NCBI RefSeq assembly: GCF_000756385.1
Contig: NZ_JNFC01000007.1
Location: 1 to 64,000, forward strand
Direction: 5' to 3'
From: Sphingopyxis sp. LC363
Lineage (GTDB): Bacteria > Pseudomonadota > Alphaproteobacteria > Sphingomonadales > Sphingomonadaceae
Length of the DNA: 64,000 nucleotides
The notes beneath the pieces are model-generated. The model ran no database searches. It saw only the letters and a list, made by a program, of their open reading frames with translations, and was not told the DNA's origin. Position numbers and translations under genes: made by a program. Positions 1-64,000 of the stretch are shown piece after piece; within the stretch, counting starts at the first letter, position 1, and each line of letters opens with the position of its first letter.

Positions 1-117
1 GGGCAATTTCGGGGGAGGTTTGCCATCGTCCACAGGACGCCCTTTCTCGATGTCCACTTCATGCGCCGGATCGGATCCGCGCTCCAATCGATTTATTGCG
101 TCACAATAATCGTGCAA
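1..117 (-). CDS. Possible 5' part of an unrecognised protein (partial)
   Basis: A reading frame without stops runs off the left edge on the minus strand, and an in-frame TAA lies just upstream of the first possible start. A TTG at 117 would give a protein beginning MHDYCDAINRLERGSD; a second TTG lies at 87. The composition (charged, Pro/Lys-rich, ordinary codons) looks more like protein than noise, but no ATG or ribosome binding site is visible and I do not recognise a family. The plus-strand frame over the same bases looks like a shadow. Confidence 0.3.
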   Translation of the reverse strand, partial: MHDYCDAINRLERGSDPAHEVDIEKGRPVDDGKPPPKLP

Positions 118-143
118 ACCGATGAAATAAAATTATGCGGGTT

Positions 144-893
144 CTACAGCCCGTTCCAGAAGACGCGGAGCGCCGCAGCAACTTCGGCCGGGCGTTCGGC
201 GATCGCCCAGTGCCCCGCCCCTTCGATCACCGTCAGCGGCGTGCCCGTGTTCGCGGTGTAGCGCCGGGCAACCGACAGCTCGACATAGGGATCGCCCGCG
301 CCCCAGATCAGCGTGCCGTTCACGGGCAATTTCGGGATGTCCAGCGCCCAGTCATGCGCAAAGCTCAACCCCTTCGCCGAACGATAGAGTTTGAGGATCG
401 CGCGGCGCTTGTCCCTGCTCTTCCACTGCTCGGCCTCTTCGCGCGCGATGTCGGCGGGCATGCCCTGTGCCGCGAGGCCGTCGGCGAGCTTGTCGGCCCT
501 GCTCAGCGCCATGAAGATTTCGCCGAGGATCGGCGTGTTCCAGATGCGCGCGATGCGGTGGCCGCGATAGTCGGGCTCGATCACCGCGTTCGAGATCGCC
601 CAGCTGCGGATCAGGTCGGGGCGCAGCATCGCAACGCGCTGGGCGATCAGCGCGCCCCAATCGTGGCCGACGATGTCGATCGGGCCGTGCGCGGCGACCA
701 ATGTCTCGGCCTGACCAATCGCCCAATCGGCATAGGCCTCCTTGGTCGCGGCAAAGCTCTCGGGCAGCGGTGCGGTGAAGCCTGGCAGCGCGGGGACCGC
801 GACGGGCGTGTCGCCAAGCTCGAGCGCGGCGAGCAAGGGCCGCCAGATCGCCGGGCTGTCGGGAACGCCGTGGATGAAGAGTTTGGCGGTCAT
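144..893 (-). CDS. Alpha/beta-fold hydrolase, epoxide hydrolase / haloalkane dehalogenase type
   Basis: A 249-residue cytosolic alpha/beta hydrolase. It has an HGVPD oxyanion motif near residues 8-12, an Asp nucleophile elbow GHDWGA with Asp78, and a C-terminal catalytic His228 in GAGHW. The Asp nucleophile, rather than Ser, points to the epoxide hydrolase / haloalkane dehalogenase branch. The halide-stabilising residues cannot be assigned by eye, so the substrate is unknown. I chose the ATG at 893 because AGGAGA lies just upstream; the longer open frame runs into a palindromic repeat. The gene lies downstream of mltG on the same strand, separated by that repeat. Confidence 0.85.
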   Translation of the reverse strand: MTAKLFIHGVPDSPAIWRPLLAALELGDTPVAVPALPGFTAPLPESFAATKEAYADWAIGQAETLVAAHGPIDIVGHDWGALIAQRVAMLRPDLIRSWAISNAVIEPDYRGHRIARIWNTPILGEIFMALSRADKLADGLAAQGMPADIAREEAEQWKSRDKRRAILKLYRSAKGLSFAHDWALDIPKLPVNGTLIWGAGDPYVELSVARRYTANTGTPLTVIEGAGHWAIAERPAEVAAALRVFWNGL

Positions 894-906
894 ATGCACT
901 CTCCTG

Positions 907-977
907 TCGCCCCGCGAAGGCGGGGGCGCCGTCGGGGTCATGCTACGCTGACAGCGGCCCCCGCCTCCGCGGGGCGA
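907..977. repeat. Palindromic intergenic repeat, about 71 bp
   Basis: Two 21-bp arms (907-927 and 957-977) are near-perfect inverted complements, rich in CCCCGC and GCGGGG, around a 29-bp centre. The element fills most of the gap between mltG and the hydrolase gene. This is the shape of REP-type repeats common between genes in sphingomonads. In RNA it would form a strong hairpin and could protect or end the mltG transcript, but there is no T-tract. Confidence 0.7.
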
Positions 978-984
978 CGAATAT

Positions 985-1926
985 TTACTCCATCTCCCCC
1001 CGCTCGCGGCGGAGCGCATACCATTTCTGGACATTGGCATTATGCTCGGACAGCGTCCGTGCAAACACATGGCTGCCGTCGCCCTGCGCGACGAAGAAGA
1101 GATAGTCGTTCGCTTGCGGGTCGAGCACGGCGGCGATCGACGCCTTGCCCGGATTCGCGATCGGCCCCTTGGGCAGCCCGGCCATGCTGTAGGTGTTGTA
1201 GCCGTTCACCGCCTGGATTTCGGAGCGCAGGATACGGCGGCCGAGCGGCTTGCCCTTGGTGACCGGATAGATGATCGTCGGATCGGCCTGAAGCCGCATC
1301 CCGACGCCGAGGCGGTTGGTATAGACACCCGCGACGGTGCGGCGCTCGGCGGCGACGGCGGTTTCCTTCTCGACGATCGACGCGAGCGTTATCGTTTCGT
1401 TGCGGTTCTTGACCGCGGCGCGCGGCGTGCGCTTCGCCCAAAGTTCGCCAAACGCCTTGTCCATCGCCGCCTGCATCCGCTTCACGACCGCGGCGCGGGT
1501 CTCGCCGGTCGTGAAGGCATAGCTGTCGGGCAATATGCTGCCTTCGGCGGGCACGGGAATTTCGCCCTTGAGACGCGGCTCGGCCATCAGCCGTTCCCAC
1601 ACCATGATCGAGGGCATGCCTTCGGGGATCATCACCAGCCGCTGGATCGTCTTGCCCGATTGGAACAGCGCAAGGATGTCGCCCGCATCCATCCCCTTTT
1701 CGATTTTATACTCGCCGGGTTTGATCGGCTCGTCCGAGCCGAAGAAGCGCGCCTGATTGCGAAAGCTCGACGCCGAGACGAGCCCGGCGTCCTCGAGAAT
1801 CTCGCCCGCCTTCGCGATGCTCGCGCCCTCAGGGATCACGACCTCGGCATCCTTCGGCGCGCCGGGCGAACAAGCGGCGAGCGCCAGCGCGAAGATCGCG
1901 ATCGTCAACCAGCGGAACGGATGCAC
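985..1926 (-). CDS. mltG: Endolytic transglycosylase MltG (YceG family)
   Basis: MltG cleaves glycan strands near sites of peptidoglycan synthesis and is thought to terminate chain growth. The 313-residue protein carries the family hallmark SIVEKETA (about 184-190, catalytic Glu) followed by NRLGVGMRLQADPTIIYP, and the NGYNTY and GLPKGPIANPG segments. Its length is near that of E. coli MltG (340). The start is GTG at 1926, with GGGAGAA about 7 bases upstream. Oddly, the N-terminus ends in a lipobox (ALAAC, Cys19, then Ser) instead of an ordinary transmembrane anchor. It follows acpP and fabF on the same strand, with a composite repeat in between. Confidence 0.93.
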   Translation of the reverse strand: MHPFRWLTIAIFALALAACSPGAPKDAEVVIPEGASIAKAGEILEDAGLVSASSFRNQARFFGSDEPIKPGEYKIEKGMDAGDILALFQSGKTIQRLVMIPEGMPSIMVWERLMAEPRLKGEIPVPAEGSILPDSYAFTTGETRAAVVKRMQAAMDKAFGELWAKRTPRAAVKNRNETITLASIVEKETAVAAERRTVAGVYTNRLGVGMRLQADPTIIYPVTKGKPLGRRILRSEIQAVNGYNTYSMAGLPKGPIANPGKASIAAVLDPQANDYLFFVAQGDGSHVFARTLSEHNANVQKWYALRRERGEME

Positions 1927-1955
1927 GCCATTCTCCCGTCAGTCATATAGCCACG

Positions 1956-2014
1956 CTTAAAGCCACAAAAGACCCGCGTGTGCAGGGCCTGATTGTGTCC
2001 TTTGTGGTTTTAAG
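1956..2014. repeat. Hairpin module of composite repeat, copy A
   Basis: The arm CTTAAAGCCACAAAAG (1956-1971) pairs with CCTTTGTGGTTTTAAG (1999-2014). A very similar hairpin lies at 47484-47543, and both contain the phrase ATTGTGTCCTTT. This copy sits about 30 bp upstream of the mltG start, so it would lie in an mltG leader transcript. There is no T-run, so I do not call it a terminator. Confidence 0.6.
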
Positions 2015-2079
2015 CCGGTGGTCCCGGCAGGTCGTTCCGAGGGTAAAGCATGGCGGGATAATGTAGGAAAGAGGGTTTC

Positions 2080-2218
2080 GATCCTCCCTGTGGCGTAGCC
2101 ATGGGGAGGTGGCAGCGCGAAGCGCTGACGGAGGGGCCAATGGCGCAACCGTCGCTGCCCCCCCACCACTCGCTTCGCGAGCGGTCCCCCTCCCCATCGC
2201 TGCGCGACAGGGAGGATC
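2080..2218. repeat. MITE/REP-like element with GATCCTCCC terminal inverted repeats, copy A
   Basis: A 139-bp element begins GATCCTCCCTGT and ends ACAGGGAGGATC, with imperfect inverted ends of about 30 bp and internal palindromes (AGCGCGAAGCGCT; CTCGCTTCGCGAG). A 130-bp relative lies at 47771-47900. It stops 4 bp before the fabF stop codon on the opposite side. The phrase GGATAATGTAGGAAAG at 2056-2071, just outside, also recurs next to the other copy. I see no coding potential. Confidence 0.75.
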
Positions 2219-2222
2219 AGGA

Positions 2223-3482
2223 TCAGTCGACCGCCTTGACGATCAGGCTGGCGTTGGTGCCGCCGAAGCCGAAGCTGTTGTTGAGCGCGGCCTTCACCTT
2301 GCGCTTCTTCGCGACCTTCGGGACCAGATCGGCGCCCTCGGTGCCCTCGTCGGGATTGTCGAGGTTGAGCGTCGGCGGCACGATCTGGTCGCGGATCGCG
2401 AGGATGCAGAAGATCGTCTCGACCGCGCCCGCGCCGCCGAGCAGGTGGCCGATCGCCGATTTGGTCGAACTCATCGACACATTGGCCATCGCGTCGCCGA
2501 ACAGGCGCTTCACCGCACCCAGTTCGATCGTGTCGGCCATCGTCGAGGTGCCGTGCGCATTGATATAGTCGATGTCGGCGGGGGTCATGCCCGCCTTTTT
2601 CAGCGCCGCGCTCATCGAGCGGAAGGCGCCGTCCATTTCGGGATCGGGCGCGGTGACGTGATAGGCGTCGCCCGACAAACCATAACCCACGACTTCGGCG
2701 TAGATTTTCGCGCCGCGCGCCTTGGCATGTTCATATTCCTCGAGCACGACGACGCCCGCGCCCTCGCCCATCACGAAACCGTCGCGGTCCTTGTCATAGG
2801 GGCGGCTCGCCTGTTCAGGGCGGTCGTTATAGCTCATGTTGAGCGCACGCGCCTGCGCGAAGCCCGCGATGCCGATCGGGCAGATCGTCGCCTCGGCGCC
2901 GCCCGCGAGCATGATGTCGGCGTCATCGTCGCGGATCATCCGCGCGGCGTCGCCGATCGAATGCGCGCCGGTCGAGCAGGCGGTCACTACCGCGTGGTTC
3001 GGACCCTTGAGGCCATATTTGATGCTGACCTGGCCCGAGATCAGGTTGATCAGGCGGCCATGAACGAAGTGCGGCGAAACGCGGCCCGGCCCCTTTTCGG
3101 CGAGCAGCAGGCTTTCGCTCTCGATGCCCGGCAGGCCCCCGATGCCCGAACCGATCGAACAGCCGGCGCGCACCTTCTGCTCCTCGGTCATGTCGGTCAG
3201 GCCCGCGTCCTCGAGCGCCTGGCCCGCGGCGTCGATGCCAAAGATGATGAAGGGATCGACCTGCCGCTGCACCTTGTGATCGACGCGCTTGCCGGGGTCG
3301 AAGCCATATTCATGGTCGGGACCCTTGACCTCGCAGGCGATCGTGCATTTCTGGTCCGACGCGTCGAAATGGGTGATCGTGCCGGCGCCCGATTTGCCCG
3401 CGATCAGATTCTTCCAGCTGGTTTCGACATCGCCGCCCAGCGGCGTCACCAAACCCAGACCCGTCACCACAACCCGGCGCAT
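2223..3482 (-). CDS. fabF: Beta-ketoacyl-ACP synthase II (FabF)
   Basis: FabF condenses malonyl-ACP with acyl-ACP in fatty-acid elongation. The 419-residue thiolase-fold protein (E. coli 413) has the catalytic Cys169 in VTACSTG, His310 in NAHGTST, Lys341 and His346 in SAIGHLLGG, and the C-terminal NNSFGFGGTNAS segment. I place the start at ATG 3482 (MRRVVVTGLG), with AAGGAAT upstream; the five extra codons in front are not conserved in the family. It lies downstream of acpP, its substrate carrier, on the same strand, after an acpP terminator that probably works only partly. Confidence 0.96.
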   Translation of the reverse strand: MRRVVVTGLGLVTPLGGDVETSWKNLIAGKSGAGTITHFDASDQKCTIACEVKGPDHEYGFDPGKRVDHKVQRQVDPFIIFGIDAAGQALEDAGLTDMTEEQKVRAGCSIGSGIGGLPGIESESLLLAEKGPGRVSPHFVHGRLINLISGQVSIKYGLKGPNHAVVTACSTGAHSIGDAARMIRDDDADIMLAGGAEATICPIGIAGFAQARALNMSYNDRPEQASRPYDKDRDGFVMGEGAGVVVLEEYEHAKARGAKIYAEVVGYGLSGDAYHVTAPDPEMDGAFRSMSAALKKAGMTPADIDYINAHGTSTMADTIELGAVKRLFGDAMANVSMSSTKSAIGHLLGGAGAVETIFCILAIRDQIVPPTLNLDNPDEGTEGADLVPKVAKKRKVKAALNNSFGFGGTNASLIVKAVD

Positions 3483-3548
3483 AATCATTCCTTTCATCGA
3501 CCCCTGCCCCCGCAGGGTGCCGCGTCATCCTTGAAGACGCATATCCAT

Positions 3549-3595
3549 AAAAAAAGCTTCCCGGCCACTGCGCGCGAGCGCTCGGGACCGGGAAG
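3549..3595 (-). terminator. Rho-independent terminator after acpP
   Basis: On the minus strand, CTTCCCGG (3588-3595) pairs with CCGGGAAG (3557-3564), and a T7 tract follows (plus-strand A-run 3549-3555). An inner palindrome GAGCGCTC lies in the loop. It sits between acpP and fabF, so it probably sets the ratio of the abundant carrier protein to FabF. Confidence 0.75.
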
Positions 3596-3651
3596 CCGGA
3601 AACGCGTTGGCGGCGTCGCCGCCGCGTCCGGCCACGCCGGACAGCAAGGAC

Positions 3652-3888
3652 TTAGCCCTTGTTCGCTTCGATATAGTCGATCGCGTCCTTGACGGTGGCG
3701 ATCTTTTCCGCCGCGTCGTCGGGGATTTCGACGCCAAATTCTTCTTCGAACGCCATCACCAGTTCGACGATGTCGAGGCTGTCGGCGCCCAGATCGTCGA
3801 TGAAGCTCGCTTCCTCGGTGACCTTGTCGGCTTCGACGCCCAGATGTTCGACGACGATCTTTTTAACCTTTTCGGCCGAATCGCTCAT
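3652..3888 (-). CDS. acpP: Acyl carrier protein
   Basis: The 78-residue acidic carrier of acyl chains in fatty-acid synthesis. The phosphopantetheine attachment site is Ser37 in GADSLD, inside the typical [15 protein letters not shown] helix. The ATG at 3888 has AAGGAA about 8 bases upstream. A strong terminator follows, then fabF. The upstream serine hydrolase on the same strand ends only 46 bp away, so the acpP promoter must lie in that short gap, inside the hydrolase 3' end, or further upstream. Confidence 0.97.
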
Positions 3889-3934
3889 GCACAGTTCCTT
3901 TTTTCTGACCTGTTCGTGAATGTTGAAAATTGCC

Positions 3935-5134
3935 CTAGTGCCGGTGGGCGGGGCTGGCAAGGGGGCTGGCATTGGCCGCGCGGCGAAGCGCCGCGTCGAC
4001 CAGCCTTTCCTCCGCAGCGCTATAGGCCGACCGTATCCCTTTCTGCCCCTCCGGCACCTGCGTGACGAAATAGGCAATGCCCTCACCGCCTTCAAGGTCG
4101 AACCACAGCCCCGAGCGCAATCCATAAGCGTCACCCGAATGCCCGAGCCGCAGCCGTCCATCGCCGAACAGGTCGTCGTGGCAGGCCGGATCGCGCAGCG
4201 CCGGGCCGCCGGTGCTGTGCATGGCCATGCCATATTCGCAGAAAAAACCGCCCGTCCCCTCGCCGCTCGTCGGCCGGACGGGCGCCATCGCCTCCAGCCG
4301 GGCAAGGCTTTTGGCTTTCAGGAAACCGCCCCCCCGGCGCAGCAGCATCACCCCGATGCGTGCGAGCCCGTTGGCAGAAATGCGCAGTCCGCCCTGCGGG
4401 CTGAACCCCGCACCGTGGCGGCCGAGCCGATAGCTCGCGACGTCGCAGCTGCCGTCAGTCGCGGGCACGACGGGACAGGCCGGGCGCTGCCCTTTCAGGT
4501 CGTCGCGCACCACATTGCCGTCAGCATCGTGCAGCACGACGGCACGCGCGACAGCGGCGTTGCTGCACGCCGGCCAGTTGAAACAGGCGTCGAGGCCGAG
4601 CGGACGAAAAACCAGCCGCGCCATCGCCGCGTCGAACCGCTCGCCGGTCGCCGCTTCGATCGCCGCCGCGACGACCGGATAGTTGAAATTGGCGTAGGCG
4701 AAGTCGCCGCCCGGCGCGCGCGCCTTGTCCCACGCCGCGGGATCGCGAAGTGCGGTTTCGAGATCGGCGTCGAGCGGCAGCGCATAATCGGTGTCGTCGT
4801 TCAGCCCCGAACGGTGCCCCAGCAGCTGCGCGAGGCTGATCGGCCGGTCCGGATAGGCAGGGTGCCGCAGCCGCCAGCCGAGATAGTCCGATACATCGCG
4901 GTCGAGGTCGAGACGCCCCGCCTCCACGAGCCGCAACACGCCCAATGCCACGACCAGTTTCGAAACCGACGCGATACGCACGGGATCGTCGGGGCCGACC
5001 GGCCTGCCGCCCGCGCGATCGGCGAGGCCGTCCGCGACGCGCGTTTCGACCTTTCCGTCGCGGTTGAAATGCACCGCGACCGCCGCCGGCGGCGGCGGTG
5101 CGGCGAGGGCCAGCAGAGCAAAGGCGGACAACAT
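3935..5134 (-). CDS. Exported serine hydrolase, class C beta-lactamase/esterase fold
   Basis: A 399-residue beta-lactamase-superfamily protein with a short hydrophobic signal peptide ([14 protein letters not shown]). Its motifs are the SxxK box SVSK (about 57-60), the YxN box as YAN in FAYANFNY, and HSG near the C-terminus in place of KTG. Members of this family include esterases, D-aminopeptidases and penicillin-binding relatives, so the substrate cannot be assigned. It is probably periplasmic. The start is the ATG at 5134; I see no strong ribosome binding site. It lies between the winged-helix/TPR gene and acpP on the same strand. Confidence 0.82.
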
Positions 5135-5188
5135 GGCACCACCGTGCGCGGCATCAACCCTGCGGTCAAGTAGGCGGTCAAGCGTCGC

Positions 5189-6946
5189 TTACGGCGCCGC
5201 TTTGGCGGCGACCACGCCCGAATCGCGGAGCGCCGCCGAGGCGGCCTGGATCACCGCCGGGGTGATCATGAAGCGGCCGAGCACGGTTTCGGGCGCCGCG
5301 TCCGCGGGCTGGCGCGTATAGGCGAGCAGGCGCTTCCACTGCGCGCGCGCCGCGGCCAGATCGCCCTGCCGCGCGAGCACGACCGCGCGCACCATCATAT
5401 ATTGCGGCTCCATATTGCTGGGCGACGGCATTTGGTCGAGGATCCGCTGTGCTTCCGCCTGCTCGCCGCGCTGCGACAGGACAAAGGCCAGCGTGACTGC
5501 GGGAACCCCGGGATAGGAGGCGTCGAGCTGCAACGACCGCCGGAGCAGCGCCTCGCCCTCCTCCGCTTGCCCGCAGGCGAGCTTGAACAAGCCGAGGAAG
5601 CCCGACATGTCGGCATCATAGGGATTGAGCGCGAGCGCCGCGTCGCCCATCGCGTTGCCGCCGGCGCAATTGCCCGAATAGAAATTGGCGCGCGCCATCG
5701 CGAACAGGCCCGCCGCCGAATTGGGGCTGCTTTCATAGGAGCGCAGCGCAAGCGCGCGCGCTTCGCCCAAGGCTTCGCGGCCCGCCGGCGTCAACCGCTG
5801 CGGCTGCCAGTCGCCATAACGCACGAGCGACAGCGCGGTGAGCGCGACCGGATCGCGCGGTGTCGCCTCGATCGTCGCGCGCAAGCAGACCTCGACCCGC
5901 TTCGCCGACGCCGCACTGCGCATCTGGCGCATCCGGTTGAATTGCGCGAGGCAGGGAAAGCCCGCCGCGAAATTGTCGGGCTGGCGCTGAACCTGGTCGC
6001 GCACGATCACGCCATAGTCACCGGCAAGCTGGGCAATCAGCGGTTCGATCGCGGTGAATTCGGGGGTTTCGTCGCTGGTCAGGCGCATCTGCTGCGACCA
6101 GATCGCGCGCTGGTCGGCGACGCGGTTGAGGACGAGCGTGACATCGGTGTCGCCTTCGACCGTGCGAACCAGCGAGGTATCGAGACGATAGTCCCCCGTT
6201 CGCGCCGCCGCGCCGCCCGGCGCTTTCGAACTCAGCAGGTCGATCAGATCGAAACGCCGCAGCCCGTCGCGCAGCTTGCCGTCGAGCGCGCGCGCCAGCG
6301 CCCGCGACTGGGGCAGATTCCCCGCCATCGGCGGGCTGACTTCGAGCAATGGAACGGGCACCGGATCGCCGGCAAAGAGCCGGCCGGGGCCTTCGCGGAG
6401 CGTCCACAAGGTGAAAAGCGCAAGCGCGAACAGAATGAGCACGACGATCCATCGACCGAACCGGTAACCGCGAGCGCGAGACACGCGCCCGGACGCGGCC
6501 GAGCGAGCGGCCGCTGGTCGGAGCGTTGCAGCCTTGACGTCATCTTCATCCGCCGCGCCGTCAGCCGATCGCGACGACGGCGGCGCCGAACGATATTGGA
6601 CGACCACCTCATAGCTGCCTTGCGGTACGCGCAGGCGATGCACCCAGGGGGTGTCGGCATAATAGCGGTCGAGCAGGCTGCGCAGCCGCCCGACCATGAC
6701 GCGCGGATAGCTGTCGACGGCGGGATCGAAATCTTCGCTGCGCCCCAGCGCCTCGGTCGCGATCGCATAGGCCTTGGGCGAGCTGCGCCCGCCGCGCAGG
6801 CGATGTTCGACAAGAAATTGCAGCAGCCGCGACAGCACGGGCGAACGCGTGAACAGGGGGGAATCGAGCAGCTTCTCGAGCTCTTCGGCGATGATCCGGT
6901 CGACCTCTACCGGATCCTGTGTCTCGTTCGCTTTCGCCTGATCCAT
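5189..6946 (-). CDS. Winged-helix-like / membrane / TolB-TPR protein, possible one-component regulator
   Basis: A 585-residue protein in three parts. Residues 25-115 resemble the N-terminal domain of adenylate-cyclase/TolB-type sensory proteins (SPVLSRLLQFLVEHRL, SYPRVMVGRLRSLLDRYY, LRVPQGSYEV). A charged linker and one membrane helix at about 165-183 follow. The C-terminal 380 residues look like a TolB-like domain followed by TPR-like repeats. The topology would put the N-terminal domain in the cytosol and the TPRs outside. ATG 6946 has GAGGGT upstream, while the longer frame lacks one. The target is unknown; a palindrome (GTTAC-N6-GTAAC) lies 70 bp upstream. Confidence 0.7.
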   Translation of the reverse strand: MDQAKANETQDPVEVDRIIAEELEKLLDSPLFTRSPVLSRLLQFLVEHRLRGGRSSPKAYAIATEALGRSEDFDPAVDSYPRVMVGRLRSLLDRYYADTPWVHRLRVPQGSYEVVVQYRSAPPSSRSADGAADEDDVKAATLRPAAARSAASGRVSRARGYRFGRWIVVLILFALALFTLWTLREGPGRLFAGDPVPVPLLEVSPPMAGNLPQSRALARALDGKLRDGLRRFDLIDLLSSKAPGGAAARTGDYRLDTSLVRTVEGDTDVTLVLNRVADQRAIWSQQMRLTSDETPEFTAIEPLIAQLAGDYGVIVRDQVQRQPDNFAAGFPCLAQFNRMRQMRSAASAKRVEVCLRATIEATPRDPVALTALSLVRYGDWQPQRLTPAGREALGEARALALRSYESSPNSAAGLFAMARANFYSGNCAGGNAMGDAALALNPYDADMSGFLGLFKLACGQAEEGEALLRRSLQLDASYPGVPAVTLAFVLSQRGEQAEAQRILDQMPSPSNMEPQYMMVRAVVLARQGDLAAARAQWKRLLAYTRQPADAAPETVLGRFMITPAVIQAASAALRDSGVVAAKAAP

Positions 6947-7013
6947 GCTACCCTCAAATACCCCCGACGGGCGGTGCGGTAGATACGCCAATCAGCCAGC
7001 GCGGCCACCCGTT

Positions 7014-7035
7014 GTTACTTTGACGTAACGGTAAC
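7014..7035. promoter_or_regulatory. Candidate operator with GTTAC/GTAAC half-sites
   Basis: GTTAC (7014-7018) and GTAAC (7025-7029) form an inverted repeat with a 6-bp spacer, and a third GTAAC follows at 7031-7035. The site is about 70 bp upstream of the winged-helix/TPR start, where a regulator site would be expected. Nothing else supports it. Confidence 0.3.
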
Positions 7036-7448
7036 ACGGCAACCTTGAGTCATATCAGAAGAAAATCGTCCCGCCAATCCGCAAGGAAAAGCGCGAAAAC
7101 GGGTTAAGGATTGGTTATCAAATGGCAACATTGCGGCATGTGACCCCTTGTAACTGCCGCACAGGCGAAACTCTGGCATCCTTTCCGACGTCGCGGCATC
7201 CCTGTGATGGCGCGGTGTGGAGCCAAAAGGCGAATGGTGCGAGCTGGTCCCTGGCACCTTTCGATCCCCCTCAGGCTTCATTTCAAGACTTCGCCGGGCG
7301 ACCCGACAGCCCCACCTGTTCTGTCGCCCGGCAAGTCGATCTTCCCTCCCTCGACGCCTGCCGACCCGGACAGGACATCTGCCGCCCCGCGTCAGCCGGC
7401 GGCCGGGCGTGAGACCGCCTTGGTTTTGAGGCAGCTTGAATTGAAGAA

Positions 7449-7470
7449 GGCGCCGGTTTCCACCGGCGCC
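7449..7470 (-). terminator. Stem-loop after the DUF3617-like gene
   Basis: GGCGCCGGT and ACCGGCGCC are perfect 9-bp arms around a 4-base loop (TTCC), 30 bp past the stop. On the minus strand the stem is followed by TTCTTCAATT, a broken T-tract, so it is a plausible but imperfect terminator. Confidence 0.55.
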
Positions 7471-7500
7471 CCCATCGTTCGTCGAAATAGACGCGAAGAT

Positions 7501-8025
7501 TCAAGTCGTCGTCGCTGCCTTGCACGGGCCCGTATGCGTGCTGGTCATCTGCATGACCATTTCCATGTCGCCGCCGGTCGGAACCTTGCCCTTGGTCGTG
7601 ATCGTGACGTCGGTCTTCTTGGCTTCCATCGTCCCGGCCATCGCCATGTCGACCGTCTGGCCATTGGCGGTGCAGGTGCCCGCAACGTCGATCTTTCCGC
7701 CGGCGACCTCCTTCTTGGACCAGGTGCATTCGCCGCCGCCGTTCGGCCCCTTGGCGAGTTCGGCCGCAATGTCTTCCTTGTCGACCTGTTCCTGCGTGAA
7801 GCATTGATCCATGCCGCTCGCCGCTGCGAACTGCTTGGACATCGCGTCCTTCGCTTCGGCCGGCAGGCCGGGAACTTCGAACTTGACCAGCTTGACGTCG
7901 GTCTTCCAGTTGCCTGCCTCGCGCTTTACCGTGCCGCCGGCATTTTCGTTTTCGGTTTTGCCGCCGCTGCAACCCGCCACGGCGATCAGAGCGCCGATGG
8001 CCGCTACCGTCAGAATTTTCTTCAT
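7501..8025 (-). CDS. Small lipoprotein, DUF3617-like
   Basis: A 174-residue predicted lipoprotein with signal peptide and lipobox VAGC (about 16-19), a Gly/Asn-rich linker and a mature domain with Cys in MDQCFT, GECTW, AGTC and GPCK. The alternating pattern (CTWSKKEVAGGKIDVAGTC, then a MAMAGTMEAK strand) fits DUF3617, a periplasmic beta-rich family of unknown function common in sphingomonads. The ATG at 8025 has AGGAGGAT directly upstream, an excellent ribosome binding site. It diverges from uvrB. Confidence 0.8.
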   Translation of the reverse strand: MKKILTVAAIGALIAVAGCSGGKTENENAGGTVKREAGNWKTDVKLVKFEVPGLPAEAKDAMSKQFAAASGMDQCFTQEQVDKEDIAAELAKGPNGGGECTWSKKEVAGGKIDVAGTCTANGQTVDMAMAGTMEAKKTDVTITTKGKVPTGGDMEMVMQMTSTHTGPCKAATTT

Positions 8026-8127
8026 AAATCATCCTCCTGTTGAGCAAATGGGCGAACCCAGATGCGGCCATTTGGTTGCGAGCCATTATGTTTGTCGTTG
8101 GGCGCAATCGATACCATATTGGCAGCG

Positions 8128-10314
<2,187 letters not shown>

Positions 10315-10322
10315 TGATCAAA

Positions 10323-11504
10323 ATGTGGTGGTCGAGAATTGCCAAATTTTCATCAACGTCATACAGAAAAACACGTTTAGCTTGGCAAAACGTCGAACGC
10401 CCATACAAACTACTTATTACCGCTTTTCTAGTAATAACGGTTATTATTTCTGGAGAAACCTTAAGCAAAAATCCTTATTTTTCTAGTTTATTCGAACTCC
10501 CTCGGCAAAGTCGCGTGTTCGGTCCGATTTTCTTTCCTCCGGAATCCGCCAATAATCCGATCGAATGGAAGGACCGAGTTCAATCTCTACTTCTCCTCAT
10601 CGGGCTTCCGGTTGCGTTTCTCTTATGGCATTGGCGCGATAGAAACGTTCGCGATCAAATAGAAAATGCTCGAAAAGACACCAACTTACGAGAGTATTTG
10701 GAAGTTCAGAAAATGGCTGCCGGCCTCGTGGAGGGAGCCGACGGAGAGCAAAGCGTCAAATGTCAGTTGCAGATCGCGGCGCTTCATCAAATTCGAGGTT
10801 TTCTTCGCGGAGAATATGGTGAGAGCTTTCGCAGACCGGCCTTCGAACTTCTAATGTCGGGACATGCCAACGCAATGGAACGTATCGGCGTTAAACAAGT
10901 TCAAAAGCAGATATCTGAATGTGATGACGATATTTCCGACGACATTTGGGTCTCGAAGGAAAAACTCATCCTCAAGATGGACATGGTCGACAAAGAACGT
11001 CTTGAGATTATTAAATTTGAATATGATCAAATCTTTAGTGGATATTTTAATCTATCTGGAAAATGCTTTGACTTCATAGATTTCACTTGGGCCGAATTCA
11101 AACCAGATCTAAAAATTGCCAATGCGAGCTTTTTCGGCGCCTCCTTCTTTGGATGCTTACTTAAATCCGTCAATTTTGAATATTCTCAACTACAAGCCGC
11201 TGAGTTTCATGATTGCGATCTATCAAGCGCTCGCCTGTGGGGTGCACATCTTGATAGGGGAACCTTGTCGGATTGCATTCTCTGGGGCGCCAATATCGGT
11301 ATCAGTGACACAGCGTCATTCCCAGACTGCTCCGGATCCGAAATCGACGAGAACTGCTGGATGGCATCAAATTGGGGCGGGTTGAGTGAAGATGAAAAGG
11401 AAAAAGTGCGTTCGATTTGGTATGCTGCTGGAGCAAGCGCCTCGGAGAGCCTTCAGAACCACCTTTCCCGCTTCGACGAAACCCCGGCTGTAACCGACAA
11501 GTAA
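10323..11504 (+). CDS. AT-rich membrane protein with C-terminal pentapeptide repeats
   Basis: About 393 residues. Two membrane helices come first (about 35-53 and 85-102), then a charged, helical cytosolic section of about 150 residues, then degenerate pentapeptide repeats of the A(N/D)FxxA type (IANASFFGASFFG, FEYSQLQAAEF, CDLSSARLWGAHL). Base composition and codon use are strikingly AT-rich beside its neighbours, so it was probably acquired. A GTG at 10314 overlaps the uvrB TAG by one base; ATG 10323 is the alternative used here. Pentapeptide proteins with membrane anchors have no single known role. No toxin, nuclease or phage gene is adjacent. Confidence 0.75.
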   Translation: MWWSRIAKFSSTSYRKTRLAWQNVERPYKLLITAFLVITVIISGETLSKNPYFSSLFELPRQSRVFGPIFFPPESANNPIEWKDRVQSLLLLIGLPVAFLLWHWRDRNVRDQIENARKDTNLREYLEVQKMAAGLVEGADGEQSVKCQLQIAALHQIRGFLRGEYGESFRRPAFELLMSGHANAMERIGVKQVQKQISECDDDISDDIWVSKEKLILKMDMVDKERLEIIKFEYDQIFSGYFNLSGKCFDFIDFTWAEFKPDLKIANASFFGASFFGCLLKSVNFEYSQLQAAEFHDCDLSSARLWGAHLDRGTLSDCILWGANIGISDTASFPDCSGSEIDENCWMASNWGGLSEDEKEKVRSIWYAAGASASESLQNHLSRFDETPAVTDK

Positions 11505-11563
11505 CCTTGCTCCCCTTCCCCGTGCCGCCTAGCGTTCGCCCCGCAATCGGGGAGGAACTAGTT

Positions 11564-13072
11564 ATGAAATCGGGTCTTTCGCTCATCGCCTTGGCGCTTG
11601 CCTTCGCCGCACCCGCCGCGCTCCATGCCGAGGACAAGGCCGACGAGAAGGCGAAGGCCGAAAAGCCCGCCGCCGATTACGAACCGCAGGTCCGCACGAC
11701 CAAGCTGTCGGGCACCTTCGGCGGCCAGCGCATCAATTACGCCGCGACGATCGGCGAGACGATCATCAAAAACAAGGATGGCGTCCCCGAAGTCGCGGTC
11801 GTCACCACCGCCTATGTCAAGGAACCACGCGACCCGAGCCGGCCGGTGACTTTCCTCTTCAACGGCGGCCCAGGATCGGGCACCGTCTGGTTGATGATGG
11901 GGGCGTTTGGGCCGAAGCGCGTCGCGATCCCGGGCGACGGCACCGACGACGGCGCGCCGCCCTATCCGATCGTCGACAATCCTGACGCGCTCCTCGATGT
12001 AACCGACGTCGTCTTCATCGACCCGCCGGGCACGGGCTTTTCGCACCTGATCGGCAAGGCCGATCCCGAGGATTATTACGGCGTCACGCAGGACGCCAAG
12101 CTCGTCGCCGAGGTGATCCGCCGCTGGCTGAACGACAACGGCCGCTGGAACAGCCCCAAATATCTGGGCGGCGAAAGCTATGGCACGACGCGCTCGGCCG
12201 CGGTCGCCAACCAGTTGATGAACGAGACGTACAACGACGTCGCGCTCAACGGCATCATCTTGATCTCGACCGTGCTCGATTTCGCGGCGGGCGCCGATAC
12301 ACCGGGTAACGAGCTGTCGCCGATCACCAACCTGCCCTCGATGGCGGTCACCGCGCTCTATCACGGCAAGGCGACCGCCGCCTCGCCCGAAGCCTTTGCC
12401 GAGGAAGCGCGGCAATGGGCCATCGGCCCCTACGCCTCGGCGCTGCTCAAGGGCCAGAAACTGCAAGGCGAGGAGCGCGCGCAGATTCGCCGCGAGCTGT
12501 CGCGCTTCACCGGCCTTTCGGAAACCTATCTCGAAAGCGCCGATCTGCGCGTCACGCCGAGCCGTTTCTACAAGGAATTGCTGCGCGACCGCGGCCTCAC
12601 CGTCGGCCGCCTCGACAGCCGCTATACGGGCAAGGATTATGACAGCGCCGGGGAAAGCCCCGACAACGATCCCAGCTTCTATGGCATCGACGCGAGCTAT
12701 ACCGCGGCAATCAACAGCTGGAGCCGCGACGGGCTGGGCTTCAAGACCGACCGCGAATATCAGTCGATCGGCCGGATCGGCGGCCAGTGGGACTGGCGTC
12801 TCGGCGGCCGCGACACCAACGCCTATCTCAACGTCGCGCCCTATATCGGGCAGGCGCTGCGCGAGAATTCAGGACTGCGCGTGCTCGTCGCGCAGGGTTA
12901 TTATGATTTCGCGACGCCCTTTTTCGCTGCCGAATATGCGCTGTCGCGCACCGGCATTCCGCAGGATCGCATCACTTACACTTATTATGACGCCGGCCAC
13001 ATGATGTATATCCGCGACGAGGACCGGCATAAATTGGCTGAGGATGTGCGGGCGTTTATCCGGGCGCGGTGA
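11564..13072 (+). CDS. Exported S10-family serine carboxypeptidase-like protein
   Basis: A 502-residue periplasmic alpha/beta hydrolase of peptidase family S10. The signal peptide is MKSGLSLIALALAFAAPAALHA. The catalytic triad is visible as Ser205 in GGESYGT, Asp448 in GYYDFATP and His479 in DAGHMMY, and the oxyanion segment is FNGGPGSG. Such S10 proteins are frequent in sphingomonads and are presumed to trim peptides in the periplasm. The ATG at 11564 has GGAGGAA upstream. The gene converges on guaA, with 18 bp between the stops. Confidence 0.9.
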   Translation: MKSGLSLIALALAFAAPAALHAEDKADEKAKAEKPAADYEPQVRTTKLSGTFGGQRINYAATIGETIIKNKDGVPEVAVVTTAYVKEPRDPSRPVTFLFNGGPGSGTVWLMMGAFGPKRVAIPGDGTDDGAPPYPIVDNPDALLDVTDVVFIDPPGTGFSHLIGKADPEDYYGVTQDAKLVAEVIRRWLNDNGRWNSPKYLGGESYGTTRSAAVANQLMNETYNDVALNGIILISTVLDFAAGADTPGNELSPITNLPSMAVTALYHGKATAASPEAFAEEARQWAIGPYASALLKGQKLQGEERAQIRRELSRFTGLSETYLESADLRVTPSRFYKELLRDRGLTVGRLDSRYTGKDYDSAGESPDNDPSFYGIDASYTAAINSWSRDGLGFKTDREYQSIGRIGGQWDWRLGGRDTNAYLNVAPYIGQALRENSGLRVLVAQGYYDFATPFFAAEYALSRTGIPQDRITYTYYDAGHMMYIRDEDRHKLAEDVRAFIRAR

Positions 13073-13090
13073 GCGCCAAGGACGAGGCCG

Positions 13091-14677
13091 CTACTCCCAC
13101 TCGATCGTGCCCGGCGGCTTCGACGTATAGTCATAGACGACGCGGTTTATGCCCTGCACCTCGTTGATGATCCGCGTGGCGCAGCGGCTGAGGAAGCTCG
13201 CATCGAAGGGATAGATATCGGCGGTCATTCCGTCGGTCGAGGTGACGGCGCGGAGCGCGCAGACATGATCGTAGGTGCGCCCGTCGCCCATCACGCCGAC
13301 GGTCTTGACGGGAAGCAGCACCGCGAATGCCTGCCAGATCGCGTCGTAAAGGCCGGCATTGCGGATTTCCTCCAGATAGACCGCATCGGCCTTGCGCAGG
13401 ATATCGCAGCGGTCCTTCGATACTTCGCCGGGGATGCGGATCGCGAGGCCCGGGCCCGGGAAGGGGTGACGGCCGACGAAGATGTCGGGAAGGCCGAGTT
13501 CCTTGCCGAGCAGCCGCACCTCGTCCTTGAACAATTCGCGCAGCGGTTCGACGAGCTTCATATTCATCCGCTCGGGCAGACCGCCGACATTGTGGTGGCT
13601 CTTGATCGTCACGCTCGGCCCGCCGGTGAAGCTGACGCTCTCGATGACGTCGGGATAGAGCGTTCCCTGCGCAAGGAAATCGGCGCCGCCGATCTTCTTC
13701 GCTTCCTCCTCGAACACGTTGATGAATTCGGCGCCGATGAACTTGCGCTTCTTTTCGGGGTCGGTGACGCCCGATAGGCCCGCCATGAACCGCTCCTCGG
13801 CGTCGACCACGACGAGCGGGATGTTGTAATGGTCGCGGAACAGCCGCTCGACCTGTTCGCGCTCGTTCATGCGCAAGAGGCCATGGTCGACGAAGACGCA
13901 GGTGAGCTGTTCGCCGATCGCCTCGTGGATCAGCACCGCGGCGACCGCGCTGTCAACCCCGCCCGACAGGCCGCAGAGCACGCGCTGGTCGCCGACCTGC
14001 GCGCGGATTTCGGCGATCTTGGTCGCGCGGAACTCGGCCATCGTCCAGTCGCCGCCGCAGCCGCAGACGTGGCGGACGAAGTTCGCGATCAGCTTGGCGC
14101 CATCGGGGGTGTGGACGACCTCGGGGTGGAACTGCGTGCCGTAATAGCGGCGCTCGTCATCGGCGATCAGCGCGAAGGGTGCGCCATCGCTGATCGCGAC
14201 GATGCGGAAGCCGGGGGCGAATTTCGTCACGCGGTCGCCGTGGCTCATCCACACCTGATGGCGCTCGCCGACTTCCCACAATCCGTCGAACAACACGCAG
14301 GGTTCGGTGACGGTCAGAAAGGCGCGGCCGAATTCGCCATCGCGTTCGCCGTCGGCGCCGCCGGGTTCGACCTGTCCGCCGAGCTGCTGGCTCATCACCT
14401 GCTGGCCGTAACAGATGCCGAGGACGGGAAGCCCGCTGTCGAACACCGATTGCGGCGCGCGCGGGCTGCCGCTCGCGGGGACCGAAGCGGGCGAACCCGA
14501 CAGGATCACGCCCTTGGGCTGCATCCGTTCGAGCGCGGCTTCGGCGGCGCTGAACGGGACGATCTCGCTATAGACGCCGGCTTCGCGAACGCGGCGGGCG
14601 ATCAACTGGGTGACCTGCGACCCGAAGTCGATGATCAGGATGGATTCAGGGGCGGCGGAAGAGTCGGGAGTCGGCAT
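13091..14677 (-). CDS. guaA: GMP synthase (glutamine-hydrolysing)
   Basis: Converts XMP to GMP using ATP and glutamine. The 528-residue protein (E. coli 525) has the class I glutamine amidotransferase domain (Cys in GICYGQQ; FHPEV near 190), the PP-loop ATP pyrophosphatase motif SGGVDSAV, and the C-terminal dimerisation domain ending [10 protein letters not shown] chose the ATG at 14677 because the glutaminase domain starts about 12 residues later; 40 upstream codons in the open frame are not conserved. It stands alone and converges on the S10 peptidase. Confidence 0.96.
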
Positions 14678-14874
14678 GGCTGGCCGATAAGGGCATGGGG
14701 CCATGCTGTCCAGCGGTCGATATGGTGCGCCCGTCGAACAAGCATGACCTCGACACATTGTTGCGACAATTGCGCGACATAAGTGAACGCCGGACAAATT
14801 TCGGTGTCAGGAGGCGTTAAGCCCCCTCATGCCAAGAAAAAACCACGACAGAAAAGAACAAAGGCTCTCCCCCC

Positions 14875-17385
14875 ATGAATAATATCCGCCTGCCTATTTC
14901 TGCGCGCGCCGCGCTTCTCGCGGCCGGGGCTTCGCTCGCGCTGCCGGCGATGGCAGCGGCGCCGATCGGGCCCGCCGCGGCATCGGCGGTGGGCGAGCAG
15001 CCCGCCGAGGCCGCCCCTCCGGCGTCCGCCGACAATCAATCCGAAGAGGAGGAATATAGCGAGGACGAGATCATCGTCACGGCGCCGCGCCTCGCGGGGC
15101 AGCTTGCCACCGACATCAAGGCCGAGGCCGAGCTCGATGAGGCGGCGATCGCCAGCTATGGCGCCTCGTCGATCGAGGAACTGCTCGACGCACTCGAGCC
15201 GCAGACGCGCTCGGGCCGCGGGCGCGGCGGACGGCCCGTCATCCTCGTCAACGGGCGACGCATTTCGGGGTTCGGCGCGGTGCGCAACATCCCCCCCGAA
15301 GCAATCGCGAAGGTCGAGATTTTCCCCGAGGAAGTCGCACTCGAATATGGCTATGCCGCGACCGAGCGCGTGGTCAATTTCGTGCTCAAGCCCGATTTTC
15401 GCCAGATTTCGGTCGAGGCGGAAGCGGGCATCCCGACGCAGGGCGGGCAGTTCAAGAACGAACTCGAACCCGCCTTCATCGCGATCGGCGACAACGGCCG
15501 GCTCAATCTCAACGCGAGCTGGGAGCATCAGACGATGCTGCGCGAAAGCGAACGCGATCTTGTTTACGACGATCCCGTCCTTGCCGCGGGCGCGCCGGCG
15601 CGCAGTCTGGCCCCCGCGAGCGACGAATATGTCATCGACGGCACGCTGGTGCGCAACATCGACAAGGTGACCGAGGCGTCGGTCAGCCTTCGCTTCGACC
15701 AGACCGACAGCCTGTCGCTGCTCGGCCCGCGGAACGGCAACCCCGACGATCCCCGACGCCGCGACAGCCGTTCGCAGAACTGGACCAGTTCGGCGAGCGT
15801 CAACGGCATGCTCGGCGACTGGCGCTGGTCGGTAACGGGCAATTATGCCGATGCCGATCAACGCACCTTCACCGAGCAGGACAGCGGCGCGCGCGACCGG
15901 TTCGACAGCAGCCAGCAGAGCTTCGGCACCAACGCCAATATTTCGGGCAGCGTCGCCGACGGCTGGGCGGGCCCGATCCGCGCTTCGATCACCGGCGGCT
16001 ACAGCGGTCAGCGCTTCGACAGCCGGACCGAACGCGGCGTCGACATCACGACGACCGAACTCGCGCGCGACACGCCGAGCGTCTTCGGTTCGCTCACCGT
16101 GCCGTTGCTCGATCCCGAATATGATATCGGCAATATCGGCCGCCTGTCGCTGACCCTCAACGCCCAGGCCGAGCGGCCGAGCGACTTTTCGGCGCTGGCG
16201 AGCTGGGGCGCGACGCTGAACTGGGGCGTCACCGACAATCTGTCGTTGCTCGCCAGCTACGCGAGCGACGAAGCGGCGCCCAGCATGACCCAGCTCGGCG
16301 CGGCGCCGCTCGAAACCGAAGGCGTGACCTATTACGACTTTCGGACCGGCCAGACAGTGCTGATCACCACGATCACCGGCGGCAACCCGTTCCTGCTCGC
16401 CGAGCAGCGGCGCGACCTCAAGGTCGGGCTGAACTGGGAGCTGCCGATGGTCGAAGGGTTGCGCTTCTCGATCAACTACAACCGCAACCGAAGCAACGAC
16501 ACGGCGAATGGTTTCCCATTGCTGACTCCCGAGATCGAGGCGGCCTTTCCCGATCGCGTGATCCGCGACGACAACGGGACCCTGCTCGCGATCGACCAGC
16601 GTCCGGTCAATTTCGAGCGCGCGACCAACTCGCAGATTCGTTGGGGCTTCAATTTCGGCAAGAGCTTCGGCCAGAGCGAAGCGGGCGGCGGCCGCGGGCG
16701 CTTTGGCGGCCGTTCGGGTGCCGGCGGGCCGCCGCCTTCAAGCGACGCAGGCACGCCGCCGCCGCGCGAGGGCGGCGAGGCGGCATCGCCTCCCGCCGAA
16801 GGACAGCGCCCCCCGGCGGAAGCGGGCGAGCGTCGTCGCGGGGGTGGCGGCGGTTTTCGCGGTCGCGGCGGCGGGCGTGGCGGCATGTTCGGCGGACGGC
16901 AGCAGCAGGGCGGGCGCTGGCAGGTGTCGCTGTACCACACGGTCAAGCTGACCGACAAAATATTGATTGGCCCGGGCGTCCCCGAACTGGACCTGTTGAA
17001 CGGATCGGCGACGGGGAGCGGCGGCGGCACCAATCGCCATCTTGTCGAACTCGACGGCGGCCTTTTCTACAAGGGCTTCGGCACCCGGGTCAGCGCGAAA
17101 TATGACAGCGGCAGCAGCATTGTGGGCGGCGCCAACGGCGACCTCAAATTCCACGATCTCGCGACCTTCAACCTGCGTTTCTTCGCCGATTTCAACCAGA
17201 TGCCGAAGCTGACCGACGACCTGCCCTTCCTGAAAGGATCGCGTCTGCGCCTGTCGGTCAACAATCTGTTCGACGCGCAGCGCAAGGTGACCGACGCGAG
17301 CGGCGTCGTGCCGCTGAATTATCAGCCGGGCTATACCGACCCGCTCGGCCGCTATGTCGAGCTGGAGTGGCGCAAGGCGTTCTAA
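14875..17385 (+). CDS. TonB-dependent receptor with Gly/Arg/Pro-rich insertion
   Basis: An 836-residue outer-membrane receptor. After a signal peptide (about 1-24) and an acidic stretch comes a TonB-box/plug region (DEIIVTAPR, then RPVILVNGRRISGF and IPPEAIAKVEIFPEEVALEYG), followed by beta-barrel repeats. It is unusual in having a low-complexity segment at about 603-680, encoded at roughly 16681-16915, rich in GGRG, PPP and RRRGGGGG. The barrel resumes after it (WQVSLYHTVKLTDKILI). The substrate is unknown. It lies just upstream of the TPR-CHAT gene on the same strand. Confidence 0.88.
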   Translation: MNNIRLPISARAALLAAGASLALPAMAAAPIGPAAASAVGEQPAEAAPPASADNQSEEEEYSEDEIIVTAPRLAGQLATDIKAEAELDEAAIASYGASSIEELLDALEPQTRSGRGRGGRPVILVNGRRISGFGAVRNIPPEAIAKVEIFPEEVALEYGYAATERVVNFVLKPDFRQISVEAEAGIPTQGGQFKNELEPAFIAIGDNGRLNLNASWEHQTMLRESERDLVYDDPVLAAGAPARSLAPASDEYVIDGTLVRNIDKVTEASVSLRFDQTDSLSLLGPRNGNPDDPRRRDSRSQNWTSSASVNGMLGDWRWSVTGNYADADQRTFTEQDSGARDRFDSSQQSFGTNANISGSVADGWAGPIRASITGGYSGQRFDSRTERGVDITTTELARDTPSVFGSLTVPLLDPEYDIGNIGRLSLTLNAQAERPSDFSALASWGATLNWGVTDNLSLLASYASDEAAPSMTQLGAAPLETEGVTYYDFRTGQTVLITTITGGNPFLLAEQRRDLKVGLNWELPMVEGLRFSINYNRNRSNDTANGFPLLTPEIEAAFPDRVIRDDNGTLLAIDQRPVNFERATNSQIRWGFNFGKSFGQSEAGGGRGRFGGRSGAGGPPPSSDAGTPPPREGGEAASPPAEGQRPPAEAGERRRGGGGGFRGRGGGRGGMFGGRQQQGGRWQVSLYHTVKLTDKILIGPGVPELDLLNGSATGSGGGTNRHLVELDGGLFYKGFGTRVSAKYDSGSSIVGGANGDLKFHDLATFNLRFFADFNQMPKLTDDLPFLKGSRLRLSVNNLFDAQRKVTDASGVVPLNYQPGYTDPLGRYVELEWRKAF

Positions 17386-17590
17386 CCCCGGGGGTATAAG
17401 CGGGATGGCGGCTTCGGGGGCGCCGGAAGCCGCACGACCGCGTTCACGGCGTCCCATGGAATTACCGTCGGGAGCCGCTTCGCGGGACCTGTTCTCGACG
17501 GGGCCTGCTGAAGCACGAGGAACCAATACGGCACCGGGCTGTTTCAGCCCAACGAACCGCTTTCGATCGACGGTGCAATTGGGGAATTTC

Positions 17591-20500
17591 TTGCTTCGCG
17601 TCGTCCACTGCCTTTGCTGGTTGGCCTGCATCACGATGATGGCGCAGGCGGGGCCGCTCCGGGCGCGGACCGCGCAGACGGCACCGGCGGGCGACAGCGC
17701 GGTCCTGTCGCTGATCGAGGCCCGCAAATATCCCGAAGCCGAGACGATCCTGCGCGGCCGGCTGAGGGCGCATGAAGCGGCAGGGACGATGGCCACAGCA
17801 GCGGCGGCGGGCGATGGTGAAACGCTGGCCTTCCTGCTGACGATGACCAAGCGCGCCGAAGAGGCCGAACCGCTGATCCGTGCGGCGGTGCGGACGCGCG
17901 AGCGGCTCGGCGACGACCGGCTTACCGGCCGAAGCCTCAACCGCCTGGCGTCCGTCCTCCTCGAGCGCCGTCGCCATGTCGAAGCCGAAGCGGCGGCGCG
18001 GCGCGCGATCGACCTGCTCGCCGCGCCCGGCCCGGCCGACGACCGGCTGGTGGCAGCCTGGGGCAATCTGGGACGCATCCTCGAAGCTCGCGATCGGTTG
18101 CCCGACGCAATCGGCGCCTATGACCGGGGAATCGCGGCCGGCCGCCGAATGCCCGGCGAAGGCGACGAGGTGATCGCCGCACTGCAATCGCTGCGCGCCG
18201 ACGCCGAAGCGGCGCTGTCGGCCTATCGCGAGCGCACCACGGCCCAGCGCCGCAAGGTCGCGGCGGCTGCGGAAACGACGGCGCCGGACAGCACGGAAAC
18301 CGCCCGCGAACTCTATCTCCTCTCGCTCCTTCTGGCACGGCAGGGCGAGGTCGACGAAGCGACGAGAACCGCCGAAGAGGCCTATGCGATTCAGGCGCGG
18401 ACGCTCGGACGCGACCATGCCGATACGCGAGCGTCGCTCTACCAGCTTGCCACGATGCTCCGCCGCGAAGCCGACGCACGCGCGGCGACCGCCGCCCCGG
18501 ACGAACATGTCGCGGCGCTGCCGGCCGAGACCGAGGCGGATATCCGCCAGCTCATCGACCGCGGCATGTTCGTCCGGGCCGAGACCGTGGTCCGGGCGCG
18601 CATGAACGGTCGCGCGGAAGGCGCCCGCTCGGCCGCCGCGGCGACCGACAAGGAGCTGCTCGCCAACATCCTCTACCTTACCGGGCGCGCCGACACCGCC
18701 GAAAAGCTGATGCGCGATGCCCTCGCGATCCGCGAGCGGCTCGGCGAGCCCAAGGCGCATTCGGCCGCGCTGCGACGTCTGGCGCTCGTCCTTTCGGCGC
18801 GGGGCGAATATGACAGGGCCGAGGCCCATGCGCGGCGCGCGATCGAATTGGTCGAGCCGCTGGACAGTGAAACACGCTCGCTGTCGGCGGCGTGGGGCAC
18901 GCTCGGCGAAATCCTCGCCGGACAGCGCCGCCGCCCCGAAGCCTCGGCAGCGATGCAGAAGGCGATCGACCATGCGAAAGCGGCGCTGGGCGACGAGGAT
19001 CCCTTCGTCATCGAGGAATATAACGGCTTTGCGCTGAACCTCGAGGAAATGGGCGACATCGCGGGCGCCGAGGCGATCTATCGCCGCAACCTCGACCTCC
19101 TCGTGCGTACCAGGGGGCGTGGCAGTCTCGACACCGCCCGCACGCTCGCGCTCCTGTCGAGCAACCTCGACCGGCAGGACAAGGCGCTCGAGGCCGAGGT
19201 GCGGTTGCGCCAGGCGATCGCGATCCGCGAACGCCACCTTGGCACCGCCAACCCCGACACGCTCCGCTCGCTCGGCAACCTCGTCGGCCTGCTGACCAAG
19301 GAGGGCAAATATGACGAGGCGGGCGCGCTGCAGACGCGCGTCATCGCGCGGCGGTCGGTCTTGCCCGAACGCAATCACGAGGAGGGCATCGCCGACCTCG
19401 GGCGGATGGGCGCGATCCTCGCGAAAGAAGGCAGGCATGATGACGCGATCGCCTATCAGCGCCGCGCACTGGCGCTCGCGCTCGACACGCTCGACCCCGG
19501 CCATCCCTATATCGCGATCGCATCGACGGCGCTGGCGCGGTCGATCGCGCGGCAGGACCCCGCATCGGACGAATATGTCGACCTGATGCGCGAAGCGGTC
19601 GCGCGAGCGCGCGGCGAGCGGACGCGCGTGCTGTCGGCGGCCGACGTGTCGGGCGCGACTGCAGGCGAACGCGCGACGGCAGCGGCGCTGAGCGACAACG
19701 ACGGGTCCGACCGTTCGGGCGCGAGCGTTTTCGCACTGGCGCTCACCCTTTATGCCAATCACGCGACCGCAGTCCGCGGCGAGGAGGCGAAGCTTCGCGC
19801 CGAAGCCTTTCGCATCGCGCAGGATTCGACGTCGAGCGCCGCGACCCGTGCGCTCGCCGGAATCGTCGCGCGCGAAGCGCTTGGCGACACACCGCTGGCC
19901 CGGCTGGTGCGGCGCCAGCAGGATCTGGCGCAGGACATTCGCGACCTCAACCAGAGTCTCGGCAAGGCGATGATCGGCGCCGCCGATGCCGCCGCGATCG
20001 CAAGAAGCCGGATCGGCGTGCTCGGGCGCGAGCTCGGCGCGATCGAAGAAAGATTGCGCCGCGCCTATCCCGATTATGCGCGGCTCGCGGTTCCGCAGTC
20101 GTTGAGCGAGGAGGAAGTGCGCCGCCGCCTACGCCCCGGCGAAGCGCTGCTGCTCGTCACCGAGGGCGAGCTTTACGATTTCACCTTCGTCGTCACCGCC
20201 GAAGCGGCCGGCTGGAACGCCGTACCGCGGATGCAATCCTATCTGCGCGGCACGATCGAGGCGTTCCGCTGCGAGGTCGATCCGAAGACCTGCTCGGGCA
20301 TCTGGACGGCTTCGCCGCTATTCGATCGCCGCTATGCCTGGGACCTGTATCGCTTCCTCGTCCAGCCGCACGAAGCGCTGCTCAAGGATGTGAAGACGCT
20401 TTATGTGACGACGTCGGGGCCACTCGCCGACCTGCCCTTCGCGGCTTTCATCACCGCCGAACCCCAAGGCGAAGACACCGACGCGGCGCTCGCGGCGACC

Positions 20501-21349
20501 CCATGGCTCGCTGACCGGTTCGCGATCGTCAACCTGCCGTCGGTCGAATCGCTGCGGATCGGCCGGCAGCGGCCGGAGAAGCGCGGTGCGCTGCCGCTCA
20601 TCGGCTATGGCGCCCCGGTGCTGGCCGAAGCCGGGGGCAAGCGTGCGGCGACCGCCGGACTGTCGCCGCAGGCGGGCCCTGCCGGTCCCGCGCTCGCGGA
20701 TCCCGCACGGTTGCGCGCGCTTCCGTCGCTTCCCGGGACCGAGGTCGAACTGAACGCGATGGCACAGGCGCTCGGCGCCGACGCGACGGCGATCCATCTC
20801 GGCGCGGAGGCGACCGAGACGGCCGTCCGCACAAACGACCGGCTGCGCGATGCGCGTATCGTCGCCTTTGCCACGCATGGCGTCCTTCCCGGCGAAATCG
20901 AAGGCTTAGCCGAGCCGGGGCTGATCTTCACCCCGCCGGGGCGCGCGACTTACGCCGACGACGGTATTTTGACCGCGGCCGAAGCCGCGGGGCTGGACCT
21001 GTCGGCCGAGTGGGTGATCCTGTCGGCATGCAACACGGGCACGACCGAAGGCCCCGGCGGCGGCGACGCATTGTCCGGGCTGGCGCGTTCTTTCCTCCAT
21101 GCCGGCGCCGACGCGCTCCTCGCGAGCCGCTGGCGGGTCGGCGACAAGGTCACCGCCGCGCTTACCGTCGAAACGCTTGTAAACGCGCGTCGAAACCCGG
21201 CCGGCGGTAAAGCGGCGGCGCTCCAGTCCGCGATGCGGGCGATCCGCACCGGCAAACGCGACGACGGATCGGCGGTCGAAGGCTGGACCAGCGACTGGGC
21301 GCACCCCGCCGCCTGGGCGCCCTTCACGCTGATCGCGACCGACGACTGA
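17591..21349 (+). CDS. Large exported TPR-CHAT protein (putative caspase-like peptidase)
   Basis: About 1252 residues. A hydrophobic export-type N-terminus (VVHCLCWLACITMMAQAG) leads into a long array of tetratricopeptide repeats (about 40-780), a coiled section, and a C-terminal CHAT domain (about 830-1252). The caspase-like dyad is His1096 in FATHG and Cys1147 in SACNTG, with LPSLPGTEVEL and SRWRVGD typical of CHAT. I propose TTG 17591, with GGGGAA upstream, because it places the signal peptide at the N-terminus. In-frame ATGs at 17354, 17405 and 17456 are alternatives, but they add a long polar leader and 17354 overlaps the receptor gene. It is possibly co-transcribed with the upstream receptor gene. 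Confidence 0.85.
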   Translation: MLRVVHCLCWLACITMMAQAGPLRARTAQTAPAGDSAVLSLIEARKYPEAETILRGRLRAHEAAGTMATAAAAGDGETLAFLLTMTKRAEEAEPLIRAAVRTRERLGDDRLTGRSLNRLASVLLERRRHVEAEAAARRAIDLLAAPGPADDRLVAAWGNLGRILEARDRLPDAIGAYDRGIAAGRRMPGEGDEVIAALQSLRADAEAALSAYRERTTAQRRKVAAAAETTAPDSTETARELYLLSLLLARQGEVDEATRTAEEAYAIQARTLGRDHADTRASLYQLATMLRREADARAATAAPDEHVAALPAETEADIRQLIDRGMFVRAETVVRARMNGRAEGARSAAAATDKELLANILYLTGRADTAEKLMRDALAIRERLGEPKAHSAALRRLALVLSARGEYDRAEAHARRAIELVEPLDSETRSLSAAWGTLGEILAGQRRRPEASAAMQKAIDHAKAALGDEDPFVIEEYNGFALNLEEMGDIAGAEAIYRRNLDLLVRTRGRGSLDTARTLALLSSNLDRQDKALEAEVRLRQAIAIRERHLGTANPDTLRSLGNLVGLLTKEGKYDEAGALQTRVIARRSVLPERNHEEGIADLGRMGAILAKEGRHDDAIAYQRRALALALDTLDPGHPYIAIASTALARSIARQDPASDEYVDLMREAVARARGERTRVLSAADVSGATAGERATAAALSDNDGSDRSGASVFALALTLYANHATAVRGEEAKLRAEAFRIAQDSTSSAATRALAGIVAREALGDTPLARLVRRQQDLAQDIRDLNQSLGKAMIGAADAAAIARSRIGVLGRELGAIEERLRRAYPDYARLAVPQSLSEEEVRRRLRPGEALLLVTEGELYDFTFVVTAEAAGWNAVPRMQSYLRGTIEAFRCEVDPKTCSGIWTASPLFDRRYAWDLYRFLVQPHEALLKDVKTLYVTTSGPLADLPFAAFITAEPQGEDTDAALAATPWLADRFAIVNLPSVESLRIGRQRPEKRGALPLIGYGAPVLAEAGGKRAATAGLSPQAGPAGPALADPARLRALPSLPGTEVELNAMAQALGADATAIHLGAEATETAVRTNDRLRDARIVAFATHGVLPGEIEGLAEPGLIFTPPGRATYADDGILTAAEAAGLDLSAEWVILSACNTGTTEGPGGGDALSGLARSFLHAGADALLASRWRVGDKVTAALTVETLVNARRNPAGGKAAALQSAMRAIRTGKRDDGSAVEGWTSDWAHPAAWAPFTLIATDD

Positions 21350-21443
21350 CCGCCTCGCACGCAGATCGAGCCCCGTCTGCCGCAAAATCCGATCCTCCGC
21401 ACAGCCGGGCCGGCGCTCGGTTCGGCGCGCGATCGGCGGAACG

Positions 21444-23657
21444 ATGCGCCGAGCGGCGGATTGGTGCCTCATGGAAATGCGCACGGGTCAAATGGCCTCC
21501 GCGGCCACATCGAGCTCGCCGCGATGGTTCGACCATCCCCGGCACTGGGCACGGAAAAGCTGGACTCCGGCCTGGCTTGAGAAGCGCCCGCGCCCGGTCC
21601 GCATCATTGTCCGCACGGCCGCGATCCTTCTGCTGACGCTATTTGCGATCTGGCTGATACTCTTCGTCACCAAAGGCCGGTTTCTCAAGAGCCCGTTCGA
21701 GCGCTTCGCAACGTCGCAGCTTGAAAGGCGGGTCGATGTGGGCGGCGATTTCCAGCTCTATTTCGCGCCTTTCGACATCAAGTTCTACGCCGAAGACATC
21801 CGCATCGCGAACCCCGTCTGGGCGCGTGAGAAGCAGTTTTTCGTTGCCCGAACCATCGATATGCGGATCGCTACGATCCCGCTGATCTTCGGGAGACGCA
21901 TCGTCCGCTTCGCCAATTTCGACGGCGCCAGAGTCGCTCTCGAATGGGATGCCGGAAACAGGCATAACAGCTGGACCTTCGGCGACCCCGATCGTCCGCC
22001 CCAGCCGCTCGACCTCCCCGTGATCCGCCGCGCCGCGATCGCGAACAGCGGCCTGTCCTATCGCGACCCGGGGCTGCGGCTGTTCGCCGACATCGGCTTC
22101 GAGACGGTGACATCGAGGAACACGCGGATCGAAGACGCGATCCGTTTCGGGGGCCGGGGGACGATGCGCTCCCAGCCCTTTAGCCTGTCGGGCAGCCTCG
22201 CCTCGCCGAACGAGACGATCGCGGGAGGGAAGAATGCGCTCACGCTGCACGCCGAAGGTCTTGGTAACACGCTCGATATATCCGGCACGCTGCGCGGCCC
22301 GACCGACATCGAGGGTGCCGAGCTCGATCTTAGTGCGCGCGGCGGCAATCTTTCGCGTATCTTCGATTTTCTGGGCGTCGCCATTCCCGACACCCGTGCC
22401 TACCGCCTGCGTTCCGCCCTCACCTATGAGGGTGAAGTCTGGAAGCTCACGGGGCTGAAAGGCATGTTCGGCGACAGCGACCTTGCCGGAAACCTTGCGG
22501 TCAGCCAGCCCAAGGGCCGCGTCTATCTCAAGGCCAATCTCGTCACCCGCTCGCTCAATATCATCGATGCGGGGCCGTTTGTCGGCTACGACCCCGAACG
22601 CCTCGACAGGATGGGAACCTCCGGCACGGTGCGGACCGAACAGGGCCGTCCGCGTATCCTTCCCGACGCACCGCTCCGTGTCGAGGCGATCAAGCGCTTC
22701 GATGCCGACGTGCGCTACCGCGTCACGAGAGTCCGCGCCGAAAGCTTTCCGATCAGCGATGTCGATCTCACCCTCGCGCTGAAGAACGGGTTGATGGAGC
22801 TCAAACCTTTCAATTTCGCCGTCGCGGGCGGCACGGTCAAAAGCGACATTTCGATCGACAGCCGCCCCGCGGTCGTGCGCACCGAATATGACATCCGCCT
22901 GTCCCCCACCAAACTCGGCGCCCTCCTCGCCCACTTCGGCACCGAAGAATCAGGGACGACGGGAACGGTCAGCGGGCGGGTGCGGATGGCGGGCTTTGGC
23001 GACAGCGTGCGCGAATCGCTTGCCACGTCGAATGGCCGCATCGCGTTCGTCATGCCGCGGGGCACCTTCTGGACGCGCAACATCCAGCTCGCCGAACTCG
23101 ATATCGGCACGTTCGTTCAGAAGATGTTCCAGGAAAAGCTGAAGAAACCGGTCGATATCAATTGCGGCGTCATCGCCTTCACCGTGCGCGGCGGCGTCGC
23201 TGCCGCCGATCCGATCCTCATCGACACGAAAAAGAATGTAATGCTCGGCCGCGGCGGCTTTTCGTTCCGCAGCGAGGCGATCGATATGGCGGTTCGCGCC
23301 GACGGCAAGACCTTCAGCCTTTTTTCGGGCCAGTCGCCGGTTGGCGTCGGCGGCTATTTCGCGGCGCCCAAAATCGATCCGATCAGCGACGAACTGGTGG
23401 GGCGCGCGGGCGCCGGGCTCGGGCTCGGTATTCTGGCGAGCCCCGTCGCCGCGATCGCGCCCTTCATCGACCCGGGCGATGCCAAGGCTGCCCAATGCGG
23501 CCCCGTCCTTGCGGGCGCGACCGCCAAGGCGCAGCGGACAGCCAAGGGCAAGCCGCGCGACGACGTCGGCAAGGGAACGACCGCCAAGTCGGAGGACGGC
23601 AAGCAGAATTCCGAGGGCCGGAAGGAACAGCGCAAGAAATTCCTCGGAATTTTCTGA
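21444..23657 (+). CDS. AsmA-family inner-membrane-anchored protein
   Basis: About 737 residues: a basic cytosolic N-terminus, one membrane helix (about 57-76, LLLTLFAIWLILFV), then a long periplasmic beta-rich region of the AsmA type (RIANPVWAREKQFF; IRFGGRGTMRSQPFSLSGSLASP; ELDLSARGGNLSRIFDFLG) and a Lys-rich C-terminal tail. AsmA-like proteins are thought to bridge the envelope and move phospholipids to the outer membrane. Possible ATGs lie at 21444, 21471 and 21492; none has a strong ribosome binding site. It follows the CHAT gene by 94 bp on the same strand. Confidence 0.85.
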   Translation: MRRAADWCLMEMRTGQMASAATSSSPRWFDHPRHWARKSWTPAWLEKRPRPVRIIVRTAAILLLTLFAIWLILFVTKGRFLKSPFERFATSQLERRVDVGGDFQLYFAPFDIKFYAEDIRIANPVWAREKQFFVARTIDMRIATIPLIFGRRIVRFANFDGARVALEWDAGNRHNSWTFGDPDRPPQPLDLPVIRRAAIANSGLSYRDPGLRLFADIGFETVTSRNTRIEDAIRFGGRGTMRSQPFSLSGSLASPNETIAGGKNALTLHAEGLGNTLDISGTLRGPTDIEGAELDLSARGGNLSRIFDFLGVAIPDTRAYRLRSALTYEGEVWKLTGLKGMFGDSDLAGNLAVSQPKGRVYLKANLVTRSLNIIDAGPFVGYDPERLDRMGTSGTVRTEQGRPRILPDAPLRVEAIKRFDADVRYRVTRVRAESFPISDVDLTLALKNGLMELKPFNFAVAGGTVKSDISIDSRPAVVRTEYDIRLSPTKLGALLAHFGTEESGTTGTVSGRVRMAGFGDSVRESLATSNGRIAFVMPRGTFWTRNIQLAELDIGTFVQKMFQEKLKKPVDINCGVIAFTVRGGVAAADPILIDTKKNVMLGRGGFSFRSEAIDMAVRADGKTFSLFSGQSPVGVGGYFAAPKIDPISDELVGRAGAGLGLGILASPVAAIAPFIDPGDAKAAQCGPVLAGATAKAQRTAKGKPRDDVGKGTTAKSEDGKQNSEGRKEQRKKFLGIF

Positions 23658-23764
23658 TCGCGGGGCGCGGCGCAGGCGAGCCCGGGCAACGCCTGGCCAA
23701 ATAGAACCGCTCCGACGCCGATATTTCCAGGTTGCCTTCAGCACCGTTTCGGGAATCATGCGTC

Positions 23765-25435
23765 ATGGCAATGAGGCAACAGAGCTTACGCACAACCTCG
23801 ACGCGGCGCTGGATCGTGCGAATTCTTATCTCGCTCCTTCTGGCAGCTGCGTTGCTGTGGCTGACCTCCAAACCGCAAATCGAAGCCGATTCCCGCCCGG
23901 TCCTATCGGAAGGTGCCTCGGCAGATGCACGTGGCGCAGCGGCTTTCCTGGGCGCGGGTTTCGGTGGCATCTCGATGGAATCGCTCGACTCCAGTGCCAT
24001 TCCCTGGCGGCTTGCAGCCGCTGCGTTGGTGCTTGACGAACGCCGCCGGAATCCGTCTGCCGCCATCGACCGGGCAACGGTGCGCAGCATCTTGAAGCGC
24101 TTCGGGTTCCTCTATCCAGCAACGATCGCGAACCTTCCCGCGGACCTTCGCCCGCGCGGGGGTGAGATGCCGCTGGGCATCACGCACGGCGCCATCGCGC
24201 CGATCGGCGGCACCAGGGTGGAAGTCGCCAACCTTGGGTGCGCGGCCTGCCATGCCGGCGTGACCTATGATGAAACAGGCGGCCCCCGGCCCGACCGGGC
24301 GTGGCTGGGCACGCCCAACAGCTCGATCGACCTTGAGGCCTATACGCAGGCGATATTCGACGCGACGCGCCGACACATCGGGTCCGAAGAGTTGCTGACC
24401 ACCGCCGCAACGCTCTACCCCGAAATGGGATGGCGCGAGCGGCAGAGCCTGCGCTGGCTGGTCATCCCGCTCGCGAAGCGACGGCTTGCCGCACTGGAGG
24501 GTCAACCGCGACCTTTGCCCTTTCCCAACGGATCGCCGGGCAGCACCAATGGCGTAGCAGCGCTCAAACACGCGCTTGGTGCGCCGCTTGCCGAAGGCGG
24601 GCCGGGCGATGACGGAATTGTTTCGGTGCCCGAGCTAGGCCGCCGGGAGTGGCGCAGCGCGCTGCTCGCCGACGGGGCCTATGCGCTGCCCGGCGTAAAG
24701 CCGGGCGCGACCGTCGAGGCCGACCTGACCGCCGAACGACTGCGCGAGCTGGCCGCGATCACCAGTTTCTTCACGGTTCCGAGCATGGGGGTCCATCCCG
24801 ACCGGGCGCAGCAAGGAATGGGGGATGCCGAAGCCGTTTTCGCTTGGCTGCGAACCTATCGACCGCAGCCCTTTCCCGGGGCAATCGATCATGCGGCGGC
24901 ACGGCGCGGCGCGGCGGTTTACCGGGCGCAATGCGCCGCGTGTCACGGAGATTACGCCATGAACGAAAGCGCGGCACCGCAACTCGTGCGCTTCCCGAAC
25001 TGGATCGGCGATGTCGGAACCGACCCGCTGCGCGCGCGCCTGTTCGATGCCGAGCTCCGGAAGGCTGTCGGCAATACCGGATATCGCAAGCTGATCGCCG
25101 TGAAGGCGGGGCGGGGATATGCCGCGCCGCCGCTGGCCGGTCTCTGGTCCTCCGCACCCTATTTGCATAATGGCTCGGTCACGAGCCTTGGCGCGCTGCT
25201 CGACCCGACGCAGCGTCAGGCGCGTTTCCTCGTCGGAGGGCATGCGCTCGATTTCGAAAGCGTCGGACTCCGTCTGGGACCCGCCGGCGCATATCCCGAC
25301 GGTTACCGCCCCTTTTCGACACCGCAGTGGACCGACACCACGCAGCCCGGGCGCGGCAATGGCGGACACCTGTTCGGAGCCGGGCTGACGGCTGCCGACC
25401 GGCAAGCGCTCATCGAATTTCTGAAGCGGCTCTAG
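23765..25435 (+). CDS. Membrane-anchored diheme cytochrome c (RoxA/peroxidase-like family)
   Basis: About 556 residues with an N-terminal membrane helix (IVRILISLLLAAALLWL) and two c-type heme motifs, CAACH in GCAACHAGVT and CAACH in AQCAACHGDY. The C-terminal signature PPLAGLWSSAPYLHNGS with later GNGGHLFG is typical of the diheme family that includes bacterial peroxidase relatives and the rubber oxygenase RoxA. The substrate is unknown; it probably acts in the periplasm. ATG 23765 is preferred over the frame start at 23732. Its TAG overlaps the convergent nitroreductase-like gene stop in a shared CTAG. Confidence 0.8.
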   Translation: MAMRQQSLRTTSTRRWIVRILISLLLAAALLWLTSKPQIEADSRPVLSEGASADARGAAAFLGAGFGGISMESLDSSAIPWRLAAAALVLDERRRNPSAAIDRATVRSILKRFGFLYPATIANLPADLRPRGGEMPLGITHGAIAPIGGTRVEVANLGCAACHAGVTYDETGGPRPDRAWLGTPNSSIDLEAYTQAIFDATRRHIGSEELLTTAATLYPEMGWRERQSLRWLVIPLAKRRLAALEGQPRPLPFPNGSPGSTNGVAALKHALGAPLAEGGPGDDGIVSVPELGRREWRSALLADGAYALPGVKPGATVEADLTAERLRELAAITSFFTVPSMGVHPDRAQQGMGDAEAVFAWLRTYRPQPFPGAIDHAAARRGAAVYRAQCAACHGDYAMNESAAPQLVRFPNWIGDVGTDPLRARLFDAELRKAVGNTGYRKLIAVKAGRGYAAPPLAGLWSSAPYLHNGSVTSLGALLDPTQRQARFLVGGHALDFESVGLRLGPAGAYPDGYRPFSTPQWTDTTQPGRGNGGHLFGAGLTAADRQALIEFLKRL

Positions 25436-26409
25436 AACAGGACAGCGTCGATCGGCAGACGGGCCCGGGCAAAGCCGGGTCCCGAACGCCGGCCGACGCG
25501 AAAGGCGCTGACCAGCCGCTGTCCGGCGGCGATGCCATGGGTTGAAGCGACATGCGACGCCGCCCGCGGATCATCGGCCAGCGCGGCGAGCACCGCCGCA
25601 CCCATCCCTGCCCGCTCGATGCCGAGCCACAGGCGGAGAAAATGCCGGCCGCTTTCGAAAGGCGCTTCGACGACGGGACGGTGAAACAAGATGACCGCCG
25701 CCGCCGCCGCCACCTTGGCGCCCTCTGCCAGCAGCGCTGGTGCAACGCGCAGGCGATCGAGCGGACTGAAAAGCGGCCCCAGCACCAGATTCGCGCCGAT
25801 CGCCTCGACCGGCGACAATGCCATCGCTTCGGCATTCAACCCGTCGCGCGCCCAACAGGGATGACGCCGCCGCAGCCGCATCCAGCCAAGCAGCTCGCCG
25901 CGAAAGGCGCCGTCGCGCATGAAACCATAGCTGGCGGCGTCGAATTCCCGCCCGAGCAGGGCAAGCGCGTCGGGTGCCGTGACGATGGTCGCATCGGCGC
26001 CTGCGAACTGCTGGACCGCCGCCCGATCGGCCTCGGTCGGGACGAGAAAATTTCCGCGCCAGGATGCCCGTTTACCGAGCCATCCGGCCAACGGGTCGAC
26101 GTCAGCGCCGCGATCGAACCGGTATCGCGCGATGGCCCGCAGCCCGGCGCCAAGGTCCGGAAGGCCCCTCCGTTCCTCGACAACATGCCAACCCTCGCGC
26201 GAGGCTGCGATTCGCAACGCTTCAGCGGCGGCGCCCAGACTGATGGCGGCATCGTTGCCGGTCGGATCGCCGACCGCCAGCCGGCGCGACAGATCTTCGG
26301 CGAGCAACAGCGAATTGTCCTCGATCCGCCAACGCGCGGGTTGGACATTGTGGACACTCGGTGCCGTGATCGCGTCTTCGACCAGCCGTCGCAATATCGC
26401 TTTGGTCAT
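25432..26409 (-). CDS. Acg/MoeY-type nitroreductase-like protein
   Basis: A 325-residue protein. The N-terminus (EDAITAPSVHNVQPARWRI) matches the FMN-binding start of Acg-type nitroreductases, and the middle MRDGAFRGELLGWMR...HPCWARDGL and LGIERAGMGAAV segments are typical of that branch, known from mycobacterial Rv2032 (Acg) and the C-terminal half of Rv1355c (MoeY). Most such proteins bind flavin but lack a known substrate. It is the last gene of the five-gene operon, and its ATG overlaps the GNAT gene stop (ATGA). The open frame continues far upstream, but that part is a shadow of the GNAT gene. Confidence 0.75.
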   Translation of the reverse strand: MTKAILRRLVEDAITAPSVHNVQPARWRIEDNSLLLAEDLSRRLAVGDPTGNDAAISLGAAAEALRIAASREGWHVVEERRGLPDLGAGLRAIARYRFDRGADVDPLAGWLGKRASWRGNFLVPTEADRAAVQQFAGADATIVTAPDALALLGREFDAASYGFMRDGAFRGELLGWMRLRRRHPCWARDGLNAEAMALSPVEAIGANLVLGPLFSPLDRLRVAPALLAEGAKVAAAAAVILFHRPVVEAPFESGRHFLRLWLGIERAGMGAAVLAALADDPRAASHVASTHGIAAGQRLVSAFRVGRRSGPGFARARLPIDAVLF

Positions 26410-27500
26410 CCGAGCGTCTTTCGGAACAGGTGCAGCTGGTGAAGAGGTTCTGCGCCCAACTTCTCCATCTGGCGCAGGCTTGCAGCATTTTCGTCGGCGA
26501 TCCAGGTGATGCCCAGCTGCCTGTAATGAGCGGCGCGCAGCTGGCGGATCGTGCGCGCGAGCATCGCGCCCATCAAGCCGCGACCGTGCCGATCGCGCAC
26601 GATCGAATAGAAGATGATGACCGCGCGGCGGCGGCGGAAACGGAATCGCAGGAAATGCCATAGCGTGAGCGGCCCGATGCGCGAACGGGTCGCGCGCAGA
26701 AAGCCGTTGAGGTCGGGGATGCAGATGATCGTGCCCACCGGTCGGCCATCCTCCATCAGCACCGACGACAGGCGCGGGTCGAGAATTGCGCTCATTTCGC
26801 CCGCCTGGAACGCGAACTCTTCCTCCGTCAACGGCACGAACATCGGATTCTGCGCGAACCCGTCGTTGAGCACCGCCCGCGCATCCTCCATGCGCTCCGG
26901 GAAACTGCGCCGCTCGATCGGGGCAAAGCTGTAGGCCCCGCTTGCGACGGGCTCCTCCGACGGCGATGCGGCGCGTTCGAGGTCGAGCTCGAAAGTCGTC
27001 ATCGGAAAAAAGGGTTCGAACCCGTTCGCTATCAGCAGCCGGGGCAGATGCGGCGGCCCGACGACCATGTCGGTATATCCGCGCCGCGAGAAGCCGCCGG
27101 TCATCACCCCGCATTGTTGCATGGCCGTAAGATTGAAGTTGCCGACCAGTTCGGAAAGGCCGTGCCTTCGCGCAAAATCCTGCGCCGCGCCCAGCAGCGC
27201 GGCCGCGGCTTCGGCGTCGTCGGCGCAGTCGAAGAAGCCGAATTGCGCGCGTTTCCACCCATGTGCCGCATTCGACTGGCCATGCACATGCGCGACGATC
27301 CGCCCTATCGGACGCCCGTCGCGATGCGCCGTCCAGAATGCGAACGGATTTCCGGCAGTCCACAACGGGTTCTTCGCCGTTTCGAGCATGCGGAAAATGT
27401 CGCCCTTCATCGGCGAAACATAGCCAAGCGCGTCATCATAGGCGTTGAAGGGCGCGTCGAAAAAGGCCTGTGCATCGCCCGAACGAAGCTCGATCGTCAT
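26406..27500 (-). CDS. GNAT-like N-acetyltransferase
   Basis: A 364-residue cytosolic protein with two GNAT-like halves. The C-terminal half shows a recognisable acetyl-CoA loop (IFYSIVRDRHGRGLMGAMLARTI), preceded by the substrate-side strand GRPVGTIICIPDLNG and followed by ITWIADENAASLRQMEKLGAEP, a classical GNAT motif B. The N-terminal half has GRPIGRIVAHVHG, WKRAQFGFFDC and a GNFNLTAMQQCGVMTGGF segment seen in large GNATs of unknown substrate. Both ends overlap neighbouring genes by 4 bp. The substrate is unknown. Confidence 0.8.
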   Translation of the reverse strand: MTIELRSGDAQAFFDAPFNAYDDALGYVSPMKGDIFRMLETAKNPLWTAGNPFAFWTAHRDGRPIGRIVAHVHGQSNAAHGWKRAQFGFFDCADDAEAAAALLGAAQDFARRHGLSELVGNFNLTAMQQCGVMTGGFSRRGYTDMVVGPPHLPRLLIANGFEPFFPMTTFELDLERAASPSEEPVASGAYSFAPIERRSFPERMEDARAVLNDGFAQNPMFVPLTEEEFAFQAGEMSAILDPRLSSVLMEDGRPVGTIICIPDLNGFLRATRSRIGPLTLWHFLRFRFRRRRAVIIFYSIVRDRHGRGLMGAMLARTIRQLRAAHYRQLGITWIADENAASLRQMEKLGAEPLHQLHLFRKTLG

Positions 27501-28636
27501 GCCGCGCCCTCCAGCAACCTTGCCGCGAGTTCGAGTTCTTCGTCGAGCGCGGCTTCGGATAGGCCGCCGGCAGAAACGGCGAGAAAACGCGGCGGCCGTT
27601 GCGACAGGCGGATCAGGTGGCTTGCGGCATAATGGCCGAGCAGGTCGGCGGCGGCATCCGCGAGTGCGGGGTCGTCAGGCACGAGCCCGCCGTTGATCAG
27701 GCGATGTTCGGCAAGCTGTTCGATGACCGCTGGCGGATAGTCCGACAAGGCATCGCCTTCGACCAGCACGCCGCGATCGAGCAGTGGGTGTGCCGCAAGC
27801 ATCGCACTGCGGCGATGCTCGACCCCCACCAGCGTCGAAACGAGACCAGCTCGTGCATCATCGTCCAGGGCGAAACGCTCGATCAGCAGCAACAACGCCG
27901 CGCCCGCGGTCGCGCAGGCGACGATCGGTAGCATTTCGATCCCGAGGCCGGGCGGCGCCAACAGCGCCAGCGCGACAATGCCGCCCCCGCCGAGCGCGAG
28001 GAGCAGGTCACCGAACAGCTGCCGCGGTCGCCCCTCGGCCGCCACGAGCCGCGACGTCGCGAGGATCAGGATCAGCACCGCAAACGCACCGCCGCGAACC
28101 GAGAGGTGGGGAAACAGTCGCTGAAAATCGGTCAGGACGAGCGGCATTGCGAGCAGCAGCGCGATAACGAAAAGATCGGCGGCGCGCCGCTCCGACAACG
28201 AAAGCTCGCCGCGACCGCGCATCAGCATGACGATCACGGCGATCATCGCCAACATCTGGAAAGCGGCGAGCGCCGCGATCGCGGCGCCGCTCCACACCAG
28301 CCCGAAGGTGACCGCAAGAACCGAGAAGCCGATCGCTCCGACGAGCGCAGCCAGTTTGACGGCGCGTGGTGCGTGGCGACGAACGAGCTCTTCGGCGAGG
28401 CGGAGCATGGCGACAGGCAGCCACGCGGCTGCGATCATCACGAGCGAGGCGACCGGCGGCACCATCCACGCGGCGTATACCAGTCGCAGCAAGAGGAGCG
28501 CCCCGACCAGCCCGTACACCAGCCGCAGCCGCGCCGCGACGGGCGAACGCCGCGCAACCGCCGCGATCCCCCGCCGCGCGACAAGCACTGCAGCGAGCGC
28601 GATGAGCGTCAACAGGATCGCTGGCGACAGGGTCAC
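27497..28636 (-). CDS. Polytopic membrane protein of unknown function in the ThiF operon
   Basis: A 379-residue protein. About nine hydrophobic segments fill residues 1-255 (for example LSPAILLTLIALAAVLVA, GFSVLAVTFGLVWSGAAI and MLPIVACATAGAALLLLI). A soluble C-terminal domain of about 120 residues follows (DDDARAGLVSTLVGVEHRRS to the end), probably cytosolic. I recognise no transporter or enzyme family. Start GTG 28636 overlaps the ThiF stop (GTGA), and its own stop overlaps the GNAT start (ATGA). The tight coupling implies it works with the enzymes around it, perhaps exporting or sensing their product. Confidence 0.75.
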   Translation of the reverse strand: MTLSPAILLTLIALAAVLVARRGIAAVARRSPVAARLRLVYGLVGALLLLRLVYAAWMVPPVASLVMIAAAWLPVAMLRLAEELVRRHAPRAVKLAALVGAIGFSVLAVTFGLVWSGAAIAALAAFQMLAMIAVIVMLMRGRGELSLSERRAADLFVIALLLAMPLVLTDFQRLFPHLSVRGGAFAVLILILATSRLVAAEGRPRQLFGDLLLALGGGGIVALALLAPPGLGIEMLPIVACATAGAALLLLIERFALDDDARAGLVSTLVGVEHRRSAMLAAHPLLDRGVLVEGDALSDYPPAVIEQLAEHRLINGGLVPDDPALADAAADLLGHYAASHLIRLSQRPPRFLAVSAGGLSEAALDEELELAARLLEGAA

Positions 28637-29505
28637 GCCATCAGTTTTTTCATGAAGCGCCGCACCAGGGCGCGCTTGACCGCGGCGATCGGCGCCGGCA
28701 GCGGTCGCTCGACCTTTCCCGCATGGGTGTTGAAGAAATAGCCCCGATAATCGACCCCTCCCGGGCGGCCCAGGATGACGCGCACCGCCTCTTCGGCCAT
28801 CATCGTCCCGGCCATCGTGACCATCGTCGAGAAAGAAAAGCGCGAGCGTTTGCCCTGTGCGACTTCCGCTGCAACATCGAGGTCGACATATTTGTGACTG
28901 CTGCTGTGCGTCAGCACATATTCTATTTCGAGCATCAGGCATTCGACCGCCATTTCGCGGTCGATATCGGTCCAGGCGACGCCACGCGTCGGATAGCCGA
29001 GCCGGTCCTCGATCCGCGGATCGTCGGGCCGCACGACGGTGACCGACGGCAGTGGCGACGCATAGGCGTCGATCAGCGCCCGGCGATGTTCGCGCGCCTT
29101 GCGGTAAAGCTGTGCCCCCGCCGCGGCATCGTCGGTGCCATTGATCGCGACCGCCACCGACGGCAGTATCCGGTCGAGTTCATCGACCCACGTACCGTTC
29201 AGCACCTCTATATCGAGGCCGGGGTTGATTTCCAGCGCCAGATCGCGCGCCGCCTCGACTTTCGGGCGGCCGATGGTGTCGGCGCGGCTGAAAAGCTGGC
29301 GGTTGAGGTTCGACACCTCGAAGACATCGATATCCGCGATGATAAAGCTGCCGACTCCCGCGCGGACGAGTGCCATGAAAGCAGCGCCGCCCATGCCGCC
29401 GACACCGGGGATGAACACGCGCGCGTCGCGCAGCCTTTCCTGCTCGACCCGGGTCACGAAACCGCGATTTCGCGTGGTCATCTCGCCATAGTCAAAATCG
29501 CTCAT
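28633..29505 (-). CDS. ThiF/MoeB/E1-like adenylyltransferase
   Basis: A 290-residue Rossmann-fold E1-like protein. The ATP loop is GVGGMGG (34-40). Conserved E1 residues are visible as Asp58/Asp60 in ADIDVFEVSNLNRQ (Arg69), Lys82 in GRPKVEA and Asp125-126 in NGTDD. Such proteins adenylate a C-terminal carboxylate of a peptide or small protein. Two usual features are missing: the paired CxxC zinc site of MoeB/ThiF and an evident catalytic Cys; the only Cys is in VECLML. ThiF proteins of this type are linked to nitroreductases, fused in mycobacterial MoeY, and here the two are separate genes of one operon. Start ATG 29505 overlaps the upstream stop. Confidence 0.85.
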   Translation of the reverse strand: MSDFDYGEMTTRNRGFVTRVEQERLRDARVFIPGVGGMGGAAFMALVRAGVGSFIIADIDVFEVSNLNRQLFSRADTIGRPKVEAARDLALEINPGLDIEVLNGTWVDELDRILPSVAVAINGTDDAAAGAQLYRKAREHRRALIDAYASPLPSVTVVRPDDPRIEDRLGYPTRGVAWTDIDREMAVECLMLEIEYVLTHSSSHKYVDLDVAAEVAQGKRSRFSFSTMVTMAGTMMAEEAVRVILGRPGGVDYRGYFFNTHAGKVERPLPAPIAAVKRALVRRFMKKLMA

Positions 29506-30443
29506 CGGGCGGGCCTCAAACGTCTTGAATGCGTGCTCGCATCGAGCCATTGGATCAGCGGGGCGACGACGGCACCGGTGGCGAGCACCAGCGCTTGCAC
29601 GGCAAGCTGCGGCAAGGCGCTGCGCGGCACACTGCGCGACAGGAAGCGCTGTCCGGCGCCGAGATCGATGGCGCCGATCTGCAAAACATCGTCGCCACGG
29701 CCATAATCGAGCTCGCGCAGGCAATATTCGTTATAGCGTTCGGCCCGATGCTTCGCCGCGACATCGAAGCTCTTCTTCAGATTGTCCGAACCGCCGGTAT
29801 AGGCGTCGGTGATGATCTGCCGGTCGGGATCGAACCCGGCGTCGTCGCCGACACCGAAAGCGGCGCGGTGCCGTTTCATGATCTGATGCGCCAGATGGCG
29901 ATGTGCGAAGCTTTGCCGCGTTGCGTCCTGGGCGGGGAACACATTGCTGAAGGTTTCGGCGACCATGCCGACGACCGCCGGCACCTGCGTCACGCTGCTG
30001 ACCCACAGCGGTCGAAGTCCGCCGCGGAGGAACAGGGCAAAGCAGGTGAGGCCATAGAGTATCCACGACAGGCCGCCGCTACGTTCCGAAGGATCGACCA
30101 TGACGAGGCCGAGGTGCAGGACATGCTCGTCGCGCCCGGCGCGTTTGACCGCGAGCTGGGGCATCGCGTTGAAGGCGACCGGCGCTCCGTCGGCGCTGCG
30201 ACATACCAAGGTGATAACGCAGCGCGACCAGGCGTCGGTCCGGGGATCGAAAAGGCCGTAATCGAGATCCTGTCCCGCCAGGCATGCGCGCACGACGGTG
30301 CGGCATTGCGCGACCAGCCGGTCGAGCTCCGCCGGCGCCAGAAACTCGCCGGGTCGTTCATAAATATTGACGACATGCTCGGGCGATGCCCGGAACTGCA
30401 GTCTCAATTGCTTGTGCCGAAATGCGGCCAACAGAATATTCAT
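29502..30443 (-). CDS. Acyltransferase-like protein, first gene of the ThiF operon
   Basis: A 313-residue soluble protein. The middle (VVDPSER-like MVDPSERSGGLSWILYGLTC, then RPLWVSSVTQVPAVVGMVAETFSNVFP) resembles GNAT/N-acyltransferase folds in which a P-x-x-R-G-G loop binds acyl-CoA, but I cannot name the family. The rest is rich in Arg and aromatic residues (DNLKKSFDVAAKHRAERYNEYCLRELDYGRGDD). Start ATG 30443 has GAAGGGG upstream. The stop overlaps the ThiF ATG by 4 bp. The operon promoter should lie in 30444-30583. An acyl-chain transfer step to feed the ThiF/nitroreductase pair is an inference only. Confidence 0.6.
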   Translation of the reverse strand: MNILLAAFRHKQLRLQFRASPEHVVNIYERPGEFLAPAELDRLVAQCRTVVRACLAGQDLDYGLFDPRTDAWSRCVITLVCRSADGAPVAFNAMPQLAVKRAGRDEHVLHLGLVMVDPSERSGGLSWILYGLTCFALFLRGGLRPLWVSSVTQVPAVVGMVAETFSNVFPAQDATRQSFAHRHLAHQIMKRHRAAFGVGDDAGFDPDRQIITDAYTGGSDNLKKSFDVAAKHRAERYNEYCLRELDYGRGDDVLQIGAIDLGAGQRFLSRSVPRSALPQLAVQALVLATGAVVAPLIQWLDASTHSRRLRPAR

Positions 30444-30583
30444 CCGCCCCTTCCCGGCCAATCAGGCGGACTGTAACATCAGTTGGTTAACATGCCATAG
30501 CGAGGCTGGCGCAGGTTGGATTCCCCGACGGACGACCATTGACGATCAGCGGCAATTCGCTTGCGAGCAAGACCGCCGCGCCG

Positions 30584-31162
30584 TCAGCCAGTCTCGAATA
30601 TACCGCAAGCGATACGGTCGCCGCTATTGCCCGACGGATCGGTCTTCTGATCGTCGACGGACGCGTGGATCACCATGGCCGAGCCATCGCTGTCGAGCAG
30701 ACCTTCGAAGGTCGCGCCTTGCAACTCGTACGAAAGCGTGCCGCGCCCGTCTTCGCCGACGACCAGATTGGGCATGTCGCCGGCATGTTGCCCTGCCGGG
30801 TCTTCCAGTCCATGCTTCGCACCGGTAGGGTTCCAATGACCTCCGGCGCTCTCGAATTTGGGAGCGTCGCATTTACCCGTCATATGCACATGGGCCCCGT
30901 GCCGACCCGTCGGCAACCCTTCGACCTGAAGCGCCAACTTGACGCGCCCGTCGACCATTGTTGCGGTCGCCTGTCCGGCAGGCTCGCCCCCGGCGGTCCG
31001 CAGGATCGCCGCGGCACTTTCTACCGTCGTTCCATCGCCGCCGGCCCCGGCCGCTCCTTCTTTCGATACCGTCGGGTCGGGCGCCTGCGTCGAAGTTTCA
31101 GGGGCGTCGCAACCGGCCAGCACGGCGGAAATCGCGACGGTCATCCAGTAAATCTTGTTCAT
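30584..31162 (-). CDS. sodC: Cu,Zn superoxide dismutase, lipoprotein form
   Basis: A 192-residue envelope enzyme that dismutates superoxide. The signal peptide ends in lipobox LAGC (about 15-18), followed by an Ala/Gly-rich linker. Metal ligands are visible in GAHVHMTG (Cu His pair), GGHWNPTGAKHG, QHAGDMPN (Zn His and Asp) and VIHAS (Cu His). The conserved disulfide is Cys in TGKCDAP with Cys in IACGIF. ATG 31162 has GGAGG upstream. It lies upstream of the ThiF operon on the same strand, with 140 bp between, and diverges from the permease operon. Confidence 0.93.
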   Translation of the reverse strand: MNKIYWMTVAISAVLAGCDAPETSTQAPDPTVSKEGAAGAGGDGTTVESAAAILRTAGGEPAGQATATMVDGRVKLALQVEGLPTGRHGAHVHMTGKCDAPKFESAGGHWNPTGAKHGLEDPAGQHAGDMPNLVVGEDGRGTLSYELQGATFEGLLDSDGSAMVIHASVDDQKTDPSGNSGDRIACGIFETG

Positions 31163-31438
31163 TAAAGGCCTCCGTTGCCATGTCACATATTAAGCAAACC
31201 GCCCGGCGGCTCCAACGTTCCGCAATGGCCCGTCAACCGGCCAGCGCATTGAACCTGCGGGCGCGTCGCGGGGCCAACGAGAAACGCCGAACTTGACGGG
31301 CGGGCTCCGCTCGCGGAAGGATCGCACGCTCGGGACGGAACAAACAGATCGGGGCAAAAAAGGGTCGATGAGAGGTTCATTCCACCGCGGAATCGCGGCG
31401 TCAGAGGGCCAGGGGGCCGCCGGGCCGGGTGCCGGCGC

Positions 31439-32974
31439 GTGACTGTATCGGCGATTGAGGCGAATGCAGCGGCCGCGGTGCTTGGCGTCGACGCGCCGGC
31501 GCTCGCTCGTGATACGCCCGCCAAACCGTCGGCAAGGCGCCTGCTCGGCCTTTATCTATTGCTCGGTTTCTCGGCGGGGCTGCCTTTTTACATGTTCAAT
31601 GCGGTGCTGACGTTGCGTCTCGCGCGGCACGGGGTCGACATCGTGATCATCGGCTTTTTCGCGTGGATCGCGTTGCTGCCGACCTTCAAATTCGCCTGGG
31701 CGCCATTGATCGAACGCTATGACATACCCGGCTTTGCGCGCTTTTGGGGGCGGCGGCGCGGGTGGATCATGCTGTCGCAGCTCGGCATTTTCCTGTCGAT
31801 GGTCGCGATGGCCTTTACCTCGAGCGACAAGAGCCTGCCGCTTACCGCGCTGTTCGCGATCCTGCTCGCCTTCTGGACGACAACGCTCGAGGTCGCAGCC
31901 GACGGCTGGCGGATCGAGCTTGCGCCGACGCAGACCGAGCAGGCGCCGATCGTCGCCGCCAATCTGTGGGGTTATCGCAGCGCGATGGTCGCGGCGGGGA
32001 GCGGCGCGATTCTGGTCGCGGCGTGGGCCGACTGGACGATCGCCTATCTGGTCATCGCAATCGCGGCGTTTGCGCCTTTTCCGATTCTCGCAGCGATGCG
32101 CCCCGAACGCGAAGGCACGGGCGGCCGCGTCCTGGCGCTGGCGAGCGGGATCGGCGCCAGCCTGCTCATCCTGCTCACCGCCGCACTGATTGCCGCGGCC
32201 GCCGGCTGGATCCTGCTGTCGGTTGCTGCGGGCATGGGGCTGTCGGCGAAGACCAATGTAACGCCTTTCGTGCTGGCGGTGGCGCTGCTTCCCTTTGCGG
32301 CGCTGGCAATGGCGCTGCCGCGGATCAATCGCCTTTCCGCCGGCACAGCAGCCACCCTGCCCGCCTTCGCCGCGCCCTATGTCGAGCTGTTCTGGCGCTA
32401 CGGCTATGCGGTGCTCGCAATGCTCGCCTTCGTTTCACTCTACCGCATGGGCGACGTGCTGACGCTGACGCTGTCGCATCCCCTGTGGAACGCGAAGGGC
32501 TATAGCCTGCACCAGATCGGCGTCGCCGACGGCGTGGTCGCGCTGTCGGCGAGCATGGCGGGAGTCGCGCTCGGCGGCCTTCTGTCGACGCGGCTGTCGC
32601 TCGGCTGGACTCTCGGTATCGGTGCGGTGACCGCCGCCGTCGGCAACTGGATCTATGTCTGGCTGTGGCACGCCGACCCGTCGGCTCTCGTCCTCTACAC
32701 CTCGGTCGCGGTCGACCAATTCGGCAACGGCTTCGCGGGTGCGGTCTTCGTCGTCTATCTCTCAATGCTGGTGAGCCCCACCTATCCGGGCGCGCAATAT
32801 GCGCTGCTCTCAGGCTTTGCTTTCCTGTTGCCGCGCCTGCTCGCGGGGGCATCGGGGTCGATGCAGACGCAGATCGGCTATGACGGCTTCTTCCTGCTGT
32901 CCGGCGCGCTGAGCTTTGCGGCGATCTTCCTGTTACCCGTTGTCGCCCGCGTGAAAGGGCGGATACCGGCGTGA
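31439..32974 (+). CDS. AmpG-like MFS permease (muropeptide uptake candidate)
   Basis: A 511-residue inner-membrane protein with about 12-14 membrane helices. The N-terminus (LLGLYLLLGFSAGLPFYMFN, then KFAWAPLIERYDIPGF and FWGRRRGWIML) follows the AmpG pattern of a first helix, a short loop and a GRRRGW motif. AmpG imports anhydro-muropeptides for peptidoglycan recycling; the substrate here is inferred from that similarity and from the DacB neighbour. The start is GTG 31439, since the next in-frame ATG is inside helix 1. Its stop overlaps the next gene start by 4 bp (GTGA). Confidence 0.8.
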   Translation: MTVSAIEANAAAAVLGVDAPALARDTPAKPSARRLLGLYLLLGFSAGLPFYMFNAVLTLRLARHGVDIVIIGFFAWIALLPTFKFAWAPLIERYDIPGFARFWGRRRGWIMLSQLGIFLSMVAMAFTSSDKSLPLTALFAILLAFWTTTLEVAADGWRIELAPTQTEQAPIVAANLWGYRSAMVAAGSGAILVAAWADWTIAYLVIAIAAFAPFPILAAMRPEREGTGGRVLALASGIGASLLILLTAALIAAAAGWILLSVAAGMGLSAKTNVTPFVLAVALLPFAALAMALPRINRLSAGTAATLPAFAAPYVELFWRYGYAVLAMLAFVSLYRMGDVLTLTLSHPLWNAKGYSLHQIGVADGVVALSASMAGVALGGLLSTRLSLGWTLGIGAVTAAVGNWIYVWLWHADPSALVLYTSVAVDQFGNGFAGAVFVVYLSMLVSPTYPGAQYALLSGFAFLLPRLLAGASGSMQTQIGYDGFFLLSGALSFAAIFLLPVVARVKGRIPA

Positions 32975-33999
32975 CGGTCGGAGCTGTTTGCGAGGCGGCC
33001 TTCGCCTCCGCGCGCGAAGCGGTCGAAAGCGGGCGCATTCCCTGCGCAGCGGTCGGCGTGGTCGGTGCCGACGGCGAAAGTGCGGTCCGGCTGGAGGGCA
33101 TGGCAGCGCTCGTCCCCGCGCGCGAGACACTGACGCGCGAGCATTGGTTCGACCTCGCCTCGCTCAGCAAGGTGATCGCGACAACGACGATGATCCTGAC
33201 GCTCGCCGAGCAAGGTCGTCTCGAGCTCGACCGGCCGTTGACCGACGCCATCCCCGATCTGCGCCAATATGACATCGCGGGCGCGGCCGAGCGCAAGCTG
33301 ACCTTTCGCGATTGCCTGATGCACCGCAGCTTCCTGCCCGCGGTCGAGCCGATCTATACCTATGGCGACGATCCGGCGCGGCTGCGCGCCTTCGTCCTTC
33401 AGCGCGAGTGGCGACATGGAACGCCGGTCTATTCGGACATCAATTTTATCCTGCTCGGCATCGCGATCGAACGCCTGACCGGCGCGCCGCTGTCGGACTG
33501 GCCGCTCGGCGCGGGACTCGGCTTCGGCCCGCCGCCCGGCCCGGCGGTCGCAACCGAAGATTGCAGCTGGCGCGGGCGCGTGATGAAGGGCGAGGTGCAT
33601 GACGAAAACGCCTTCGCGCTCGGCGGCGCGCCGGGCCACGCGGGGCTGTTCGGCACCATCGACGGCGTCCTCGGCTTCGCGCGCGCTTTGATGGCCGGTG
33701 AAATCCTGCCGGAAGCGATGATGGCCGAAATCCGTACGGCGGGCGATCGCCATCGTACCTGTGGCTGGGAACGCGCCTTCGCCGGATGGCATGGCGGCGA
33801 TGCCTGTTCGGCGGAGACGATCGGCCATACCGGATTCACCGGCACCGGCCTCTGGGTCGATTTCGAACGCGGCCTCGCCTGGACCTTGCTCACCAACCGG
33901 GTCCATCCGACCCGCCACGCCGATAGCGACATTGCGATCCTGCGCCCCGCCGTGGGCGATCGGGTCATCACTGCATGGGACGAACAGACGAAATCATGA
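32971..33999 (+). CDS. Serine hydrolase, class C beta-lactamase fold, no signal peptide
   Basis: A 342-residue beta-lactamase-superfamily protein with SxxK as SLSK (in FDLASLSKV), the second motif as YSD in TPVYSDINF instead of YxN, and HTG in IGHTGFTGTG. No signal peptide is visible, so it is probably cytosolic, unlike ordinary AmpC. With AmpG upstream and DacB downstream, a role in processing imported muropeptides is plausible but not shown. Start GTG 32971 overlaps the permease stop; its own stop overlaps the dacB ATG (ATGA). Confidence 0.8.
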   Translation: MTVGAVCEAAFASAREAVESGRIPCAAVGVVGADGESAVRLEGMAALVPARETLTREHWFDLASLSKVIATTTMILTLAEQGRLELDRPLTDAIPDLRQYDIAGAAERKLTFRDCLMHRSFLPAVEPIYTYGDDPARLRAFVLQREWRHGTPVYSDINFILLGIAIERLTGAPLSDWPLGAGLGFGPPPGPAVATEDCSWRGRVMKGEVHDENAFALGGAPGHAGLFGTIDGVLGFARALMAGEILPEAMMAEIRTAGDRHRTCGWERAFAGWHGGDACSAETIGHTGFTGTGLWVDFERGLAWTLLTNRVHPTRHADSDIAILRPAVGDRVITAWDEQTKS

Positions 34000-35483
34000 A
34001 CGCACCGATCAACAAGCTCGCTCTCGCCGCGGCACTCGCGCTGTCCTTTTCGTCGGTCGCAACGCGGGCGCAGACGGCCACGAGCCCGGTGCCTGCGCCG
34101 CTGCTGGCGACTGTCGAGCAGAAGCTGGCCGAGGGACCGGCGGGTTCGCGCTTCGGTGTGCTCGTGACGACGCTCGACGGCGAGGTGCTGGTGTCGATCG
34201 CGCCCGATCAGCGCTTCATCCCGGCATCGAACACCAAGATGTTCACGACCGCGATCGCCTATGCCGAGCTGCCTTCGCTCCAGAGCAACGCAAAGGGCAC
34301 GGGCGTGCGGTTTGAAACCGGCGCCGACGGCAAGGTCGACGTCGTGCTGCACGGGCGCGGCGACGCGATGCTGTCGAGCGCCGACGATTGCAAGACCGAT
34401 TGCCTGCAAACGCTCGCCGACGCGGTCGCGGCGAAGACGCGTCATGTCGGCAACATAGTCGGCGACGACAGCTGGTTCCCCGACGAGCGTTGGAGCCCGG
34501 GGATGAGCTGGAACAATATCCCGTCGCGTTACGGCACCGGCATATCGGCGCTGACGCTCGACGACAATGAGCTGGTGGTGAAGCTGGCGCCGGGTGCGAT
34601 CGGCGCGGCGCCGGGCATACAGACGTCCGGCTATTACGAGATCGAGAATCGCGTCATTACCGTCGCGGGCAAGGAAGAGGCGATTGAGGCCGATCGCATG
34701 CCGAACAGCCGCACCCTCCGCTTGACCGGCACCGTCGGCGCCGATGTCGCGCCGATGGCGCTCCGCTATGGGATCGACGATCCCGCCCATTATACGGCGT
34801 GGCGCTTTCGCGAACTGCTGCGCGCGCGCGGGGTGCGCGTCGATGGCGATATTGCGGTGCGTCACCGGCCGCTGACCGCCGCCGACGATCCCGAGAATCG
34901 CAAGGGCGCACCGGCCACGCGCCCCCCCGAACCCGCCATGCTCGCCGAATTGCCCGCGCCGTCGCTCGCCGAAAATATGGTGCGGATCAACAAGGAAAGC
35001 CAGAATCTCCACTCCGAGCTGATGCTGCGGCGCGTCGCGCGGCACGCGGGCAGCGGCTCGATCGCCGACGGGCAGGCGGTGATGCAAAGGGTCATGACCG
35101 GGGCGGGCGTGTCCGAGGCAGGCTATCACTTTGCCGACGGGTCGGGCATGTCGAGCTACAACCGCCTCAGCCCGCGCGCCGCGGTCGGTCTGCTCGGCTG
35201 GATCGCACGCCAGCCATGGGGCGCGGCGTGGCGCGAGACGCTGCCGGTCGCGGGGCGCGACGGGACACTGCAAAACCGGTTCAAGGGCACGGTCCTTGAA
35301 GGAAAATTGTTCGCGAAGACCGGCTCGCTCAACGCGTCGCGCGCGCTGTCGGGCTATCTCGTGACGCGCAGCGGCGCGACGCTCATCTTCTCGGCGCTGG
35401 CGAACGACATGCCCGAGGACACCGATGGCGAGGCGACCGCTGCGGTCGACCGCGCGCTAGTCGCTATCGCCGAGGCGCTTTAG
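33996..35483 (+). CDS. dacB: D-alanyl-D-alanine carboxypeptidase/endopeptidase, PBP4 type
   Basis: A 495-residue periplasmic peptidase of family S13 that trims or cleaves peptidoglycan cross-links. Signal peptide at 1-25 (MNAPINKLALAAALALSFSSVATRAQ). The active-site box is SNTK (Ser78, Lys81) in FIPASNTKMF, the SxN box is SQN in NKESQNLHSELMLR, and the KTG box lies in FAKTGSLNASRALSGY. The length fits PBP4/DacB. ATG 33996 overlaps the upstream stop. Its 3' end overlaps the convergent penicillin acylase gene by 27 bp. Confidence 0.92.
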   Translation: MNAPINKLALAAALALSFSSVATRAQTATSPVPAPLLATVEQKLAEGPAGSRFGVLVTTLDGEVLVSIAPDQRFIPASNTKMFTTAIAYAELPSLQSNAKGTGVRFETGADGKVDVVLHGRGDAMLSSADDCKTDCLQTLADAVAAKTRHVGNIVGDDSWFPDERWSPGMSWNNIPSRYGTGISALTLDDNELVVKLAPGAIGAAPGIQTSGYYEIENRVITVAGKEEAIEADRMPNSRTLRLTGTVGADVAPMALRYGIDDPAHYTAWRFRELLRARGVRVDGDIAVRHRPLTAADDPENRKGAPATRPPEPAMLAELPAPSLAENMVRINKESQNLHSELMLRRVARHAGSGSIADGQAVMQRVMTGAGVSEAGYHFADGSGMSSYNRLSPRAAVGLLGWIARQPWGAAWRETLPVAGRDGTLQNRFKGTVLEGKLFAKTGSLNASRALSGYLVTRSGATLIFSALANDMPEDTDGEATAAVDRALVAIAEAL

Positions 35484-37865
35484 GGTCAGGATCAGCCGCG
35501 CGGCGGCGTGCCGTTCGACCGCCCCCTTGCTGAACCATAAGGGCTGCATCTCGCCCGCGATCCACTTCGGATAGAAATCGCGATAGCGCGGCGAGCGCGG
35601 ATCGGCCGACTGGCCGGGGAGCAACAGAAAGCGGCTATTGTCCCAAGCGCCGACGTCGGCGACGAAGAGATAGCTGGCGCCGTGCGAGACGTCGAAGCCG
35701 CGTTTGGCGTTGAAACCGCGCGCCATCGGCGTATTCCAGTCGCCGCCCGAGCGGCCGCCCTCGATCTTCGGGAAGGCCGCCGCGATCGCCGGGTTCGACG
35801 ACGCCAGCGGATGGGCGATCGTCACGCGGTGGAGGTCGCCCCAGCGCCAGCCCGCGGGATCGGGGCCGGCCAGTTCGACCGCGCGCTTCCAGCCCGCCGC
35901 CAGTGCGCCATCGATCATCGCATCGCGCGCCGCCACGGGATCGTCGCCGAGGCGCTTGTCGGGTGCGCCGAGGATGCGCAACATTTCGGACAGGTTGACC
36001 GAGGGGATCAGGTCGCGCGCAGCCGCAGGAACGACCCGTTCGTAAAAGGCCGTCGACAGCGATGCCATGACCATTTCATAGAGCAGGGTCGCGGCGCTGT
36101 CGGCCTCGATGCCGCAATTCCAGCGGCGGAGGAGCGCCGCGGCGCCGGCGGCTTCGGGCGACGGCGCGGCCGGAAGCAGTTTGACGAGTGCGCGCGCGGG
36201 AAGCGATTGGACATCGTGCTGAAGCGCGATGCTGTCCTCGATCCGGTGTTTCGGCTGGGCACGCAAGACCTCGGCGCAACGATCGTAGCGAAAGGGGTCG
36301 CTCCAGCTGAAGCTGATGATCCGTTCGCGATAGGGATAATCGGCCGGCAGGTTCATCTGGTTCGCCGACGCGAACCAGCCTTCGCGCGGGTTATAGACGT
36401 GCGGCATATCCTCGACGGGCAGGATGCCCGTCCAGTCGAACGACCCGTCGCCGGGCGCCGGAAACAACCCGTCGTGCCGCGGCCGGCGCGGTACAAAACC
36501 GATTGTCTGCCAGCCGGTGTTGCCGTCGACATCCGCATAATGGAAATTGGTCGGGGAAACGTGCAGCTTGAACGCCTTGCGGAGCGACGCCCAGTCCTTT
36601 GACAGGTTGATCGCGATGATCGCAAATCGCATGTTTGCACCTGGCAGCATGGCGACGGTCGCCAGGGCAACCGCGCGCTCGCGTGCCGCATCCTCGGACA
36701 CGACCGGGCGGCCGTCCGCATAGCGCAGGATCACGCGCTCGGCCGGCGCACCCTTGACGGCAATCTCCTCCTCGACCGTCTCGAACGCTTTCCATTCGCC
36801 CTTGTGCCAATAGCGGCCGGGATCGTCCTTTTTGGTGCGGAGGATGAAGAGGTCGGTCTGATCGATGTGGAAATTGGTGCGGCCAAAGGCGAAGCGGTCG
36901 GTATGGCCCTGCATGATGCCGGGCAGTCCCGGCGCGCCCGCACCGATGACATCGAGCCCCGGCGCCGTCAGGTGGACCATGTGCCGCGGGCTCGACCCGC
37001 CGATGCCGAGGTGCGGGTCATTGGCGAGAATCGGCCGTCCGGTCGCGCTGCGCGACGGTGCGACGGTCCACGCGTTGCTGCCGAGCGCGAAGCGCTCGGC
37101 ATTGCGCTCGGCGGGGTCGAGCCGCGTTTCCTGGATCGGGGCGAAGCTCGCAGGCCGGTTGGCAGGGTCGAGGATACCCAGATCGGTTTCGCTCACCGCC
37201 GCGACGTCGAGCCCTTCGGGGATGGTGAAGGACCAGGCGGGGCGCAGCGGCATCATCAGCTGGTCGGCGTCGAGCAGGCCGCGCGCCTGAAGCTGTGCGC
37301 GGCGCACCTCGTCGTCGGCGTCGCCCATGCTGATGCCGCGATCCCGCACGAGATCGCGCACATCCCAGCGCAGCGGACTGATTCCGAGGATGCCATATTC
37401 CAGCGGCAATTGCGCCGGATCGGCTGCGAGTTCGTCGATGCGGGCGTTGACGCCGGCGACATAGCCGCGCGCGCATTCGAGGACGTCGGACGGCAGCGCC
37501 GCAAGTTCGGCGTCGATGTCGCCGCGATAAAGGAAAAGTCGCGCCGCTTTGTCCGCCGCGATAAATCGTGGGCCGAAAGCTTCGGCCATTCGCCCCATGT
37601 CGCGGCGGTGATCCATATCGATCTGGAAGAGCCGGTCGCGCGCGACGAGATAGCCCTGCCCAAAAAAGGCGTCGTGCAACGACGCGGCGCGGACGTGCGG
37701 CACGCCCAGTTCGTCTTCGATCACCTCGATCGGTGCCCGCGCGCCCGCCAGCCGGACGGACCGCGCTGTGCCCATGCCTCCCGTCACCTTGGGTTTTGCC
37801 ATCAGGCTTGCCGGCATCGCGACAAAGGCGGCGGAAGCCAGCAGGAACGCACGGCGCTGGATCAA
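35457..37865 (-). CDS. Penicillin acylase-family Ntn hydrolase
   Basis: An 802-residue periplasmic amidase precursor. The N-terminus LIQRRAFLLASAAFVAMPASLMA has a twin-arginine-like signal. Family features are LGVPHVRAASLHDAFFGQGYLVARDRLFQIDMDRR-type text, the autocatalytic cleavage site with nucleophile Ser in LGSNAW, and NDPHLG with the oxyanion Asn. Relatives cleave penicillins, bile salts or acyl-homoserine lactones, so the substrate is open. I propose TTG 37865 because GGAGGG lies 7 bases upstream and the RR motif follows directly; the frame itself opens at 37895. It converges on dacB with a 27-bp overlap. Confidence 0.88.
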   Translation of the reverse strand: MIQRRAFLLASAAFVAMPASLMAKPKVTGGMGTARSVRLAGARAPIEVIEDELGVPHVRAASLHDAFFGQGYLVARDRLFQIDMDHRRDMGRMAEAFGPRFIAADKAARLFLYRGDIDAELAALPSDVLECARGYVAGVNARIDELAADPAQLPLEYGILGISPLRWDVRDLVRDRGISMGDADDEVRRAQLQARGLLDADQLMMPLRPAWSFTIPEGLDVAAVSETDLGILDPANRPASFAPIQETRLDPAERNAERFALGSNAWTVAPSRSATGRPILANDPHLGIGGSSPRHMVHLTAPGLDVIGAGAPGLPGIMQGHTDRFAFGRTNFHIDQTDLFILRTKKDDPGRYWHKGEWKAFETVEEEIAVKGAPAERVILRYADGRPVVSEDAARERAVALATVAMLPGANMRFAIIAINLSKDWASLRKAFKLHVSPTNFHYADVDGNTGWQTIGFVPRRPRHDGLFPAPGDGSFDWTGILPVEDMPHVYNPREGWFASANQMNLPADYPYRERIISFSWSDPFRYDRCAEVLRAQPKHRIEDSIALQHDVQSLPARALVKLLPAAPSPEAAGAAALLRRWNCGIEADSAATLLYEMVMASLSTAFYERVVPAAARDLIPSVNLSEMLRILGAPDKRLGDDPVAARDAMIDGALAAGWKRAVELAGPDPAGWRWGDLHRVTIAHPLASSNPAIAAAFPKIEGGRSGGDWNTPMARGFNAKRGFDVSHGASYLFVADVGAWDNSRFLLLPGQSADPRSPRYRDFYPKWIAGEMQPLWFSKGAVERHAAARLILTLKRLGDSD

Positions 37866-38266
37866 CAGGAGCCCTCCAACATCGAAAAAGCACAACCAAC
37901 GCCGACCCTATCGCACCTCTCCGCGGCGCGGCCATAACAAGCGGGTCACGTCCTATAACTGCAAGCTATCAGATATTCCCGCAAGGGCTGCCACAGTATT
38001 ATTCCTTGAGGTTATATATCCATATATTCAAGTTATTAGGGTAGTTGTTGACCTGCCGAAAGCACCCTGTAACCTCACCGTCACCAAACCGACCTGGGCT
38101 AGCCTTGTGCGTGGCGGCCGCGGGTAGGGTACGGCGCTTATCATGAATAAGAAGGGCGGAGCAGGGCATCCGCCAGATGGTCAGGTGGGACATTAGGCAA
38201 GCCGAGCCGGCGACAGGCCGGAACGCGCCTTGGGGCGTGCGGCTCGGGCAACAGGGGACTGCTGAT
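37866..38266. other. Divergent intergenic region between the acylase and TonB receptor genes
   Basis: About 400 bp without a believable gene. An AT-rich patch at roughly 37940-38050 (GTTATATATCC, ATATATTCAAG) stands out from its GC-rich surroundings and is where I would expect the two divergent promoters. I see no clear operator. Confidence 0.45.
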
Positions 38267-41200
38267 ATGCGTGATATGGAACATGTTCGTGGGCCGCTGG
38301 GCCGTTTCGGGGCGGCGATGACCGCACTGGCGCTGGTGCAGGCCGCACCGGCACTGGCGCAGGAGGAAGCCTCCGCTGCCGACAGCACCGAAGCGGCGCT
38401 GTCCGACCAGATCATCGTCACCGGTTCGCGCGTCGCACGCGACGGCTTCCAAGCCCCGACCCCGCTGGTCGTTCTGTCGCAACAGGACATCCAAAACACC
38501 TCGCCGTCGAACAATATCGCCGATTTCGTCAACCAGCTTCCACAACTCGCCGGTTCGACGCGGCCCGCCAACTCGCGCCTCAATATTTCGAACGGCTCGG
38601 CGGGCATCAACGCGCTCAACATGCGCAACCTCGGCGAAAGCCGCGTGCTCGTTCTCGTCGACGGCCGTCGTTCGGTCGGTTCCACGATTTTCGGCTGGGT
38701 CGACATCAACACCATCCCGCAGGCGCTGGTCGATCGGGTCGAGGTCGTGACCGGGGGCGCATCGTCGGCCTATGGTTCCGACGCGGTCACCGGCGTCGTC
38801 AATTTCGTCCTCAACAAAAAGCTGGAAGGTCTCCGCATCACCGGGGACATCGGCCTCACCGACAAGGGCGACGGGTTCAACTATTCGGGCAGCGTGGCGG
38901 GCGGCCTGTCGTTCGCCGAAGGCCGCGGCCATGCCGTCTTCAACGCCGAGATCGCGCATCAGGACGGCATTTACGAGATCGATCCGAACGACCGGCCGTG
39001 GAACCACCGCGGCTATCTGGCCTTCGCAAACCCCGCCTATACCGCGACCAATGGCCAACCGGCGTTTATCACCTTCCGCGAGAATGCCGGCCAGACCAAT
39101 CAGGCGCCCGGCGGCTTCATCACGGGTTCGGCGGGCAACAACAATGCACTGCGCGGCCTCTATTTCGGGCGGAACGGGGAGGTCAATCAGTTCAACTATG
39201 GCTCGTTCAACTCGCCCGCGCTGAACAGCGGTTCCGCGGTGACGCGCACCGTCGGCGGCGACTGGCGGCTCAACGATTCGGGCCGCCGCATCGGCCTGAA
39301 CCCCAAAGACGACCGCTGGGGCGTCTTTGGCCGCCTGAGCTACGAAATCGCCGACGGCGTCGAAATCTTCGCCGAAGGCTCGTACAACCGGCAGGAAGTC
39401 TTCTTTAACGCGGGCCCCAACCTCGGGTCGGCGACGCTCGGCACGGTCGGTTGCACGGTCGTCCCCGTCCCCACGACCTGCAACGCCTTTGCGCTGCAAA
39501 CGCTGGGTGCCGCGCGCCTCGCGGGCGTCAACAGCATCAGCATCACGACCACCGCGGCCGACCTGCCGTTCCGCGGCATCAACAACCAGCGCGAGGTCCA
39601 GCGCTATGTCATCGGCGCCGAGGGCGAGTTCGACGCGTTCGGCAAAGCGGCGCGCTGGGACGTTTATGGCCAATATAGCCGGTCGGACCTGCGCGAGCAG
39701 CTCCGCAACATCATGAATGTGGGCCGGATGCGAGACGCGTCAAACGCCGCCTTCGCGCCGGCAGGAAATTCCGGCGGCTATGCGACCGGTTCGATCCAGT
39801 GCCTGATCAACGTCGATGCGGACGCCAACAACAACGATCCGAACTGCGTGCCGCTCAACCGTCTGGGTATCGGCGTCGCCGACCCGGCGGCGATCGACTA
39901 TGTGCTCGGCGATCCCTATCGCAAGCAGGTGATGGAGCAATATGTCGCCGGTGCGAACCTGTCGCTGACGCCGTTCGCGACATGGGCGGGCGACGTGAGC
40001 ATCGCGATCGGCGGCGAATATCGCGAAGAGAAGATTCGCGGCAGCGTGCCGGAGGAATTTCAGCCCGCCCGCAACGCCGACGGGACGACGTCGAACCGAT
40101 GGTCGGTCGGCAACTATCTGCCGTTCAAGGGCAGCTATAATGTGAAGGAAGCCTATCTCGAGACCGTGGTCCCGCTGGGCCTTGGCCTCGAATTCAACGG
40201 AGCTGTCCGCGCGACAGACTATTCGACCTCGGGCTATGTTACCACGTGGAAGCTTGGCGCAACCTGGGCGCCGATCGAGGATATCCGCTTCCGCGTCACG
40301 CGATCGCGCGACATTCGCGCCCCCAACCTCAACGAACTGTTCCAGGCAGGCACCGCCAACAGCGATTCGGTGCGCAACCCGGCGTTCGTTCAGGGCGACC
40401 CGACCAGCGGCCCGCAATTCTTCCCCTATTCGGGCCTGACGACGGGCAATCCGGACCTGAAACCGGAAAAGGCCGATTCGTGGAATATCGGCGCGGTGGT
40501 CACGCCGCGTTTCCTGCCCGGCTTCAGCGCATCGGTCGATTATTTCCGCATCGATCTGGAGGATGCGATCGATACGATCTCCGCACAGGAAATCGTCAAC
40601 CGCTGCGACGAAGGACGACAGGAATATTGCGACGCGATCACCGAGGATCCGGCACGCGAACAACCGGGGCCGCCGCGCGTCCCCTATCTGCTGATCCGCA
40701 GTCAGCCCTTCAATTTCGTCAGCAAGCTGGTGCGCGGCATCGACTTCGACGCGGCCTACCGCCTGCCGGTCGGCGGAGAAAGCAGCATCACGCTGCGGGG
40801 TAACGCGACGCGCTATATCGAGAATCTGTCAGACACCGGCATTGCCGGGGTAACCCCGGTCAATACCGTCGGCGCGAACGGCAGCCAGTCGGCAACGCCG
40901 AAATGGATCTTTCGCGGCAGCCTCATCTATGAAAATCCGGCTTTCTCAGGCACGATCACCGGTCGAGGCGTCAGTTCGGGCAAATATCTGGCAAACGCCA
41001 TCGAATGCACGAGCGGCTGCCCGACCTCGACCAGCCAGGCGCCGACCTATGACAACAACCACGTCAAGGGCACCTTCTACGTCGATCTCAATCTGACACA
41101 GAAGGTCCGGATGCAGAGTGGATCGCAGGCCGAACTCTTCTTCAACGTGACCAATTTGTTCGATGCCGATCCGCTGCTGCTACCTGAAACCGGTTTGGCT

Positions 41201-41269
41201 GCGAACAGCACCTATTCGGATCTTCTCGGCCGCCAATTCCGCGTCGGAATCCGGTTCAGGACGAAGTGA
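38267..41269 (+). CDS. TonB-dependent receptor
   Basis: A 1000-residue outer-membrane receptor. Signal peptide at about 1-35 (ALALVQAAPALAQ), TonB-box-like DQIIVTGSR, a plug with NMRNLGESRVLVLVDGRRSVGS and VEVVTGGASSAYGSDAVTGVVNFVLNKK, then a long barrel (RDIRAPNLNELFQAGT; NPDLKPEKADSWNIG) ending in an aromatic-rich strand (GRQFRVGIRFRTK). The plug resembles receptors common in Caulobacter and sphingomonads, whose substrates range from siderophores to peptides and sugars, and nothing here decides among them. ATG 38267 has AGGGGA upstream. Confidence 0.9.
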   Translation: MRDMEHVRGPLGRFGAAMTALALVQAAPALAQEEASAADSTEAALSDQIIVTGSRVARDGFQAPTPLVVLSQQDIQNTSPSNNIADFVNQLPQLAGSTRPANSRLNISNGSAGINALNMRNLGESRVLVLVDGRRSVGSTIFGWVDINTIPQALVDRVEVVTGGASSAYGSDAVTGVVNFVLNKKLEGLRITGDIGLTDKGDGFNYSGSVAGGLSFAEGRGHAVFNAEIAHQDGIYEIDPNDRPWNHRGYLAFANPAYTATNGQPAFITFRENAGQTNQAPGGFITGSAGNNNALRGLYFGRNGEVNQFNYGSFNSPALNSGSAVTRTVGGDWRLNDSGRRIGLNPKDDRWGVFGRLSYEIADGVEIFAEGSYNRQEVFFNAGPNLGSATLGTVGCTVVPVPTTCNAFALQTLGAARLAGVNSISITTTAADLPFRGINNQREVQRYVIGAEGEFDAFGKAARWDVYGQYSRSDLREQLRNIMNVGRMRDASNAAFAPAGNSGGYATGSIQCLINVDADANNNDPNCVPLNRLGIGVADPAAIDYVLGDPYRKQVMEQYVAGANLSLTPFATWAGDVSIAIGGEYREEKIRGSVPEEFQPARNADGTTSNRWSVGNYLPFKGSYNVKEAYLETVVPLGLGLEFNGAVRATDYSTSGYVTTWKLGATWAPIEDIRFRVTRSRDIRAPNLNELFQAGTANSDSVRNPAFVQGDPTSGPQFFPYSGLTTGNPDLKPEKADSWNIGAVVTPRFLPGFSASVDYFRIDLEDAIDTISAQEIVNRCDEGRQEYCDAITEDPAREQPGPPRVPYLLIRSQPFNFVSKLVRGIDFDAAYRLPVGGESSITLRGNATRYIENLSDTGIAGVTPVNTVGANGSQSATPKWIFRGSLIYENPAFSGTITGRGVSSGKYLANAIECTSGCPTSTSQAPTYDNNHVKGTFYVDLNLTQKVRMQSGSQAELFFNVTNLFDADPLLLPETGLAANSTYSDLLGRQFRVGIRFRTK

Positions 41270-41349
41270 ACCGGCAGGAACGAGCTGCCAATTTCGCGTG
41301 ACAACAAGCCGCGAACTGCTGCGCCCCCGGAAATCAGGGTGATGGCCAT

Positions 41350-41390
41350 GCCCCCGCTTCGCTGCGCAATATCGCGAAGGAAGCGGGGGC
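41350..41390. terminator. Inverted repeat between convergent genes, possible bidirectional terminator
   Basis: GCCCCCGCTT (41350-41359) and AAGCGGGGGC (41381-41390) are perfect 10-bp arms around a 21-bp centre that can itself fold (GCG...CGC). It lies midway between the ends of the rightward receptor and the leftward MipA-like gene. No T-tract is present, so a REP-type repeat is equally possible. Confidence 0.45.
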
Positions 41391-41477
41391 ACACCACCGG
41401 CGCGATCGCCGATTACTCCGAGGACAAAGAGGCGATAGTCCGCGGTCGTCGAGCATCGCGGCTTCATGGTTGTAGGA

Positions 41478-42152
41478 TCAGAAACGGTAGGTGATCGCAA
41501 AGATCCCATAAGGACGCGTCTTGTGATAGACGATCGGGCTGTCCTTCGCATCGCCAAGCAATGAGGACACGCCTCCCACTGTCATCAAACTGACGCGATC
41601 GGTCAGGCGGTAGACGACTGCGAGTTCGGCCTTCGCGTCGACAAGCCCGCTGCCCGCGCGATATTGCGGGAGCCCCGATGCGGCGGATTGCTCTGCGGTC
41701 ACCCCGAAATAGCGATTGTTGTGCTTTCGGTTCCCCCAGGTGGTGCCGATCGACGGGATCAACATCAGCTTGTCGCTCGCCGTGACGCGATAGGCGAGGC
41801 TCGCATCCACAATAACGCCTTCGGTGTTGCCGGTGATGACCTTGGTCGCTCCGAGCGTCGCTTCGAAGCCGCCCTGCCGCAGCTTCACGAAACCGCGCCC
41901 ACCGAGGCCCAGCGACAGCTTGCCGATGCCATCCGGCGCATCCTTCGCCCGGTAGCCGCCGACCGGAGTGAGCCCTGCGCCAACCGTCACATGCTCGGAA
42001 TCGAAGAGATTGGCTCCGATACCGTCCTGAAGATTGACGAAGAAACGGCCCCATTTCACGTCGACCATGGGCAGCGGCTGGAACCTGTAATCGTCCGCGC
42101 CCTGATAGGCTGGCGCATAGAGTCCGCCGACACCGACGACGATGCGGACCAA
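41478..42152 (-). CDS. MipA/OmpV-like outer-membrane protein, probably 5'-truncated
   Basis: About 224 residues match the MipA/OmpV beta-barrel family: VVGVGGLYAPAYQGADDYRFQPLPMVDVKWGRFF near the start, then regular amphipathic strands, ending YGIFAITYRF with a C-terminal aromatic. In the family a signal peptide precedes the first strand, but here the upstream in-frame text (LKALAPFATFHFQCGAAAHESPAF) has no ATG or GTG before the receptor stop at 42260, only TTG 42152 inside the first strand. The signal peptide has therefore been lost or is out of frame. The gene may be a remnant, or may start at a non-standard codon. Confidence 0.55.
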   Translation of the reverse strand: MVRIVVGVGGLYAPAYQGADDYRFQPLPMVDVKWGRFFVNLQDGIGANLFDSEHVTVGAGLTPVGGYRAKDAPDGIGKLSLGLGGRGFVKLRQGGFEATLGATKVITGNTEGVIVDASLAYRVTASDKLMLIPSIGTTWGNRKHNNRYFGVTAEQSAASGLPQYRAGSGLVDAKAELAVVYRLTDRVSLMTVGGVSSLLGDAKDSPIVYHKTRPYGIFAITYRF

Positions 42153-42259
42153 GATGACGAAGGCTGGCGATTCATGAGCGGCGGCACCGCACTGAAAATG
42201 AAATGTTGCGAATGGTGCAAGCGCCTTAAGGACTACCGTTCCCCTCGGAGCATGCGCCT

Positions 42260-45067
42260 TTAGAAGCGCGCCCGGATCCCGGCGGTGTAGATGGTGTCGT
42301 CCCACCGGATATCGCGGTTGAACCCGGTCGGGTTGAAGTAGCTGCGATATTTATTGCCCAGAATATTGGTGCCGCCGACGTCGACCCGCAGATTCTCGTT
42401 CAGCTCATAGCCGATCCCGAAATCGAGACGCCCGCCCGGACGGACGTAGTTCAGATTGGGCGGGGTCACACCGGCGGCCAGTTCCGCGTCCGTGATCGGC
42501 CGCACCAGATTGAGCCCGGTCGTGTCGCCGTCATAATAGCTCGACCGATAGGTGTAGACGAGACGCGCCGACAAACCGAATTTGTCGTAGAACAGGCCAG
42601 CGTTGAAATTATATTTGCTGACGCCCTGAAGCGGCAGGCCGGCAAGCCGGTCGTCGCCGCCGACTTCGGAATCGGCATAGGTGAAGTTGCCCGACACGCC
42701 GAAGCCGGACAGAGCACCGGGCAGGAAATCGAAGAAGGTCTGACCGCTGACTTCGACGCCCTTGAGCTTCGCTTCGCCGACGTTGCGCGGACGCGTGATA
42801 TTATATCCGATGCCGTCGATGAATTCGAGCGACGGGGCGCTGATGACGCGATCGGTGATGTCGCGATAATAGCCCGCCACGGCGACGAAACCGCTCTTCC
42901 AATAATATTCGAGCGTCGCATCGAAGCTTTCCGATTTTTGCGGACGCAGTTCCGGATTGCCCGCCGATCCCGAATTCTGAACGTTCGGATTGGTCGCCAC
43001 AATGTAGCTCAAACCGGGATTGAGCGAGCCGAAATCGGGGCGGCGGATCGTTTTCGAATAGGTCGCTCTGGCCTGCAGGCCGCCGCCGAACTGGATACGC
43101 GCGCTGGCATTGGGAAGTATATCGATATCCGACGTCTTCGCACGAACCGGAGTGACCACGCCGCTGACCACGCCAGCGCCTTCGATCTGCCGGTCCGTCA
43201 GCGTCGGCCGCACGCCGATGACCCCGTCGAGGACGAGCGGTCCGCCAAGCTCGACTTCATATTTCGCCTGAATATAGCCGGCGAAGGTCCGTTCCTTTGC
43301 GTCGAAGCGCCGCTCCGGCTGGTAAACAGGATCGCCCAATGCGACGCCGTAAATCTCGCGCAGCCGATCGCGGCCCTCGGCCGTTCGCAGATAATCGGGG
43401 TTGGGCGACAAACGCGGAGCTCCGCCGTTCAGGCGCGGAATTCCGGGGACCTCGATGAGGAAGTCGGACGGCAAATCCAGTGAACTGAGCAGCGTATTCG
43501 AATCGCCGCCGGGTGCGGCGCGGTTGACTAGCGCCTGATTGGACGTGGCACCGCGATCGGCGAAGCGAAGGCCCAGCTGAAGCTGGTCGAGCAAGCCCCC
43601 GACCTCGAACTCGGCGTCCATTCGTACCTGGAACAGCGACCCGTCCGCGCGAGTGAAATTCTGGTTCAGTCCGTTCCGGAGCCTGAAATCCGAGGGATCG
43701 TTCAGCGGGTTACCGGTGAACTCATACTGCGCCCCGATGCCGGCGTTGCTTTCGACCACGACTTCCGCCAGCCGCTTGCCGACATCGACGATCACCACTT
43801 CATTGATGAAGGTCGATTCCTGATAGGCGAGGTCGAACTTTACGCGGCCCGGCCCCTTCTCGAAGATGAAACCGCCGCCGAAGAGGTAATTGTCTGTCTT
43901 CTGATCGCGCGCCTGGGTGCTGACGAATGAGGTGGCGTTGCCATAGGTGGCGCTGTCGAGCTCGCAAAGCTCTTGCAGCGTGAACTCTCCCGCTTCGATC
44001 TGGGCCGTCGTCGGGTTGAATCCGGCTGCGTTCACGCGAGCGCGGAAGCAATTGTCGTTCGTAACGGGGTTCGAGATCGTCGTGCCCGGGCTGAACAGCT
44101 GGGCCTCGACAAAGGCCGACTGCTGCTTCGCGCGATAGCCCGCGTAAAGTCCGTCGAAATAGATTTCGAGTTCGGGCGTTGCCTGCCACTGGATCGCCGC
44201 ATTCGCCTGCGGACGTTCGAAATAGCCATATTCATTGAGCCCGCCCGCGACGTTCTGCGACGCATAGCCCGGCAAGTTGAACGGCGCCGTAGCAGTAGAA
44301 CGGCGGACGGGAGCATAGAGATAAGGCCGGTTATAGTCGGTGCGGCTCCACGAGACGTTCAACAGTGCACCGATCTCGCCAATGCCGGTGTCCCAGCGGT
44401 TGGTAGCGAGGAGCCCGAACTGCGGATTGAGCTTTTCAACGTTGGTGGCGTAGTTCCCGCGGGCGGTGACGACGATCGTCGGGTCGCGAAACTTGAACGG
44501 CTTGTTCAACTGAAGGTCGGTGTTCCCTGCAATCCCGCCCTCGATGAGGTCGGCCGTCGCGGATTTGATGACGTCGACCCGCGACAAGGCTTCGGCGGGA
44601 AGGTCCTGAAACGAAAAGGTTCTGCCGGTGGTGGAAAAGAACTCGCGGCCGTCGAGGGTGGTCAGGATGTCGCCCAGCCCGCGGATCACGACGCCCGTGA
44701 TCTCGTTGTTCGCGCCCACCGTCACCTGCACGCCCGGCACGCGCTGCAGCGCCGCGGCGGTCGTCGGGTCGGGGAATTTACCGATTTCCTCGGCCACGAT
44801 CGAATCCACGACCTGGACTGAATCGCGCTTGATCTCGGCCGCCGCCTCAAGGCTCCGACGAATCGTTCCTGTCACCACGATTTCCGCGTCCGATCCGGCG
44901 GGCTGCGGATCGGTATTTCCTTGGGTCGCAGATACGATCACATTGCCGGAAATCGGTTCGGAAGTACGCGATTGCCCTTCCGACGCGGCTGCGTCGGAAA
45001 TCATCAGGCCCGCCACGAGTGGCAACAATGACACCGACACGACAGCTTTAGACGCCTTGCTCATCAT
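42260..45067 (-). CDS. TonB-dependent receptor, Xanthomonas/Caulobacter type
   Basis: A 935-residue outer-membrane receptor. Signal peptide (SKAVVSVSLLPLVAGLMISDAAA), TonB box region AEIVVTGTIRRSLEAA, plug with GKFPDPTTAAALQRVPGVQV, TGVVIRGLGDILTTLDGREFF and VDVIKSATADLIEGGIAG. This plug style is that of the large TonB-Xanth-Caul group, often tied to complex carbohydrate uptake. It ends with strand YTAGIRARF. ATG 45067 has GGGAAACGG upstream; ATG 45094 is a possible alternative. The MipA-like gene follows on the same strand. Confidence 0.9.
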   Translation of the reverse strand: MMSKASKAVVSVSLLPLVAGLMISDAAASEGQSRTSEPISGNVIVSATQGNTDPQPAGSDAEIVVTGTIRRSLEAAAEIKRDSVQVVDSIVAEEIGKFPDPTTAAALQRVPGVQVTVGANNEITGVVIRGLGDILTTLDGREFFSTTGRTFSFQDLPAEALSRVDVIKSATADLIEGGIAGNTDLQLNKPFKFRDPTIVVTARGNYATNVEKLNPQFGLLATNRWDTGIGEIGALLNVSWSRTDYNRPYLYAPVRRSTATAPFNLPGYASQNVAGGLNEYGYFERPQANAAIQWQATPELEIYFDGLYAGYRAKQQSAFVEAQLFSPGTTISNPVTNDNCFRARVNAAGFNPTTAQIEAGEFTLQELCELDSATYGNATSFVSTQARDQKTDNYLFGGGFIFEKGPGRVKFDLAYQESTFINEVVIVDVGKRLAEVVVESNAGIGAQYEFTGNPLNDPSDFRLRNGLNQNFTRADGSLFQVRMDAEFEVGGLLDQLQLGLRFADRGATSNQALVNRAAPGGDSNTLLSSLDLPSDFLIEVPGIPRLNGGAPRLSPNPDYLRTAEGRDRLREIYGVALGDPVYQPERRFDAKERTFAGYIQAKYEVELGGPLVLDGVIGVRPTLTDRQIEGAGVVSGVVTPVRAKTSDIDILPNASARIQFGGGLQARATYSKTIRRPDFGSLNPGLSYIVATNPNVQNSGSAGNPELRPQKSESFDATLEYYWKSGFVAVAGYYRDITDRVISAPSLEFIDGIGYNITRPRNVGEAKLKGVEVSGQTFFDFLPGALSGFGVSGNFTYADSEVGGDDRLAGLPLQGVSKYNFNAGLFYDKFGLSARLVYTYRSSYYDGDTTGLNLVRPITDAELAAGVTPPNLNYVRPGGRLDFGIGYELNENLRVDVGGTNILGNKYRSYFNPTGFNRDIRWDDTIYTAGIRARF

Positions 45068-45321
45068 CCGTTTCCCATCTTTGTAGCGCGTCATTGGACC
45101 GAGGCGCTTGGATAACGGTATAATGCGATAAATCATATCTGACAATCCGGTTGCGCGATGATTCAGGGTAACGCTTTGGCGAGCGAGTCGAGGCAGGCGC
45201 ATCGCCCAAAGCCACGCTCGCGATCATCGGATCGGCTCGGCGTTTCTATGAACGCTCCGCCCTTGCACGCGGCACAACGAGCGTTGCGAATTGCCGACTC
45301 GCCCTGCGGACAGGGGGCGGC

Positions 45322-45594
45322 ATGAACGACAAGACACGCGCGCAATCCGTCCGCCAGCATGAAGGGTTGCAGATACACCGCTCGGGCACGCTCGATATAT
45401 TGACGCTTGAGCGCCCCGACAGGCTCAACGCCATCGATCCGCGTATGGTCGATGCGCTGACCTCCTATTTCCGGCAAAAGCGCGACGACGATGATTGCCG
45501 CGTGATCGTGCTGCGCGGAGCCGGGCGAGCCTTCTGCGCGGGCGTGGACCTGAAATCGACGACTGACGCGCCACCCGACCTGCAATTCACCGGC
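45322..45594 (+). pseudogene. Enoyl-CoA hydratase/isomerase, 3'-truncated at the tRNA
   Basis: The first about 90 residues are a normal crotonase-family N-terminus (LDILTLERPDRLNAIDPRMVDAL, then VIVLRGAGRAFCAGVDLKS with the oxyanion-hole region). Full proteins have about 260 residues. Similarity stops at DLQFT, exactly where the encoded CCA of tRNA-Gln begins at 45595; the rest of the frame is translated tRNA (GWLGRQDSNLRMAV). The remaining two-thirds of the gene is not in this window. An upstream open frame ends in an ATGA overlap with its start, as in an operon. It looks like a boundary remnant. Confidence 0.8.
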
Positions 45595-45669
45595 TGGCTG
45601 GGGCGGCAGGATTCGAACCTGCGCATGGCGGTACCAAAAACCGCTGCCTTACCGCTTGGCTACGCCCCA
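45595..45669 (-). tRNA. tRNA-Gln (TTG anticodon)
   Basis: A 75-base gene that folds as a standard cloverleaf. Acceptor TGGGGCG pairs with CGCCCCA, followed by discriminator G and encoded CCA. The anticodon stem GCGGT/ACCGC encloses loop TTTTGGT with anticodon TTG, reading CAA. The T arm contains GGTTCGAATCC. It lies 58 bp downstream of ilvE on the same strand, and a truncated gene abuts its 3' end. Confidence 0.96.
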
Positions 45670-45727
45670 ACGGCCGGTGCGACGCGCGCTCTATAGCGCG
45701 TCGCGACCTAATGCAAGGCGGGTCGGA

Positions 45728-46813
45728 TCAGAGCCGCGTGACCCAGCCGTGCGGGTCGGCGGCGCGGCCGCGCTGGATGTCGACGAGCTTGCTCTTCAGC
45801 ATTTCGGTGACCTGTCCCGGGCCGCCCGCGCCGATCGTGAAGCTCGCCTCTCCGCGCGTCACCTTGCCCACCGGGGTGACCACCGCGGCGGTACCGCAGG
45901 CGAAGCTTTCGGTGAGCTTGCCGCTCTCCGCATCGGCCTGCCACTGGTCGATCGCATAGGGTTCCTCGCGCACCGTCAGGCCCGCGTCCTTCGCCAGCGT
46001 GATGATCGCGTCGCGCGTGATGCCGGGAAGGATCGTGCCGGTCAGCGGCGGCGTGACGATGCTGCCGTCGTCGAAGACGAAGAACATGTTCATGCCGCCG
46101 AGTTCCTCGATCCAGCGATGCTCGGCGGCGTCGAGGAAGACGACCTGGTCGTGCCCCTTGGCGATCGCCTCGCGCTGCGCGACCAGGCTGGAGGCATAAT
46201 TGCCGCCGCATTTGGCGGCACCGGTACCGCCGGGCGCGGCGCGGGTATAATCCTCCGACACCCAGAGCGAGATCGCGGGGGCGCCCGATTTGAAATAATT
46301 TCCGACTGGCGAGGTGATGACGAGGAACTGATATTCGGAGGCCGGCTTGACCCCCAGAAACACCTCGCTCGCGAACATGAAGGGGCGGAGATAGAGCGCG
46401 CCGCCGTCGACGGGCGGGAACCATCTGGCGTCGGCCGCCACGGCCTCCTTCACCGCCGCGATGAACAATTCCTCGGGGAGTTCGGCCATCGCCATGCGGC
46501 GCGCGCTCGCGTTGAAGCGCGCGGCATTGGCCTCGACGCGGAACAAGGCCATCGACCCGTCGTCGAGACGATAGGCTTTCAGCCCCTCGAAGATTTCCTG
46601 CGCATAATGGAGCACTGCGGTCGCGGGATCGAGCGTTAGCGGCCCGCGCGGCATCACCTGCGCGTCGTGCCAACCCTTCCCCTCGGTATAGCGGATCGAC
46701 ACCATATGATCGGTGAATACGCGCCCGAAAAGCGGGTCCGCAATCGCCGCCGCCCGTACATCGTCCGCCGCCGGATCGGGATGCGGCAGATGGGTGAAGA
46801 CGGGAGCGGACAT
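45728..46813 (-). CDS. ilvE: Branched-chain amino acid aminotransferase
   Basis: A 361-residue PLP enzyme of fold type IV that catalyses the last step of Val, Leu and Ile synthesis. The PLP Lys is Lys201 in GTGAAKCGGNYA. Other family text is HYAQEIFEGLKAYR, RMAMAELP, EELGGMNMFFV and ACGTAAVVTPVG. The length and text fit the bacterial type II branch. ATG 46813 follows weak GGTG; the 16 upstream codons are not conserved. It diverges from a MarR-family gene across 78 bp. Confidence 0.95.
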   Translation of the reverse strand: MSAPVFTHLPHPDPAADDVRAAAIADPLFGRVFTDHMVSIRYTEGKGWHDAQVMPRGPLTLDPATAVLHYAQEIFEGLKAYRLDDGSMALFRVEANAARFNASARRMAMAELPEELFIAAVKEAVAADARWFPPVDGGALYLRPFMFASEVFLGVKPASEYQFLVITSPVGNYFKSGAPAISLWVSEDYTRAAPGGTGAAKCGGNYASSLVAQREAIAKGHDQVVFLDAAEHRWIEELGGMNMFFVFDDGSIVTPPLTGTILPGITRDAIITLAKDAGLTVREEPYAIDQWQADAESGKLTESFACGTAAVVTPVGKVTRGEASFTIGAGGPGQVTEMLKSKLVDIQRGRAADPHGWVTRL

Positions 46814-46891
46814 GCGAAAACACCTTTGGTTGGCTGGTTTCAGGAGCGCGCCTCTTGCCAAAGAGCGGCCCGGCGCGCAACGGTAGCGACT

Positions 46892-47404
46892 ATGCCGGAT
46901 GAAAATTTTCTTTCACAAGTCCCCGCCGCCTCTGCCCTTTTCTTGCGCGAGGAGGAGGTGCGTCGCGGCATCGAGTTCCTCTTTTTCGCCCATGCTTCGC
47001 TCTGGCACGCAATCGACGCGCGGCTCGCCGAAAAGGCGCTGGGACGCGCGCATTACCGCGCGCTCTATTTCATCGCGCGCCAGCCGGGGCTGACGATTTC
47101 GGATCTGCTCGCGCTGCTCGGCATCACCAAGCAGTCGCTGGGGCGGGTGGTAAAGGAGCTCGAAGCGCGCGACTATCTGACGACGCGGCCCGGCAACCGT
47201 GATCGGCGCGCCAAGGAGCTGCGGCTCACCGACGCCGGCCGCGCGGCCGAACGCGAGATATTCGCGGCGCTGCGCGATACGATGAGCCGCGCCTATACCC
47301 ATGCAGGGCAGCAGGCGGTGACCGGCTTCTGGCAGGTGAGCGAAGCGCTCGTCCCGGCGCGCGAACGCCGCCGGATCGCAGAGCTGGGGAAGGACGCCGG
47401 CTAG
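46892..47404 (+). CDS. MarR-family transcriptional regulator
   Basis: A 170-residue winged-helix regulator. The DNA-binding part is GLTISDLLALLGITKQSLGRVVKELEARDYLTTRPGNRDRRAKELRLTDAG-like, with the recognition helix about 80-95 and the wing Asp-Arg-Arg motif NRDRRAKE. The N-terminal helix (FFAHASLWHAIDARLAEKAL) dimerises. The divergent position 78 bp from ilvE suggests that it controls itself and perhaps ilvE, but no ligand can be inferred. ATG 46892 opens the conserved region; a rather weak ribosome binding site precedes it. Confidence 0.88.
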   Translation: MPDENFLSQVPAASALFLREEEVRRGIEFLFFAHASLWHAIDARLAEKALGRAHYRALYFIARQPGLTISDLLALLGITKQSLGRVVKELEARDYLTTRPGNRDRRAKELRLTDAGRAAEREIFAALRDTMSRAYTHAGQQAVTGFWQVSEALVPARERRRIAELGKDAG

Positions 47405-47483
47405 AATCTGTCCTGAGGCGATTGAGGGATCGAGATTGCCGCGAGACGCCCGCCGAGCGGCGACGCTGCGCCGGCGGGTCAGG

Positions 47484-47587
47484 CCTTAAAGCCACAAAAG
47501 CCCCGCATGCGCGCACCGTATTGTGTCCTTTGCGGCTCTAAGGCGACAAAGGATATGCGTGAACGCGCCGCGACTGTCTCCTTTGTC
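47484..47587. repeat. Tandem hairpin modules of composite repeat, copy B
   Basis: The first hairpin has arms starting CCTTAAAGCCACAAAAG (47484-47500) and ending GCGGCTCTAAGG (to 47543). A second has GACAAAGGA (47545-47553) pairing with TCCTTTGTC (47579-47587). The first matches the hairpin at 1956-2014, including the phrase ATTGTGTCCTTT. The shared phrase GGATAATGTAGGAAAG follows at 47669-47684. No gene is visible. Confidence 0.6.
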
Positions 47588-47770
47588 ACTTTAAGAAAGC
47601 GACGCGGAACCCCTGCTGCCGGGTGACAATCAACGATCCAAAGAGCCGGTCCAAAGGCTGGCACAGCCGGATAATGTAGGAAAGCGATCTTTTCGGCCCG
47701 CGCCGCGGCTCGCTTATTTTGGATCCGGAAGGGTGGTGAATGTCCGGTTTCGAGCGATTACGGACATAAT

Positions 47771-47900
47771 GATCCTCCCCTGCGGCGGAGCCGTGGGGAG
47801 GGGTGGAGGGGCCACGCGCGCAGCGCGCTCGCTTCGCTCGCGGCCCCTCCGTCAGCGCTTCGCGCTGCCACCTCCCCATCGCTGCGCGACAGGGAGGATC
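47771..47900. repeat. MITE/REP-like element with GATCCTCCC terminal inverted repeats, copy B
   Basis: A 130-bp element beginning GATCCTCCCCTG and ending ACAGGGAGGATC, with internal palindromes around GCGCGC and CTCGCTTCGCTCGCG. Its right arm matches the right arm of the copy at 2080-2218 almost base for base (CTGCGCGACAGGGAGGATC). It ends 41 bp from the proC stop. Confidence 0.75.
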
Positions 47901-47941
47901 GCCACGGCAGCTGCCCACAGCGTCAGCCGGAGCCACAGAGT

Positions 47942-48772
47942 CTATCCCTCGCCGCGCGCAATGTCCGCCAGTTCGCGCCCGCGGTCGCGCGCCGCGCGCA
48001 AGACGCCCGTCAGCAACGCAGCGAGCTGGCCGTCGCTGTCGAGCACGTCAAGCCCCGCCTGCGTGGTTCCGCCCTTGCTTGCGACCTGCGCGATCAATGC
48101 ACCGGGCTTTTCGCCGCTGTCGGCGAGCAGCGCGGTCGCGCCGCCGAAGGTTGCGGTCGCGAGCTTCAACGCGTCTTCGGACGACAGGCCGAGGCGCTCT
48201 CCGGCGGCTGCGTAGGATTCGATCAGGCGAAAAACGAACGCCGGGCCGCTGCCGGTGAAGGCGGTGACGAGGTCCATCGTCGAATCGTCGGCGAGCGGGA
48301 CGACCGTGCCGAGCGGGTCGAGAAGGCTGCCGATCGTCGTCTCGTCGGCGTTGCCGTGGCTCGCGACCGCCGAGACCCCGGCGCCGATGCGCGCGGCGAG
48401 GTTGGGCAGAATGCGGACCTGCGCCCGCGCGGCGGGAAAACGTGCCGCGAGGTCGGAGAGCGAAACCCCCGCGAGGATCGACAGCAGATGGGTTTCGCCC
48501 GTCACGACCTCGGCAAGCTCGTTCGCGACTTCGCCGAGTTGCTGCGGCTTCATGCCGAGCATGACCCATTCGGCGGCTCCGCCCGCGCCCAGCCATTCGG
48601 CGAGCGATGCGAATTGCGCGATCCCCTCGCGCGGCGCCGCGAACGGATCGACGATCGCGACCGTAGCGGGATCAAGCCCCGCCTTCAGCCAGCGATCCAG
48701 CATCGCGCCCGCCATATTGCCGCACCCCACGAGCAGCATCCGGCCGGCAAAATTCTTCAAATTCTTCGTCAT
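47942..48772 (-). CDS. proC: Pyrroline-5-carboxylate reductase
   Basis: Last enzyme of proline synthesis (P5C to proline with NAD(P)H). The 276-residue protein has the Rossmann start LLVGCGNMAGAML (11-23), LGMKPQQ, and the C-terminal active-site region FTGSGPAFVFRLIE followed by SKGGTTQAGLDVL. Length and motifs are normal. It lies 19 bp downstream of phoK on the same strand. The start ATG at 48772 follows a poor ribosome binding site. Confidence 0.95.
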   Translation of the reverse strand: MTKNLKNFAGRMLLVGCGNMAGAMLDRWLKAGLDPATVAIVDPFAAPREGIAQFASLAEWLGAGGAAEWVMLGMKPQQLGEVANELAEVVTGETHLLSILAGVSLSDLAARFPAARAQVRILPNLAARIGAGVSAVASHGNADETTIGSLLDPLGTVVPLADDSTMDLVTAFTGSGPAFVFRLIESYAAAGERLGLSSEDALKLATATFGGATALLADSGEKPGALIAQVASKGGTTQAGLDVLDSDGQLAALLTGVLRAARDRGRELADIARGEG

Positions 48773-48791
48773 GGTCCCTGGTTCTTCTTAG

Positions 48792-50456
48792 TTACCGGCA
48801 ACTGCTTTCTGGACCCGAGATCAGGTCGAGGCAGCGGCCGTCGATCTTGTTTGCATCCACCGTCAAGCCAATCAGCGAGGCCAGCGTCGGCATGATATCG
48901 ACCGTCATCACCGCATTGGGCTGTTCGAAGCCGGCCAGCCCCTTGCGCCAGAAAAGGATCGGTACGCGGCGGTCGTAATCCCACACCGAGCCGTGCGTCG
49001 CGACATAGCCGACGCCGGCTTCGGGGATCGGGGTGACGCGGGGCTTCAACGCGATGATGAAATCGCCCGACCGCTGCGGATGATAGGAGGCGCGCAGCTT
49101 GTCCATCAGCGTCCAGGTATCGGGCGCGCGCTTCGAGATCGGATGCGCTTCGAGTTCCTCGCGCGTCACCACCGCCTCGATCTGCGGATGCGCGCGGAGG
49201 CGCGGAAGCAGTTCGGCAAGCACGGCCTTGCGCTGCGCCGCGGTCAGCGTCTTCGCGAGATAATAGTCGCCGCCATCACCGTAAAGAATGGGCTGCGGCA
49301 GGCCGAGCTTTTCGGCGACGGCTTTCCCCATCGCCTCGGGATCGAGCGCCTTGTCGACGCGCTGCGCATCGGGCCAGGCGTTCTGGCGGTTGCGTTCGGG
49401 CAGGTCGTGGCCGCCATGGTCGGCGGTGAGTGCGACCGCATAGTCGATGCCCGTCGCATCGAGCCGCGCGAAGAAGTCGCCGAGCTCGCGGTCGAGCCCC
49501 GCCATCTGGAGGCACATTTCGCTGCCTTCGGTACCCGTGCCGTGGCCGACATAATCGGTCGCCGAAAGGCCGACGATCAGGAGGTCGGTGCTGTCCCCCT
49601 CGCCCATCTTGCGCACCTGACGCAGCGCCGCGGCGGTCGCGAGCACGGCGCCGTCCGCTTCGGGCGACGCCATGAAGCGGCGGAAGTCGCCCGCGTCGCG
49701 CGCCATCCGGCCGGTGCCGACCGAACCGCCCTTGTCGAGCGGGATCGCGATGTCGTGCGGCGCGCATTCGGCGGGCAGCGTCAGTGCCGGACGCGCCTGA
49801 CCGATCGCCGCGGCGATCGCGGCGCTCGCCTGCTGCGCGGTCGGCGACAGCGTGGTGCCGCGATAGCTGGTGAGGCCGGTGGGCACGAGCCACATCAACT
49901 CGTCGGCCCGGCGTCCGCCCATCATGATCGCCGCGCGGTCCTTACCCGATACCGAGACGACCTGCGCCTTCGGGTCGCGCGCCTTCATCAGGTCGCCGAG
50001 CGTCGGGACGAGCAGATGGTTCACCGACGGCGCATATTCGCCGCCCTTCGACGTCGTGCCGGCGACACTCTCGTCCTCGGCGCAATAGACGCGCTTGTCC
50101 GCGCGCGCGACCGACGGGTCGAAATAATTATTGGCGACGATGCCCGTGTGCGCCGGGTGGTTGCCGGTCAGGATCGTCGAATGGCCGGGGCAGGTTTCGG
50201 TCGCGCCATGCGCCTGATAGCCCGACGGGAAGACGACACCCGACGCGAGCCGCGCGAGACCGCCGGTGAAGCGGCCGCGATATTCGGCAAAAAGGTCGGC
50301 CGAGAACTGGTCGACCGCGACCATCACCACCAGCTTCGGGGCAGGCGTCGCGGCCGTAACCTTCTGCACCGGCGGCGCCGAATCCTGCGCGAGGCCGGTT
50401 CCCGCGGCGAGACAAAGCGCGGTGGCAAGGGCAGCGGACAAATATTTCAGCGTCAC
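48792..50456 (-). CDS. phoK: Exported alkaline phosphatase, PhoK/PafA type
   Basis: A 554-residue periplasmic phosphomonoesterase with a signal peptide (LKYLSAALATALCLAAGTGLAQ). It resembles Sphingomonas PhoK: nucleophile Thr88 in ATETCPGHST, Asn110 in NNYFDP, the Lys/Arg pair in VSGKDRAA, metal ligands AVDQFS, TADHGGHD and a late His in THGSVWDYDRR. Thr instead of Ser marks the PafA/PhoK branch rather than classical PhoA. I prefer GTG 50456 because TTGGAGAAG lies just upstream; the frame itself opens 15 bp earlier. No Pho box is evident in the gap to the divergent dsbD gene. Confidence 0.9.
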   Translation of the reverse strand: MTLKYLSAALATALCLAAGTGLAQDSAPPVQKVTAATPAPKLVVMVAVDQFSADLFAEYRGRFTGGLARLASGVVFPSGYQAHGATETCPGHSTILTGNHPAHTGIVANNYFDPSVARADKRVYCAEDESVAGTTSKGGEYAPSVNHLLVPTLGDLMKARDPKAQVVSVSGKDRAAIMMGGRRADELMWLVPTGLTSYRGTTLSPTAQQASAAIAAAIGQARPALTLPAECAPHDIAIPLDKGGSVGTGRMARDAGDFRRFMASPEADGAVLATAAALRQVRKMGEGDSTDLLIVGLSATDYVGHGTGTEGSEMCLQMAGLDRELGDFFARLDATGIDYAVALTADHGGHDLPERNRQNAWPDAQRVDKALDPEAMGKAVAEKLGLPQPILYGDGGDYYLAKTLTAAQRKAVLAELLPRLRAHPQIEAVVTREELEAHPISKRAPDTWTLMDKLRASYHPQRSGDFIIALKPRVTPIPEAGVGYVATHGSVWDYDRRVPILFWRKGLAGFEQPNAVMTVDIMPTLASLIGLTVDANKIDGRCLDLISGPESSCR

Positions 50457-50580
50457 GGACGGCTTCTCCAACCAAGGGGTGTCAGCGCGGGCTGTCCTCT
50501 CGACGAAAGCCGCCTATATGGCAAGCCTTCGAACGACCAACAGCTGCGGACGGGCCATGAATTTGCTGAGTGAGGCTTTT

Positions 50581-52614
50581 GTGACACGCATAGCGCGTAC
50601 GCTGCTGCTGGCGCTGGCGCTCGCCGCGTTCAGCCCCGCGCACGCGCAATCGACGCATATCCATCCCAAACTCGTTGCCGAATCGGCCACCCCCGCGCCC
50701 GGCGGCACGACGACGCTGGCGCTAACCATGGCGCCCGACAAGACGTGGCACGGCTATTGGGTCAATGGCGGCGACGCGGGCTTCGGCCTGTCGGTCGAAT
50801 GGAACGCGCCCGAGGGGGTGACGATCGCGCCCTTCCGCTATCCCGTTCCCGATGCGCTGATCCTCTTCGGCATGATGAACCATGTCTATGAGCATCCCTA
50901 TGCGCTGCTCGCCGAGGTGCGGGTCGACGAAAGCGTCGCGCCCGGCACCGACTTGACCTTGTCGGGTGTCGCCAACTGGCTGGCCTGCACCGACAAGGTG
51001 TGCGTCCCCGAACGGGCGGTGATCTCGGTCGCATTGAAAGCAGGCGACGGGGCGATCCCGGACGCGTCGCGCACTCGCTTCGACGGCTGGCGCGCGCTGC
51101 TTCCGCAGCCGCTCGATCGGCACGGCGCGTGGGAGCGGCGCGGCGAGACGGTGCGCTTCGCCATTCCCCTGCCCGCCAGCACCCAGATCGACGCACCACA
51201 CCTGTTCGTCGAGACGCAGGATGTCGTCGATTATGCCGCGCCCCAGAAGTTCAGCCGCAACGGCGATCAGATCATCGTCGAGACGCGCGCCAAGGGCGAG
51301 AAGGCCGGGCCGGTTTCGGCGCTGCTCAAGCTGGGCGGCGGGCGCGGCCTGTCGCTCAAGCTCGAACCCGGCACGGTGCCCGCGGCCGGCGAAGCGATTG
51401 CGGGACCGACGGGCGCGATCGGCGGGACGCTGTTCTGGACCGCGCTCGGCGGCGCGATCCTCGGCGGGCTGATCCTCAACCTGATGCCCTGCGTCTTCCC
51501 GATCCTCAGCCTCAAGGCGCTCAGCCTTGCGCGGTCGGGTGGCGTTGCACGGAGCGCCAAGGTCGAAGCGCTCGCTTACACCGCCGGCGCGATCGTCACC
51601 GCGCTGCTCCTCGGCGGCGCGTTGCTCGCGCTCCGGGCGGCGGGCGAGCAGGTCGGCTGGGCCTTCCAGCTCCAGCATCCGGTCAGCGTGCTCGCGCTGC
51701 TGATTCTCGCGCTGGCAATCACGCTCAACCTGCTCGGATATTATGAACTGCCGTCGTTCGGCGGCGGGCAAGCGCTTGCTGAAAAGGGCGGCGCGGCGGG
51801 CGGCTTCTGGACCGGCGCGCTCGCGGCCTTCGTCGCCACCCCGTGCAGCGGGCCGCTGCTCGGTGCTGCGCTCGGCGCGACTTTGGTGCTGCCGGCATGG
51901 GCGGCGCTGCCGATCTTCGGCGGGTTGGGGCTGGGGCTCGCCCTGCCCTTCCTCGCGATCGGTTTCGTCCCCGCCTTGCGGCGCCGCCTGCCCAAGCCGG
52001 GCCCGTGGATGGACCGGTTCCGCAAATGGATGGCACTGCCGATGGGCCTCACCACGCTCGCGCTGGCATGGCTGCTGTGGCGCCAACTCGGCAGCGGCGG
52101 GCAGCTTCTGTGGCCCAGCCTCGCGGTCGCGATGGCACTTGTCCTTCTGACGCAATACGGCGCGATCCAGCGCGGCGACCGGCGGTCGTGGCTGTTGATC
52201 GCGTCGGGCCTGCTCCTCGTCGTCAGCCTTGCAGGAACGGTGACCGAGGTTGCCGAGGCGGAGCGCAGCATTGAGGGCGCGGGCTCGACCTTCTCCCCCG
52301 ATGCGCTCACCAAGGCGCGTGCCACCGGCAAGCCCGTCTTCGTCTATTTCACCGCCGACTGGTGCCTGTCGTGCAAGGCGAACGAAGCCGGCGCGATCGA
52401 GCGCGAGGCGGTGCAGAAAGCCTTCGACAAGGCCAGCGTCGTCACGCTCGTCGGCGACTGGACCAATGGCGATCCGGTCATCACGCGCACGCTCGCCGAG
52501 CATGGCCGCAACAGCGTGCCACTCTACCTCTGGTATGCGCCGGGCACCGCCAAGCCCGAAATCCTGCCGCAGATCCTGACCCCGGGTCTGCTCACCGACA
52601 AGGCGGGCGGCTGA
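50581..52614 (+). CDS. DsbD-family thiol:disulfide interchange protein
   Basis: A 677-residue membrane protein that moves reducing power from cytosolic thioredoxin to the periplasm. Signal peptide ARTLLLALALAAFSPAHAQ, N-terminal periplasmic domain with a Cys pair in NWLACTDKVCVPE, about eight helices with redox Cys in NLMPCVFPILSLKAL and ATPCSGPLLG, and a C-terminal thioredoxin-like domain with DWCLSCK. The N-terminal domain resembles the ScsB-like branch more than classical DsbD. GTG 50581 has TGAGG 6 bases upstream; ATG 50557 is the alternative. Its stop overlaps the tlyA start (TGATG). Confidence 0.9.
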   Translation: MTRIARTLLLALALAAFSPAHAQSTHIHPKLVAESATPAPGGTTTLALTMAPDKTWHGYWVNGGDAGFGLSVEWNAPEGVTIAPFRYPVPDALILFGMMNHVYEHPYALLAEVRVDESVAPGTDLTLSGVANWLACTDKVCVPERAVISVALKAGDGAIPDASRTRFDGWRALLPQPLDRHGAWERRGETVRFAIPLPASTQIDAPHLFVETQDVVDYAAPQKFSRNGDQIIVETRAKGEKAGPVSALLKLGGGRGLSLKLEPGTVPAAGEAIAGPTGAIGGTLFWTALGGAILGGLILNLMPCVFPILSLKALSLARSGGVARSAKVEALAYTAGAIVTALLLGGALLALRAAGEQVGWAFQLQHPVSVLALLILALAITLNLLGYYELPSFGGGQALAEKGGAAGGFWTGALAAFVATPCSGPLLGAALGATLVLPAWAALPIFGGLGLGLALPFLAIGFVPALRRRLPKPGPWMDRFRKWMALPMGLTTLALAWLLWRQLGSGGQLLWPSLAVAMALVLLTQYGAIQRGDRRSWLLIASGLLLVVSLAGTVTEVAEAERSIEGAGSTFSPDALTKARATGKPVFVYFTADWCLSCKANEAGAIEREAVQKAFDKASVVTLVGDWTNGDPVITRTLAEHGRNSVPLYLWYAPGTAKPEILPQILTPGLLTDKAGG

Positions 52615-53354
52615 TGGCGAAGCAGCGCGCCGACCAGTTGCTCGTCGACCGTGGGCTGGCCGAAAGCCGGACGCGCGCGCAGGCATTGATCCTTGCCGGG
52701 CTTGCCTTCGTCGGCGACCGCAAGATCGACAAGGCGGGACAGCAGATCGCCGACGATGCCGAGATCAGCGTCAAGGGCCGCGATCACCCATGGGTGTCGC
52801 GTGGCGGGATCAAGCTCGACCATGCGCTTAGGCATCTGGGCTGGGACGTGAGCGGCGCGGTTGCGATCGATGTCGGATCGTCGACCGGCGGGTTCACCGA
52901 CGTGTTGCTCAGCCGCGGCGCGGCGCGCGTCTATGCAATCGATTCGGGCACCAACCAGCTCGCATGGAAACTCCGGCAGGACCCGCGCGTCATTGTCCAC
53001 GAACAAACGAGCGCGCGCATCCTGACCGCCGGCCATATCCCCGAACCCGTCGACCTGATCGTTTGTGACGCGAGCTTCATCGCGCTGTCGAAGGTGCTGC
53101 CGGTGCCCATGAGCTTCGCGAAACCCGGTGCCCGCATGGTCGCGCTGATCAAGCCGCAATTCGAGGCCGAGCGTCGCGAAGTCGGCAAAAAAGGGGTGGT
53201 GCGTGATGCCGAGGTGCATGCGCGCGTTTGCGCCGAGATGCGAGATTGGCTGCAAAGCGAAGGCTGGGACGTCGCCGACCTCGTTGAAAGCCCGATCACT
53301 GGGCCCGAGGGCAATGTCGAATTTCTGATTGCAGCGGTGAATCGAGCCGCTTGA
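52614..53354 (+). CDS. tlyA: TlyA-family rRNA 2'-O-methyltransferase
   Basis: A 246-residue protein with an S4 RNA-binding domain (about 3-60, RADQLLVDRGLAESRTRAQALILAG) and an FtsJ-like methyltransferase domain: SAM motif VAIDVGSSTGGFTDVLL, DLIVCDASFIAL, and LIKPQFEAERREVGKKGVVRD. TlyA methylates rRNA cytidines (16S C1409 and 23S C1920 in mycobacteria). Some members have been called hemolysins, which this text does not support. Its ATG shares one base with the dsbD stop, so translation is coupled. Confidence 0.93.
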   Translation: MAKQRADQLLVDRGLAESRTRAQALILAGLAFVGDRKIDKAGQQIADDAEISVKGRDHPWVSRGGIKLDHALRHLGWDVSGAVAIDVGSSTGGFTDVLLSRGAARVYAIDSGTNQLAWKLRQDPRVIVHEQTSARILTAGHIPEPVDLIVCDASFIALSKVLPVPMSFAKPGARMVALIKPQFEAERREVGKKGVVRDAEVHARVCAEMRDWLQSEGWDVADLVESPITGPEGNVEFLIAAVNRAA

Positions 53355-53415
53355 CGCTACGCCGCACAATCGCGACACAAATGCAACGGATTCGCATTTG
53401 GGGGATATTGCGGAC

Positions 53416-53967
53416 ATGACCGAAATCGCGACACAGGGCCAGCTTCGCATGTCCTACCTGCGTTGGGCGCTCGTCACCGTGCCGGCGATCGTGCTGATCG
53501 GCAGCCTGATGGGCCTGCTCTCGAACAGCGGTTACGGCAATCGCTGGTTCGCCGCGCTCGACCTGCCCTTGATCACACCGCCGGGCTGGGTGTTCGGCAC
53601 GGTATGGCCGATCCTTTATATCTGCCTCGGCCTGTCGCTCGCGATGATCCTCCATGCGCGCGGCGCCAAGGGGCGCGGTTTCGCGTTGCTGCTTTTCTTC
53701 GTCCAGCTGATCGCCAATTTCGCCTGGTCGCCGCTTTTCTTCGGCCAGCATCAGGTGACGACCGCGCTCTACCTCATCATCTTCATCCTGATGGTCACGA
53801 TCGCGACCGCCTTCGCCTTCGCGCCGATCCGCAAGGCAGCCGCATGGCTGCTCGTGCCCTATATGGTCTGGCTCAGCTTTGCCGCGATCCTGAATTTCCA
53901 GATCGATCAGCGCAATCCCGACGCCGAAACCCTTGTCCCCGCCGCCGCCAGCACCCAGATAAGGTGA
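53416..53967 (+). CDS. tspO: TspO/MBR-family tryptophan-rich sensory protein
   Basis: A 183-residue inner- or outer-membrane protein with five predicted helices. Family marks are PLITPPGWVFGTVWPILYICLGLSLA and QLIANFAWSPLFFGQHQ, with WLLVPYMVWLSFAAILNFQI in helix 5. TspO binds porphyrins and regulates photosynthesis genes in Rhodobacter; its role in non-phototrophs is unclear. ATG 53416 has TTGGGGGA 12 bases upstream; a TTG at 53398 is in frame. It follows tlyA by 61 bp. Confidence 0.92.
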   Translation: MTEIATQGQLRMSYLRWALVTVPAIVLIGSLMGLLSNSGYGNRWFAALDLPLITPPGWVFGTVWPILYICLGLSLAMILHARGAKGRGFALLLFFVQLIANFAWSPLFFGQHQVTTALYLIIFILMVTIATAFAFAPIRKAAAWLLVPYMVWLSFAAILNFQIDQRNPDAETLVPAAASTQIR

Positions 53968-54015
53968 AGGCGCAAGGGACAACCCGGGGGCCACCCCGAC
54001 GAAGGAATATCAGAC

Positions 54016-54342
54016 ATGCAGAGCGAAAACCGCTTTTTCGACGACCTCGCCAAGATGGTGAACGGCATTGCCGGGACCGTCGCCGGCGCCGGCCGCGAAG
54101 CCGAAGCCGCGATGCGCGACCGCGCGAAGGAATTCGTCGGCCGCATGGATTTCGTCAGCCGCGAGGAATTCGAGGCGGTGAAGCAGATGGCCGCCACCGC
54201 GCGCGCCGAAGCCGAAGCGCTGAAAGCGCGGCTCGACAAGCTCGAGGGCGCAAACAAGCCCGCTGCGGCGCCAAAGGCGGCTGCCAAGACGGCGCCCGCA
54301 AAACCGGCGGCAAAGCCCGCGGCGCGCAAGCCCAAAAGCTGA
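54016..54342 (+). CDS. UbiK-family accessory factor (YqiC/BMFP)
   Basis: A 108-residue coiled-coil protein. The start FFDDLAKMVNGIAGTVAGAGREAE and the segment MDFVSREEFEAVKQMAATARAEAEALKARLDKLE match the UbiK/BMFP family, a helper of ubiquinone synthesis that forms trimers. The Lys/Ala/Pro-rich tail (AAKTAPAKPAAKPAARKPK) is an extension often seen in sphingomonads and may bind membranes or nucleic acid. It lies between tspO and ybjN on one strand. Confidence 0.88.
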   Translation: MQSENRFFDDLAKMVNGIAGTVAGAGREAEAAMRDRAKEFVGRMDFVSREEFEAVKQMAATARAEAEALKARLDKLEGANKPAAAPKAAAKTAPAKPAAKPAARKPKS

Positions 54343-54440
54343 CGCGTCCCCCGCGCCCGCCGTATCTTGTCTGCAAATTATCCCCGGATGACGTGGGACG
54401 CGGACTCGCGTCGCTGCGCCATCCGGGCTAAGGCGCGCGC

Positions 54441-54947
54441 ATGAGTGACGATCTATACGACGACGATGACGGCCAGGACGCCGCGCCGATGGAAATGCTA
54501 GCGTCCTATTTCGCCGCGCACGACTGGCCGCACGAGATGGTCGGTGAGGACGAGATCGTCGCGACCGCGCAGGGCAGCTGGACGGCCTATGAGCTGCGCG
54601 CGGTGTGGCGGCCCGACGACGGGGTGATCCAGCTCCTCGCCTTTCCCGACATTCGCGTTGTCGAGGACAAGCGCGCAGTGGCGCACGAGGCGCTCGCGAT
54701 GATCAACGAGCAGCTCTGGCTCGGCCATTTCGAGCTGTGGTCGAACAGCGGCACGATTCTCTTCCGCCACGGCATGCTCGTCGGCGCTGATGCGGCGCTG
54801 TCGCTCGACCTGACCGAAACGCTGATCGAAAGCGCGATCGACGAATGCGAGCGCTTCTATCCGGTGTTCCAGTTCGTGCTGTGGGGCGGCAAGACGCCGG
54901 CCGAGGCGCTCGCCGCCTCGCTCATCGAAACGCGCGGCGAGGCTTAA
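54441..54947 (+). CDS. YbjN-domain protein
   Basis: A 168-residue cytosolic protein with an acidic N-terminus (SDDLYDDDDGQD) and a YbjN domain (MLASYFAAHDWPHEMVGEDEIVAT; AYELRAVWRPDDGVIQLLAFPDI; WLGHFELWSNSGTILFRHGML; ECERFYPVFQFVLWGGKTPAEAL). This is the alphaproteobacterial type, often near ubiK and proC. The function is uncertain; E. coli YbjN affects motility and stress responses. Confidence 0.88.
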   Translation: MSDDLYDDDDGQDAAPMEMLASYFAAHDWPHEMVGEDEIVATAQGSWTAYELRAVWRPDDGVIQLLAFPDIRVVEDKRAVAHEALAMINEQLWLGHFELWSNSGTILFRHGMLVGADAALSLDLTETLIESAIDECERFYPVFQFVLWGGKTPAEALAASLIETRGEA

Positions 54948-54986
54948 CCCCCTTCCCCGCTCGCATCCAGCGGGTTCGGAGGGCCC

Positions 54987-55940
54987 TTACCTTTTCTCGA
55001 ACCTCGTCAGGCCAGCGCCGAGCTCGTTCGCCCCGATCGCCAGCGCCTCGCCGCTCCAGTCGGCGACGAATACCGACCGGCGATCGATGCCCGCGGGCAG
55101 GCTCGCGCGATTGCCCTCGATGACGAGCCCACGCGACGGATTCTTGCGCTCCTCGGCCGCGACGGCGATGAAGGCCGAATAATTTTCCTTGTCGCGCCCC
55201 TGCACGAACAGATTGTTCGAAATCCGCCCGATCGAACCCGAGGGCAGGTCGATCATATAATTGGTCGCCTTCCCCTGAGTATCGTCGAAGCTGTTGTCGT
55301 CGATGTCGACCCGCACCGCGCGTGTCTTGAGATAATGGCCGCCGCTGCCTTTTTCAAAGCGCGTGCGGGTGACGGCGACGCGGCCGTAGATGCCGGTATA
55401 GACGCTGTGCGCGCAGCTCAAACCCCGGTCGCAGCGGCCGAGGCGCGAAAAGGTCGAACGGTCGATCGTCAGCGTCGCGTCGGGATCGTCGGCGGTCAGG
55501 ATGCCCTGTTCGCTGTCGCGGAACATCGCGTTCACAATGTCGAGATCGCTGGTTTCGAGCCGGATGCCCGCGCCATTGCCGTCGGGAACGCGCATATTCT
55601 GAAAGACGATGCCGTCGATGCGCGCGCCATCGCCGCGCAGCACGAGCGCTGCCTTGCCTTCGCAGGTCACGCCGTCGAAGATCGCCCGGCCCGGCTCGGC
55701 GGCGACGAAGGCGATGCGCCCCGCGGTCTGCACCGCGCAATCGCGGTGATAGCCGGGGGCGATACGGATCGTCCCTTCACCCTCGCCGATCGCATCGACC
55801 GCGTCCTGCAGCCGCCCGAAACCGCGGCCGTCGATGCTGTAGGGCGCGCCGCCCGTCTGCGCCGGCAGCGGCGCGGACGCGAAAAGCAGCGGCAGGGCGA
55901 GCAGCGGCAGCAGCGGCCGGCGAAGGATCGATCTGAACAT
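54987..55940 (-). CDS. Exported right-handed beta-helix protein
   Basis: A 317-residue secreted protein with a signal peptide (about 1-28, LLPLLALPLLFASAPLPAQ). The body is made of short repeating turns typical of parallel beta-helices (GIVFQNMRVPDGNGAGIRL, ETSDLDIVNAMFRDSEQGI, VDIDDNSFDDTQGKATNYM). Beta-helix proteins include polysaccharide lyases and carbohydrate-binding enzymes, but I see no catalytic signature, so the function is open. A Cys pair in RCDRGLSCAHS may form a disulfide. Confidence 0.8.
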   Translation of the reverse strand: MFRSILRRPLLPLLALPLLFASAPLPAQTGGAPYSIDGRGFGRLQDAVDAIGEGEGTIRIAPGYHRDCAVQTAGRIAFVAAEPGRAIFDGVTCEGKAALVLRGDGARIDGIVFQNMRVPDGNGAGIRLETSDLDIVNAMFRDSEQGILTADDPDATLTIDRSTFSRLGRCDRGLSCAHSVYTGIYGRVAVTRTRFEKGSGGHYLKTRAVRVDIDDNSFDDTQGKATNYMIDLPSGSIGRISNNLFVQGRDKENYSAFIAVAAEERKNPSRGLVIEGNRASLPAGIDRRSVFVADWSGEALAIGANELGAGLTRFEKR

Positions 55941-56051
55941 GGACCGCGCATAGCGATTTTAGCGACGCAAGTCGTTGGTGAAGCTGGTTAACCCCGTACC
56001 TGTCTCGCTTTCGGACAAGTGCGGACACGCCCATTAACCGTCGCGCCGAAA

Positions 56052-58682
<2,631 letters not shown>

Positions 58683-58688
58683 CTTGCT

Positions 58689-58789
58689 CCCCTCCCGCTT
58701 GCGGGAGGGGTCGGGGGAGGGTCCGTTCAATCTCGGGCGGCGTAGAAAGGAACAGGCCCTCCCCTAACCCCTCCCGCAAGCGGGAGGGG
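58689..58789. repeat. Palindromic repeat between the two metH genes
   Basis: About 33-bp inverted ends (58689-58721 and 58757-58789), each centred on CCCTCCCGC/GCGGGAGGG palindromes, around a 35-bp centre. The element fills nearly all of the 109-bp gap, and its left edge forms the Shine-Dalgarno of the downstream metH gene. It differs in sequence from the GATCCTCCC family but has the same general build. Confidence 0.75.
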
Positions 58790-58791
58790 AA

Positions 58792-59841
58792 TTACGCCGC
58801 CATCGTGAACGGCTCCAGCCCCGCAAGCCGCGTGCGCACCGGAACGTCGGGAATATGTCGCGGCGCGAGACCCGCGATCGCTTTCGCCATCGCAGCGATA
58901 TGTGCCGGCGTCGACCCGCAACAGCCGCCCAGAATGTTGACCTGCCCATGCTCGGCCCATTCGCGCACCAGCTCCGCGGTTGTTTCAGGCATCTCGTCAT
59001 ATTCGCCGAGTTCGTTGGGAAGCCCGGCGTTTGGATAGACCATCACGAGCGCGTCGGCGAGATCGGACAGCACTTTCACATGCGGGCGGAGCTGTGACGC
59101 GCCGAACGAGCAGTTGAGCCCGATCGTCAGCGGCTTCGCATGGCGCACGGCATACCAGAAAGCCTCGACCGTGTGTCCCGACAGGTTGCGTCCTGACAGG
59201 TCGGTGAGCGTCATCGAAATCATCAGCGGCAGCTCGCGTCCGACCTTGGCTTCGGCTTCGAGCGTCGCGGCGATCCCCGCCTTGGCGTTCAATGTGTCGA
59301 AGATCGTCTCGATCAGGATGAAATCGGCGCCGCCTTCGGCAAGCGCGACGACCTGGTCGAGATAGACGTCTTTCAGCTCGTCGAAGTCGATCTCGCGATA
59401 GCCCGGGTTGTTGACGTCGGGCGACAGCGACAGCGTCTTGTTCGTCGGCCCGACCGCGCCCGCGACGAAGCGGCGGCGGCCGTCGAGCGCTTCATATTTC
59501 ACTGCCGTCTCGCGGCCCAGCCGCGCGCTTTCGATGTTGATGTCCGCGACGAGCGTCTCGGCACCATAATCGGCCTGACTGATCCGGTTCGCGCTGAAGG
59601 TGTTGGTCGACACGATGTCCGACCCCGCCGCCAGATAGGCCTCGCCGATCGCGGTGACGACGTCGGGGCGCGTCAGCGCGAGAATGTCGTTGTTGCCCTT
59701 CTGATCGTGCGTCAGACCGAGCGTGCCGGCATAGTCGGCTTCGTCGAGCTTACGGAGCTGGATCTGGGTGCCCCAGCCGCCGTCGGTCAGGAGGATGCGC
59801 TCCCTTGCCGCCGCGGTGAGGGCTTCGCGTGCGCTGCTCAT
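58792..59841 (-). CDS. metH: Methionine synthase, homocysteine-binding part (split MetH)
   Basis: A 349-residue protein that binds and activates homocysteine for methylation by the B12 part encoded next. The start ILLTDGGWGTQIQL and zinc ligands Cys in LNCSFGA and the Cys pair in GGCCGSTP are typical. The ATG at 59841 overlaps the metF stop (ATGA), so translation is coupled. The frame stays open through metF, but that upstream part is a shadow. Confidence 0.94.
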   Translation of the reverse strand: MSSAREALTAAARERILLTDGGWGTQIQLRKLDEADYAGTLGLTHDQKGNNDILALTRPDVVTAIGEAYLAAGSDIVSTNTFSANRISQADYGAETLVADINIESARLGRETAVKYEALDGRRRFVAGAVGPTNKTLSLSPDVNNPGYREIDFDELKDVYLDQVVALAEGGADFILIETIFDTLNAKAGIAATLEAEAKVGRELPLMISMTLTDLSGRNLSGHTVEAFWYAVRHAKPLTIGLNCSFGASQLRPHVKVLSDLADALVMVYPNAGLPNELGEYDEMPETTAELVREWAEHGQVNILGGCCGSTPAHIAAMAKAIAGLAPRHIPDVPVRTRLAGLEPFTMAA

Positions 59842-60776
59842 GCTGCCTGATCCTTTGCGGTCGAAACCGGCCGCAGCCCCAGCAGATGGCAGATGGCATA
59901 GCTGAGCTCGGCGCGGTTGAGGGTGTAGAAGTGGAAATCGCGCACGCCGCCCGCGTAGAGGCGGCGGCACATTTCGGCGGCGATCGTCGCCGCGACGAGC
60001 TGGCGCGCGGCGGGATGATCGTCGAGCCCCTCGAACAACGACACCATCCACGCGGGGATCGCGGTGCCGCACATGTCGGCCATGCGCCGCGTCTGCGACA
60101 CGTTCGACACCGGAAGGATGCCGGGAATGATCGGCGCGTCGATGCCCGCTGCCGCCGCCGCATCGCGAAAGCGCAGGAAGCTGTCGGGCGAGAAAAAGAA
60201 TTGCGTGATCGCGCGCGTTGCGCCGGCGTCGAGCTTGCGCTTCAGATTGTCGAGGTCGGACTGCGGGCAATCGGCATCGGGATGCACCTCGGGATAAGCT
60301 GCCACTGAAATCTCGAAGGGCGCGACCGCCTTCAGCCCCGCGACCAGTTCGATCGCATTGGCATAGCCTTGCGGGTGCGCCCGATAGGGCTCGCCACCCG
60401 GGACGTCGCCGCGCAGCGCGACGATATGGCGCACGCCCGCTTCCCAATAGGCCTGCGCGACCTCGTCGATCTCGGCGCGCGAGGCCTCCACGCAGGTCAG
60501 GTGCGCCGCGGGCGGCACGCGGCTTTCGGCAGCAATGCGCGCGACGGTCGAGTGGGTGCGTTCGCGCGTCGATCCGCCCGCACCATAGGTGACCGATACG
60601 AAGCTGGGCGCCAGCGGCTCGAGCGTGCGGAACGTATCCCACAGCTGCGCTTCCATCTTCTCGGTCTTGGGCGGGAAAAATTCGAAGCTGACGCCGATAT
60701 CGCCGTCGAGATTGGCGAAGAGCGGCGACGCCGCGGCGCGGCGCGCCTCCGCCAGCGAGTTCAAGTTCGACGTCAT
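59838..60776 (-). CDS. metF: Methylenetetrahydrofolate reductase
   Basis: A 312-residue flavoenzyme that makes 5-methyl-THF for methionine synthase. It has VSFEFFPPKTEKME (Glu28 region), VTYGAGGSTRERT, AHLTCVEASR, ALRGDVPGGEP and ITQFFFSPDSF. Length and motifs fit MetF. It sits between the ArsR-methyltransferase gene and metH; both junctions overlap by 4 bp, which points to a single methyl-cycle operon. Confidence 0.95.
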   Translation of the reverse strand: MTSNLNSLAEARRAAASPLFANLDGDIGVSFEFFPPKTEKMEAQLWDTFRTLEPLAPSFVSVTYGAGGSTRERTHSTVARIAAESRVPPAAHLTCVEASRAEIDEVAQAYWEAGVRHIVALRGDVPGGEPYRAHPQGYANAIELVAGLKAVAPFEISVAAYPEVHPDADCPQSDLDNLKRKLDAGATRAITQFFFSPDSFLRFRDAAAAAGIDAPIIPGILPVSNVSQTRRMADMCGTAIPAWMVSLFEGLDDHPAARQLVAATIAAEMCRRLYAGGVRDFHFYTLNRAELSYAICHLLGLRPVSTAKDQAA

Positions 60777-61759
60777 GCCGCAAGCCTTTTACTTTGCCCG
60801 CCTTCGCTGACGGGGGGTTGATCTTCGTCGCTGCGACGGCGGCCGAGCCACAGCTTCACGGCCAGCTCCCCGCCTTCGAGCGTCTGGGTGGTTTCGAGCA
60901 GCAAGCCCGCCGAGGCGAACCAGCCGCGGATCTGCGCATCCGAGAATCCGAGGCGGGCATGCGCGGCGAGCGCCCGCAGTTCCTCATCCTCGTGCGGCGC
61001 GAAATCGACGACGAGAAGGTGACCGCCGCCGCGCAGCACGCGGCTCGCCTCGGCGATCACGCGGTCGGGCTCGTGCGCGAAATGGAGCGCCTGATGGATG
61101 ACGATGCTGTCGATGCTGGCGTCGGCGACCGGCAGGTCGAGGAAATCGCCCTGCAACAGATCGACGGGCACCGGCTGCCGCTCGAGCTTCGTGCGCGCAA
61201 TGCGCAGCATTTCGGGGCTGCGGTCGAGCGCGGTGATCCGGCGCGCGGTCGGTGCGAAAATCTCGGCCATCCGGCCGGTGCCGGTGCCGATGTCGAGCAA
61301 ATGGCCGAGGCGGCGGTTGTGCATCATCGCCAGCATTGCGGCTTCGACTTCGCTCTCGGCGATATGGCGCGATCGGATCGCGTCCCATTCGGCGGCATGC
61401 TCGGCGAAATAGCGTTCGGCCGCCGCGACACGCTCGTCGCGCACCGCCGCCAGCCGCCGAGCATCATGCGCGATGACGCGCGTTTCGCGCGCGGAGAAAG
61501 GCCATTTCTCCGCCTGACCGATAATCTCGGCGACCGGCCCTTCGCCGGCGATGCGCAGGAAAACCCAGCTTCCCTCGCGCCGCCGCTCGACGATTCCAGC
61601 CTCGACAAGGATACGGACATGGCGCGATACGCGCGGCTGGCTCTGGTCGAGAACGATCGCGAGTTCGCCGATCGCAAGCTCCATCTCGCGCAGCAGCGCG
61701 ACGACTCGCAGTCGCGTCGGATCCGCGAGAGCGCGGAAAATGTCGATAAGCTCACTCAC
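60773..61759 (-). CDS. ArsR-family regulator fused to SAM methyltransferase (SahR-like)
   Basis: A 328-residue fusion. Residues 1-85 are an ArsR-type winged helix (LADPTRLRVVALLREMELAIGELAIVLDQSQPRVSRHVRIL), and residues 150-300 a class I methyltransferase (motif I HLLDIGTGTGRMAEIF, motif II ALDRSPEML). Heading metF-metH, it probably senses SAM or S-adenosylhomocysteine, as known for ArsR-type SahR; this link is inferred. GTG 61759 begins at the ArsR helix and has no Shine-Dalgarno, with the operator directly in front of it, so the mRNA may be nearly leaderless. Confidence 0.85.
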   Translation of the reverse strand: MSELIDIFRALADPTRLRVVALLREMELAIGELAIVLDQSQPRVSRHVRILVEAGIVERRREGSWVFLRIAGEGPVAEIIGQAEKWPFSARETRVIAHDARRLAAVRDERVAAAERYFAEHAAEWDAIRSRHIAESEVEAAMLAMMHNRRLGHLLDIGTGTGRMAEIFAPTARRITALDRSPEMLRIARTKLERQPVPVDLLQGDFLDLPVADASIDSIVIHQALHFAHEPDRVIAEASRVLRGGGHLLVVDFAPHEDEELRALAAHARLGFSDAQIRGWFASAGLLLETTQTLEGGELAVKLWLGRRRSDEDQPPVSEGGQSKRLAA

Positions 61760-61767
61760 CAAAGGAC

Positions 61768-61787
61768 ATATAAAGCTTTCTTTATAT
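61768..61787. promoter_or_regulatory. Operator for the met operon (perfect inverted repeat)
   Basis: ATATAAAG and CTTTATAT form a perfect 8-bp inverted repeat with a 4-bp spacer (CTTT), 9 bp upstream of the GTG of the ArsR-methyltransferase gene. This is the size and symmetry expected for an ArsR-family dimer, and its position suggests that the regulator represses its own operon. Confidence 0.65.
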
Positions 61788-61992
61788 CTGGTCAACCAAG
61801 CGCCGTGCCACGATTTTCCGCGGTGCGCGCCGCGGTCGTCGCGGCATTGCGACGCAACAGCGGGGTCAATCGCCAAAAGGACGGTTGCACGCCATTTGGC
61901 GAGTGGGTAATTCTGCGCGCGATTGGCAATGTTCGGGATCGATCAGTTCCTGTGCCGGTCGATCAGTCCAAATTTGAGAGGGGTATTCCCAC

Positions 61993-62325
61993 ATGAAGAA
62001 ATCGATCACTCTGTCGCTCGTCCTCGCCGCTTCGATGGGCCTCGCTGCTTGCGCCGAAAAGGCTGCCGACGACACGGCCGCCACGACCGAAGACGCAGCC
62101 GCGACCGTCGAAGGCGCTGCTGACGGCGCGATGGAAGCTGCCGAAGGCGCTGCCGACGCGACCGCCGCCGCCGCTGGCGAAGCCGGTGCCGCCGCCGACG
62201 CTGCTGGCGATGCCGCCGCTGCCGGCGACGCCGCCACCGCCACCGACAAGGCGGCCGAAGCTGCCGGCGCTGCCCAAGAAGCCGCCGACGCCGCCAAGGG
62301 CGCGATGGAAGAAGCCAAGAAGTAA
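61993..62325 (+). CDS. Ala/Asp-rich small lipoprotein, tandem copy 1
   Basis: A 110-residue lipoprotein (signal peptide; lipobox LAAC at about 17-20). The mature part is almost wholly Ala, Asp, Glu, Gly and Thr, in helical repeats of the AA(D/E)(G/A)A kind, like LEA-type or coiled amphipathic proteins. It has a short Lys tail (EEAKK). It has a paralogue 170 bp downstream. ATG 61993 has GAGGGG upstream. The function is unknown; such proteins are common in sphingomonads. Confidence 0.75.
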   Translation: MKKSITLSLVLAASMGLAACAEKAADDTAATTEDAAATVEGAADGAMEAAEGAADATAAAAGEAGAAADAAGDAAAAGDAATATDKAAEAAGAAQEAADAAKGAMEEAKK

Positions 62326-62346
62326 GCTTCTTTCCGGCCTCTTCGG

Positions 62347-62400
62347 GGCCGAAGAAACAGGAAGGGGTCGACGGCTTGCCGGCGGCCCCTTTCCTTTTCG
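62347..62400 (+). terminator. Possible terminator after lipoprotein copy 1
   Basis: GGGGTCG...CGGCCCC-type arms near 62365-62393 are followed by TTTCCTTTTC. The fold is imperfect, and I call it only as a likely transcript end between the two lipoprotein genes. Confidence 0.35.
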
Positions 62401-62496
62401 GGACAGGCGTCGCAGCGCGGTTGCCAAGCCCCTGATCGCCGGTTAACTCTCTTCCCATGGCCGGCCACCCGGTCATTGCATTCGAAAGGAATACCC

Positions 62497-62826
62497 ATGC
62501 GCAAGATCATCATCGCCTCGATGGCCGCCGCGGCCTTCAGCCTCGCCGCCTGCTCGGAAAAGACGCAGGACGCCGCCGGTGAAACCGCCGATTCCATGGC
62601 TGACGATGCCGCCGCCGCCGGCGACGCAATGGCCGAAGGCGCCGCCGACGCCGCCGACGCGACCGCCGATGCCGCCGCCGATGCCGGCGCCGCCGTCGAA
62701 GGCGCCGCCGACAACGCCGGCAATGCCGTCGAAGGCACGGTGAACGCCGCCGGCGAGGCCGCCGACAAGGCCGGCGACAAGATCGCCGAGGAAACCAAGA
62801 AGGCCGAAGCCAACGACAAGCAATAA
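62497..62826 (+). CDS. Ala/Asp-rich small lipoprotein, tandem copy 2
   Basis: A 109-residue lipoprotein (MRKIIIASMAAAAFSLAACSEK; lipobox LAAC). Like copy 1, the mature part is low-complexity Ala/Asp/Gly (AADAADATADAAADAGA), with a Lys/Glu tail. Both share the LAAC-x-EK start and composition, so they are probably tandem duplicates. ATG 62497 has AAAGGAAT upstream; the frame opens seven codons earlier. A strong terminator follows. Confidence 0.75.
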   Translation: MRKIIIASMAAAAFSLAACSEKTQDAAGETADSMADDAAAAGDAMAEGAADAADATADAAADAGAAVEGAADNAGNAVEGTVNAAGEAADKAGDKIAEETKKAEANDKQ

Positions 62827-62857
62827 GTCGTCGGCACGCCCTTGGGCTGCTAAGGAG

Positions 62858-62890
62858 GGGCTCCATCCGGACGGGTGGAGCCCTTTTTTT
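62858..62890 (+). terminator. Rho-independent terminator after lipoprotein copy 2
   Basis: GGGCTCCA (62858-62865) pairs with TGGAGCCC (62876-62883) around a 10-base loop, then seven Ts (62884-62890). This is a textbook intrinsic terminator 30 bp past the stop. Confidence 0.9.
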
Positions 62891-62901
62891 GTGGAAAACG
62901 A

Positions 62902-63099
62902 ATGATGCGAAACCTCGTGCCCGCCGCCGCCGCCCTGCTCGGCCTGCTCGTGACGGGATGCAGCCGCACCGACAACGAGCCGGGCCCCGGCGGCGTGACC
63001 GTCAGCGAAGCCAAGGCGCTCGACGATGCCGCCGAGATGCTCGAAAGCCGCGACAGCGGGCCGCCAGCAGGCGCGCCGGCAAAGGACGCCGCCGAATAA
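62902..63099 (+). CDS. Small lipoprotein, 65 residues
   Basis: A short predicted lipoprotein (MMRNLVPAAAALLGLLVTGCSR; lipobox VTGC). The mature part is acidic, with no domain (VSEAKALDDAAEMLESRD), and ends in an Ala/Pro linker. ATG 62902 and 62905 are both possible. It directly follows the terminator of the previous gene. The function is unknown. Confidence 0.65.
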   Translation: MMRNLVPAAAALLGLLVTGCSRTDNEPGPGGVTVSEAKALDDAAEMLESRDSGPPAGAPAKDAAE

Positions 63100-63232
63100 T
63101 CTTTCCTCGCCGCGCGGCGAGGGTTAGGCTGATGCCGTCCCGCGACTGGCGCTGAAGATGGAGTTCCATCGGGGAGCGGGACCGATGCGAGCCGCGCGCC
63201 TGGGTGATCCACGCCAGCGAAGGACCATCCGC

Positions 63233-63904
63233 ATGACCGACACGACCACCATCGTCTTCCTGCTCTTTCCGGGCATCACCCAGCTTGACTTCACCGCGCC
63301 CGCGCAGGCGCTGTCCCGGATGCCCGGCGCGGTGCTGGCGGCGGCGGCGGCACGGCTCGACCCCATCGCGACCGACAGCGGTTTCGCTATCCTGCCCACG
63401 CATGATTTTGCGGGCGCGCCGCAAGCCGACATCCTCTGCATTCCCGGCGGGCACGGCGTGACCGAGGCGCTGAACGATGCGGCGACGATCGACTTCATCG
63501 CGCGGCAGGCGGCGGGCGCCGCGTGGGTGACGAGCGTGTGCACCGGCGCCTTCCTGCTCGGCCGTGCCGGATTGCTCGCGGGCAAGCGCGCGACGACGCA
63601 CTGGGGTTACACGCATCTGCTGCCGCTCGTCGGAGCGCGCCATGAAAACGCCCGGGTCGTCGAGGACGGCAAAGTCGTGACCAGCGGCGGCGTGACCTCG
63701 GGGCTCGATTTCGCGCTGACGCTGATCGCGCGGCTGAAAGGCGATGCCGTGGCGCAAGCGATCCAGCTCGCGATCGAATATGACCCTGCCCCACCCTTTG
63801 CCGGCGGTCATCCCGAGCGCGCACCCGAAGGGGTTACCGTCGGGCTGAAGGCACACGTCTATGATGCGGCGGCGGCGCGGATGGAGGCAGCGCTGCGCGC
63901 CTAG
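63233..63904 (+). CDS. DJ-1/PfpI-family protein
   Basis: A 223-residue protein of the DJ-1/PfpI superfamily. The nucleophile is Cys103 in [12 protein letters not shown], with an acidic residue at the start of the fold in LDFTAP (Asp19). The Asp/Cys arrangement and [15 protein letters not shown] resemble isocyanide hydratase (InhA) and related proteins more than glyoxalase-type members. The true substrate is unknown. ATG 63233 has AAGGA upstream. Its TAG overlaps the stop of the next convergent gene in CTAG. Confidence 0.85.
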
Positions 63905-64000
63905 CGACAGTCGGCGAGTGCGATCTCGTAGAGCTTGGGCCAGTTCTTGCCCGTCACGAACAGGCGCTTCCCCTCGTCGTCCCACGCAATTCCGTTGAGC
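63901..64000 (-). CDS. Glutaminyl-peptide cyclotransferase, C-terminal end (partial)
   Basis: The visible 32 residues ([20 protein letters not shown] and [12 protein letters not shown]) match the last blades of the beta-propeller glutaminyl cyclase family, which converts N-terminal Gln to pyroglutamate. The gene runs off the right edge. Its stop overlaps the stop of the DJ-1-like gene. Confidence 0.75.

Follow-up and report, generated by a model that had tools for sequence, protein, structure and literature searches.

Organization of the locus

The window analysed here, 64,000 nucleotides of the Sphingopyxis sp. LC363 contig NZ_JNFC01000007.1, raises the question of what is made by a compact operon that combines a ThiF/E1-like protein, a nitroreductase-superfamily enzyme, two putative acyltransferases and a nine-helix membrane protein. 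Our answer, which we rate at slightly better than an even chance, is that the module directs the biosynthesis of an acylated, oxidised amino-acid lipid. Five genes, g1 to g5, lie on the minus strand at 25432-30443 and are joined by four 4-bp overlaps (ATGA, GTGA, ATGA and ATGA, from g1/g2 to g4/g5). A five-gene operon with 4-bp start/stop overlaps had been claimed for this DNA in the original prediction, and its coordinates and four junctions were confirmed. A convergent gene, absent from that account, ends within the end of g5 (4-bp overlap, 25432-25435). The features are as follows.

g1, 30443..29502, minus strand: 313 aa; first gene of the operon; GNAT-fold acyltransferase by model, candidate amino-acid N-acyltransferase
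g2, 29505..28633, minus strand: 290 aa; ThiF/E1-like adenylating enzyme (by family)
g3, 28636..27497, minus strand: 379 aa; membrane protein with nine helices and a C-terminal alpha/beta domain (about 276-375)
g4, 27500..26406, minus strand: 364 aa; GNAT of the YghO/bacterial ceramide synthase family, probable second acyltransferase
g5, 26409..25432, minus strand: 325 aa; Acg/Rv3131-like flavin enzyme of the nitroreductase superfamily, candidate desaturase
Dihaem cytochrome c gene, 23732..25435, plus strand: RoxA-like, with a hydrophobic N-terminal stretch; convergent, probable sixth gene

Conservation of the module across related loci

We retained 80 related loci out of 218 matching stretches, and locus counts refer to those 80. 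The order g1-g2-g3-g4-g5 was found at 39/80 loci; three lack only g4, 36 consist of g1-g3 alone, and two are cut by contig ends. Many Alphaproteobacteria carry module loci, which also occur in Lysobacter and, as one five-gene locus (L076), in an Acidobacteriota MAG. The 4-bp overlaps were retained, for the four junctions in turn, in 34/42, 36/42, 33/39 and 29/39 cases, counts that lean upward because the start picker preferred overlapping starts. Given its recurrence in 39 of the 80 loci, the five-gene arrangement is more than chance. The original prediction had staked a shared pathway on conservation of the gene set and its order, and both held in the loci examined. Its choice of the five genes as the unit was right as to order; however, the set is often extended by the convergent cytochrome gene and often reduced.

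Because 36 loci retain nothing of the module but g1-g3, this pair is its stable core, with g3 after g1 in 78/78 loci that extend far enough; Bradyrhizobium provides natural examples of the two-gene form. The genes g2 and g5 are both present in 42 loci (in L059 as fragments) and both absent from 36, the other two being contig-cut; one contig-cut locus accounts for the sole mismatch between the g2 set and the g5 set. Such joint presence and absence fits two enzymes working on one substrate, as in the OxzB and TrzS fusions and in TyzBC. In the g1 tree, two-gene rows are scattered among five-gene rows, with five label changes (L047 still carries the label 'cut'); this pattern is what several independent losses of the tailoring genes would leave, and gains may also have occurred. 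Stages of reduction can be seen within Mesorhizobium, where L046 has all five genes, L049 lacks g4, L059 retains g2, g4 and g5 as fragments, and L040 has g1-g3 only.

Among recurrent neighbours, a gene similar to PRK06814, an acyl-ACP ligase/acyltransferase, borders 10 loci, and in four of these it lies immediately upstream in the same orientation; the PRK06814 model was run on the L046 gene only, the other loci being assigned by tblastn to that gene. Other neighbours were considered as module members and rejected. The family of a superoxide dismutase-like gene upstream of the Sphingopyxis operon (30584-31186) is absent among the 40 largest recurrent-neighbour families, and PspA, TetR and aldehyde-dehydrogenase neighbours came mostly from Bradyrhizobium loci and were taken as synteny.

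Predicted functions of the encoded proteins

No credible Pfam or NCBIfam match was obtained for g1. Its predicted structure has a GNAT-like fold, with an acyl-homoserine-lactone (AHL) synthase among the fold matches at rank 28, and FeeM is absent among the best 50 matches listed. Compared with one FeeM-type synthase, that of an OxzB-like split cluster (L136), g1 displayed no sequence homology (hhalign probability 0.2). At the level of fold, the model assigns g1 to the GNAT acyltransferases and makes it a candidate amino-acid N-acyltransferase. The AF2 model of g3 contains nine helices (mean pLDDT 91.8), in keeping with the number originally claimed, and loop charges suggest an N-out, C-in topology. 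Pfam and NCBIfam provided no family assignment for g3, and 48 of its relatives gave scattered matches of one to three members each, the best being twin_helix (E 9.9e-5), 7TMR-DISM (E 0.0012) and FraD (E 0.0035). A fold search returned 7TM bundles, none below E 0.001, and gave no evidence for a new fold.

The ThiF gene and the Acg-type redox enzyme named in the original prediction were both borne out. Pfam places g2 in the ThiF family (PF00899, E 2.1e-35), and a cyclase role is a candidate function; its top NCBIfam model, PRK08223, scores 125.6 bits, below the cut-off of 266. Residue D125 of g2 aligns with MoeB D130 and is invariant in 42 rows (the window and 41 relatives). Identity to an OxzB-like ThiF is 35% over 170 aa. 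In a ThiF tree containing 13 generic rows, several on very long branches and some perhaps wrong ORFs, all of which were kept, the branch that sets the g2 rows apart is recovered in just 30% of bootstrap trees. For g5, the best-scoring model is that of Rv3131/Acg (NF047509, E 1.1e-34, 120 bits; cut-off 199), ahead of Rv1355c (42 bits) and PRK14851 (23 bits), and residues 4-80 match Acg of PDB 2ymv (E 1.7e-6). The score against PF00881 is 22.0 bits, just below the cut-off of 23.5, and the match to the oxidase of the OxzB-like split cluster is marginal (E 6e-4). The g5 rows form their own clade in the oxidase tree (100/99), which joins the FDO-B references weakly (84/76) where long branches meet. 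On these similarities g5 is a candidate desaturase.

By homology, g4 is a member of the YghO/CC_1154 bacterial ceramide synthase family and probably a second acyltransferase. It matches the GNAT model PF00583 (E 7e-8) and is 26% identical to YghO over 99% of its length (E 5e-15); PMC9386255 gives YghO and CC_1154 the same gene name, aca. A paralog in the sphingolipid region of the same genome (G000:C7:79507-80553) has 25% identity to g4 (E 7e-32, single comparison), and its surroundings, out to about 9 kb, include a serine palmitoyltransferase gene and an LptF/LptG pair. The pair originally described as one GNAT and one acyltransferase-like protein therefore stands, with g4 a GNAT by PF00583 and g1 GNAT-like by model, and is amended in that the two are of different kinds.

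The convergent gene encodes a protein with two CxxCH haem sites (170 and 401) that matches PF21419 (58.8 bits, above the cut-off of 26.7) and RoxA (PDB 4b2n, E 2.8e-11). Among NCBIfam models it scores best with NF040606, a di-haem cytochrome c peroxidase subfamily (123.9 bits, under the cut-off of 150), and its scores against the RoxA, RoxB and RoxC equivalogs (48, 63.6 and 74 bits) lie below their cut-offs of 1000, 900 and 900; by sequence it could equally be a peroxidase. The cytochrome gene adjoins 24/39 five-gene loci by tblastn (E 1e-8; ORF clustering gave 20) and 0/41 of the remaining loci, and it is likely the sixth gene of the module. Loci L019 and L020, from Sphingomonas spermidinifaciens and Sphingomonas sp. 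Leaf407, combine all five genes with the cytochrome gene.

Proposed pathway

The analysis itself shows the order and co-occurrence of the genes, the predicted folds and motifs, the shared presence or absence of g2 and g5, and the constancy of g1-g3; we infer the chemical steps, their substrate and order, and the role of g3 as follows. At the inner membrane face, g1 would N-acylate an amino acid or similar amine, and g3 would work with it, either anchoring g1 or moving its product. With ATP, g2 would adenylate the free carboxyl, leading to oxazolone ring closure or to capture by another group, and g5, as an FMN-type enzyme, would desaturate the molecule on which g2 acts. A second long acyl chain would be added by g4, and the RoxA-like dihaem protein, where a lineage has retained it, would oxidise the product outside the cytoplasm.

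The acylated amino-acid lipid reading draws on the gene order at 39/80 loci and at three more without g4 only, on the GNAT-fold model of g1 with its AHL synthase match, on the N-acyltransferase family of g4, and on the PRK06814-like gene beside 10 loci. It also draws on a published strain that has neither ThiF nor nitroreductase in its candidate clusters and which, according to the accessible part of the report, makes saturated N-acyl products only (PMC12479983). Counting against it, g1 has no homology to the FeeM-type acyltransferase of L136 and its GNAT match is at fold level; g5 scores nearer Acg/Rv3131 than the ThiF-fused oxidases, while published oxazolone systems use an FDO-A oxidase (PMC10404671, accessible text); the ThiF tree places g2 with little support relative to OxzB-like ThiFs; and 15 of the 39 full loci are without the RoxA-like gene, whose product may just as well be a peroxidase.

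Alternative readings

Membership of g4 in the ceramide synthase family, the phospholipid-type acyl-ACP ligase/acyltransferase gene near some loci and the constant placement of g3 after g1 would also suit a two-chain membrane aminolipid, ornithine-lipid or ceramide-like, in which ThiF activates the carboxyl for an amide or ester and no oxazolone ring forms. We consider this unlikely: the module contains no serine palmitoyltransferase gene (spt) and g4 lacks linkage to sphingolipid genes, the genome's own spt being near the g4 paralog and not beside g4, and the pairing of ThiF with a nitroreductase-type oxidase is published, in the portions of the papers available, for oxazolone or dehydro-amino-acid products (PMC12479983, PMC10404671, PMC12856293). 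The likeness of the g1 fold to AHL synthases, together with the 7TM-like bundle and cytoplasmic domain of g3, could instead point to an acyl-amino-acid signal that g3 receives or senses and that the remaining genes modify, a reading that we regard as decidedly improbable.

It is very improbable that the operon is an E1-type protein- or peptide-modifying or defence system in which ThiF acts on a ubiquitin-like or precursor protein. In favour of such a system are the general E1 homology of g2, its PADLOC matches (the best 25 of 32 families are all E1-E2, best E 2.3e-12) and its match to the anti-phage 6A-MBL cap2_3 NCBIfam model (40 bits, cut-off 320). However, PADLOC at E 1 returned nothing for g1, g3, g4 or g5, and we rejected a ubiquitin-like or anti-phage system on finding E1-E2 matches to g2 alone and no E2-like or system-specific partner in the operon. 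Moreover, CxxC was found in 0/42 g2 rows, and the only NCBIfam models spanning most of g2 (PRK08223, PRK14851 and PRK14852) all match an OxzB-like ThiF more strongly. We also compared 656 small ORFs (20-120 codons) from the 600 bases upstream of g1, on both strands, at the 80 loci. None was common to distant loci, matches being restricted to Bradyrhizobium or to near neighbours in the g1 tree; outside Bradyrhizobium (41 loci) there were six matches in five such pairs (L010-L011, L018-L026, L035-L058, L035-L075 and L055-L087), and the upstream stretch of three of these loci (L035, L058 and L075) contains the acyl-ACP ligase gene. A conserved peptide precursor near g1 was therefore rejected, in agreement with the originally claimed absence of one.

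Returning to the acylated amino-acid lipid, its boldest form is that six genes together build a kind of amino-acid lipid not described before, dehydrogenated and carrying two acyl chains. In this form an unrecognised GNAT-fold amino-acid acyltransferase would have a new nine-helix membrane protein as its obligate partner, ThiF and the flavin oxidase would act as a couple, the second acyltransferase would be of the ceramide-synthase type, and a RoxA-like dihaem oxygenase or peroxidase would carry out the last oxidation outside the cytoplasm, which would add the cell's own lipid to the substrates of that cytochrome family. We consider this form unlikely. More generally, a conserved pathway of five to six genes would predict a widespread though patchy lipid family, unseen to date, in many Alphaproteobacteria, and would supply functions for the RoxA-like cytochrome and for an orphan branch of Acg-like flavin enzymes. 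The natural loss series (five, four and two genes) is suited to inferring step order by metabolite comparison.

Relation to known systems

By analogy, and as far as the accessible reports describe it, the core logic of the module is known from OxzAB, TyzABC and TrzAS acyl-oxazolone synthesis. OxzAB of Pseudoalteromonas rubra reportedly consists of two genes, an acyltransferase and a fused ThiF-oxidase, for one N-acyl amino acid substrate. Published oxazolones decompose in acid and in alcohols. The original prediction saw no settled function for the ThiF-nitroreductase pair, known to it as the mycobacterial fusion MoeY, which we take to be Rv1355c. That view is outdated: Rv1355c is TrzS, a cyclase-desaturase producing N-acyl tryptazolones (PMC12856293), N-acyl tyrazolones are produced by TyzABC (PMC10404671), and OxzAB is cited in both papers. 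The predicted small metabolite, acylated, carboxyl-activated and oxidised, agrees with these related systems, and the product itself we infer. A literature search, with most subscription papers outside its reach, found the module named in none of the listed titles or abstract openings, and g3, g4 and the cytochrome are absent from the accessible descriptions of Oxz/Tyz/Trz-type clusters, which have two or three core genes.

As in our module, the acyltransferase, the ThiF homolog and the nitroreductase-superfamily oxidase of TyzABC are each encoded by a gene of their own, and TyzA was likewise an unannotated protein, in its case fold-related to FeeM and an AHL synthase. It differs in that the oxidase TyzC belongs to FDO-A, tyzA is on the other strand, and the described cluster includes neither a nine-helix protein nor another acyltransferase nor a cytochrome and is flanked by the mmpL9 transporter gene (PMC10404671, accessible text). 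TrzAS also directs an acyltransferase, ThiF and flavin oxidase to one N-acyl amino acid, but with two genes and a ThiF-oxidase fusion (PMC12856293, in part); g1 and g5 score with other families where compared. The NasY/ThiF/nitroreductase clusters for N-acyl dehydrotyrosines share operon-like overlaps, and the relative without both enzymes gives saturated products; their extra genes, in the part available, are methyltransferases (PMC12479983), and the FeeM-type synthase without detectable homology to g1 is that of L136, which is not from that paper. The convergent gene shares PF21419 and two CxxCH motifs with the RoxA/RoxB/RoxC dioxygenases and di-haem peroxidases, but scores below their cut-offs and has a lipid-like operon context. 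Compared with the ceramide synthase CC_1154/YghO, as described in the accessible portions of PMC9386255, PMC11087976 and PMC11324152, g4 is a full-length distant relative that shares its operon with ThiF and an oxidase, is not linked to spt, and is separate from the paralog in its own genome's sphingolipid region. Overall, the module looks related to the known oxazolone pathways, yet distinct from them.

The operon and its probable, convergent sixth gene

The operon is a genuine unit, its conservation reaches far outside the host, and it extends further than first reported. The original prediction of five minus-strand genes was borne out, with ATGA, GTGA, ATGA and ATGA at the successive junctions; it missed a RoxA-like gene, the probable sixth member, that lies directly downstream of g5 in convergent orientation, the final 4 bases overlapping the end of g5. 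The GC content of the operon is unremarkable (65.8%, against 65.4% for the window).

30443-29502, minus: g1, GNAT-fold acyltransferase candidate, 313 aa
29505-28633, minus: g2, ThiF/E1-like protein, 290 aa
28636-27497, minus: g3, nine-helix membrane protein, 379 aa
27500-26406, minus: g4, YghO/bacterial ceramide synthase-family acyltransferase, 364 aa
26409-25432, minus: g5, Acg/Rv3131-like flavin enzyme of the nitroreductase superfamily, 325 aa
23732-25435, plus: RoxA-like dihaem cytochrome c, 567 aa

By eye, a Cu/Zn superoxide dismutase-like ORF (30584-31186, minus) lies 140 bp upstream of g1 on the same strand; its family is absent from the recurrent neighbour families listed for the relatives' loci. 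A large ORF at 17354-21349 (plus), also judged by eye, appears to carry tetratricopeptide repeats and a CHAT-type C-terminus.

Conservation, distribution and history

A g1 alignment was scanned against named bacterial and archaeal genomes, giving 218 matching stretches, and the gene content of the best 80 loci was scored by tblastn with the five proteins. The neighbourhood check proposed with the original prediction came out in its favour: g1-g2-g3-g4-g5 recur in the same order and orientation in 39 of these 80 loci, including L059, with fragmentary g2, g4 and g5, and L017, whose g5 match covers about half of the protein. Three loci (L049, L073, L074) hold g1-g2-g3-g5 and 35 hold g1-g3 by tblastn; in L047 the g3 following g1 was missed by tblastn and recognised by eye, and two loci (L026, L032) are cut by contig ends. 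Within this best-80 set, g3 follows g1 in all 78 judgeable loci, and g2 and g5 are both present in 42 and both absent in 36. Four-base overlaps, which the start picker favoured, were found at g1-g2 (34/42), g2-g3 (36/42), g3-g4 (33/39), g4-g5 (29/39), g1-g3 (31/35) and g3-g5 (1/3).

Of the 39 five-gene loci, 24 have the RoxA-like gene downstream in convergent orientation; none of the remaining 41 does, some of them with little downstream sequence. The gene overlaps g5 by 4 bases in 15 of the 24 and by 14 bases in five, with other spacing in three; at the last (L076) the ORF picker chose another frame. RoxA-like proteins are uncommon in the class, with matches in 21 of 289 genomes, all distant except the host's own. 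Ten of the 80 loci, from several rhizobial genera (L030, L035, L040, L046, L049, L058, L059, L065, L069, L075), adjoin a PRK06814-like acyl-ACP ligase/phospholipid acyltransferase gene (an MFS-acyltransferase-AMP-ligase fusion), assigned with the PRK06814 model in L046 and by tblastn to the L046 protein in the other nine. It never shares a locus with the RoxA-like gene.

Distribution is patchy: with the host counted each time, 2 of the 149 genomes from its family have g3, and 3 of the 296 from its order have g1. Among the best 80, five-gene loci occur in Sphingomonas, Erythrobacteraceae, Rhizobium, Ensifer, Bosea, Mesorhizobium, Bradyrhizobium, Devosia and Lysobacter, and in MAGs of Hyphomonadaceae, Caulobacterales and Thermoanaerobaculia (one MAG in the last case). 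The three loci of Rhodobacteraceae type are without g4 or are reduced further. Three Rhizobium sequences nest inside a mostly Sphingomonadales clade of the g1 tree, and in Rhizobium sp. WL3 the module is plasmid-borne (g1 and g4 by similarity, the other genes and a convergent c-type cytochrome by annotation and order), both of which point to horizontal transfer.

In the same tree two-gene and five-gene rows are intermixed, and the label changes five times (L047 labelled 'cut' there). Gains of the tailoring genes are possible on the tree alone; read together with the reduction stages found side by side in Mesorhizobium (L046, L049, L059, L040), it suggests that these genes were repeatedly lost and g1-g3 retained. 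The g5 rows form one clade (support 100/99). Relative to OxzB-like and generic ThiFs g2 is weakly placed: 30% of bootstrap trees separate its rows from the others, in a set that includes long-branch rows.

Proposed pathway and comparison with oxazolone clusters

We propose an acyl-amino-acid mechanism because g2 and g5 are kept or missing as a pair and g1 persists, a pattern that fits published oxazolone logic (Oxz/Tyz/Trz). In this scheme g1, working with g3, would form an N-acyl amino acid that g2 and g5 would activate and desaturate; g4 would attach a second chain, and oxidation of the product outside the cytoplasm would fall to the RoxA-like protein. The product may instead be an aminolipid without an oxazolone ring. 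It is also possible that g1-g3 form a signal-receptor pair. Among 48 relatives of g3, a single one has a match to a 7TM signalling domain (E 0.0012). The host probably makes sphingolipids, using a different cluster some 52 kb away from the operon, in a stretch that holds an LptF/LptG pair and serine palmitoyltransferase. The same stretch carries a ceramide-synthase-family paralog of g4 (79507-80553 of the host contig, outside the window).

Published work shows that acyl-oxazolones are made by an N-acyltransferase acting on an amino acid together with a ThiF cyclase and a flavin oxidase, as in TyzABC (PMC10404671) and TrzAS (PMC12856293), and that only saturated N-acyl products come from a strain with neither ThiF nor nitroreductase in its candidate clusters (PMC12479983). 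The oxazolone and dehydro-acyl-amino-acid cluster descriptions consulted do not name g3, g4 or the RoxA-like cytochrome. In the OxzB-like locus L136 (G382:C9), genes for an exosortase-type acyltransferase, a ThiF and a nitroreductase follow one another as a split cluster of the oxazolone type; L137-L139 hold further OxzB-like ThiF genes from other Proteobacteria. Homology of g1 to the FeeM-type synthase of L136 (TIGR03694/PF21926), the single synthase compared, was not detectable, and g5 matches the L136 oxidase marginally (E 6e-4). The g5 protein scores higher with Acg/Rv3131 than with models of ThiF-fused oxidases, whereas the published pathways use the FDO-A subgroup of flavin oxidases (PMC10404671). 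By analogy, the working principle of the module is known in outline, and the module is a candidate member of the oxazolone family.
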